A stretch of 35,189 bases of DNA from Acidobacteriota bacterium (GTDB taxonomy: Bacteria > Acidobacteriota > Blastocatellia > Pyrinomonadales > Pyrinomonadaceae). Below the pieces are notes generated by a model. That model was not told where the DNA came from. It ran no database searches and was given only the letters and a program-made list of their open reading frames with translations. Below, piece after piece: positions 1 to 35,189 of this stretch. The position numbers and the translations under genes were made by a program. Numbering within the stretch: the first letter of the stretch is position 1; each line of letters opens with the position of its first letter. The stretch is taken from the NCBI GenBank assembly GCA_003222945.1, contig QHXM01000096.1, positions 1-35,189 of the forward strand, given 5' to 3'.

Positions 1-458
1 TGTATCTGCCCTGTTAAGCTGTCGGGCAGGTCGCCTTCCAGATGGCGGCTCACCTGCGTGATGTATTTGCGATCATCAATCGCCACCAGAAATAGAATGC
101 CGTTACTTTCGCTATTCGGGTCGCCTATGCCCCAGCCGCGAGCCACTGCCAGCGAGTAAGGGAAAATATCCGTATTGCCAGTGGTCTTCACGGTCACGAC
201 TGCGAACTCAATATCCACGCGCTTCTTCAGATTATCGAGAACAGTCTCCAAACGATTCTTTGTTTCAGCATCAATTACGTTAGCGTAGTCATTAACATAT
301 CCAGTCGGCGTAGGAAGAGGCGACTGTGCAGTCTGGCCTTGCGCGCCGATTACGCTCAGCGAAATAGCGCAAGTCAGAAAGAGAATTACGGGTAAAGCTG
401 CTTTAAGATTCTCGCGTCTCAATAAGTGCATCATACCAGCCATGCCACGTGCGCTCAT
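1..458 (-). CDS. TPM-domain exported protein, N-terminal part (cut by window edge)
   Basis: The minus strand is open from the left edge to an ATG at 458. The translation has a basic start, a hydrophobic signal segment (ALPVILFLTCAISLSVIGAQ), then a TPM-type domain (formerly DUF477): TGYVNDYANVIDAETKNRLE, a stretch reading VDIEFAVVTVKT, and SNGILFLVAIDDRKYITQ. TPM proteins (YgcG and plant TLP18.3 type) are membrane-anchored or periplasmic proteins, some with phosphatase activity; the role here is unknown. The ATG at 458 overlaps the stop of the upstream ZIP gene as ATGA, which suggests translational coupling. In-frame ATGs at 443, 434 and 431 are alternative starts, and an AAGG lies directly before 458, too close to be a good ribosome site for that ATG. 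The C-terminus is outside the window. Confidence 0.8.
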   Translation of the reverse strand, partial: MSARGMAGMMHLLRRENLKAALPVILFLTCAISLSVIGAQGQTAQSPLPTPTGYVNDYANVIDAETKNRLETVLDNLKKRVDIEFAVVTVKTTGNTDIFPYSLAVARGWGIGDPNSESNGILFLVAIDDRKYITQVSRHLEGDLPDSLTGQI

Positions 459-1246
459 CCTTCAATCACACGATGCAGAAGGTAGAAGAGAGCCACACCA
501 CCAAATACGACGACGGAGACCAAAGGGTTCTTCTCCTCTTTATGATTCACCTCTGGTATCAAATCGCTTGCAGCAACATAAAGAGTAACTCCGGCAGAGA
601 AGGGCAGTGCGTAAGCGACCGCCGAACTGATTCTGTTTCTGAGCAGAGCAACGCCAACCACTCCGGCAATCGTTGCCGCGCCGATTGCGAGTGAAGCTAT
701 GCGCGCCTTTTGCGCCGAGCGTCCAGATGCCAGCATGATCGAAGCGACAGTGAATCCTTCAGGGACTTTGTGGAGAAGGATTGCGATGAAGACCAGCAGA
801 CCGACTTTGTTGTTGACGAGAAACGCCGTGGCTATAGATACGCCGTCGAATAAAGTGTGAATCAAAAGCCCGCCTATGGCCGTGTACGCAGCCGAAGGGC
901 GTATGACAGACTCAGGGTGAGTTTCAGCGCCAAAATGAAAATGGGGCGCAATCGTGTGCTCGAACAGTTGAATCAGAAGGTAGCCCGCAAGCAGCAAAGT
1001 CATAGGACCAAGCACAGCTTCGGCAGCCGTTTTTCCTGTCTGCCCTTCAGTCCAGAGGCTTACGGTCTCTGGAACAATCTCTATAAAAATCGCCGCAAGC
1101 ATAAATCCTGCACCGAGCGCAACCAGATATTTAAGAAAACGCTCGTTCAGACGCTGCGCACCAGACGAAGCGAGCATAAGTCCGCCAATTAAATTGGCAA
1201 GCGCCGCCAGCGTCCCAAAAACGAGGAGTCCTCCAAAGCTAATCAA
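455..1246 (-). CDS. ZIP-family divalent metal transporter
   Basis: 263 residues, about eight hydrophobic segments. Family signatures are visible: IHTLFDGVSIATAF in the fourth helix region, LHKVPEGF in the fifth, and SDLIPEV near the C-terminus. These correspond to the metal-binding helices of ZIP proteins (ZupT/GufA type), which move Zn2+, Fe2+ or Mn2+ into the cytoplasm. A His-rich loop (HTIAPHFHFGAETH) sits around residue 100, as is common in ZIPs. The start is taken as TTG at 1246, because an in-frame stop lies close upstream and no ATG fits. The gene is transcribed away from mraZ and its stop overlaps the TPM gene by 4 nt, so the two probably form one transcript. Metal specificity cannot be read from the sequence. 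Confidence 0.85.
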   Translation of the reverse strand: MISFGGLLVFGTLAALANLIGGLMLASSGAQRLNERFLKYLVALGAGFMLAAIFIEIVPETVSLWTEGQTGKTAAEAVLGPMTLLLAGYLLIQLFEHTIAPHFHFGAETHPESVIRPSAAYTAIGGLLIHTLFDGVSIATAFLVNNKVGLLVFIAILLHKVPEGFTVASIMLASGRSAQKARIASLAIGAATIAGVVGVALLRNRISSAVAYALPFSAGVTLYVAASDLIPEVNHKEEKNPLVSVVVFGGVALFYLLHRVIEG

Positions 1247-1459
1247 GAGCAGCCCACCAGTCGTCTGAAGTCATAATTGAATAGTAGCTCCGCACTATAC
1301 ATTATGAGCGGGTGCTTGGCTACGAATAAGCAGAACGAAGCCAACAACTGCTTAAAATGGATTGCCACATTCGGGAAATTAAGCTATCTGAAAGAGGGAT
1401 AGAGCCTTCCGTACACCATATCGTGCTTAAAAATCTTTGACAAACAGGATTTTTTCTTC

Positions 1460-1489
1460 TTGACAGCCCCTCGCATAGGAGCGTACTAT
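1460..1489 (+). promoter_or_regulatory. Sigma70-type promoter of the dcw cluster
   Basis: TTGACA at 1460-1465 is a perfect -35 hexamer. TACTAT at 1484-1489 is a near-consensus -10. The spacer is 18 bp. Transcription would start near 1496, giving a leader of about 100 nt before mraZ. A second TTGACA at 1437-1442 has no matching -10. Confidence 0.75.
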
Positions 1490-1498
1490 GCGCCGCAG

Positions 1499-1523
1499 GT
1501 GGAGGAAAGTGGTCAGAAGTGGG
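1499..1523 (+). promoter_or_regulatory. Putative MraZ operator: three GTGG boxes at 10-bp spacing
   Basis: GTGGA at 1499, GTGGT at 1509 and GTGGG at 1519 form three direct repeats with exactly 10-bp periodicity, immediately downstream of the -10 and at the expected transcription start. MraZ is known to bind direct repeats of a TGGGN/GTGG-type core separated by 5 nt upstream of its own gene. Autorepression of the whole downstream cluster is the natural inference. Confidence 0.75.
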
Positions 1524-1596
1524 CTTCCCTGAGCAGCTTGTATCTGATGATTAAAGTTTTACCTAAAGGTTTAAGCAATGCGCTCCTCGAAACTTT

Positions 1597-2037
1597 ATGC
1601 TGCGAGGAAATTATACGGCGAGGATTGATTCCAAGGGGCGGTTGAAAGTTCCGACCCCGTTCCGACGCATTATAGAGGAGAAGCACGGAAGCAAAGTCTA
1701 TGTTACTAGCCTGACCGCAGAGAACGTGCGGATCTATCCGCTGCCAGAATGGGAATCAATTGAACAGCGTTTGGCGCTTCTGCCTTCAATGGACCCGGCG
1801 AGGCGCAAGTTCCTTGATAGAACCAACTATTATGGACAGCAAGCTACGATGGACGGGCAAGGCCGCGTGTTGATTCATCCGCTTCTTCGCAAGAGCGCAG
1901 GGGTGCTTGGGGATGTGGCTGTGCTTGGCTATTTGACATACTTAGAAGTTTGGGAGTTGGAGAGATTCCAACAGCGACTTCTGTCAGACCCTTATACGGA
2001 AGAGGACGAAGCCGCAATAGCACGTCTTGGCATTTGA
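1597..2037 (+). CDS. mraZ: MraZ transcriptional regulator (SpoVT/AbrB-like double domain)
   Basis: 146 residues, the usual MraZ length. It begins MLRGNYTARIDSKGRLKVP, the first half of the duplicated MraZ fold, and the second half contains ATMDGQGRVLIHPLLRKSAG. The two DxxGR signatures (DSKGR, DGQGR) mark the DNA-binding loops. MraZ is a ring-forming DNA-binding protein that represses the dcw operon from boxes upstream of its own gene; matching boxes lie at 1499-1523. The ATG at 1597 starts the conserved N-terminus and has no strong Shine-Dalgarno sequence. It is followed after 77 nt by rsmH, the standard mraZ-rsmH order. Confidence 0.95.
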   Translation: MLRGNYTARIDSKGRLKVPTPFRRIIEEKHGSKVYVTSLTAENVRIYPLPEWESIEQRLALLPSMDPARRKFLDRTNYYGQQATMDGQGRVLIHPLLRKSAGVLGDVAVLGYLTYLEVWELERFQQRLLSDPYTEEDEAAIARLGI

Positions 2038-2114
2038 AAAAGTAGAGCTTCAGTGCCGGAAAGTTTTTGAAAATTGCAAGTCTGTTCTTTGAACAAGATC
2101 ACGGGGCGGTGGTG

Positions 2115-3071
2115 ATGGCTGCGCTTATGGGGGGCATGGGCGCGCCCCATCGCCCCGTGCTGCTCCGAGAGACAATCGAACTGCTGAAGGCTCATAGAGG
2201 CGGGCTTTTCGTTGACGGCACGCTCGGATTTGGCGGTCATAGCGAAGCGATACTTGAAGCGTCGCCTGCGGCTCGCGTGATAGGCATTGATCGAGACCGC
2301 GAGGCGCTTAAGCTGGCTAGGGAACGCTTAAAGCGTTTCGGGCATCAGTTTCTAGCAGTCCACGCGAACTTTCGGGACGTTGCGCGCATTGTCGAAGAAG
2401 CGAATGAGCGGGAAGTGAACGGCGTGCTGGTTGATCTCGGCGTCTCGTCGCTTCAGTTCGACACGGGGCGCAGGGGCTTCAGCTTCCGGCAAGATGCGCC
2501 GCTCGATATGCGCATGGACGCGAGCGGCGACGAAGAGACAGCGGCAGAGTTACTCGAGCGTCTCTCGGAAGAAGAGATTGCGCGGATTATCTTCGAGTAC
2601 GGCGAGGAGCGGCGTTCTCGTCGCATTGCGAGGTGGATAGTTGAGAGACGAGAAAGAGGAGAGCCAGTCAGGACGACGAAGGAATTGGCCGACCTCGTTG
2701 CACGCGCCCTAGGCTCTCGAAAGATAGATAAGATTCATCCGGCGACGCGCACGTTTCAGGCTCTGCGCATAGCCACAAACCACGAGCTTGAAGGTTTAGG
2801 CAAATTCGTAGAAACGGCTGTCGATCTTTTACAACCTGACGGACGCTTCGTTGCGATCAGCTTTCACTCGCTCGAAGACCGGATAGTGAAGCAGACGCTT
2901 CGCAAGCTGTCCGGTCAATGCGAGTGCGGCCCGCGAGCGCCTGTCTGTTCCTGCGGCGCGCGGCGCGTGGTTGAAATTCTAACGCGCCGTCCGGTTGTGC
3001 CGGGCGATGAAGAGGTAGCAGAAAACCCGCGCGCACGAAGCGCAAAGTTGCGTGCCTGCCGCAAACTCTAA
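2115..3071 (+). CDS. rsmH: 16S rRNA (cytosine(1402)-N(4))-methyltransferase RsmH (MraW)
   Basis: SAM-dependent enzyme that methylates N4 of C1402 in the decoding centre of 16S rRNA. Signatures in order: APHRPVLLRETIELL at the N-terminus; VDGTLGFGGHSEAIL (SAM-binding motif I); GIDRDREAL; VDLGVSSLQFDTGRRGFSF; APLDMRM; HPATRTFQALRI; and ISFHSLEDRIVKQTLR. A Cys-rich segment (CECGPRAPVCSCG) lies near the C-terminus, as in many RsmH proteins. The frame is open from a TTG at 2067, but the ATG at 2115 gives 318 residues, close to the family norm; ATGs at 2127 and 2136 are also possible. Second gene of the dcw cluster. Confidence 0.93.
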   Translation: MAALMGGMGAPHRPVLLRETIELLKAHRGGLFVDGTLGFGGHSEAILEASPAARVIGIDRDREALKLARERLKRFGHQFLAVHANFRDVARIVEEANEREVNGVLVDLGVSSLQFDTGRRGFSFRQDAPLDMRMDASGDEETAAELLERLSEEEIARIIFEYGEERRSRRIARWIVERRERGEPVRTTKELADLVARALGSRKIDKIHPATRTFQALRIATNHELEGLGKFVETAVDLLQPDGRFVAISFHSLEDRIVKQTLRKLSGQCECGPRAPVCSCGARRVVEILTRRPVVPGDEEVAENPRARSAKLRACRKL

Positions 3072-3174
3072 AATGCTCCACACGCGTGGTCGGCTCGGAG
3101 TTTGAAATCAGAAGTGCCATTTCAGTTTCAGTGCTCTTAACTTAGACCGAAATTAACCGAAGGCCTGACCCTTG

Positions 3175-3564
3175 ATGAGAAGATTACCCCCGAACCAGAA
3201 GAACTATGCTGTGCGCCGCGAGCGCGACACGCACGCTCTTTTTCGTCTGGCGCTTCTGCTAGGTTGCGGACTTGTCCTGGCGGGCGGTTTCGTTTATGCG
3301 GCAGGACAGCACTTCGCGGCTGTTCAGTACGGTTACAAGACTGAGGAGTTGCGACGCGAGCAGGCACAGCTTTTGGAGGAGCAGCGTCGTTTGAAACTGG
3401 AGCGCGAGCGCGCCTCTACGCCTGAGCATCTGGAGGAGGCTGCGCGCGAGATAGGGATGAAGCCTTTAGAGCCTGCGCAGATTAACCCTGCGAAAACTTT
3501 GGAGAAGACGCAGACACACGCGACTGCGGCATTCATCAGCCCATCTGCCTCGCTTGGCCGTTGA
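3175..3564 (+). CDS. ftsL: Cell division protein FtsL-like
   Basis: 129 residues with the FtsL layout: a short basic cytoplasmic N-terminus, one transmembrane segment around residues 25-47 (FRLALLLGCGLVLAGGFVYA), then an E/R/Q-rich coiled coil (residues about 57-85) and a region reading EEAAREIGMKPLEPAQI, where FtsL proteins typically have a short hydrophobic motif after the coil. FtsL bridges FtsQ/FtsB to the FtsWI synthase. Sequence conservation in this family is low, so the call rests on topology and on its place between rsmH and ftsI. ATG at 3175 is chosen; a TTG directly precedes it. AAGG about ten bases upstream is a plausible ribosome site. Confidence 0.8.
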   Translation: MRRLPPNQKNYAVRRERDTHALFRLALLLGCGLVLAGGFVYAAGQHFAAVQYGYKTEELRREQAQLLEEQRRLKLERERASTPEHLEEAAREIGMKPLEPAQINPAKTLEKTQTHATAAFISPSASLGR

Positions 3565-3710
3565 ATTTATAAAGTAGTTAGACTGCGCCCGTGCGCATTC
3601 TCCCCTCGTGGCGCTAGAAGGAATTTTTTAACACTCTCAAGACGCGCGCGAAGAGAAGAGCAACCCGACCTTCGCGCCTTAGCTTCAGAAAGAAGAGCAA
3701 GCCACAAACC

Positions 3711-5786
3711 ATGCGCGCACGCCTTGCCGCTCAATCAAAAGTACGTCCTGATAGCTCACGCACGCGCGCGCTCGTCGTGGCCTGCTTCCTAATCGTCTGG
3801 ATGATCGCAATCGGAGTGCGGCTCGTCTCCCTTCAAACTTCGCAGCACGCCTGGCTTCTGACACGCGCACATGCTCAGCAAGAGGACACAGTTCAAACGA
3901 GTCCGATTCGTGGTCTCGTTCTGGACCGGCATGGCAATGAGCTTGCGCGCAGCGTTGACATGGAATCTTTCTGGGCAGTGCCTGGAGAGATTAAGAATGT
4001 CGAAGAGGTGGCCATGAGACTTGCTCCACTCACAGGCGTTGATGCAAACACATTGGCCGCGCATTTGAAAGAGGCTCAAAGCGCGAATCGTAAGTTCGCG
4101 TGGATTGCGCGCAAGCTGGACGAGGAGCAGGCCGAGAAGATTCGCGCTCTTAACATTGAAGGCATCTACTCTATCAAAGAGCCTAAGCGTCAATATCCAA
4201 ACGGCGCGCTTGCGTCCCATATACTCGGCTTTGTAGGACTTGACGAAGATGGTCTCGCTGGCATTGAGCAGGCTTTCAACGAGCGGATACACGGCGAGGG
4301 GGGAAAGGTTTTAGTTGAGACGGATGCTCACGGACATTCTTACAGCAGCTTTGAGATGCAGTCGCGTCCGGGCGAAACGGTCGTTCTAACGATTGACCGC
4401 TTCATTCAGTACAAGACGGAACAGGCGCTCAGCGAAGCTCTGGAAAAAACGAAAGCCAAGAACGCTTCGGCAGTCGTGCTTGACCCGCACACGGGCGAAA
4501 TACTCGCGCTCGCCAATGCGCCTTCGTTCGATCCGAACGACCCGCGAGCGGCCAATCAGCAGGCTCGCATCAATCAGGCGCTGCAAAATATCTACGAGCC
4601 TGGTTCGACCTTCAAGGTCGTCGCTTACTCGGCTGCGATTGAGAGAGGACTTGCGAAACCTACAGACAAGATTGATTGCCAGATGGGTTCGATCACGGTC
4701 GCGGGCCGACTCATACACGATCACAAACGGTTCGGCACTCTGACCTTGACGCAGGCTCTGGATCAGTCGAGCAACGTGGCCGCAATCAAACTCGGCCTTC
4801 GCGTCGGCGATGCTTCGATGTACGACTTCATGACCCGCTTCGGCTTCGGCTGCAAAACGGGGGTTGAGCTACCGGGCGAGACGAGCGGGCTGGTCCGTGA
4901 CGTGAAGAAGTGGCAGCCCTCTTCAATCGGCTCAATCGCAATGGGGCAGGAGGTCGGTGTCACGCCCCTTCAAATGGCCGCCGCCTACGGCGCGATAGCC
5001 AACGACGGCATTCGCATCGTGCCGCATCTTGTGCGCGAGATACGCGCAGCAGACGGAACAGTCGTTTACAGCGCACAGCCCGAACAGCACAAGGTCGTGA
5101 GCGCTGAGACTGCGAACACGATTCGTCACATGCTCGAAGATGTAACTCAGAACGGCACTGCTAAGAAGGCGAAGCTTAACGGCTATACGGCTGCGGGCAA
5201 GACCGGCACGGCGCAGAAGATTGACCCGAAGACGCACAGCTATTCGAAGACGAAATTCATAGGATCGTTCGTTGGATTTGCGCCCGTTGATAATCCTGCG
5301 GTCGTCATCATTGTTGTTTTGGACGAGCCTGTCGGCTCTTATCACGGCGGCGACGTGGCCGCGCCCGTCTTCAATCAGATCGCGGAACAGATTCTGCCAG
5401 TGCTGAATGTCGCGCCCGACTCCGATTTCAAATCTTCTTCCGCGCCTGCACTTCTAGCGCAGTCGCTCTTGAGTCCTGACTATCTATCGCACTTGAGAGC
5501 GGAGCAGGAGCGAGTCAACGCAGAGCGCGATGCTACGTTGCCGAAGGTTGTCGTGGGCGAGGGCGCGGGGCTAACTCAGGTTGTTTATACGGCTGCGACA
5601 AAGAGCGCCGTCTTGATGCCTGACCTTCGCGGGCGAAGCGTCCGAGACGCTGCACGCATCTGCGCGCAATTGGGATTGCAACTCGAAGCACAGGGCGAAG
5701 GGCGCGCTCTCAGACAAAGGCCGCAAGCCGGAGCAGAGGTTGAGCCGGGACAGGTCGTACACATTGACTTCGGGAGAAGCGAATGA
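3711..5786 (+). CDS. ftsI: Division transpeptidase FtsI/PBP3 with C-terminal PASTA domain
   Basis: 691 residues. Basic N-terminus, one transmembrane anchor (about 22-44), PBP dimerisation domain beginning near SPIRGLVLDRHGNELA, then the transpeptidase domain with the three active-site motifs: SxxK at S299 (EPGSTFK), SxN at S353-N355 (SSN), and KTGT at K497. A single PASTA domain follows at about residues 637-690 (VLMPDLRGRSVRDAARI). The enzyme crosslinks septal peptidoglycan in the periplasm with FtsW. PASTA-bearing FtsI is less common than the bare form in Gram-negatives. The ATG at 3711 has only a distant purine-rich upstream stretch. It is 147 nt from ftsL. A palindromic repeat starts 3 nt after the stop. 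Confidence 0.94.
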   Translation: MRARLAAQSKVRPDSSRTRALVVACFLIVWMIAIGVRLVSLQTSQHAWLLTRAHAQQEDTVQTSPIRGLVLDRHGNELARSVDMESFWAVPGEIKNVEEVAMRLAPLTGVDANTLAAHLKEAQSANRKFAWIARKLDEEQAEKIRALNIEGIYSIKEPKRQYPNGALASHILGFVGLDEDGLAGIEQAFNERIHGEGGKVLVETDAHGHSYSSFEMQSRPGETVVLTIDRFIQYKTEQALSEALEKTKAKNASAVVLDPHTGEILALANAPSFDPNDPRAANQQARINQALQNIYEPGSTFKVVAYSAAIERGLAKPTDKIDCQMGSITVAGRLIHDHKRFGTLTLTQALDQSSNVAAIKLGLRVGDASMYDFMTRFGFGCKTGVELPGETSGLVRDVKKWQPSSIGSIAMGQEVGVTPLQMAAAYGAIANDGIRIVPHLVREIRAADGTVVYSAQPEQHKVVSAETANTIRHMLEDVTQNGTAKKAKLNGYTAAGKTGTAQKIDPKTHSYSKTKFIGSFVGFAPVDNPAVVIIVVLDEPVGSYHGGDVAAPVFNQIAEQILPVLNVAPDSDFKSSSAPALLAQSLLSPDYLSHLRAEQERVNAERDATLPKVVVGEGAGLTQVVYTAATKSAVLMPDLRGRSVRDAARICAQLGLQLEAQGEGRALRQRPQAGAEVEPGQVVHIDFGRSE

Positions 5787-5788
5787 GC

Positions 5789-5908
5789 AAGGATGACGGA
5801 CGAAAAAGTTTTGAGTTATGAGTTATGAGTTAAAGGCTTTCAACTCAAAATTCATAACTCATAACTCATAACTTGCTTTTCCGTCCTTCCCCTTCGTCGT
5901 TCATCCTT
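5789..5908. repeat. Heptamer-armed hairpin, ftsI-murF junction
   Basis: The arms are tandem 7-nt words: GAGTTAT units on the left and ATAACTC units on the right. 5814-5831 pairs perfectly with 5856-5873 (18 bp). Outer pairing continues imperfectly to AAGGATGA (5789-5796) with TCATCCTT (5901-5908). It follows the ftsI stop directly. Confidence 0.85.
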
Positions 5909-5917
5909 AAAAGTATG

Positions 5918-6151
5918 ACTCAACAGAACAGAGGCGGCGAGTGTGAGCATGACGGGACAAGGCATAGAGTTATTGAATGTCGAAGAAGATTGCGAAGGGT
6001 TCGGATCGTGCAGAGAACCGTGAGGCTTGCGCAGGATGAGGCTGTGATAGCCACCGCAGAGATTCTGGCGCTTGGCACGGCGGAAACGGATTTTGCGGAT
6101 GCGGAAGAGATTTTTGAAGAGGCCGGGGCTACTTTTTCAAAGAAACCCTAG
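5918..6151 (+). CDS. Doubtful small ORF between ftsI and murF
   Basis: An open frame from ATG 5918 encodes 77 residues that I do not recognise. The first half is Arg-rich and looks like out-of-frame translation; the second half (AVIATAEILALGTAETDFAD onward) has normal protein-like composition. In the neighbouring frame, ATG 5949 gives a short acidic peptide containing EEDCEGFGSCREP before a stop. This pattern could mean a small gene with a frameshift, or noncoding remnant DNA. murE is usually found at this place in dcw clusters, but no MurE motif is visible. No Shine-Dalgarno sequence precedes the ATG. Confidence 0.2.
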   Translation, partial: TQQNRGGECEHDGTRHRVIECRRRLRRVRIVQRTVRLAQDEAVIATAEILALGTAETDFADAEEIFEEAGATFSKKP

Positions 6152-6243
6152 CCGATTAACGCCAGAGGTTGACCGCCGCGCTCACGCTCGCGCAAGATGA
6201 TAGTTAGATAATCTTTGCGCAATTCAGAGAGGCAACGAGGGGC

Positions 6244-7728
6244 GTGAACATACGGACGGCGGCGGATTTGATGGGCGCGCAAACTACGGGTTTGAGCGCC
6301 GAGTTGTTTGACAATGAAATAGTTGGATTCTCGATTGACTCGCGCTCAACCGGCGCGGGCGAAATCTTCTTCGCGCTCTCACAGGAAGACTACGCGCGCG
6401 CCGGTTTCAACGGCACATTCACGGACGCGCACCGATTTATTCCTCAAGCGTTCGGCAAGGGAGCAATAGCAGCCGTCGCGCGCATTGACCATGTGCGAAA
6501 CGATGCAGGGTTGCAAGCGATGAAGGATAGGCTCCTTCTCGTCGAAGATGCGATTGCCGCGCTTCAAACTCTGGCGCGCAGAGTCTATCAATCTTGGGCG
6601 CGCCCCGTTGTCGGAATCACAGGAAGCGCAGGAAAGACTACGGCGAAAGAGTTGACCGCGCATCTTCTCAAAGCTTCAGGGCGAAGGGTTTTGAAGAGCG
6701 AGCGAAACTACAACAACGGGCTGGGTCTTCCGCTCGCAGTCTTGCAGATGGTGAGCGAAGGTCGCCGCCCGGAAGATTTCGATATGGCCGTTCTTGAGAT
6801 GGGCATGTCGTCGCCTACGCACGAGATTCAAAGGCTCTGCAAAATCACGCCGCCAGACGTTGGCGTTGAACTTCTCGTTGCGCCCGTTCATCTTGAGCAT
6901 CTGGGCACGATTGAAAATATAGCGGCGGCGAAAGCGGAGTTGATAGAAGGCATGAAGCCGGATGGCACGGCTGTTCTAAACGCAGATGACGAGTTTGTGA
7001 TTGCTATGCGCGAGAAACATAGCGGACCGATAATCACTTTCGGCATAGAGAACGCGTCGGACGTGATGGCGACCGACATTGACACTAGCCGCTTCGGTCG
7101 CAGTCGCTTCCAATTGCGGACACCGCTTGGCGAGGCCAATACAACGTTGCACATGCCCGGTCGCCATAACTTGATGAACGCGCTCGCTGCTTCTGCGGTC
7201 GCAACCTGTTTTGAGATGTCGCCAGCGGCGATTGCAGACGCTCTTAAAAGTGTCACCCCAGCGAAGATGCGCGGCGAAGTGATTGACTTCGCCGCGGGCT
7301 TCACAGTCGTTGACGATTCATACAACTCTAACCCGCGCTCGCTCCTGAGCATCGTTCATGCGATTGCGGAGAGCGAGGCGCACGCTAAAAGACGAATCGT
7401 CATAGCGGGCGAGATGCTTGAGCTTGGGACTGACGAAGCGCGTATGCACCGCGAAGCTGGCCTAGAGATAGCCAGACTTGGAATTGACGTTCTATGGGGA
7501 GTGCGCGGACTCGCGCGTGAGATCATCGAAGGCGCGCGCCGTGCGGGCATGAGCGAGGGAGCGACTCGCTTCTTTGAAACTTCAGAGCAGGCGGCGGAAG
7601 CTATCTTTAACGAAGTGCGCGAGGGCGATCTTCTACTTGTCAAAGGCTCGCGCGGCGTAGAAACGGACAAGGTCGTCAAACGCTTGCGCGACCATTTTCC
7701 TGTTCTTGGAGCAGACGAAAGAGAATGA
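6244..7728 (+). CDS. murF: UDP-N-acetylmuramoyl-tripeptide--D-alanyl-D-alanine ligase MurF
   Basis: 494 residues. Cytoplasmic ATP-dependent ligase that adds D-Ala-D-Ala to UDP-MurNAc-tripeptide. Mur ligase motifs are present: ATP-binding GITGSAGKTTAKE (lysine at 131), NYNNGLGLPLA, DMAVLEMGMS, HNLMNALAA, and VVDDSYNSNPRS at the start of the C-terminal domain. NYNN and SYNSNP are typical for MurF rather than MurE. The start is GTG at 6244, preceded by GAGAGG and GAGGGG purine stretches. The preceding 457 bp lack a credible gene, so the usual MurE partner that makes its substrate must lie elsewhere. The stop merges into a heptamer hairpin. Confidence 0.95.
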   Translation: MNIRTAADLMGAQTTGLSAELFDNEIVGFSIDSRSTGAGEIFFALSQEDYARAGFNGTFTDAHRFIPQAFGKGAIAAVARIDHVRNDAGLQAMKDRLLLVEDAIAALQTLARRVYQSWARPVVGITGSAGKTTAKELTAHLLKASGRRVLKSERNYNNGLGLPLAVLQMVSEGRRPEDFDMAVLEMGMSSPTHEIQRLCKITPPDVGVELLVAPVHLEHLGTIENIAAAKAELIEGMKPDGTAVLNADDEFVIAMREKHSGPIITFGIENASDVMATDIDTSRFGRSRFQLRTPLGEANTTLHMPGRHNLMNALAASAVATCFEMSPAAIADALKSVTPAKMRGEVIDFAAGFTVVDDSYNSNPRSLLSIVHAIAESEAHAKRRIVIAGEMLELGTDEARMHREAGLEIARLGIDVLWGVRGLAREIIEGARRAGMSEGATRFFETSEQAAEAIFNEVREGDLLLVKGSRGVETDKVVKRLRDHFPVLGADERE

Positions 7729-7824
7729 AAAGCAGAATCCAGAAGTCAGAAGTCAGAATGAAAAGCTGAAACCGCTTTTTGTTTTCTTCTGAATTCTGGA
7801 TTCTGGATTCTGAATTCTGCTTTT
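7728..7824. repeat. Heptamer-armed hairpin filling the murF-mraY gap
   Basis: The left arm (AAAAGCAG at 7728, then CAGAATC and CAGAAGT units) is complementary to the right arm (GAATTCT and GGATTCT units ending CTGCTTTT at 7817-7824). It begins on the last base of the murF stop and ends 4 nt before the mraY ATG, leaving no room for a normal Shine-Dalgarno sequence. The loop holds a smaller AAAAGC/GCTTTT pairing. Confidence 0.85.
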
Positions 7825-7828
7825 ACTG

Positions 7829-9370
7829 ATGATTTATTGGGTCTTCTACGATTGGCTCTATAACCGCTACGAGGGGAGCGGCTCCTATCTCGTCAAGGCT
7901 CTGAACGTCTTTCAGTACGTCACGTTTCGAACGGCTTATGCCACTGTGACGGCGCTTCTAATCTCTCTGATCTTTGGACGCCGTGTGATTCAGTTGCTCA
8001 GGGGCTTGAACATTGGGCAGCAGATTCGTGAGGAAGGTCCGCAGGCGCACATGGCTAAGCGCGGGACGCCTACGATGGGCGGCTTGCTGGTCATAGGCTC
8101 CGTGATTATCTCAACACTGCTCTGGGCGAAGCTATCAAGCCTCTACGTCTGGATAGTGATGCTCGCAACCTTGCTCTTCGGGACAATCGGCTTTCTGGAC
8201 GATTATCGCAAGATGGCCTTGCAGCGCAGCCTTGGGTTGACCGGCAAGCAGAAGCTTTTAGGCCAGACCTTGATTGCGATTGGAGTCTGGACTGCACTCT
8301 ACTTCACTTCAGTTTCAGTCGGCGCGCCGCCGATGTTCAGAGAGTTGAGAGATGCGTCCGGTCTTGCAACGAAATTGAAGGACGCGCGCGATCCGTTGTC
8401 GGAATACCTGATGTCGCAGCTCTCGCCCGAAACGCAGAAGATGTTGAGAGCTTACGACGGAGCAAGCCCACTGCCCGAAGCGGACCAGAGAAGATTGGTT
8501 GATGAGCTTAACGGACTCTTGCGCGGTCCATCGCTTTACGACGAGCAGCGATTCTCGCAGGTGAGATTATCGGATGAGGCGAAGCGTTTCGTCGCTCTCA
8601 ATCCGAAAGGTGATGATCTGATTCGTTTGAACCGCGTGCTGTTGGAAGAAGCGTACCCGGCTGAGATTGCAAAGAACACAAAGTATTCGTGGAACGTGAA
8701 CATCCCGTTCTTCAAGGCGACTGCGGACCAGAATCCTCTGACGAGCATCAGCTACATTGGACCGTACCTTTATCTGGTCTTCATACTCGTCGTGCTGGTC
8801 GGCTCATCAAACGCAGTGAACCTGACGGACGGGTTGGACGGTTTGGCAATCAGCGTAACCTTCGTTGCGATGGCAGCGCTGACGGCCTTTACTTACATCA
8901 CAAGCGACTTTCGATTCGCTGGTTATCTTGGACTCGTGCATCGCCCCGAAGCGGCGGAGTTGACGGTATTCTGCGGAGCGATGGCCGGAGCGAGCCTTGG
9001 ATTCTTGTGGTACAACGCGCCGCCTGCGGAAGTCTTCATGGGCGATGTTGGAAGTTTAGCAATCGGCGGCGCAATCGGGACAATCGCCGTTTTGACAAAG
9101 CAGGAGTTCATGCTATTGATGGTCGGCGGCGTGTTCGTGCTCGAAATTTTGTCGGTGATGATTCAGGTCTCCGTCTTCAAGTTGACGAAGAATCCGAAGA
9201 CAGGCATCGGGCGACGCATCTTTAAGATGACGCCGCTTCATCATCACTTTGAGATTCAGTGGGAGCCGCGATTCGGGCAGCGAACCGTAGAGCCGAAAGT
9301 CGTCTTCCGCTTTCTAATACTTGCCATCTTGTTTGCGCTCCTGAGTCTTTCGACATTGAAGTTGCGGTGA
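7829..9370 (+). CDS. mraY: Phospho-N-acetylmuramoyl-pentapeptide-transferase MraY with large loop insertion
   Basis: Membrane enzyme that transfers phospho-MurNAc-pentapeptide to undecaprenyl phosphate, giving lipid I. Family motifs: [16 protein letters not shown] (catalytic Asp pair), [27 protein letters not shown] and MTPLHHHFE. It has 513 residues against about 320-390 in most MraYs. The excess lies between the helix ending [11 protein letters not shown] (about residue 165) and the conserved NIPFFK segment (residue 291): some 120 extra hydrophilic residues in what should be the periplasmic loop before the next helix. The insertion does not break the frame, and all catalytic motifs are intact. 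The ATG is 4 nt after a hairpin and has no visible Shine-Dalgarno sequence. Confidence 0.94.
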
Positions 9371-9404
9371 AGATTCTGATCTTTGAGAAACGAGTGAGAA
9401 GAGT

Positions 9405-10790
9405 TTGGAAGTAGCTGGCAAGAAAGTTTTGATAATCGGCGCGGCCAGAAGCGGCGTTGCGTGCGCAAAGTTTTTGAAGGAGCGAGGCGCTGTCGTTGCT
9501 CTCAATGATCGCAAGCCGATTGAGGAATGGTCGGCGGAAGCTGCGGCGCTTAAGAACGAAGGGGTTGGACTCGTGCAGGGCGATGTTCCTATGTGGCTCT
9601 TAGATCAGGTCGAGTTGGTCGTGATGAGTCCGGGCGTTCCGAGCCGTGTGATTCCTGCAAGGTACGCTGACCGCGCCGGAGCGGAAGTTATCGGAGAGAT
9701 AGAGCTTGCTTCAAGATACATGCGCGGTCGCATCGTGGCGATTACGGGGAGCAACGGGAAGACAACGACGACGACGCTCATCGGAGAGATTTTGAAAGAC
9801 GCGGGCTTGCCCGTGCAGGTCGGGGGAAACATAGGCACGCCGCTCATCTCTATGGTCGAATCGTCAAGAGATGACGGGTGGACCGTTGTTGAGGTTTCAA
9901 GTTTTCAGCTTGAGACGATTGCCGCATTTCACCCGACGGTTGCGCTCTGTTTGAACGTGACGCCGAATCACATGGACCGCTACGACAGTCTAATGGATTA
10001 CGCTGCGGCAAAGCATCGCATCTTTCGCAACCAGACGGCGGGCGACGTTGCTATCTTAAACGCTGATGATGAGATCGTCTCAAGCTGGGCGCGCGGGCTT
10101 CGAGCGCATGTAGTTTTCTTCAGCGTGCGGCGCGAATTGGAAGAAGGCTTATTCTTAAGAAACGGGCGCGAGATAGTTTCTCGCACAAAGGAGAGCGAGC
10201 GAGTGTTGATGCGGCGAGACGAGATGCAACTGCGAGGGCTTCATAACGTAGAGAATGTGCTCGCGGCTCTCGCAGCAGGGCTTGCTTGCGGCGCTTCGCC
10301 CGACGAGATGCGCGAGACTGTCAAGCGATTCAAACCCGTCGAGCATCGTCTTGAATTCGTAGAAGAGATTGAGGGCGTGAAGTTTTACAACGACTCGAAG
10401 GCGACGAGCGTTGATGCGACGTTGAAGGCTCTTGAGGCGTTCAAGGATGAAGAGGGCAAAGTGGTTCTAATCCTCGGCGGGCTTGGAAAGAAAGCTCCCT
10501 ACGCACCGCTCGCGCCGCTCGTAAGGTCACGCGTTCGCAAGCTGGTGTTGATTGGTGATGATGCCGACACGATTGAGAGGGAATTAAAAGATTACGCTGA
10601 AGTGGAACGCGCCCAGGACATGCACGACGCCGTGCGCCGCTCATACGAAGCGGCACGGCCTAGCGACATAGTTCTACTCGCTCCTGCCTGCGCCAGCTTC
10701 GACATGTTCAAGAGCTTCGAGCATCGCGGGCAAGTGTTCAAGGAAGAGGTGGGCGAATTGCGGAATGCGGATTTCGGATTGCGGATTTAA
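9405..10790 (+). CDS. murD: UDP-N-acetylmuramoylalanine--D-glutamate ligase MurD
   Basis: 461 residues. Cytoplasmic ligase adding D-Glu to UDP-MurNAc-L-Ala. Signatures: N-terminal Rossmann loop (VLIIGAARSGVACAKFL), MSPGVP, ATP loop ITGSNGKTTTTTLIGEIL (lysine at 119), VEVSSFQLE, NVTPNHMDRY, LRGLHNVENVLAA, FYNDSKATSVDATLKAL, and LLAPACASFDMFKSFEHRG. The start is TTG at 9405, because no in-frame ATG or GTG fits; GAGAAGAG lies just upstream. The last residues (ELRNADFGLRI) are encoded by a GCGGATT-type heptamer array, so the extreme C-terminus is repeat-derived. Confidence 0.94.
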   Translation: MEVAGKKVLIIGAARSGVACAKFLKERGAVVALNDRKPIEEWSAEAAALKNEGVGLVQGDVPMWLLDQVELVVMSPGVPSRVIPARYADRAGAEVIGEIELASRYMRGRIVAITGSNGKTTTTTLIGEILKDAGLPVQVGGNIGTPLISMVESSRDDGWTVVEVSSFQLETIAAFHPTVALCLNVTPNHMDRYDSLMDYAAAKHRIFRNQTAGDVAILNADDEIVSSWARGLRAHVVFFSVRRELEEGLFLRNGREIVSRTKESERVLMRRDEMQLRGLHNVENVLAALAAGLACGASPDEMRETVKRFKPVEHRLEFVEEIEGVKFYNDSKATSVDATLKALEAFKDEEGKVVLILGGLGKKAPYAPLAPLVRSRVRKLVLIGDDADTIERELKDYAEVERAQDMHDAVRRSYEAARPSDIVLLAPACASFDMFKSFEHRGQVFKEEVGELRNADFGLRI

Positions 10791-10845
10791 GACAGGAGCG
10801 TTCTTCTTTTTCAATCCGCATTCCGCCGGTCCGTTATCCGCAATG
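10755..10845. repeat. Heptamer-armed hairpin across murD end and ftsW leader
   Basis: The left arm consists of TGCGGAA, TGCGGAT and TTCGGAT words within the last codons of murD. The right arm is made of ATCCGCA-type words. 10760-10773 pairs perfectly with 10813-10826 (14 bp). The loop has the purine-then-pyrimidine layout (AGGAGCG, then TTCTTCTTTTTC) seen at other sites. The arm words recur at 30127-30201. Confidence 0.8.
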
Positions 10846-10853
10846 GACAAGTT

Positions 10854-12083
10854 ATGGCTAGAAAATTACAAGCAGATAAATGGTTGTTCGCGGCGACTGC
10901 GGGGCTTGCGCTCTTCGGCATCGTCATGGTCTATAGCGCGTCGGCTGTGATGGCCGAAGCCGAGAATGGCAACCAGTATTACTACGTCATTAAGCAGGGC
11001 ATCTGGACCGCAATTGGTTTCGGCGCGATGCTTTCGATGATGCAGTTCGATTATCAACGACTGCGCGACCGCCGTGTAGTTTACGGGCTGCTTGCGTTGA
11101 CAACTATCTTGCTGCTAGGCGTCTTCGCATTCCCGCGAATCAACGGCGCGCACAGGTGGATTAGATTCGCAGGCTTTTCTGTTCAGCCTTCGGAGCTATC
11201 AAAGCTCGCGCTCGCAATCTTTCTGGCCTACCTTCTTGAAAAGCGCGCGGGCGAGGAAGGGTCATTGAAGCGAACCTTTATTCCGTGCATGGCCGTGACG
11301 GCGTTGATGGCCGCGCTCGTTCTGAAAGAGCCTGATTTCGGGACTGGGTTGATGCTCGCTGTGATCTGCATTGTTATGTACTACACGGCGGGCGCGCGTC
11401 TTCTACATCTTGCTATGGCTGCCGCGCCGGGCCTTGCAATCGGAGTCGGAATGCTGCTCTTTGTGCCTTGGCGTCTTCAAAGGCTTGTGACGTTCACAGA
11501 CCCCTGGGCTGATCCGCAGAACAAAGGTTTTCAGGTTGTGCAGTCTCTGATAGCAATCGGTTCGGGTGGGACTAGCGGGCTTGGATTCGCTCAAGGAAAG
11601 CAGAAGATGTTCTTTCTGCCCTTTGCGCATTCCGACTTTATCTTCGCGGTCATAGGTGAAGAGTTGGGACTCTTCGGCGCGTTGATGGTCGTCGCAGTGT
11701 TCGGGTTGCTGTTGTGGCGCGGCCTTCGCGCTGCGCTTCGTGCGCCCGATAGATTCGGGATGCTGCTCGGCATTGGGATAGTGACGGGCATAGTCGTGCA
11801 GGCGCTCTTTAACATAAGCGTTGTGTTGTCGCTACTGCCGACGAAAGGAATTCCGCTGCCGTTCATCTCCTACGGTGGCTCGTCGCTCGTCCCTACATTG
11901 ATTGCAGTCGGGATACTCTTGAACATCTCGCAGCGTTCGGCAAGTGGCGCTGGGACAAGTGAGCAATGGCTGGACGCGGAGACGCGGGGACGCGGCGACG
12001 CGGCGACAGAAAAGCATGACAGCGCAGCCAGTTCTTCCTTTTCTACGCGTCTCCGCGTCCCCGCGTCTCCGCGTCGCGGATAA
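10854..12083 (+). CDS. ftsW: SEDS peptidoglycan glycosyltransferase FtsW
   Basis: 409 residues, about ten membrane helices. SEDS signatures: VMVYSASAVMA, GAHRWIRF, VQPSELSKLALAIFLA, LKEPDFGTGLML, and LPTKGIPLPFISYGGSSL. FtsW polymerises lipid II at the septum together with FtsI. The start is ATG at 10854. The conserved protein ends near NISQRSASG; the remaining 40 or so residues (from GTSEQW to PASPRRG) are polar and are almost entirely encoded by the octamer-armed hairpin at 11972-12080. An insertion of this repeat probably replaced or extended the original C-terminus. murG follows. Confidence 0.94.
   Translation: MARKLQADKWLFAATAGLALFGIVMVYSASAVMAEAENGNQYYYVIKQGIWTAIGFGAMLSMMQFDYQRLRDRRVVYGLLALTTILLLGVFAFPRINGAHRWIRFAGFSVQPSELSKLALAIFLAYLLEKRAGEEGSLKRTFIPCMAVTALMAALVLKEPDFGTGLMLAVICIVMYYTAGARLLHLAMAAAPGLAIGVGMLLFVPWRLQRLVTFTDPWADPQNKGFQVVQSLIAIGSGGTSGLGFAQGKQKMFFLPFAHSDFIFAVIGEELGLFGALMVVAVFGLLLWRGLRAALRAPDRFGMLLGIGIVTGIVVQALFNISVVLSLLPTKGIPLPFISYGGSSLVPTLIAVGILLNISQRSASGAGTSEQWLDAETRGRGDAATEKHDSAASSSFSTRLRVPASPRRG
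11972..12080. repeat. Octamer-armed hairpin inside the 3' end of ftsW
   Basis: Tandem 8-nt words (GACGCGGA, GACGCGGG, GACGCGGC) form the left arm, with the reverse complement on the right. 11973-11995 pairs perfectly with 12053-12075 (23 bp). The whole element is translated as the FtsW tail. A short copy of the word occurs again at about 21997-22009. Confidence 0.88.
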
Positions 12084-12101
12084 CGGCGATGCGTGTTCTG
12101 A

Positions 12102-13010
12102 TTGCTGAAGAACGTAGGAGTTGCGGCGCGTATTCGCGGGCTTCTACTTCTGCCGAAAAGTTTCTTCGAGGCACGAAGAGTGATACGCGAGTTCCGTCCA
12201 GATGTTGTCGTAGGCGCGGGCGGTTACGTTTCCGGTCCTGTTCTGATGACGGCTGCGTTGATGCGAATCCCTACGCTCGTGATGGAGTCGAACGCTCTGC
12301 CGGGTTTCACGAACCGCAGGCTGGCGCGATTTGTTGACAAGGCTGTGGTGACGTTTGAAGCGGCGCTTCCTTACTTTCGAGGCAAGGGAATTGTGACGGG
12401 CAATCCCGTGCGCCGCGAGTTCTTTGACATTCCTGCGAAAGAGCGCGATGCCGCACGCTTTTCGTTGCTCATCTTCGGCGGCTCGCAGGGCGCGCGTGCT
12501 ATCAACGAAGCGGTGATCGCAGCGTTGCCGCAACTTGCGGAGCGACGCGATGTGCTTCGCATCACGCACCAGACGGGCGCGGCGGATTTTGAAAAAGTGA
12601 GCGCGGGCTACAGGGATGCAGGATGGAGCGAGCAAGCGGACGTGAGGCGTTACATTGATAACATGGTTGAGGAGTTTGCGCTCGCGGATTTAATCATCTC
12701 TCGCGCAGGAGCAACGACCACGGCGGAACTCGTCGCGGCGGGCAAGGCGGCAATCATGATTCCGTTTCCGCAAGCTGCTGACGATCACCAGCGAAAGAAC
12801 GCAGAAGCGCTTCGTGCGGCGGGCGCTGCGCGAATGATCCTGCAAAAAGATTTGACAGGCGAACGGCTCGCTAAAGAGATCGCAGCGCTCATCGAAGCGC
12901 CGGATGAGTTGACAAAGATGGAAGAAGCAAGCCGCAAACTCGCGCGCGGCGACGCAGCAGCCGCAGCAGTAAATCTTATTGAGGAGTTGATAGTAGAAAA
13001 ACAAAAGTGA
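12102..13010 (+). CDS. murG: MurG glycosyltransferase, N-terminal block missing and frameshifted
   Basis: MurG transfers GlcNAc from UDP-GlcNAc to lipid I, giving lipid II. The frame from TTG 12102 carries LKNVGVAARIRGLLLLPKSF, FRPDVVVGAGGYVSGP, TLVMESNALPGFTNRRLA, GNPVRREFF, FGGSQGARAINEA, ISRAGATTTAELVAAGKAA and PFPQAADDHQRKNAEAL: the second and third Gly-rich loops and the donor-binding domain. The start expected for MurG, MRVLIA, is encoded at 12089 in a different frame. It is joined directly to the codons for LKNVGV, so about 55 residues, including the GGTGGH loop, are absent. 302 residues remain against about 355-370. Either this copy is inactive or the sequence has an assembly deletion; an essential gene would need a second copy. 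Confidence 0.85.
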   Translation: MLKNVGVAARIRGLLLLPKSFFEARRVIREFRPDVVVGAGGYVSGPVLMTAALMRIPTLVMESNALPGFTNRRLARFVDKAVVTFEAALPYFRGKGIVTGNPVRREFFDIPAKERDAARFSLLIFGGSQGARAINEAVIAALPQLAERRDVLRITHQTGAADFEKVSAGYRDAGWSEQADVRRYIDNMVEEFALADLIISRAGATTTAELVAAGKAAIMIPFPQAADDHQRKNAEALRAAGAARMILQKDLTGERLAKEIAALIEAPDELTKMEEASRKLARGDAAAAAVNLIEELIVEKQK

Positions 13011-13026
13011 GGGATAAAAAGTATTC

Positions 13027-13065
13027 ATTCTGAATTCTGACTCCTGAATTCTGAATTCTGCTTTT
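13027..13065. repeat. One-sided heptamer array before murC
   Basis: Tandem ATTCTGA-type words ending CTGCTTTT at 13058-13065, the same word family and end as the right arm at 7785-7824. No clear opposite arm exists, although the words contain the palindrome GAATTC and can pair among themselves. It stops 5 nt before the murC ATG. Confidence 0.7.
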
Positions 13066-13070
13066 CGAGA

Positions 13071-14447
13071 ATGTTTCGTCGTATTCAACAAATTCATTTC
13101 GTGGGCATCGGCGGCATTGGCATGTCCGGCATTGCGGAGGTGCTGGTTAACTCCGGCTTTAATGTTTCGGGTTCGGACCTGAAGAGTTCTGAAGTGACGA
13201 AGCGACTTGAATCTATGGGCGTGAAGTTTACGGAAGGTCACAGGGCTGAGAACGTAGGCGATGCAGATGTTGTGGTCCGCTCAACAGCCGTGCGCGAAGA
13301 CAATCCTGAGATTGTTGAAGCCAGAAAGCGTTCGATTCCTGTAATACCGCGCGCAGAGATGTTGGCGGAGTTGATGAGACTCAAGCCGCACTCGGTTGCT
13401 GTCGCAGGCTCGCATGGGAAGACGACAACGACCTCTATGGTCGCAACCGTTCTAGGCTACGCAGACCTAGACCCGACGGTTGTTGTCGGCGGCGTTGTCA
13501 AATCTTTCGGCTCGAACGCTCGAATAGGTCAGAGCGATCTGATGGTCGTCGAAGCTGACGAGAGCGACCGTTCATTCCTAATGCTGACGCCTACGATTGC
13601 GATTGTGACGAACATTGACCGCGAGCACATGGAGTATTACGACGGGATGGATGACGTGCGCGAATGCTTCTCAAGGTTCGTCAACAAAGTTCCGTTCTAC
13701 GGCGCGGCTGTTCTTTGTCTTGACGACCCGCATGTGCAGGCTGTGATTCCTGATGTTAAGCGACGGCGAATAACTTACGGCTTGAGCGCGCAGGCGGACG
13801 TTTCCGCGCACGGCATTCGTTTCGACGAAGGCTATGGTTCGAGTTTCACGGTCTGGCGTGGGAGCGAGGTGGTTGGAGATGTTCACCTTCGCGCGCCCGG
13901 ACTTCACAATGTTTATAACGCGCTCGCCGCGATTGCCGTTGGCTTTGAGTTGAAGATTCCTTTTGAAAAGATAAGCGACGCTCTGAGCCATTTTACAAAC
14001 GCAGACCGGCGCTTTCAGTTCAAAGGCGAAGAGGCTGGCGTGCTCGTGGTTGACGATTACGGGCATCACCCTACGGAGATAAAAGCTACGCTCGCGGCTG
14101 CGAAGATCGGCTCGGCTGGCCGTCGCATCGTGGTCCTTTTTCAGCCGCACCGCTACACGCGCACACAGGATTTGATGGAAGAGTTCGCGCGCTCATTCAA
14201 TAACGCGGACATGCTCTTTGTCACAGACATTTATGCTGCGAGTGAAGACCCTATACCGGGCATCACTGCTGAAGTTTTGACTGAAGCGATAAAACGTTAC
14301 GGCCACAAAAACGCGCAGTACATTGGACCACTCGAAGGTGCGCCGGAGACCTTGCGCGAACATTTGCGCGAGGGCGACATGCTCATCACGCTCGGCGCGG
14401 GCACGGTCAATCGCGTGGGCGATAAGGTGTTGGCGCTTCTTAAGTGA
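13071..14447 (+). CDS. murC: UDP-N-acetylmuramate--L-alanine ligase MurC
   Basis: 458 residues. Cytoplasmic ligase that adds L-Ala to UDP-MurNAc, the first peptide step. Motifs: [18 protein letters not shown] (nucleotide-sugar loop), [14 protein letters not shown] (ATP loop, lysine at 117), [53 protein letters not shown] and [17 protein letters not shown]. Length and motifs are complete. ATG at 13071 follows a heptamer array without an evident Shine-Dalgarno sequence. It sits between murG and murB, the standard order. Confidence 0.96.
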
Positions 14448-14530
14448 GCGGGGCGCGAGCGAAGGCAGGATAAATTTTGAGAATCCAGACTAATTTCAGC
14501 CTTGAACGAACAGATGATGTAAGAGGGTTC

Positions 14531-15598
14531 ATGGTAGTTGACGAAGCGAAAAAAGAGTTAAGCATTGAAGAACGTGACGCTGCGATTGAAGAGATTGCGG
14601 CGCGTCTTGGCGTGCGCGCAGAGCGCGGGCGACGCTTCGCTGAGTTGACTTCTCTTAGAGTCGGCGGAGCGATTGATTGGGTAATCTCGCCCACGACTGA
14701 GGGGCAGGCCGCGCGGGTTGTCTATGAACTGGAAGAGGCTGGCATCCCATGGCGCGCTCTTGGCTCTGGCAGCAATGTGCTGGCGGACGATGCGGACCAT
14801 CATTACGTTGTTGTGAGCTTGAAAGAGTTGAAAGGCGAAGCGCATTTCGATGGCGAGCGCGTGAGTGTGAGCGCTGGCTACTCGCTTCCACGTCTCTGCA
14901 TTGACGCAGGCCGTCGCGGGCTTGCAGGCATTGAAGGCTTAGGCGGGATTCCCGGAACTGTCGGCGGCGCGCTCTGGATGAACGCTGGCGCTTACGGCCA
15001 TGAGATCGGAAACGTGACTGAGACTGTGCGCGTTGCGCGCGGAGGCCGCGTGGTCGAAATTCCCGGAAGCGAAGTGAAATGGGATTACCGTCATACATCA
15101 TTTCGTGAAGGTGAGCTTCTGCTCGGCGCAACATTGCTACTTAGACGTGACGACCCTGAGAAGATCGGCGCGCGTATGCTCGAAGCCAAGAACAAGCGCC
15201 TGGCTACGCAGCCGCACGGAGCGCGAAGCGCCGGATGCTTCTTCAAGAATCCTCCGGGAAGCGAGGTCGGCACAGGCAAGATGATTGACGAGATGGGGAT
15301 GAAAGGCGAGCGGCGGGGCGGCGCGCTCGTCTCGCCCGTCCACGCAAACTTCATCGTCACAGAAGGCGAAGATGCGAAAGCGGAGGACGCGCTTGCGTTG
15401 GCCGAAGAGATTAGAGAGCGCATCAAGCGAGAGAAGGGAATTGAGTTGGAGTACGAAGTAGAGTTGTGGCGCGCTGAAAGTCCAAAAGAGAGTCTTGAGT
15501 CTGGAGTCGAGAGTCTTGAGTCAAAGACTGAAAAAGAATCTGCTTCTGACACCGGACTCCAGACTGAAGACTCCAGACTCCAGACTACGGAAGAATGA
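14531..15598 (+). CDS. murB: UDP-N-acetylenolpyruvoylglucosamine reductase MurB
   Basis: FAD/NADPH reductase that forms UDP-MurNAc. Motifs: SLRVGGAIDW, GSGSNVLADD, GIEGLGGIPGTVGGALWMNA, YRHTSFR, and SAGCFFKNPPG. In the last motif a Cys occupies the place of the catalytic Ser of E. coli MurB (Ser229). The start is ATG 14531 with AGAGGG just upstream. A TTG at 14477 with AGGA six bases upstream is an equally reasonable start and would add 18 residues. The conserved protein ends at about YEVELWRAE; the last roughly 40 residues (rich in E, S, T, Q) are encoded by the heptamer hairpin at 15488-15590. The stop overlaps the ftsQ start as ATGA. Confidence 0.92.
   Translation: MVVDEAKKELSIEERDAAIEEIAARLGVRAERGRRFAELTSLRVGGAIDWVISPTTEGQAARVVYELEEAGIPWRALGSGSNVLADDADHHYVVVSLKELKGEAHFDGERVSVSAGYSLPRLCIDAGRRGLAGIEGLGGIPGTVGGALWMNAGAYGHEIGNVTETVRVARGGRVVEIPGSEVKWDYRHTSFREGELLLGATLLLRRDDPEKIGARMLEAKNKRLATQPHGARSAGCFFKNPPGSEVGTGKMIDEMGMKGERRGGALVSPVHANFIVTEGEDAKAEDALALAEEIRERIKREKGIELEYEVELWRAESPKESLESGVESLESKTEKESASDTGLQTEDSRLQTTEE
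15488..15590. repeat. Heptamer-armed hairpin inside the 3' end of murB
   Basis: The left arm has GAGTCTT, GAGTCTG and GAGTCGA words (15488-15525); the right arm has AGACTCC words (15553-15586). Complementarity is imperfect but extends over most of both arms. It is translated entirely as the MurB tail. The loop again has GAAAAAGAATC followed by a TCTGCTTCTG pyrimidine side. Confidence 0.82.
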
Positions 15599-16563
15599 GA
15601 GAGCAGATCATAACACCAAGAGCAGGGCGTGGCGCTGCGGCTGGCAAAGGGCGCGCGGGCGAGATTGTGCAGCGGCCAGCGAGTCGTGACCGCGGCTCAT
15701 CCTCGTCGCGCGCGAAAGTTAAGGGTTGGCGCAAAGTCCTCGCTTATCTTCCGCTCGCGTCGAAAATCGCGGCTGCTGCGGTCCTCGGTGTTCTGCTCTT
15801 CGCAGGCTACCGCGCGGCGGCATCAGCCTCATTTTTTCAGGCGCGCAATCTGGACGTGAGCGGCGCGGCGCGCACCTCCGCCGATGAAATCAGAGCGGTT
15901 GTAAAAAAAGATGTGGATCAGACGGGAGTCTGGCGCGCAGACCTCGCTGCGATTAGTAGAGATTTGAAGATGCTTCCGTGGGTTCGTGATGCTGTGGTCT
16001 CGCGCGTGTTGCCGGACGGACTTCGCGTGCGCGTAACGGAGCGCGAGCCGCGAGCGATTGATTGGGAGACTCGTGGCATCAGCCGCCGCATAAGCGAAGT
16101 CAACTTAAACGACCTGCGCGATGTGCGAGTGCAACTTACTGGCGACGATTCTCAGATAGAGATTCAACTGGGCAAAGAGGATTTCGGCAACCGATTGAAA
16201 TTCGCTCTTGATGAACTGGACCGCCAGCGCAACACGCCGATTGGTCCTTACATTCTGCACATAAACGTCGCGCAAGGCGTAGAGAAGGGCAATCACGTGA
16301 CGATAGGCGTTAGCCCGGACGCGCCTAAACTCGATGCTGCTGGCAACAACGCCTCCGGCCCCGAAGTCGAGAGCGCACGAGTCGCTGCGCGTGACACAGC
16401 AAAGCCTCCCGCCGAGAGCAGGAAAGCCAAAGAGAAAGAGAAAGTCACGCACAAGGAAGATGAGCAGGTGCGAAAGAAAGATCAGGACAAGAAGGATAAG
16501 AATAAAAAGGAGAAGCCTGCGCCCGAAGCGAAATCGGAAAGCCGACCGCGAAGAGTCGGATGA
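15595..16563 (+). CDS. ftsQ: Cell division protein FtsQ, beta domain apparently shortened
   Basis: 322 residues. Basic cytoplasmic N-terminus (1-50), one transmembrane helix (about 60-80, AAAVLGVLLFAGYRAAAS), POTRA domain (about 82-153, from FQARNLDVSGA to VRVTEREPRAI with LPWVRDAVVSRVLPDGL), then a short remainder (RRISEVNLNDLRDVRVQL, IQLGKEDFGNRLKFALDEL) that matches the second half of the FtsQ beta domain. The part between RAID and ISRRISEV, where other FtsQ proteins have the VDxxG strand and about 50-60 further residues, seems absent, although the frame is intact. The C-terminal 60 residues are a Lys/Glu-rich, probably disordered tail. ATG 15595 overlaps the murB stop; GGAAG precedes it. 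Confidence 0.85.
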   Translation: MREQIITPRAGRGAAAGKGRAGEIVQRPASRDRGSSSSRAKVKGWRKVLAYLPLASKIAAAAVLGVLLFAGYRAAASASFFQARNLDVSGAARTSADEIRAVVKKDVDQTGVWRADLAAISRDLKMLPWVRDAVVSRVLPDGLRVRVTEREPRAIDWETRGISRRISEVNLNDLRDVRVQLTGDDSQIEIQLGKEDFGNRLKFALDELDRQRNTPIGPYILHINVAQGVEKGNHVTIGVSPDAPKLDAAGNNASGPEVESARVAARDTAKPPAESRKAKEKEKVTHKEDEQVRKKDQDKKDKNKKEKPAPEAKSESRPRRVG

Positions 16564-16625
16564 AAGTTTCAAGTTTCAAGTTAAAAGCTCAGGTCTTGGA
16601 ACTTGAAACCTGAAACTTGAAACTC
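16562..16625. repeat. Heptamer-armed hairpin filling the ftsQ-ftsA gap
   Basis: AAGTTTC words (16564-16582) face GAAACTT words (16600-16624). The arms pair for 14 bp without mismatch and then continue with one mismatch. It starts inside the ftsQ stop codon and ends 9 nt before the ftsA ATG. Confidence 0.82.
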
Positions 16626-16634
16626 AAAAGAGTT

Positions 16635-19058
16635 ATGGCAAAGCGCGCGTCACATACAGTTGGTCTGGACATAGGCACGAGCAAGGTGACGTGTATCGTC
16701 GGCGAGCCGGGCGAGGGCGGGTTGCTGGATATCGTAGGCATTGGCGAGGCTGAGGCGCGAGGGCTTCGCAAGGGCGTCATCGTTAATCCTGACGCAGCGG
16801 TCGAGGCGATTAAGCGTGCTGTGGAAGATGCAGAACGAATGAGCGGGCTTGAGGCCGAAGATGTGACGATCAATCTGGCAGGCTCGCACATCATGGGATT
16901 TAACGGTCAGGCGATTGTGGCCGTTTCTGGACGCGACCGAGAGATAACGCCTGATGATGTGCGGCGCGCGATTGATTCCGCCTGCGCGATTCAACTTCCG
17001 GCGGGGCGCGAGATCGTTGACCGCTTGCCGCAGGAGTTCATCGTTGACGACCAGGATGGAATCAACGATCCGGTTGGAATGATAGGCGCGCGACTCGCCG
17101 TAAAGGTCCACATCGTGACGAGTCCTGTGACTGCAAGGCAGAACGCCATCAATGCTGTGAATCGTTCGGGGCTGGTCGTCGCGGACATGGTGCTTGAACA
17201 GTTGGCCGCAGCCGAAGCATCTTTGACGGATGATGACAAGGAGTTCGGCGCGGCGCTCGTTGACATAGGCGCGGAGACTACGGGACTTGTCATATACCAG
17301 CGCGGCGCTGTGCAACATACGGCTGTCTTCGCGCTCGGCGGCTCGCACTTTACCAATGACATTGCCTTCGGGCTTCGCACGCCGATTCCCGAAGCAGAGA
17401 AGATCAAGCGCACTGTGGGTTGCGCGTCCAGCGCATCTTTGAACGATATGGAACGCGGCGAGCTTGTCGAAGTTCCTTCAGTGGGGGGACGCGCTCCGCG
17501 TCAACTCTCGCGCCAGATTCTCTGCGACATCCTTCAACCGCGCGCCGAAGAAGTCTTGATGCAGGTCGCGGATGAGATAAGGGAATCGGGCTGGGAGCGC
17601 CAGTTGTCCAGCGGAGTAGTCCTAACGGGCGGCGGAGCGCTTCTTAGTGGAATGCCTGAAATCGCGGAGCAAGTTTTTGACGCTCCTGTCAGAATCGGCT
17701 ACCCGGAGAGAGATCGTTTTGGCGGGCTTATTGAAGATATACAAAGCCCCGTGTGGGCTGCGGCAGCCGGATTAGCCCTTGTTACGCAGCGCGCTCAAGC
17801 GTCAGATATGCGCGGCGGAGCAGGAAAAAGAGGCTCTGCGGGCAAGCTCACGCATTTTGTTTCCAAGTTTCGGGATCGTTTTAGTGAGAGAGGAATACGA
17901 GTGATGACAACGGAAGGCCGTCAACCGGGCAACGGCATTAATATTTTCATAGATGACGACCCACCAATCACCGGCGCGCGAATAAAAGTAATCGGCGTCG
18001 GAGGCGGAGGCGGCAACGCCGTCAACCGCATGATCGAATCTGGCATAGAGGGCATAGAGTTCCTCGTAGCCAATACAGACCTGCAAGCCTTGAAGCGCTC
18101 ACATGCGCCTATCAAGATTCAACTCGGCGGCAAGCTCACTAAGGGCTTGGGCGCAGGCGCAGACCCTAACATAGGGCGCAACGCTGCGCTCGAAGATACA
18201 GAGAAGATAATAGAAGTCCTGGAAGGCGCGGACATGGTCTTCGTCACTACGGGCCTGGGTGGCGGCACAGGAACGGGCGCAGCTCCTATCATCGCTTCTT
18301 TGGCGACGGAGTTGAACGCGCTGACTGTGGCGGTCGTCACTAAACCTTTTCACTTTGAAGGCCGACGGCGCATGATGCAGGCTGACCAAGGCTTAAGAGA
18401 ACTGCGCGAGTGCGTTGACACCGTGATTACGATTCCGAACGAGCGTCTTCTACACACTGTTGAGCGCAACGTCTCGCTCTCGGACTCTTTCAAGGTCGCG
18501 GACGACGTTCTTCGTCAAGCTGTTCAGGGCATCTCGGATTTGATTACAGTGCCCGGACTCATCAATCTTGATTTCGCTGACGTGAAAGCGATCATGCAGG
18601 GAATGGGTCTGGCATTGATGGGCGCTGGACGCGCATCGGGCGAGCATCGAGCTATGGAAGCGACGCAACAGGCTATCTCAAGCCCGCTGCTTGAAGAAGC
18701 GACCATACAGGGCGCGAAAGGTGTTCTAATCAACATCACGGGCGGAACTGATCTTACGCTCTACGAAGTCAACGAAGCATCTTCGATCATACGCGAGGCC
18801 GCAGACGAAGATGCCAACATAATCTTCGGCGCGGTGATTGACGAGACGATGCACGACGAGATGAAGATTACAGTCATCGCCACAGGCTTTGACAAAGATA
18901 TGTCAGACGTGGGCACTACAGCCGCGAGTGCCGCGATGCCTTCCGCCCAGCCGCGCTACACTCAAACGCCCGGCGACGATCTGCAACGACCCACAGTCAA
19001 TCCGGGTCGCACAGACGATCTTGATGTGCCGACATTTATTCGCAAGAAAGCAGACTGA
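16635..19058 (+). CDS. ftsA-ftsZ: FtsA-FtsZ encoded as a single continuous reading frame
   Basis: 807 residues. Residues 1-423 are a complete FtsA: actin-like phosphate loop [18 protein letters not shown], 1C domain, [27 protein letters not shown], and a C-terminal amphipathic helix ([16 protein letters not shown]) of the membrane-targeting type. Residue 424 is the ATG-encoded Met of a complete 384-residue Fts[28 protein letters not shown] tubulin signature, T7-loop [11 protein letters not shown], and C-terminal peptide [12 protein letters not shown], which binds FtsA. No stop separates them. AGAGAGGAA at 17887-17895 followed by GTG (17901) and ATG (17904) would allow separate FtsZ initiation. 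The ATG at 16635 is preferred over TTG 16617. A one-base change near 17886-17900 would create the usual TGA/ATG overlap, so sequence error must be excluded. Confidence 0.9.
17887..17906 (+). promoter_or_regulatory. ftsZ: Internal ribosome-binding site and start for FtsZ
   Basis: AGAGAGGAA (17887-17895) lies 5 nt before GTG 17901 and 8 nt before ATG 17904, good Shine-Dalgarno spacing. It lies in frame inside the fused gene at the exact FtsA/FtsZ boundary. This suggests independent FtsZ synthesis in addition to, or instead of, the fusion. Confidence 0.7.
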
Positions 19059-19160
19059 AGGAAGGCAAAAGGAAAAAGGTAAAAGGCAAAAGGTAAGACG
19101 AAGAGAGCAAGTTTTTCTTCTCCACCTTTACCTTTTGCCTTTTACCTTTTTCCTTCTTTA
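19058..19160. repeat. Heptamer-armed hairpin after ftsZ, possible terminator
   Basis: AGGCAAA, AGGTAAA and AGGAAAA words form the left arm. 19069-19096 pairs perfectly with 19128-19155 (28 bp). It follows the ftsZ stop and ends in CTTTA, so it could end the dcw transcript, but the U-tract is poor. The 194 bp on to the next gene show no other gene; GGTCGCGC (19260-19267) and GCGCGACC (19300-19307) are a minor inverted repeat. Confidence 0.85.
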
Positions 19161-19354
19161 GTGTAGTATGTCCAGCAATTCCTGGTAGGAAATTCTGTTC
19201 TGGTAAATTTTTGCATCTCTCCTCTTTAAGGCCGCAGCCTGTGAGAGTTGTAATTTATTGGTCGCGCTAGTCCAAAGGCGCTTACAGTTTTTGGTGCGCG
19301 CGCGACCGAGCCACACGTCATTTCCTCTAAAATGGTGGAGGTTAGAAAGTCACA

Positions 19355-19765
19355 GTGAACCGAAAACTCATACGAACTACATTAGCCGAAGTTAAGAACA
19401 AGGGGCGCGAGCTTCCTCCGCAAAGGGAGCGCGTTAATAACGGCGGTGCGCCGCGACATAGCGAAGGCCCGCGTGGCGGTGGAGGCGCTCAGCAGGCGCA
19501 GGCCGCGCAGAGTGCCGTGCAAGTGCGCAAGCGAGTTCCGCCCCCGAATGAAACCAATGCGGAAATCTTCTACTACAAAAAGCAGATTGACGCGCATACG
19601 CCTATGATCATCGTCTTGAAAGATGGCGAAGAGATAGAAGGCACAATCGAGTGGTACGACAGGGGCGCGCTCAAGGTCAACCGCAAGACAGCGCCTAACT
19701 TGCTCCTGCTCAAACATAACATCAAGTACATGTACAAGGCCGACGAGCGCGAGGCTGCTGAATAA
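19355..19765 (+). CDS. hfq: Hfq-like Sm-fold RNA chaperone with N-terminal extension
   Basis: 136 residues. The C-terminal half (about 66-131) has Sm features: [20 protein letters not shown], like the Sm1 motif, and [13 protein letters not shown], like the KHAI region of the Sm2 motif. Hfq forms hexameric rings that pair small RNAs with mRNAs. The N-terminal 60 residues are a Gly/Gln/Arg-rich, probably disordered extension that classical Hfq lacks at this end; the extension in E. coli Hfq is C-terminal. The start is GTG at 19355; a perfect GGAGGT lies 12 nt upstream, a long spacing. It follows ftsZ and precedes pdxA. The assignment is a remote-similarity judgement; another Sm-like RNA-binding protein is possible. 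Confidence 0.7.
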
Positions 19766-19858
19766 AAGGGCCGTTCGCTCCGGGCCTAATCGCAGACGAG
19801 CAACTAAAACTTGCGGCTGAATCTTTAATAGTGCCCTCCTCAAACGTCGCGTCTGAAT

Positions 19859-20932
19859 ATGACTGAGACGTTGCATAATTCATCCCACAGAGCGCAGCCG
19901 CGCCGCAAACCCGGGCTGCCTCGCGTTGGCATCACGATGGGCGACCCCGCAGGCATAGGCCCCGAGGTCGTCCTCAAAGCCGTCGCCGAAGAGGATGTCC
20001 TACGCGCGTGTGTGCCCATCATAATAGGCGACGCGCAGCTACTTGCTCACACCGCTCGCACGCTCGACCTGCAATGCGGCTACGACATCGTGCGCTTTGA
20101 TGAACGCCTGCCTGATGAGATTACAGAGCCGGTCATCTTCCACCTTGATAACATAGGCGGCTACATTGAGCCTGGAATCGAATCCGGCACGGCTGGCAAG
20201 GCCGCTGCCGGTTACATAGAGGCCGCCGTCTCTCTCTGCGCGGCAGGTTCTGTTGACGCGATTGCTACAGCGCCTATAAATAAGCGCGCACTCTTTCTTG
20301 GCGGCTACAGCTTTCCCGGCCACACGGAGTTCCTTGCTCATCTGACGAGCACTGAAGAGTACGCAATGGCCTTCGTAGCTGCGAACCTACGGATCGTTCT
20401 CATATCAACGCACGTTCCACTTGCTGAAGCCATACGCATGGTCGAGCGCGACCGCATCGTTCGCGTAGTCATACTTACGCACCGCGAGTTGAGACGCTGG
20501 GGAATTGAAAAACCGCGCATCGCTGTCGCAGCTTTGAATCCGCACGGCGCAGAGGGCGGACTGTTCGGCGTCGAAGAGGCGTCCGAAATTGTTCCGGCTG
20601 TAGAAGAGTGCAACGGGCGAGACGGGATGGACGTTCACGGTCCGTTCTCCGCCGACACAATTTTTCTTCGAGCTTCGCGCGGAGAGTTTGATGCGGTCGT
20701 TGCGTGTTATCATGATCAGGCGATGATTCCCGTCAAATGCCTGTCGTTTGGCGAGGCGGTCAACGTAACACTGGGGTTGCCGTTCATACGCACATCCGTA
20801 GATCACGGCACGGCCTTCGACATCGCTGGCAAGGGATTGGCCGAGCATTCAAGTATGATTGCGGCCATAACTTTAGCGGCAGAGCTTGTGTCGCGCGCCG
20901 AAGATGAACCAACCGAAGCCTTAGAGGCTTAG
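19859..20932 (+). CDS. pdxA: 4-hydroxythreonine-4-phosphate dehydrogenase PdxA
   Basis: 357 residues. NAD-dependent enzyme of the DXP-dependent pyridoxal phosphate pathway, oxidising 4-phosphohydroxy-L-threonine. Motifs: RVGITMGDPAGIGPEVVLKA, ATAPINKRAL, FPGHTEFLAH, ALNPHGAEGGLFG, HGPFSADTIF, CYHDQAMIPVKCL, and GLPFIRTSVDHGTAFDIAGKG. The metal-binding histidines (FPGHTE, CYHDQ, VDHGTA) are present. The ATG at 19859 gives a short extra N-terminus before the conserved PRVGIT. Length is normal. A response regulator begins 17 nt after the stop, so the two may be cotranscribed. Confidence 0.95.
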   Translation: MTETLHNSSHRAQPRRKPGLPRVGITMGDPAGIGPEVVLKAVAEEDVLRACVPIIIGDAQLLAHTARTLDLQCGYDIVRFDERLPDEITEPVIFHLDNIGGYIEPGIESGTAGKAAAGYIEAAVSLCAAGSVDAIATAPINKRALFLGGYSFPGHTEFLAHLTSTEEYAMAFVAANLRIVLISTHVPLAEAIRMVERDRIVRVVILTHRELRRWGIEKPRIAVAALNPHGAEGGLFGVEEASEIVPAVEECNGRDGMDVHGPFSADTIFLRASRGEFDAVVACYHDQAMIPVKCLSFGEAVNVTLGLPFIRTSVDHGTAFDIAGKGLAEHSSMIAAITLAAELVSRAEDEPTEALEA

Positions 20933-20948
20933 AATTGAAGAGGGAGTT

Positions 20949-21359
20949 GTGAAAGAGCAAAACAAAAATCCTCAAACCTCAGGTCGGATACTTGTTGCTG
21001 ACGACGATCCGGCCATCCTGCGTCTAGTCACTGCCATCGTCGAAAAGGAAGGCTACAGGGTCGTTCCAGCGCGCGACGGGCGCGAGGCATACAAGATTCT
21101 GCAATCGGACTCGGACTTTGTCGCCGGAATCTTCGACGTTGTGATGCCGAACATACAAGGGCCTGAGCTTGTGCGCTACATGAAGACCGAAAAGCGGCTG
21201 ATGAAAATCCCAGTGATGATGATGACAGCCGAGCAGAACCCAAAGCTCTCGTCCGACAGCTTCTCAGCCGGAGCCGTTGTCTTTCTCCCGAAACCTTTCA
21301 CGACCGCGCAACTACAGATCATGCTGCGGATGCTGATAGCCAAAGGCGCGTCGTCGTAA
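20949..21359 (+). CDS. Single-domain response regulator (CheY-like receiver)
   Basis: 136 residues, almost all one receiver domain. Acidic pocket DDD near residue 24, phosphoacceptor Asp63 (IFDVVMP), conserved Thr in MMMTAEQ, and Lys in FLPKPF. No output domain, so it acts by protein contact. The GTG start at 20949 has AGAGGGAG just upstream. No histidine kinase is encoded in the window. Confidence 0.9.
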   Translation: MKEQNKNPQTSGRILVADDDPAILRLVTAIVEKEGYRVVPARDGREAYKILQSDSDFVAGIFDVVMPNIQGPELVRYMKTEKRLMKIPVMMMTAEQNPKLSSDSFSAGAVVFLPKPFTTAQLQIMLRMLIAKGASS

Positions 21360-21400
21360 GAGCGCATCTTCAACACGGAACCGCCGGAAAGGATCAGGCA

Positions 21401-21997
21401 ATGAACAAACTAACGGGACGACTGTTTTCAAGCCTAGCTGTCATGGCTGCCTGCTTGATACTGGCTCTGGCTTATGTACAGGCATCGGATGATTTGAGTC
21501 CAAAAGAGGCGCGAAAAATCATCGCGACGATGGCTGGCATCAAGCTGCCTTCGAGCGCCGTTCGCGTGCGTGATGTCTCAGTGATGGGTTCATCTGCCAC
21601 AGTTGTCGCTCAGGTAGAGACTGCGTTTCGCTTCGTCAAAGATAATGACGGCAAGTGGCGCGTGGCGGAGATAAGGACCGGCGACAGAAGCTGGGAGGGT
21701 GTTGACATGCTCATGCGCGCGCTCAACGCTCAGAAGGCAGAACGCGCACGCGCAGAGCTTGAGACTCTGGCGACCGCGCTCGAAAGTTTCCGACACGAGC
21801 GCGGCTTCTACGTCGTTGCTAAAGACGAAGCAGTTCTTGAAGATCAACTCAACCCTCGCTACCTCGCACGCATCATTCGCGTTGACCCCTGGCACAAACC
21901 CTACCTCTACGAAGGCACGCGCTCCGCTTACACATTGCGCTCCGCAGGAGCGGACGGGAAAGAGAATACGCCGGACGATGTGGTAGTTAGTAAATAG
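21401..21997 (+). CDS. Exported protein with GspG-like (pseudopilin) C-terminal segment
   Basis: 198 residues. The N-terminal hydrophobic segment (residues 11-26) ends near AYVQASD and looks like a signal peptide or anchor, not a prepilin leader. The middle (RDVSVMGSSATVVAQVETAF, DGKWRVAEIRTG) resembles a small secreted beta domain. The C-terminal 80 residues contain an Ala-rich helix (RARAELETLATALESFRHE) and VDPWHKPYLYEG, then SAGADGKENTPDD; DPWxxPY and the Asp-rich SxGADGKEGT-type loop (Ca2+ site) are hallmarks of the type II secretion major pseudopilin C-terminus. Without the prepilin N-terminus it cannot polymerise like GspG; the function is unknown. GAAAGGA seven nt before ATG 21401 supports the start. 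A terminator follows. Confidence 0.75.
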   Translation: MNKLTGRLFSSLAVMAACLILALAYVQASDDLSPKEARKIIATMAGIKLPSSAVRVRDVSVMGSSATVVAQVETAFRFVKDNDGKWRVAEIRTGDRSWEGVDMLMRALNAQKAERARAELETLATALESFRHERGFYVVAKDEAVLEDQLNPRYLARIIRVDPWHKPYLYEGTRSAYTLRSAGADGKENTPDDVVVSK

Positions 21998-22023
21998 AGA
22001 CGCGGCGACCGAGGAGAATATCT

Positions 22024-22078
22024 GTGGGGAGTAAGCAGCCGTACCTTCGTCCTTACTCCCCGCGTCCTTCTTTTTTCT
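22024..22078 (+). terminator. Rho-independent terminator
   Basis: GTGGGGAGTAAG (22024-22035) pairs with CTTACTCCCCGC (22051-22062) over a 15-nt loop, followed by GTCCTTCTTTTTTC. A GAGACGCGG/CGAC stretch just before it (21997-22009) resembles the repeat word in ftsW. Confidence 0.75.
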
Positions 22079-22234
22079 TGACGCTAATTCCCCTGAATGT
22101 TACGTTCAATTGTGGCATCTCTCTTTATGGAGTTGCTTCGGAAATGGCTCGTCACATGCCCTTGCGCCGTCTGCGCTTGATGCAAGGAAATCTGCGCTGA
22201 TGGCGCTTCACCTCAAACGCGAAGGAGTCTGGTT

Positions 22235-23659
22235 TTGGTAACGGGACGCAAGCTGTTGCTCGCAGACGATTCCGTCACGATTCAAAAGGTTGTTGACCTG
22301 ACCTTCACGGACGAAGGTATGGAAGTCGTGACCGTCAGCGACGGCCAGCAGGCTCTTGAAAAGCTGGAAGAGTTTTCGCCCGACATAGTGCTCGCGGACA
22401 TCTTTATGCCGAAGATCAACGGCTACGAACTCTGCGAGCGCATAAAGCGGATGGACCGCTTCAGCCACATCCCTGTTATGCTTCTGGTAGGCTCGTTCGA
22501 GCCTTTCGACGAAGCGGAGGCGCGTCGCGTGGGCGCGGATGATTACTTGACGAAACCTTTTCAATCAATACGCACGCTCATCAGCAAGGTACGAAATCTT
22601 CTGACCGGAGGAGGCGGCGCTCAACCGAGCGAAGCTCCCACGCAGAGGCTCGCGCCACCCATCGAAGTGGAAAAAGAGAATCGCCCGGACACCGATTTTC
22701 TTGAACGCTCAACAGCAGACACTGCGCCTCTGCCGGATGTACACGAGGCGGACCACTCAAGCCATTCACATCAAGTTTCTTTCGCAGACCTAAGTATGGA
22801 TGATGAAATGATAGAGGAAACGCACGCCTCCGATTACAGCGGCGCGAGCCGTAGCAAGCAGACAGTTCAATACTCAGCATCGGATTTGAAAGATGCTGGC
22901 ATATCGGAGGCTATCGAGGACGAAAGAGCGCCAGAGCCAGTCGGGGCTACAGTCGGAGCTTTCGCTTCAACTCAAGCGAGCGAACAGCCGCACGCTGCAA
23001 CGGTGAATCAAACCCAAGCAGCACCGCAAGCTTCCGCCGTCGCTTCATCTGAAGATTCGCTGCTTGACTTAGGCGAGTTTGAATCACCTTCGGCGGCAAC
23101 CGACGAGGCGGACGATTTCTTTCTGGACCTTTTTGACGAAACAACGCAACCGTCTGTCGAAACTCCTGCGCCTGCGGTTGAATCAAGCGCAATCTCTACA
23201 GTTGAAGAGACGCCCACGCCGCAGGCGCAGGAGTTCGTAGAAGGGCAGGTGCTTGGCGTAGAAGAACAACCAATAGCTTCGTCCAGCGAAGTTGAAATGG
23301 AGACTTTTGCCGAACCAACGCCTGCTGTCGAAGAGACGCAAGCCTCGCCACAACAGACTTATCCTTCTGAAGCGTACACCGCTCCCACAGAACGTTTGCC
23401 CGTTGATTATAAGGTTGAGAAAGCGCCGACCACTTCTACAATTTCTGAACCAGGCGATGAAGCACAATCTTCTGAAAGCTCGCCACAGCGCGCCGGACAG
23501 ATCAGCCTTGAGCAAATATCGCCCGAAGTGATTGACGCAATCGCGCGCCGCGCCGTAGAACAACTCTCCGAGCGAGCGGTCGAACAGATCGCCTGGGAAG
23601 TCGTCCCCCAACTCGCAGAGCTTCTAATCAAACGCCGACTTGAAGAGGAAAAGCAGTAG
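22235..23659 (+). CDS. Response regulator with long acidic linker and conserved C-terminal helix module
   Basis: 474 residues. Residues 5-125 are a receiver domain (LLLADDSVTIQKVV, phosphoacceptor Asp55 in LADIFMP, Lys in YLTKPF). Residues about 128-415 are low-complexity, rich in E, S, A, P and T. The last 55 residues form an amphipathic helical module (SPEVIDAIARRAVEQLSERA, then IAWEVVPQLAELLIKRRL). I recall similar IAWEVVP-type ends on receiver proteins of Acidobacteria and Deltaproteobacteria; its partner is unknown to me. No enzymatic or DNA-binding output domain is visible, so a localisation or scaffolding role is possible. The TTG start at 22235 is supported by GAAGGAG seven nt upstream. 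Confidence 0.85.
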   Translation: MVTGRKLLLADDSVTIQKVVDLTFTDEGMEVVTVSDGQQALEKLEEFSPDIVLADIFMPKINGYELCERIKRMDRFSHIPVMLLVGSFEPFDEAEARRVGADDYLTKPFQSIRTLISKVRNLLTGGGGAQPSEAPTQRLAPPIEVEKENRPDTDFLERSTADTAPLPDVHEADHSSHSHQVSFADLSMDDEMIEETHASDYSGASRSKQTVQYSASDLKDAGISEAIEDERAPEPVGATVGAFASTQASEQPHAATVNQTQAAPQASAVASSEDSLLDLGEFESPSAATDEADDFFLDLFDETTQPSVETPAPAVESSAISTVEETPTPQAQEFVEGQVLGVEEQPIASSSEVEMETFAEPTPAVEETQASPQQTYPSEAYTAPTERLPVDYKVEKAPTTSTISEPGDEAQSSESSPQRAGQISLEQISPEVIDAIARRAVEQLSERAVEQIAWEVVPQLAELLIKRRLEEEKQ

Positions 23660-23776
23660 TCAGTTTTCGGTTTTCAGTAATTCAATAATGGTCGCCAGTC
23701 TTCTCGATATGAAAACTGGCGACCATTGCTTTACAATGACTCTTCACTGAAAACTGAAAACCGAAAACTGAAAACT
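23660..23776. repeat. Nested hairpin in the valS leader: heptamer outer arms and unique inner stem
   Basis: Outer: 23660-23678 (TTTTCAG/TTTTCGG words) pairs perfectly with 23753-23771 (19 bp). Inner: 23687-23699 (AATGGTCGCCAGT) pairs perfectly with 23715-23727 (13 bp), with a 15-nt loop. It occupies the full gap between the response regulator stop and valS, ending 5 nt before the ATG. Confidence 0.88.
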
Positions 23777-23781
23777 CTTCT

Positions 23782-26478
23782 ATGGACATTCCGAAGACTT
23801 ACGACCCGAAACAGGCAGAACAGCTTCACTACGCTCGCTGGGAGGAGCAGGGCTGCTTTGCCCCTGAGATTAACCGCGATGCGAGCGCGCCCGTCTATTC
23901 AATCGTCATTCCGCCGCCGAACGTCACAGGCTCTCTGCACATGGGGCACGCTCTTCAGCACACAATGATGGACCTGCTCACGCGCCACAAGCGTATGTGC
24001 GGCTATCGCACGCTCTGGCTGCCGGGCATGGACCACGCAGGCATCTCAACTCAACTCGTCGTCACGCGCGAATTGAAGAAGGAAGGATTGACACGCCACG
24101 ATCTAGGGCGCGAGAAGTTCATAGAGCGCGTCTGGCGGTGGAAGCACGAATCGGGCGGGCAGATTTTGAAGCAGATGCGGCGCGAGGGAGCAAGTGTTGA
24201 CTGGTCGCGCGAGCGATTCACTATGGACGAAGGGCTGTCGCGCGCCGTGCGCGAGGTCTTCGTGCGACTTTACGAAGAGGGGATGATTTACAGAGGCGCA
24301 CGAATCGTCAACTGGTGTCCGAACGATCAGACGGTGCTTTCGGACTTGGAAGTAGAGAAGACGCCGCAGGCTGGAAAACTCTATTACCTGCAATATCCGA
24401 TAAAGAGCGCAAACGGAGAAACGCGTCGCGTGACTGTTGCTACAACGCGGCCTGAGACGATGCTGGGCGATACTGCGGTCGCTGTGAATCCAGCGGACGA
24501 GCGTTACAGCGATCTCGTCGGTGCGACGATCAATCTGCCTCTGATGAATCGTGAGATTCCTGTTATCGCGGACGAGTATGTTGATAAAGAGTTCGGCACG
24601 GGCGCTGTGAAGGTGACGCCCGCGCATGACCCCGCAGATTACGACATGGGCGTGCGACATGACTTGCCGCAGGTCGTAGTCATAGACCAGCACGCGCGTA
24701 TGACAAGGGATGCGGGCGAAGAGTTCTTTGGGCTGGACCGCTACAAAGCGCGCGAGCTCGTCGTCGAAAAGTTTGAAGAGCTTGGGCTTCTTGAGAAGGT
24801 TGTTGATTACGAATTCTCAATCTCAAAATGTGAGCGTTGCAAAGCGGTTGTTGAGCCTCTCATCTCTACGCAATGGTTCTGCCGCATGGATGAGTTGCGC
24901 GACCGCGCGTTGAAGCTGATGAATGAAGAAGGCAAACCGGAGTTCACGCCCGAAGTCCCTTACAGAAAGGTTTACACGGACTGGCTAGAAAACCTGCGCG
25001 ACTGGACGATCTCGCGCCAGCTATGGTGGGGGCATCAGATTCCTGCCTGGTACACAAAAGACGGTCAGGTCTTCGTCGCTCGCTCTGATGAAGAGGCGCG
25101 TGTGGCTGCTGGCACGGACGAACTGACGCAAGACCCTGATGTTTTGGACACATGGTTCTCTTCTGCGCTCTGGCCTTTCTCAACGCTCGGCTGGCCTGAT
25201 GAGACTGAAGACTTGAAAGTGTTCTATCCGACATCAGTTCTAATCACTGCGCGCGACATAATCTTTCTGTGGGTGTCGCGCATGGTGATGACGGGTTTGA
25301 AATTTATGGGCGAGACGCCTTTTCAAGACACGTTCATCACGGGTACTGTGCTGGACAAGCACGGGCAGCGAATGTCTAAGACCAAAGGCAATGGCATTGA
25401 CCCGCTCGACGTGTTCGACAAGTACGGCGTTGACGCTACGCGCCTGGTGCTCGCGTCCGTTGGAAGCACGGACACTCGCTGGAACGACAATCAGGTTGAG
25501 TCTTACCGCAACTTCGCAAACAAAATCTGGAACGCTGCGCGCTTCTGTTTGATGAACTCGGAAGGCGCAAGCGTAAACGTGGATGCGTTTCAGAGTGATG
25601 AACAGCTTCCTCTTCATGATCGCTGGATACTCTCGCGTCTTAATAAAACTGCGCGCACTCTGGACAAGGCTCTGGCAGAATATCAATTCCACGAAGCTGT
25701 GCAGACGCTCTATCACTTCTTCTGGGACGATTTCTGCGATTGGTACATTGAGTTGACGAAAGCGGACGTGACCGCAGAGCAGCCTTCGCCTGAACGTGAT
25801 CGTGCGCGAAGCCGACTCGTGACGGTTCTGGAGCAGGCGCTCAGACTTCTTCATCCTTTCATGCCTTACATCACGGAAGAGTTGTGGCAACGTCTTCCGG
25901 GCATTGATGCGAGACTATTGCATCCAGCTTACATAGATGCGCAGCCGAGCATTATGCTCACTGCCTATCCGCAGCCGGATGAGAGTTTGATAGATGAGCG
26001 TGCTGAAAGAGCGATGTCTGTTGTTATCGATCTAATATCGCGCGTAAGGAACATTCGTTCGGAGTTGAATGTTAAGCCGAGCGACCGCGTTCGCGTTCTC
26101 TTAGGTGCGAGTGATGAGCAGTTGCGCGATGTCTTCAATGCTAACCGTGACCAGATTGCGCGCCTTGCTCGCGCGTCTGAGATTGTCATAAACGAAAAGC
26201 TGGACGCGCCCCGTGCTTCTGCACGCGCAGTTCTTACGGGTGGCGCAGAGGTGGCCGTGCCGCTCGAAGGCTTAATTGATTTCGAGCAGGAACGCGAACG
26301 CCTGGCGCGCGAGCGCGAGAAGTTGCGACGCGAGGCAGCGAAGCTAGAAGCGCAGCTTGCAAATCCGCAGTTTGCAGAACGCGCGCCCGCCGAAAAGGTG
26401 AACGAGACTAGGGAGCGGCTTGCAGACATTACGCGGCGCGACGCGGCGCTTCAGCAGATGTCGGAGGCTTTAAGATGA
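23782..26478 (+). CDS. valS: Valyl-tRNA synthetase
   Basis: 898 residues, class I synthetase charging tRNA-Val. Signatures: PPPNVTGSLHMGHAL (HIGH motif as HMGH), editing-domain segments TTRPETMLGDTAVAV and DYDMGVRHDLP, WCPNDQTVLSDLEVE, RDWTISRQLWWGHQIPAWY, and RMSKTKGNGIDPLD (KMSKS motif in the variant RMSKT). The anticodon-binding domain follows (HDRWILSRLN, PFMPYITEELWQ). A C-terminal coiled coil (FEQERERLAREREKLRREA) is typical of ValRS. The ATG at 23782 follows the nested hairpin. The stop overlaps the nadC start as ATGA. Confidence 0.96.
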   Translation: MDIPKTYDPKQAEQLHYARWEEQGCFAPEINRDASAPVYSIVIPPPNVTGSLHMGHALQHTMMDLLTRHKRMCGYRTLWLPGMDHAGISTQLVVTRELKKEGLTRHDLGREKFIERVWRWKHESGGQILKQMRREGASVDWSRERFTMDEGLSRAVREVFVRLYEEGMIYRGARIVNWCPNDQTVLSDLEVEKTPQAGKLYYLQYPIKSANGETRRVTVATTRPETMLGDTAVAVNPADERYSDLVGATINLPLMNREIPVIADEYVDKEFGTGAVKVTPAHDPADYDMGVRHDLPQVVVIDQHARMTRDAGEEFFGLDRYKARELVVEKFEELGLLEKVVDYEFSISKCERCKAVVEPLISTQWFCRMDELRDRALKLMNEEGKPEFTPEVPYRKVYTDWLENLRDWTISRQLWWGHQIPAWYTKDGQVFVARSDEEARVAAGTDELTQDPDVLDTWFSSALWPFSTLGWPDETEDLKVFYPTSVLITARDIIFLWVSRMVMTGLKFMGETPFQDTFITGTVLDKHGQRMSKTKGNGIDPLDVFDKYGVDATRLVLASVGSTDTRWNDNQVESYRNFANKIWNAARFCLMNSEGASVNVDAFQSDEQLPLHDRWILSRLNKTARTLDKALAEYQFHEAVQTLYHFFWDDFCDWYIELTKADVTAEQPSPERDRARSRLVTVLEQALRLLHPFMPYITEELWQRLPGIDARLLHPAYIDAQPSIMLTAYPQPDESLIDERAERAMSVVIDLISRVRNIRSELNVKPSDRVRVLLGASDEQLRDVFNANRDQIARLARASEIVINEKLDAPRASARAVLTGGAEVAVPLEGLIDFEQERERLAREREKLRREAAKLEAQLANPQFAERAPAEKVNETRERLADITRRDAALQQMSEALR

Positions 26479-27329
26479 ACTGGCTGGACGAAGGCGCGCT
26501 ATTCGCGCAAGTGGGCGCGTTCCTCGCAGAAGACCTTGGGCGCGGCGACATCACAACGCAGGCATGTGTCGCGCGCAACGCACGCTCACGCGGGCGATTC
26601 CTTGCAAAAGAGCCTATGGTCGTCGCAGGGTTAGAAGCGGCTGAAGCTGTCTTCTCAACTCTGGATTCACAGCAGCAGTTGGAAGCCTTCGCTTCGGACG
26701 GCGAAGAGATTGAAGCTGGAAAAGTGATAGCGCGAACAAGCGGCTTTGCGGACGTGCTTCTTGCGGGCGAGCGTGTCGCTCTGAATCTGCTTCAACGACT
26801 CTCTGGAATTGCAACCTTGACGCGAAAGTATGTGCGTGCAATCGAAGGAACGAATGCGCAGATAGTTGATACGCGAAAGACCACGCCCGGACTTCGTATG
26901 CTCGAAAAGTACGCTGTAGTTTCGGGCGGCGCACGCAACCATCGCTTCGGCCTTGACGACGGCGTGCTAATCAAAGATAACCACATTGCGCTCGCAGGAG
27001 GCGTTGCCGCAGCAGTCGAGCGTGCGCGTGAAGCTGTGGGGCATCTGCACAAGATAGAGGTCGAAGTCTCCACAGAAAAAGATTTGCGCGAAGCCATCGG
27101 AAGCGGCGCGGACATTCTGCTCTTGGACAACTTAAGCCCTGAAGAGACTGCGCGTAAGGTCAATATCGCGCGTGAGCTTTCGCCCCAGATCAAACTCGAA
27201 TCTTCCGGCAGCATCACGCTTGAGAACGTTCGCGCCTACGCGGAAGCGGGCGTTGATCTCATAAGCATAGGCGCGCTCACGCATTCTGCCCGCGCGATGG
27301 ATATTAGTTTTAAGATTCAGGCAGGATGA
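26475..27329 (+). CDS. nadC: Nicotinate-nucleotide diphosphorylase (carboxylating) NadC
   Basis: 284 residues, usual length. Converts quinolinate and PRPP to nicotinate mononucleotide in de novo NAD synthesis. Motifs: EDLGRGDITTQACV, LNLLQRLSGIATLTRKYV, DTRKTTPGLRMLEKYAV, GGARNHRFGLDDGVLIKDNH, VEVSTEKDLREAI, LLLDNLSPE, LESSGSITLENVRAYAEAG, and ISIGALTHSARAMDISFK. The ATG overlaps the valS stop by 4 nt, so translation is probably coupled. nadA and nadB are not in the window. Confidence 0.96.
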   Translation: MNWLDEGALFAQVGAFLAEDLGRGDITTQACVARNARSRGRFLAKEPMVVAGLEAAEAVFSTLDSQQQLEAFASDGEEIEAGKVIARTSGFADVLLAGERVALNLLQRLSGIATLTRKYVRAIEGTNAQIVDTRKTTPGLRMLEKYAVVSGGARNHRFGLDDGVLIKDNHIALAGGVAAAVERAREAVGHLHKIEVEVSTEKDLREAIGSGADILLLDNLSPEETARKVNIARELSPQIKLESSGSITLENVRAYAEAGVDLISIGALTHSARAMDISFKIQAG

Positions 27330-27420
27330 AGGAAAAGCAGAAGTCAGAATCCAGAAGCCAGAATAAAATAAAATCTGTAAATGCGGCTCTGCGGCCCTTT
27401 CCCACTCTGAATTCTGCTTT
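27330..27420. repeat. Heptamer-armed repeat after nadC
   Basis: GAAAAGCAGAAGTCAGAATC (starting 27332) opens the left arm; the right side ends CTCTGAATTCTGCTTTT near 27420. The word family is the same as at 7728-7824. The right arm is shorter than the left, with GCGGCTCTGCGGCC in between. Beyond it, GCCGGG (27471-27476) and CCCGGC (27482-27487) form a small separate stem in the leader of the next gene. Confidence 0.7.
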
Positions 27421-27536
27421 TCTGCGGAACTTGTTACTGTGCATAACGTGTAAGTAGATTCGAGCATCTCGCCGGGTGCGTCCCGGCATCATTAGTGGTA
27501 GGCTTTAAGGTGTAAGCGCAAAGGGGAGGTTCTGTG

Positions 27537-28406
27537 ATGCGTCGTCAATTTGCTCACCAAATAATTTTTGCGATTGTCCTCGTCCTGTCCGTCTCGCTCT
27601 GCTTCGATCAGGCGAGCGCGCAGAGAAAGCGCAACAAGCGTTCGCGCCGCATCACCAACCCTGTGACCGTTACGCCCGTTCAGCCTGCGACCCCAACGTC
27701 AACCGAGCCGCAGGTCATAAGCACTGCGGACCAGCAGGCGAACGATCAGAACAATAGCTCTGATGTTAACGACCAATCGCAGAACAACTCTCGCCGGGCA
27801 AACCGGCGTCGCGCCCCGACAGCCGCCGTAGAGCCTGAGAGCAATGAAGATTCCATGCGACGCACCGTCAACGATCTCTCCAGTCAGGTAACGAAGCTTT
27901 CGGACAAGTTGGGTCAGATGGAACAGCAGCAGCGCACGCTTGTTGATTTAGAACGACTGTCTCGCGCGGAGCAGAGAGCCGAAGGCTTGCGCGCTCAACT
28001 GCGCGACGTTCAATCGAAAGAGGCGGACCTCGAAGCGCACATGGAGCAGGTGGACTTCGATCTAAAGCCTGAGAATATAGAGCGTAGCGTTGCAGCTTAC
28101 GGCTCAACGCATCCTGAAGACGCGCGCGATGCGCGCAAACGTGCGCTCGAAAACGAAAAGAAAAGAACGCAGTCGCAGATTGATCTAATGGTGACGAGCC
28201 GACAGCGCCTTGAATCCGCAATCGCAAGTGCCGACGCGGAAGTCGAAAGATTGCGCAAGCGTGTGGACGAAGCAACAGGTGATACTCAGACGAACGCGGG
28301 CACGAACGGGAATACGAACAATACGGAAGGAACTACTGCGACAGAGCCTACTACGCCCACGACTAACAACCCTCCGACAAGCACAAATCCTCCGCAGCCC
28401 CTCTAA
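27537..28406 (+). CDS. Secreted coiled-coil protein of unknown function
   Basis: 289 residues. A signal peptide is clear (IIFAIVLVLSVSLCFDQASA, cleavage after ASA or AQ at about residue 27). A basic, Thr/Asn/Gln-rich linker follows (RKRNKRSRRITNP), then a coiled coil at about 105-240 (DLSSQVTKLSDKLGQMEQQQ; RAEGLRAQLRDVQSKEADLE; RLESAIASADAEVERLRKRV) and a low-complexity Thr/Asn/Pro tail. I do not recognise a named family; it is probably periplasmic. Start: AAGGGGAGGT six nt before ATG 27537 is an excellent ribosome site; a GTG directly precedes that ATG. Confidence 0.8.
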   Translation: MRRQFAHQIIFAIVLVLSVSLCFDQASAQRKRNKRSRRITNPVTVTPVQPATPTSTEPQVISTADQQANDQNNSSDVNDQSQNNSRRANRRRAPTAAVEPESNEDSMRRTVNDLSSQVTKLSDKLGQMEQQQRTLVDLERLSRAEQRAEGLRAQLRDVQSKEADLEAHMEQVDFDLKPENIERSVAAYGSTHPEDARDARKRALENEKKRTQSQIDLMVTSRQRLESAIASADAEVERLRKRVDEATGDTQTNAGTNGNTNNTEGTTATEPTTPTTNNPPTSTNPPQPL

Positions 28407-28471
28407 TCTTTCTCACGCTGTCCGTTTCGGTGGTAAACTACAAAAGTCGTAAACGCGCAGCTTTCAGTCTT

Positions 28472-28813
28472 ATGGGCACAATCGCACAGGCCGAACTCTA
28501 TCGTTTAATCGCGCAGGCGCAAGAGCGCGGCGAGCGCGTCGCCGTAGCCACAGTCGCGCACACGCGCGGCTCTACTCCGCAGCGCAGGGGCGCTAAAATG
28601 CTCTTCTTTGAAAACGGTGAGGTGGCTGGAACTGTCGGCGGCGGCTGCATAGAGGCTGAAGTCTGGGCCGAAGCGCGCGCTGCTTTGCGCAACGGCACTT
28701 CCGCTCTTCATCACTTTCAATTGACAGCAGACGAAGCAAGCGAAGAGGGGATGGTCTGCGGCGGCACGATGGAGATTTTTATTGATGTGTGGAAAAGCAG
28801 GGAGGAGGGATGA
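28472..28813 (+). CDS. XdhC/CoxI-family protein, N-terminal domain only
   Basis: 113 residues from ATG 28472. Matches the XdhC_CoxI domain: VATVAHTRGSTPQRRGAKML, GEVAGTVGGGCIEAEVWAEA, GMVCGGTMEIFID. The GGGCxEA and CGG motifs are the conserved cysteine sites of XdhC-type factors, which help sulfurate and insert the molybdenum cofactor into xanthine dehydrogenase or CO dehydrogenase-like hydroxylases. No Rossmann domain is present; a longer relative lies at 29284. An upstream GTG at 28430 is open but lacks a ribosome site. The 3' end runs into a 22-bp hairpin. No molybdenum hydroxylase gene is in the window. Confidence 0.85.
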   Translation: MGTIAQAELYRLIAQAQERGERVAVATVAHTRGSTPQRRGAKMLFFENGEVAGTVGGGCIEAEVWAEARAALRNGTSALHHFQLTADEASEEGMVCGGTMEIFIDVWKSREEG

Positions 28814-28895
28814 GGGCGGCAGCGATGAAGAAAAGAAAGAACGAAAGCAATTTCTGTTTTTCCTTCATCGCTGCCGCCCTCATCCTTGCTCTTGG
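28796..28895. repeat. Long perfect hairpin across the end of the short xdhC gene
   Basis: 28809-28830 pairs perfectly with 28863-28884 (22 bp; arm begins GATGAGGGCGGC). Imperfect pairing extends on both sides. The loop has the AAAAG / TTTTTC layout of the heptamer hairpins, and GGAAAAGCAG stands at the left edge, but the arms themselves are not clearly periodic. It could act as a terminator or RNA-stabilising stem for the upstream gene. Confidence 0.85.
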
Positions 28896-28903
28896 AGGTT
28901 AAT

Positions 28904-29200
28904 ATGCCAACATCTTTTGTGGAGAATTACAAAGAGAAGCACCGGCATCCTTTGAACAGGCTCTCGCACAGCATAGGCATTCCGCTGATCGTCATCTCTT
29001 TGCCGCTCTTCTTTTTCAACTGGAGGTGGGCGCTCGCGCTCTTTGTCGTCGGCTGGTTCTTTCAATTTCTTGGACACGCGATTGAAGGCAATCAGCCAGC
29101 GTTCTTCAAGAACCCTGCGTACCTGCTCGTAGGTCCAATGTGGCTCGTGCGGCGCGTGACAGACTCGCTCAGACGTTCCAAGTTCTCCGACCGAAAGTGA
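28904..29200 (+). CDS. Mpo1-like (DUF962) membrane protein
   Basis: 98 residues. Features of the DUF962/Mpo1 family: YKEKHRHPLNRLSHSIGIPL, two hydrophobic segments (VISLPLFFFNW and WALALFVVGWFFQFLGH), then GHAIEGNQPAFFKNPAYLL and GPMWLV. Yeast Mpo1 is an Fe2+-dependent dioxygenase of 2-hydroxy fatty acid alpha-oxidation, using conserved histidines that correspond to the HxxNRLSH and LGH positions here. The bacterial role is unproven. Start: GGAGGT five nt before ATG 28904. It separates the two XdhC-family genes. Confidence 0.8.
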   Translation: MPTSFVENYKEKHRHPLNRLSHSIGIPLIVISLPLFFFNWRWALALFVVGWFFQFLGHAIEGNQPAFFKNPAYLLVGPMWLVRRVTDSLRRSKFSDRK

Positions 29201-29210
29201 CCGTGAGGAC

Positions 29211-29256
29211 TGAATCATTTAATCATTGTTTCATTGATTCAATGACTACATGAATC
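29211..29256. repeat. Short AATCATT-type repeat with inverted copies
   Basis: TGAATCA (29211-29217) and AATCATTG are followed by CATTGATTCA (29232-29241) and a further ATGAATCAATC. This is a weak, degenerate version of the intergenic hairpins. Confidence 0.5.
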
Positions 29257-29283
29257 AATCTCTAATTCCTACTGCCAGAGCGA

Positions 29284-30117
29284 ATGCACGACTCCTCCAA
29301 ACTGTCATCGCCGCAAGCAATCTTAAGAGCAGTCGCGCGAGTTCTGGAAAATAATTCAATCGCGGCGCTCGCCACGCTCGTTGAAGCAGAAAGTAATGTC
29401 GGCGCTAAACTTCTGGTTGATGAGAGGGACGAGCGCACTGGAAGTCTCAGCGATTCCGTGTTGGACGATGCGGTCGCAACGTTTACTAAAACCTTCCTTC
29501 AATCTCGCGCCGGAGCGCGGACATTTAAGTTAGAAGAGATAATCGGACAACAGGAGCGCGCGCTCGGTTCGCTTGAGACTGATGCCCGCATACTGTTTGA
29601 GCGCATAGAGCCTGAGCCGCGCCTTATCATCTGCGGTGCCGGGCACGTCGGCGCATCGCTTGCACGCTTAGCGCGATTCATAGGCTATCGCACGACATTG
29701 ATTGATGACCGCGCGGATTTCGTCGCGCGCGAGCGATTTCCAGATGAAGAGATTGAACTCATAGCCGCCAGCAACTGGGCGGACGCTCTGCGCGAGAAGA
29801 TTGGAGCGGGGCGTGGAGTTTCAGTCGCAGTCGTCACGCGCGGCCACAACGAAGACGAAGAGTGTATGCGTGCTGTCATGGCTGCGCGTCCTGATTATGT
29901 CGGTTTAATCGGGAGCAAGCGACGGACCAACATTGTGCTCGAAAGATTACACGACGCGGGCTTTGACGAAGAGCGTTTGAGAGAAGTCCGTGCGCCCGTC
30001 GGGTTGGACATCGGCGCGGTCTCGCCGCAGGAGGTAGCGCTCAGTATCCTCGCTGAGATTGTCGCCGAAAGACGCGGCGGGTCGGGCAGGCCGCTATCTG
30101 ATTGGAGACGAACATAA
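29284..30117 (+). CDS. xdhC: XdhC-family accessory protein with Rossmann domain
   Basis: 277 residues. The N-terminal part (about 15-85) resembles an XdhC_CoxI domain without the Cys motifs (ALATLVEAESNVGAKLLVDE, ARTFKLEE). The C-terminal part is the XdhC_C Rossmann domain: PRLIICGAGHVGASLARLAR, TTLIDDRADFVARERFP, VAVVTRGHNEDEECM, YVGLIGSKRRTNIVLERL, RAPVGLDIGAVSPQEVALSI. Such proteins assist maturation of molybdenum hydroxylases. It may work as a pair with the short Cys-containing XdhC at 28472. ATG 29284 has no strong Shine-Dalgarno sequence. The stop is followed within 2-3 nt by a heptamer hairpin. Confidence 0.9.
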   Translation: MHDSSKLSSPQAILRAVARVLENNSIAALATLVEAESNVGAKLLVDERDERTGSLSDSVLDDAVATFTKTFLQSRAGARTFKLEEIIGQQERALGSLETDARILFERIEPEPRLIICGAGHVGASLARLARFIGYRTTLIDDRADFVARERFPDEEIELIAASNWADALREKIGAGRGVSVAVVTRGHNEDEECMRAVMAARPDYVGLIGSKRRTNIVLERLHDAGFDEERLREVRAPVGLDIGAVSPQEVALSILAEIVAERRGGSGRPLSDWRRT

Positions 30118-30213
30118 AAAGATTTCGGATTTCGGAATGCGGATTGCGGATTGGAAAAGCAAGAGCTTCTTCTTAAATCCGCAATCCGCATTCCGAAATC
30201 CGCATTGAGAAAG
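30116..30213. repeat. Heptamer-armed hairpin between xdhC and MFS gene
   Basis: GCGGATT/TCGGATT words; 30127-30152 pairs perfectly with 30176-30201 (26 bp). The loop contains GGAAAAGCAAGAGCTTCTTCTT. The words are the same as at 10755-10845. It fills the gap from the xdhC stop to the ATG of the MFS gene. Confidence 0.92.
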
Positions 30214-31485
30214 ATGGCTGCACAACTGGAAACAACTGAGCCAAAGGTCAGACGCGCGGGCGGGATGTTTCGCGCTCTCTCGCATCGCAACTTCAGACTG
30301 TTCTGGACGGGCGCGTTTCTGTCGAACGTTGGCACATGGATGCAGGCCGTAGCGCAGGGCTTACTAGTTTATCAATTGACAAACTCACCGTTCTGGCTTG
30401 GCCTGGACGCATTCATGGCTACCGCGCCGGGATTAGTGCTAACGCTTCTTGCGGGCGTCTTCGCGGACCTTGTTGACCGCAGACGTCTTCTGCTCTTCAC
30501 ACAAATCGGCGCAGGGCTTTCGGCATTCACGCTTGCGATTTTAATTTGGACCGGCGTGGTGCAGATTTGGATGATTCTACTGCTCTCGTTCCTGACTGGC
30601 TGCTGCTTTGCCATCGCTGGTCCTTCGTATCAGGCGTTCACGCTCGACCTTGTGAATCGTGAGGATTTGGCGAACGCAATTGCGCTCAACTCAACGCAGT
30701 TTCAGTTCTCGCGCGTTATAGGTCCGGCGCTCGCTGGCGTTGCGCTCAAAACTTTCGGACTTGCCGGATGCTTCTTCGCCAATGCGTTCTCATTCGTCGC
30801 CGTCATTGTCTCTCTAAAGATGGTTCGATTCGGTGAAGAGAAAGTTGCAGCGCCGTCGCATTCGGTCAAAGACAGGCGAGCTATCTGGCAGGACTTGAAG
30901 GAGGGCTTAAGATACGTTCGCCATCGCCCGCGTGTCTTCATGCTGATTATGATTTCGGGCATAACGAGTCTCTTCGGCGCACCCTACATGTCTATGATTC
31001 CCGTTTACGCGCGCGACATATTGCACATGGACCCGAATACTGGAAACTCTATCTTGATGGGCGCGTCCGGCGCGGGCGCACTTTTCGGCGCGCTATTGCT
31101 GGCATATCTTGGCGATTTCAAGCGAAAGGGCTGGTCCGTTTTGATGGGCGCGTTCTTTTTCTCGCTCTGTCTAATCGGGTTCGCCTATTCGACTCGGCTT
31201 CTGCTCTCGCTCGCCTTCATCTTCGGGATGGGCTTTGCGATTGTCAGTTGCGTCGCTGTCATCAACACTCTTTTGCAGAAACTTGTGACGGACGAGATGC
31301 GCGGGCGCGTGATGAGCATGTTCATACTCTCTTTCATTGGCACTATGCCGATAGGCAATTTCATAGCTGGGGCTGCGGCCACAAGATTCGGCGCACCGCC
31401 AACTCTCGCAGCAGGCGGCATCATCATAGCTATCTTCGTTCTGGTCGTTACCTTGCACGATAAGCGTCTGCGTGAATTGCACTAA
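30214..31485 (+). CDS. Major facilitator superfamily exporter (MFS_3/EntS-like)
   Basis: 423 residues, about 12 transmembrane helices. The N-terminus is typical of the MFS_3 group (enterobactin exporter EntS and relatives): FRALSHRNFRLFWTGAFLSN, GTWMQAVAQGLLVYQLTNSP, GVFADLVDRRRLLL (the loop 2-3 motif GxxxDxxxRR). GRVMSMFILSFIGTMPIGNF marks the later half. Substrate unknown. The frame is open from TTG 30151, but that region is the right half of the hairpin, so ATG 30214 with GAGAAAG upstream is preferred. Confidence 0.88.
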   Translation: MAAQLETTEPKVRRAGGMFRALSHRNFRLFWTGAFLSNVGTWMQAVAQGLLVYQLTNSPFWLGLDAFMATAPGLVLTLLAGVFADLVDRRRLLLFTQIGAGLSAFTLAILIWTGVVQIWMILLLSFLTGCCFAIAGPSYQAFTLDLVNREDLANAIALNSTQFQFSRVIGPALAGVALKTFGLAGCFFANAFSFVAVIVSLKMVRFGEEKVAAPSHSVKDRRAIWQDLKEGLRYVRHRPRVFMLIMISGITSLFGAPYMSMIPVYARDILHMDPNTGNSILMGASGAGALFGALLLAYLGDFKRKGWSVLMGAFFFSLCLIGFAYSTRLLLSLAFIFGMGFAIVSCVAVINTLLQKLVTDEMRGRVMSMFILSFIGTMPIGNFIAGAAATRFGAPPTLAAGGIIIAIFVLVVTLHDKRLRELH

Positions 31486-31522
31486 TCTAAGAATTTCAAG
31501 AACCGTAGGGTGCAAGAAAAGA

Positions 31523-31572
31523 GATTTACGGGCGTTCTTCAAACAAAAGCGCAAGGCAAGCTTGCGTAAATC
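31523..31572. other. Inverted repeat in the leader of the VIT/VWA gene
   Basis: GATTTACG (31523-31530) and CGTAAATC (31565-31572) flank a GCAAG/CTTGC palindrome. AAAGGAG with good spacing before ATG 31601 lies outside it. Possible leader structure; short and not heptameric. Confidence 0.35.
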
Positions 31573-31600
31573 CTTGTAGCCTTCAAAGGAGCGAAGAGTT

Positions 31601-33844
31601 ATGCGTAACAGAAAAGCCTTAATCGGTCTGACATTCATTTTATTGCTCGTGGCAGCAACAGCGATGAGCCTTGCGCAAGGCGTGATTGTGCCCGGACCAT
31701 GTCGCCGCTGCCCCGTGCCGCCTAGAACCGTCGCGCTTCCTCGCGCCCTGCCCGTCAAATCCATAAACATTGACACGAAGATAACGGGACAGGTCGCAAC
31801 CACGCACGTCGAGCAAGTTTTTCGCAACGACACGGACGCCACGCTCGAAGGCACTTACATCTTTCCAATCCCTGAGTCAGCCTCAATCGTTGAGTTCGCA
31901 ATCTGGGACGGAGACCACAAGCTAGTGGGCGAGGTGCGCTCGCGCGAAGAGGCTCGCAAAATTTACGACGAGATTGTACGCCGTCAGCGCGATCCGGGCT
32001 TACTCGAATACGCAGGCCGTGACCTATTCCAAGCGAGCATCTTTCCAATTCCTCCGCACTCGGATAAGAAGTTGGAACTGACTTACACGCAGGTCCTGAA
32101 AGCCGAATCGGGCACAGTCTCTTATCGCTATCCGCTTGGAATAGGACACAACCTTGCGCAGATAGGCGAAGTGACGGGTCGCGTTGACATAGAAGCCAAA
32201 GAACCGATTCGCAACATCTACAGCCCAAGCCACGATGTTGACCTGACGAATCACGGCTCGCGCAACGCGCGCGTATCGTTCGAGTCTAAAGCGGGCCGCG
32301 AGCCGCAGGACTTCCAACTCTTCTACACAATCTCGCGCGAAGACTTCGGCCTCTCGCTACTAACGCACCGCGAGCCTGGCAAGGACGGCTACTTTCTGAT
32401 GATGCTCTCGCCGAAAGATGACTGGTCCGAGAATGAGTACGCCGCAAAAGATATAGTCTTTGTGCTAGATACATCCGGCTCTATGAATGATGAAGGGAAG
32501 ATTGAGAAGGCTCGCTCTGCGCTTCTGTTCGGCATCAAGAGTCTGCACACGGAGGACCGCTTCAACGTCATCTCGTTCGCCGGTGAAGAGCATTTGATGG
32601 AGAGCGGGATGATCGCTGCGGACGATAAGGGTCGTGCGCGCGGCGAACAGTTTGTCAATAAACTTAAGGCAACGGGCGGAACGAACATCAACGACGCGCT
32701 TCATGCTGCGCTCAAGCAGTTTGATGGAAGCGACCGCCCGAAGATGCTGGTCTTCCTGACGGACGGCCTTCCAACGGTCGGCGAAACTAACATCGAGCGC
32801 ATCGTTGACAACGCTCGCTCATCGCGCGTGCAAGGCTTGCGGCTCTTTACTTTCGGTGTAGGCTATGACGTGAACACGGCGCTCTTGGATAAGCTTGCGG
32901 CTGAAAACGGAGGCGTAGCGGATTACGTCGAGCCGAAAGAGAATCTTGAAATCAAGGTCTCAAACTTCTTCGCTAAGATTAATTATCCTGTCCTGACAGA
33001 CCTTGCTCTAAACATGGGCGGCGTTCAGACAGACCTTGTCTATCCGCGCAACCTGCCGGACCTTTTCAAAGGCACGCAGATTACGTTGATCGGTCGCTAT
33101 CGTAATGATGAAGACCTGCAACGCATCAAGGTTGCGCTTACAGGCAAGGCGGGCAGGACACCTCGCACATACTCGTTTGAGAATCTGAGCTTCCCCGTAA
33201 GAGAAGAGAATAATGATTTTCTGCCCAGACTTTGGGCTACAAGGCGCGTAGGCTGGCTGATGGAGCAGATTCGCACGAACGGCGAGCAGAAGGAGTTGCG
33301 CGACGAGATAGTTGATCTTGGAACTCGCTACGGCATTGTCACGCCTTACACTTCATATCTTGCGCTTGAGAATAACGCACAGCCTGTAACGGTTGACGGG
33401 CGGCGTGATAGCCCTGGCTTCTCTGGAGGCAATGTATCGATGGACCAAATGAGAAACGCTCCAACTCAACGTACTGTTCAGGGTCTTTACAGCACCACGC
33501 CGAGCGTAGCCAAGTCCACGACGGGCGAGGCCGCAGTCGCAGAGAGCAAGCGTGCGCGGGCACAGCAGGAAAGTGTGACTATTGCATCTGACAAGGATGA
33601 TATTCCGTCAGCGGTCATGCGAAGCGTTGGCAACAAGACCTTCTACCTACGCGACGGCGTTTGGACCGACTCGGAGTTTAAGGCAGATGCCCGCAAACCC
33701 GAAACGACGCTCAACTTTGGCAGCGACGAATACTTCGCGCTCTTGCAGCGTGAGCCGCGCCTTGCGGAATACTTCTCGCTGGGCGAGCGCGTAGTCGTCT
33801 TATATGAAGGTCGCGTCTATCGCGTCAACGCTCAGACCAAGTGA
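31601..33844 (+). CDS. Exported VIT and von Willebrand factor A domain protein
   Basis: 747 residues. Signal peptide at 1-26 (LIGLTFILLLVAATAMSLAQ). VIT domain about 40-170 (ITGQVATTHVEQVFRNDTDA, GTYIFPIPESASI, EEARKIYDEIVRRQRDPGLL, FPIPPHSDKKLELTYTQVL). VWA domain about 283-460 with MIDAS motif DTSGS (Asp290), TGGTNINDALHAAL and FLTDGLPTVGETN. The C-terminal region (about 610-747) has no recognised fold. Bacterial VIT-VWA proteins resemble inter-alpha-trypsin inhibitor heavy chains and are presumed adhesion or matrix proteins; the role here is unknown. ATG 31601 with AAAGGAG upstream. A terminator-like hairpin follows. Confidence 0.92.
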   Translation: MRNRKALIGLTFILLLVAATAMSLAQGVIVPGPCRRCPVPPRTVALPRALPVKSINIDTKITGQVATTHVEQVFRNDTDATLEGTYIFPIPESASIVEFAIWDGDHKLVGEVRSREEARKIYDEIVRRQRDPGLLEYAGRDLFQASIFPIPPHSDKKLELTYTQVLKAESGTVSYRYPLGIGHNLAQIGEVTGRVDIEAKEPIRNIYSPSHDVDLTNHGSRNARVSFESKAGREPQDFQLFYTISREDFGLSLLTHREPGKDGYFLMMLSPKDDWSENEYAAKDIVFVLDTSGSMNDEGKIEKARSALLFGIKSLHTEDRFNVISFAGEEHLMESGMIAADDKGRARGEQFVNKLKATGGTNINDALHAALKQFDGSDRPKMLVFLTDGLPTVGETNIERIVDNARSSRVQGLRLFTFGVGYDVNTALLDKLAAENGGVADYVEPKENLEIKVSNFFAKINYPVLTDLALNMGGVQTDLVYPRNLPDLFKGTQITLIGRYRNDEDLQRIKVALTGKAGRTPRTYSFENLSFPVREENNDFLPRLWATRRVGWLMEQIRTNGEQKELRDEIVDLGTRYGIVTPYTSYLALENNAQPVTVDGRRDSPGFSGGNVSMDQMRNAPTQRTVQGLYSTTPSVAKSTTGEAAVAESKRARAQQESVTIASDKDDIPSAVMRSVGNKTFYLRDGVWTDSEFKADARKPETTLNFGSDEYFALLQREPRLAEYFSLGERVVVLYEGRVYRVNAQTK

Positions 33845-33885
33845 GCGAAGCTTAAACGGGTTGCATTCGCTGACCTTCTCCCCAT

Positions 33886-33930
33886 AGCCACGCGCTTTCA
33901 GTTTTTGTCGAAAGCGCGTGGCTTTGTCTT
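33886..33930 (+). terminator. Terminator-like hairpin after the VIT/VWA gene
   Basis: 33886-33899 pairs perfectly with 33910-33923 (14 bp, GC-rich, 10-nt loop), then TTGTCTTGTC. The U-tract is weak. The element lies before the start chosen for the next gene. Confidence 0.7.
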
Positions 33931-33991
33931 GTCATGCACGGGCTTGTTCGTGTACAAGGGTTGCAGAGAAGGCCGAACACCTAAAATTAAG

Positions 33992-34807
33992 ATGAACATT
34001 CAGTCGAAAATCCCCTTGAAGAGAGCAGGCGCTCTTCTTCTATTTATGACTCTGGCGAGCGTTGCTTTCGCTCAAGAGGGTTGGAAAACCGTTCAGAGCA
34101 CCGCGACCGGAAAAGATTTGAACGCAGTCTATTTCGTGGACCAGAAGCACGGATGGGTCGCAGGCGATGACGGGTTTGTGAGCTACACTTCGGACGGCGG
34201 CGCTACGTGGGCGCAGCAGGCTGTTGCGACGAAGGATTCAAAGCGCGGCTGGGTCGTAGGCTCCATCAGCAGCAAAGACGTTGTGGTTGACAGTCTGGTC
34301 ATCTACACGGACGACGGCGGAAAGAGTTGGCAGCGTCAGCATGTTCCGACCAGGCAGGAGTTGATTCACGTAGATTTCGCTGACGAGAAGCGCGGCTGGA
34401 TAGTCGGCGTCGGCGGAACTATCCTGCACACTTCGGACGGCGGCGCGACGTGGGCAGAGCAGTTGTCTAACACGAAGGCCACGCTCTATCACGTTGACTT
34501 TCGCAACGAACGAGAGGGCTGGGTTGTGGGAGAGCGCGGGACAATCCTGCGAACCATTGACGGAGGCTTGACCTGGATTCTGGTTGAAACGACTGCTCGC
34601 GGCACACTCTTGAGCGTCGCGTTTCCAGATGGGAACAATGGCTGGATAGTCGGGCGCGGCGGCGTCATCATGCGCTCTGGCGACGGCGGGCGCACTTGGG
34701 TTCAGCAGGAGAGCAGGACGAAGCAGAACCTTTACGCGCTCTTCATAGACAAGAAGATGGGCTGGAGTGTCGGCGGCAAGGGAACTATTTTGCAGTACGA
34801 GCGGTGA
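33992..34807 (+). CDS. YCF48-like beta-propeller exported protein
   Basis: 271 residues from ATG 33992. Signal peptide at about 11-28 (AGALLLFMTLASVAFAQ). The rest is repeated YCF48/BNR blades: NAVYFVDQKHGWVAGDDG, YTSDGGATW, HVDFADEKRGWIVGVGGTIL, HTSDGGATWAEQ, ERGTILRTIDGGLTW, FPDGNNGWIVGRGGVIM, GDGGRTW, KMGWSVGGKGTIL. Plant and cyanobacterial YCF48 assists photosystem II assembly; in non-phototrophs the family is widespread with unknown roles. The second blade looks shortened: TKDSKRGWVVG follows QQAVA directly, without the usual strand. An earlier in-frame ATG-less extension overlaps the terminator hairpin and is unlikely. Confidence 0.85.
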   Translation: MNIQSKIPLKRAGALLLFMTLASVAFAQEGWKTVQSTATGKDLNAVYFVDQKHGWVAGDDGFVSYTSDGGATWAQQAVATKDSKRGWVVGSISSKDVVVDSLVIYTDDGGKSWQRQHVPTRQELIHVDFADEKRGWIVGVGGTILHTSDGGATWAEQLSNTKATLYHVDFRNEREGWVVGERGTILRTIDGGLTWILVETTARGTLLSVAFPDGNNGWIVGRGGVIMRSGDGGRTWVQQESRTKQNLYALFIDKKMGWSVGGKGTILQYER

Positions 34808-34912
34808 ACCCGGTCTCAAACTGAACTGCCACCATTGTGTGAAGGGGATTACAGTTCAAACAGTCTCAGTCTGTATTAAATCCACGCGGATGAAGATTCT
34901 CGAAACGGAAAT

Positions 34913-35189
34913 GTGAACTCTGCGCTTGGAAAAATCGTCTCCAACATTGGAAATGTCGTCTCCGACGCTGGAGAAATCAATTCCGACAGTGGAAATATCA
35001 TCTCCGACAGTGGAAATGGAGACTTTGACACTGGAGAAATCATCTCTGACAGTGGAGAAGTTGTCTCCAACAGTGGAAAAATCAATTCTGACACTGGAAA
35101 TGTAAGCTCTGACAGTGGGAATAATGGTTCTGACGTTGGAAATGGCAGTTCTGACAATGCGGATGGAGGTTTTGTCAGTGGGAATGGAA
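34913..35189 (+). CDS. Possible repeat protein, partial (seven-residue repeats)
   Basis: One + frame is open from GTG 34913 to the window end and translates the 21-bp repeat into seven-residue units with consensus S-G-N/E-x-x-S-D (for example SGNIISD, TGEIISD, SGEVVSN). Many differences between units are synonymous in this frame (GGA/GGG, TCC/TCT, GTC/GTT/GTA), which favours it over the other frames. No convincing signal peptide or ribosome site is visible, and the minus strand is open too, so coding is uncertain. Confidence 0.3.
   Translation, partial: MNSALGKIVSNIGNVVSDAGEINSDSGNIISDSGNGDFDTGEIISDSGEVVSNSGKINSDTGNVSSDSGNNGSDVGNGSSDNADGGFVSGNG
34946..35189. repeat. 21-bp tandem repeat array, running off the window
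   Basis: Eleven full units of exactly 21 bp (34946-35176) plus a 13-base partial unit. The most conserved parts of each unit are GTGGAAA/GTGGAGA and TC(C/T)GAC. Units diverge more to the right. More AT-rich than the rest of the window. Confidence 0.88.

What the first reader, a model, noticed from the sequence alone, without database searches (positions are those of the whole stretch)
12081..12140. murG lacks the GGTGGH block: apparent ~55-residue deletion with frameshift
Seen: ATG CGT GTT CTG ATT GC at 12089 encodes MRVLI(A), the usual MurG beginning, and after that point the sequence continues in another frame with LKNVGVAARIRGLL, which belongs about 55 residues further into MurG. The first Gly-rich loop is gone. 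A GCTG at the junction is compatible with a microhomology deletion. Known: MurG is essential for lipid II, and the lost loop contributes to the active site. The rest of the gene has no decay, so the event is recent or artefactual; the neighbouring 23-bp stem could also have caused an assembly or sequencing deletion.
Basis: partly seen in the sequence, partly recalled or inferred. Interest (0 to 1): 0.6.

Follow-up and report, generated by a model that had tools for sequence, protein, structure and literature searches.

The report
murG gap from faulty genome assembly
The cell-wall gene murG in this draft genome lacks 167 letters near its start, but at least four other places in the same draft, including the neighbouring division genes, lack pieces of nearly the same size, so this is most likely an assembly error and not biology.

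Summary
The start codon at 12089 encodes MRVLIA, and the frame then jumps to LKNVG at 12105. In 90 of 95 relatives where the distance could be measured, those points lie 61 codons apart, so 167 bp are missing, including the GGTGGH loop, and the frame breaks. No second murG or detached N-terminus exists in the assembly. The deletion is not alone. ftsQ lacks 177 bp in frame (junction ~16059/16060). The ftsA-ftsZ junction (~17885) lacks about 135 bp, including the ftsA stop, which creates a false 813-aa FtsA-FtsZ fusion. Two genes on other contigs, an APC permease and an amidohydrolase, lack about 191 and 160-176 bp with frameshifts. All five are confined to this genome. The reverse test found no frame-breaking lesion in relatives (0 of 97). 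Five similar-sized losses without other decay, three in essential division and wall genes, point to mis-joins in a fragmented metagenome assembly. The upstream stem is probably not the cause: the other four junctions have no hairpin within 400 bp. Verdict: real in the letters, almost certainly not in the organism.

The parts
10854..12083 (+). ftsW, intact domain; the last ~45 codons are read through the hairpin element
   Evidence: Pfam FTSW_RODA_SPOVE, profile 3-354 of 356
11973..12075 (.). inverted repeat, 30-nt arms of a GACGCGG(A/G) octamer repeat, 43-nt loop
   Evidence: the repeat finder; related octamer arms elsewhere in the genome
12089..12104 (+). surviving 5' end of murG (MRVLIA...)
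12104..12105 (+). deletion junction 1: 167 bp missing from murG, frame broken (exact breakpoint ambiguous within a few bases)
   Evidence: distance to the homologous Leu codon in 90 of 95 relatives
12105..13010 (+). rest of murG, 301 codons, no decay
   Evidence: 50-76% identity to relatives; NCBIfam TIGR01133 profile 68-353 of 353; PDB 1f0k from residue 67
16059..16060 (+). deletion junction 2: 177 bp (59 codons) missing in frame from ftsQ (15595-16563)
   Evidence: 13 codons between conserved blocks where four family relatives have 72 and one more distant has 75
17885..17886 (+). deletion junction 3: about 135 bp (127-151) missing, removing the ftsA stop and the ftsA-ftsZ intergenic region, so ftsA and ftsZ read as one 813-aa frame (16617-19058)
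   Evidence: 54 nt between RF and INIFIDD where seven relatives have 181-205 nt

Best explanation
The missing part of murG is an artefact of the assembly. In this fragmented metagenome-assembled genome (325 contigs), pieces were joined across short unsequenced stretches of roughly 135-190 bp without the missing bases being filled in. The join at 12104/12105 dropped 167 bp of an otherwise normal murG, including the first glycine-rich loop; the organism itself very probably has an intact gene. Shown: the missing bases, their absence elsewhere in the assembly, and four further lesions of similar size found only in this assembly. Inferred: that the cause is technical, and that it is a join (scaffold or contig merging) and not a library chimaera.
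For: 167 bp missing with no other decay in the gene. Four further lesions: ftsQ 177 bp in frame; ftsA-ftsZ about 135 bp removing a stop codon; APC permease at C149:~1950, 191 bp, frameshift; amidohydrolase at C300:~5575, 161-176 bp, frameshift. Close orthologues in relatives are full length in one frame: the APC permease in at least 7 genomes, the amidohydrolase in G010, G002, G007 and G024. The same detector, run with this genome's frames against relatives' DNA, found 0 frame-breaking lesions in 97 frames, and it reported no small frameshifts in this genome, so this is neither base-level error nor pseudogene decay. Detectable size was open upward from 60 bp, yet all five fall between about 135 and 191 bp. 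Three of five hit indispensable genes or gene borders, with no respect for reading frame. The assembly holds a 20-N placeholder (C187:2804-2823), consistent with a scaffolding step. No other murG and no detached N-terminus is present.
Against: No reads, coverage or assembly log were available, so the technical origin is inferred. No same-species genome was found for comparison; the best relatives are about 74% identical in protein. A join without overlap or Ns is unusual for assemblers working on k-mer graphs. The 20-N run could be a mask and not a scaffold gap. In most of the genome only genes shared with the sampled part of one relative were tested (98 reference frames, 80 with good matches).
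Confidence: 0.88

Rival explanations
1. A genuine, recent microhomology-mediated deletion in the sampled population: murG is broken in (some of) the cells and the MAG captured the deleted variant.
For: The junction GCTG is compatible with a short microhomology, and the rest of the gene is undecayed, as expected of a very recent event.
Against: MurG makes lipid II and no second copy is present. The rest of the wall and division cluster is kept. Four more deletions of nearly equal size, including ftsQ and the ftsA stop, would have to be recent and tolerated too.
Confidence: 0.05
2. A library artefact at the molecule level (PCR or amplification template switching deleting ~150 bp, fixed in the contig because coverage was low).
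For: It would give short-overlap junctions and hit any gene regardless of function; the MAG is fragmented and 89.8% complete.
Against: Template-switch deletions should vary widely in size, whereas the five seen lie within about 135-191 bp.
Confidence: 0.06
3. The upstream 30-nt-arm hairpin caused a local deletion, in vivo or during sequencing.
For: The hairpin ends 30 bp before the junction. The one other relative with such a hairpin at this spot, G015, also has a broken murG, though ~600 bp further in and missing ~79 bp.
Against: The hairpin itself is retained, and the other four junctions have no inverted repeat within 400 bp.
Confidence: 0.01

Closest known systems
MurG (TIGR01133; PDB 1F0K/1NLM, 3S2U), GT-B lipid II synthase of the dcw cluster
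   Same: Gene order ftsW-murG-murC, 50-76% identity to relatives over 301 residues, complete C-terminal UDP-GlcNAc domain; passes the NCBIfam cut-off (265 vs 250 bits) even when truncated.
   Different: The first ~56 residues after MRVLIA, with the first glycine-rich loop of the lipid I-binding domain, are absent and the frame is broken.
Local misassembly in short-read metagenome assemblies (misjoins and error deletions; discussed in metaMIC, PMC9661791)
   Same: Small sequence losses at joins with intact flanks, scattered without respect for function.
   Different: The usual diagnostic signals, insert distance and coverage of reads, could not be examined here; the diagnosis rests on comparison with relatives.

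Membership tests
MurG (functional) | C-terminal GT28 domain with UDP-GlcNAc site | tested here: met
   Pfam PF04101 positions 2-158 of 166, E 8.6e-45
MurG (functional) | N-terminal domain with first glycine-rich loop (GGTGGH) | tested here: not met
   PF03033 matched only from position 66 of 139; TIGR01133 from 68 of 353
MurG (functional) | One uninterrupted reading frame from the start codon after ftsW | tested here: not met
   Frame from ATG 12089 leaves murG after six codons and meets stops; murG continues in another frame
Assembly mis-join | Recurs in unrelated loci of the same assembly, not in relatives | tested here: met
   Five lesions in this genome; reverse test 0 of 97
Assembly mis-join | Reads disagree with the contig at the junction (insert size, coverage) | not testable with these tools
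   No reads available
FtsA-FtsZ natural fusion (considered for 16617-19058) | Fusion shared by relatives, with the stop and intergenic region naturally absent | tested here: not met
   All seven relatives measured have 181-205 nt between the two anchors, with ftsA closed by a stop in those read; the window lacks ~135 nt there

The most novel reading that the evidence does not exclude
The organism really carries several recent ~135-190-bp deletions in essential wall and division genes (murG, ftsQ, the ftsA-ftsZ border) and lives with them, for example through an unsampled second murG or a wall-less state.
Probability: 0.03. Interest if true: 0.85.

Novelty: not a real feature. Interest (0 to 1): 0.1.

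Why it matters
As biology, little. As a warning, it is useful: the truncated murG still passes the curated MurG cut-off and the ftsA-ftsZ lesion yields a convincing 813-aa 'FtsA-FtsZ fusion', so automatic annotation would report an intact murG and a novel fusion protein. Checking neighbouring genes for lesions of similar size is a cheap way to recognise such artefacts in metagenome-assembled genomes.

Tried and rejected
Second murG or split MurG: searched with two Pfam families and with a relative's N-terminus; only other glycosyltransferases and sub-significant hits. Genus-wide loss of murG: the only same-genus genome (82% complete, 830 contigs) also lacks the ftsW and murC orthologues, so the whole cluster is simply missing there and it says nothing. 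Hairpin as cause: no hairpin at the other junctions. Missing murF in the cluster: no murF stands between murE and mraY in the relatives compared either, so not a lesion. Long MraY (513 aa): the ~120-aa insertion is also present in G007, so natural. In-HSP gaps of 60-93 bp in FtsA, ValS and two other proteins were seen against single references and are not counted as lesions. Paired-read merging on a 10-bp overlap does not fit the murG junction by eye.

Full report
What was claimed.

What is there. The claim is right. The frame from 12089 reads MRVLIA and then leaves MurG. The frame from 12105 reads LKNVGVAARIRGLL... without a stop to 13010. Full-length murG genes were collected from whole genomes of relatives and from public genome contigs, mostly Pyrinomonadaceae MAGs. 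In 90 of 95 measurable cases the homologous leucine is the 62nd codon, 183 bp after the start; the window has 16 bp. So 167 bp are missing, which is not a multiple of three. The loop is present in every full-length relative read; one relative had a divergent start and two ran off their contigs. The remaining protein is 50-76% identical to relatives, passes the NCBIfam MurG cut-off although it starts at profile position 68, and matches E. coli MurG (1f0k) from residue 67. MurG transfers GlcNAc to lipid I; its N-terminal domain binds lipid I, and glycine-rich loops are proposed to stabilise the phosphates of lipid I and UDP-GlcNAc (PMC4790310). A protein without this part is not expected to work (inference).

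Is there another murG? The assembly is a MAG of 4.74 Mb in 325 contigs, 89.8% complete. Only one MurG C-terminal domain scores strongly; the other GT28 matches are weak and belong to other glycosyltransferases. A relative's N-terminal 66 residues find nothing significant. The one same-genus genome lacks the ftsW and murC orthologues too, so it is uninformative.

The deletion is not alone. Checking the neighbours changed the picture. Pfam showed the ORF at 16617-19058 as FtsA and FtsZ in one 813-aa frame. In seven relatives the end of ftsA (…RF) and the FtsZ motif INIFIDD are separated by 181-205 nt; in those read in full there is an ftsA stop codon between them, and in the closer ones a promoter-like TTGACAAGTTGTTGTATGCT. 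In the window they are 54 nt apart, about 135 nt short (127-151), and the ftsA stop is gone. FtsQ (15595-16563) has 13 residues between two conserved blocks where four family relatives have 72 and a more distant one 75: 177 bp missing, this time in frame. Three lesions therefore lie within 6 kb.

Outside the window, 893 kb of this genome and 789 kb of a clean relative (G003) were compared with a script that looks for collinear matches separated by missing reference sequence. It found two more lesions: an APC permease on contig C149 near 1950 (191 bp) and an amidohydrolase on C300 near 5575 (about 176 bp by the local estimate, 161 by the overall one), both frame-breaking. Both genes are full length in a single frame in close orthologues of several relatives and split only in this genome. 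In the opposite direction, this genome's frames against the relatives' DNA, 0 of 97 showed such a lesion, and no small frameshifts were reported in this genome. A separate scan for missing ends, with 80 G003 frames, again flagged these five loci; the other entries look like over-extended reference frames or variable ends (judged by eye).

Interpretation. Five losses of about 135-191 bp, three in or between indispensable wall and division genes, indifferent to frame, with flawless flanks and confined to one fragmented MAG, are not what selection or gene decay produces. A technical cause explains all of them at once. The similar size suggests unfilled short gaps bounded by the fragment length of a paired-end library; a 20-N placeholder on C187 (2804-2823) is consistent with a scaffolding step. 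That the loss arose when contigs were joined, not in the library, is inference.

The stem. The inverted repeat at 11973-12075 (30-nt arms) lies inside the 3' end of the ftsW frame. It belongs to a large population of hairpins with short tandem-repeat arms in this genome: 120 with arms of at least 20 nt in 893 kb, 77 of them with a period of 7 bp. It is retained, and none of the other four junctions has an inverted repeat within 400 bp, so it is not needed to explain the deletion. One coincidence is left open: G015 also has a hairpin of this type before murG and also has a damaged murG, with about 79 bp missing some 600 bp further into the gene.

Verdict. Observation confirmed. Interpretation partly supported, with the 'artefact' reading strongly preferred and the hairpin reading disfavoured. 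Not a real feature of the organism, at about 0.9 confidence; reads across the junction would settle it.

Noticed in passing
16617-19058: ftsA and ftsZ read as one 813-aa frame; explained by a ~135-bp loss at ~17885 that removes the ftsA stop, so a false fusion.
   Followed up: yes
15595-16563: ftsQ lacks 59 codons in frame relative to relatives.
   Followed up: yes
5806-5874, 7733-7812, 11973-12075, 19069-19155, 28808-28885, 30126-30202: Hairpins whose arms are mostly short tandem repeats (usually 7-bp period), mostly between genes; about 134 per Mb in the sampled genome against about 43 per Mb in G003, with different repeat units at the same ftsW-murG border in several relatives. Function and spread unexplained.
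   Followed up: partly
L155 ~10240 (G015 murG): A relative's murG has another frame-breaking loss of about 79 bp, in the C-terminal domain, also downstream of an octamer hairpin.
   Followed up: partly
7829-9370: MraY is 513 aa with a ~120-aa insertion in its middle, shared with G007 but absent from other relatives compared.
   Followed up: no
L174 2804-2823 (contig C187): A run of exactly 20 Ns just after a HicA-like reading frame (identified from memory), probably a scaffold placeholder.
   Followed up: partly
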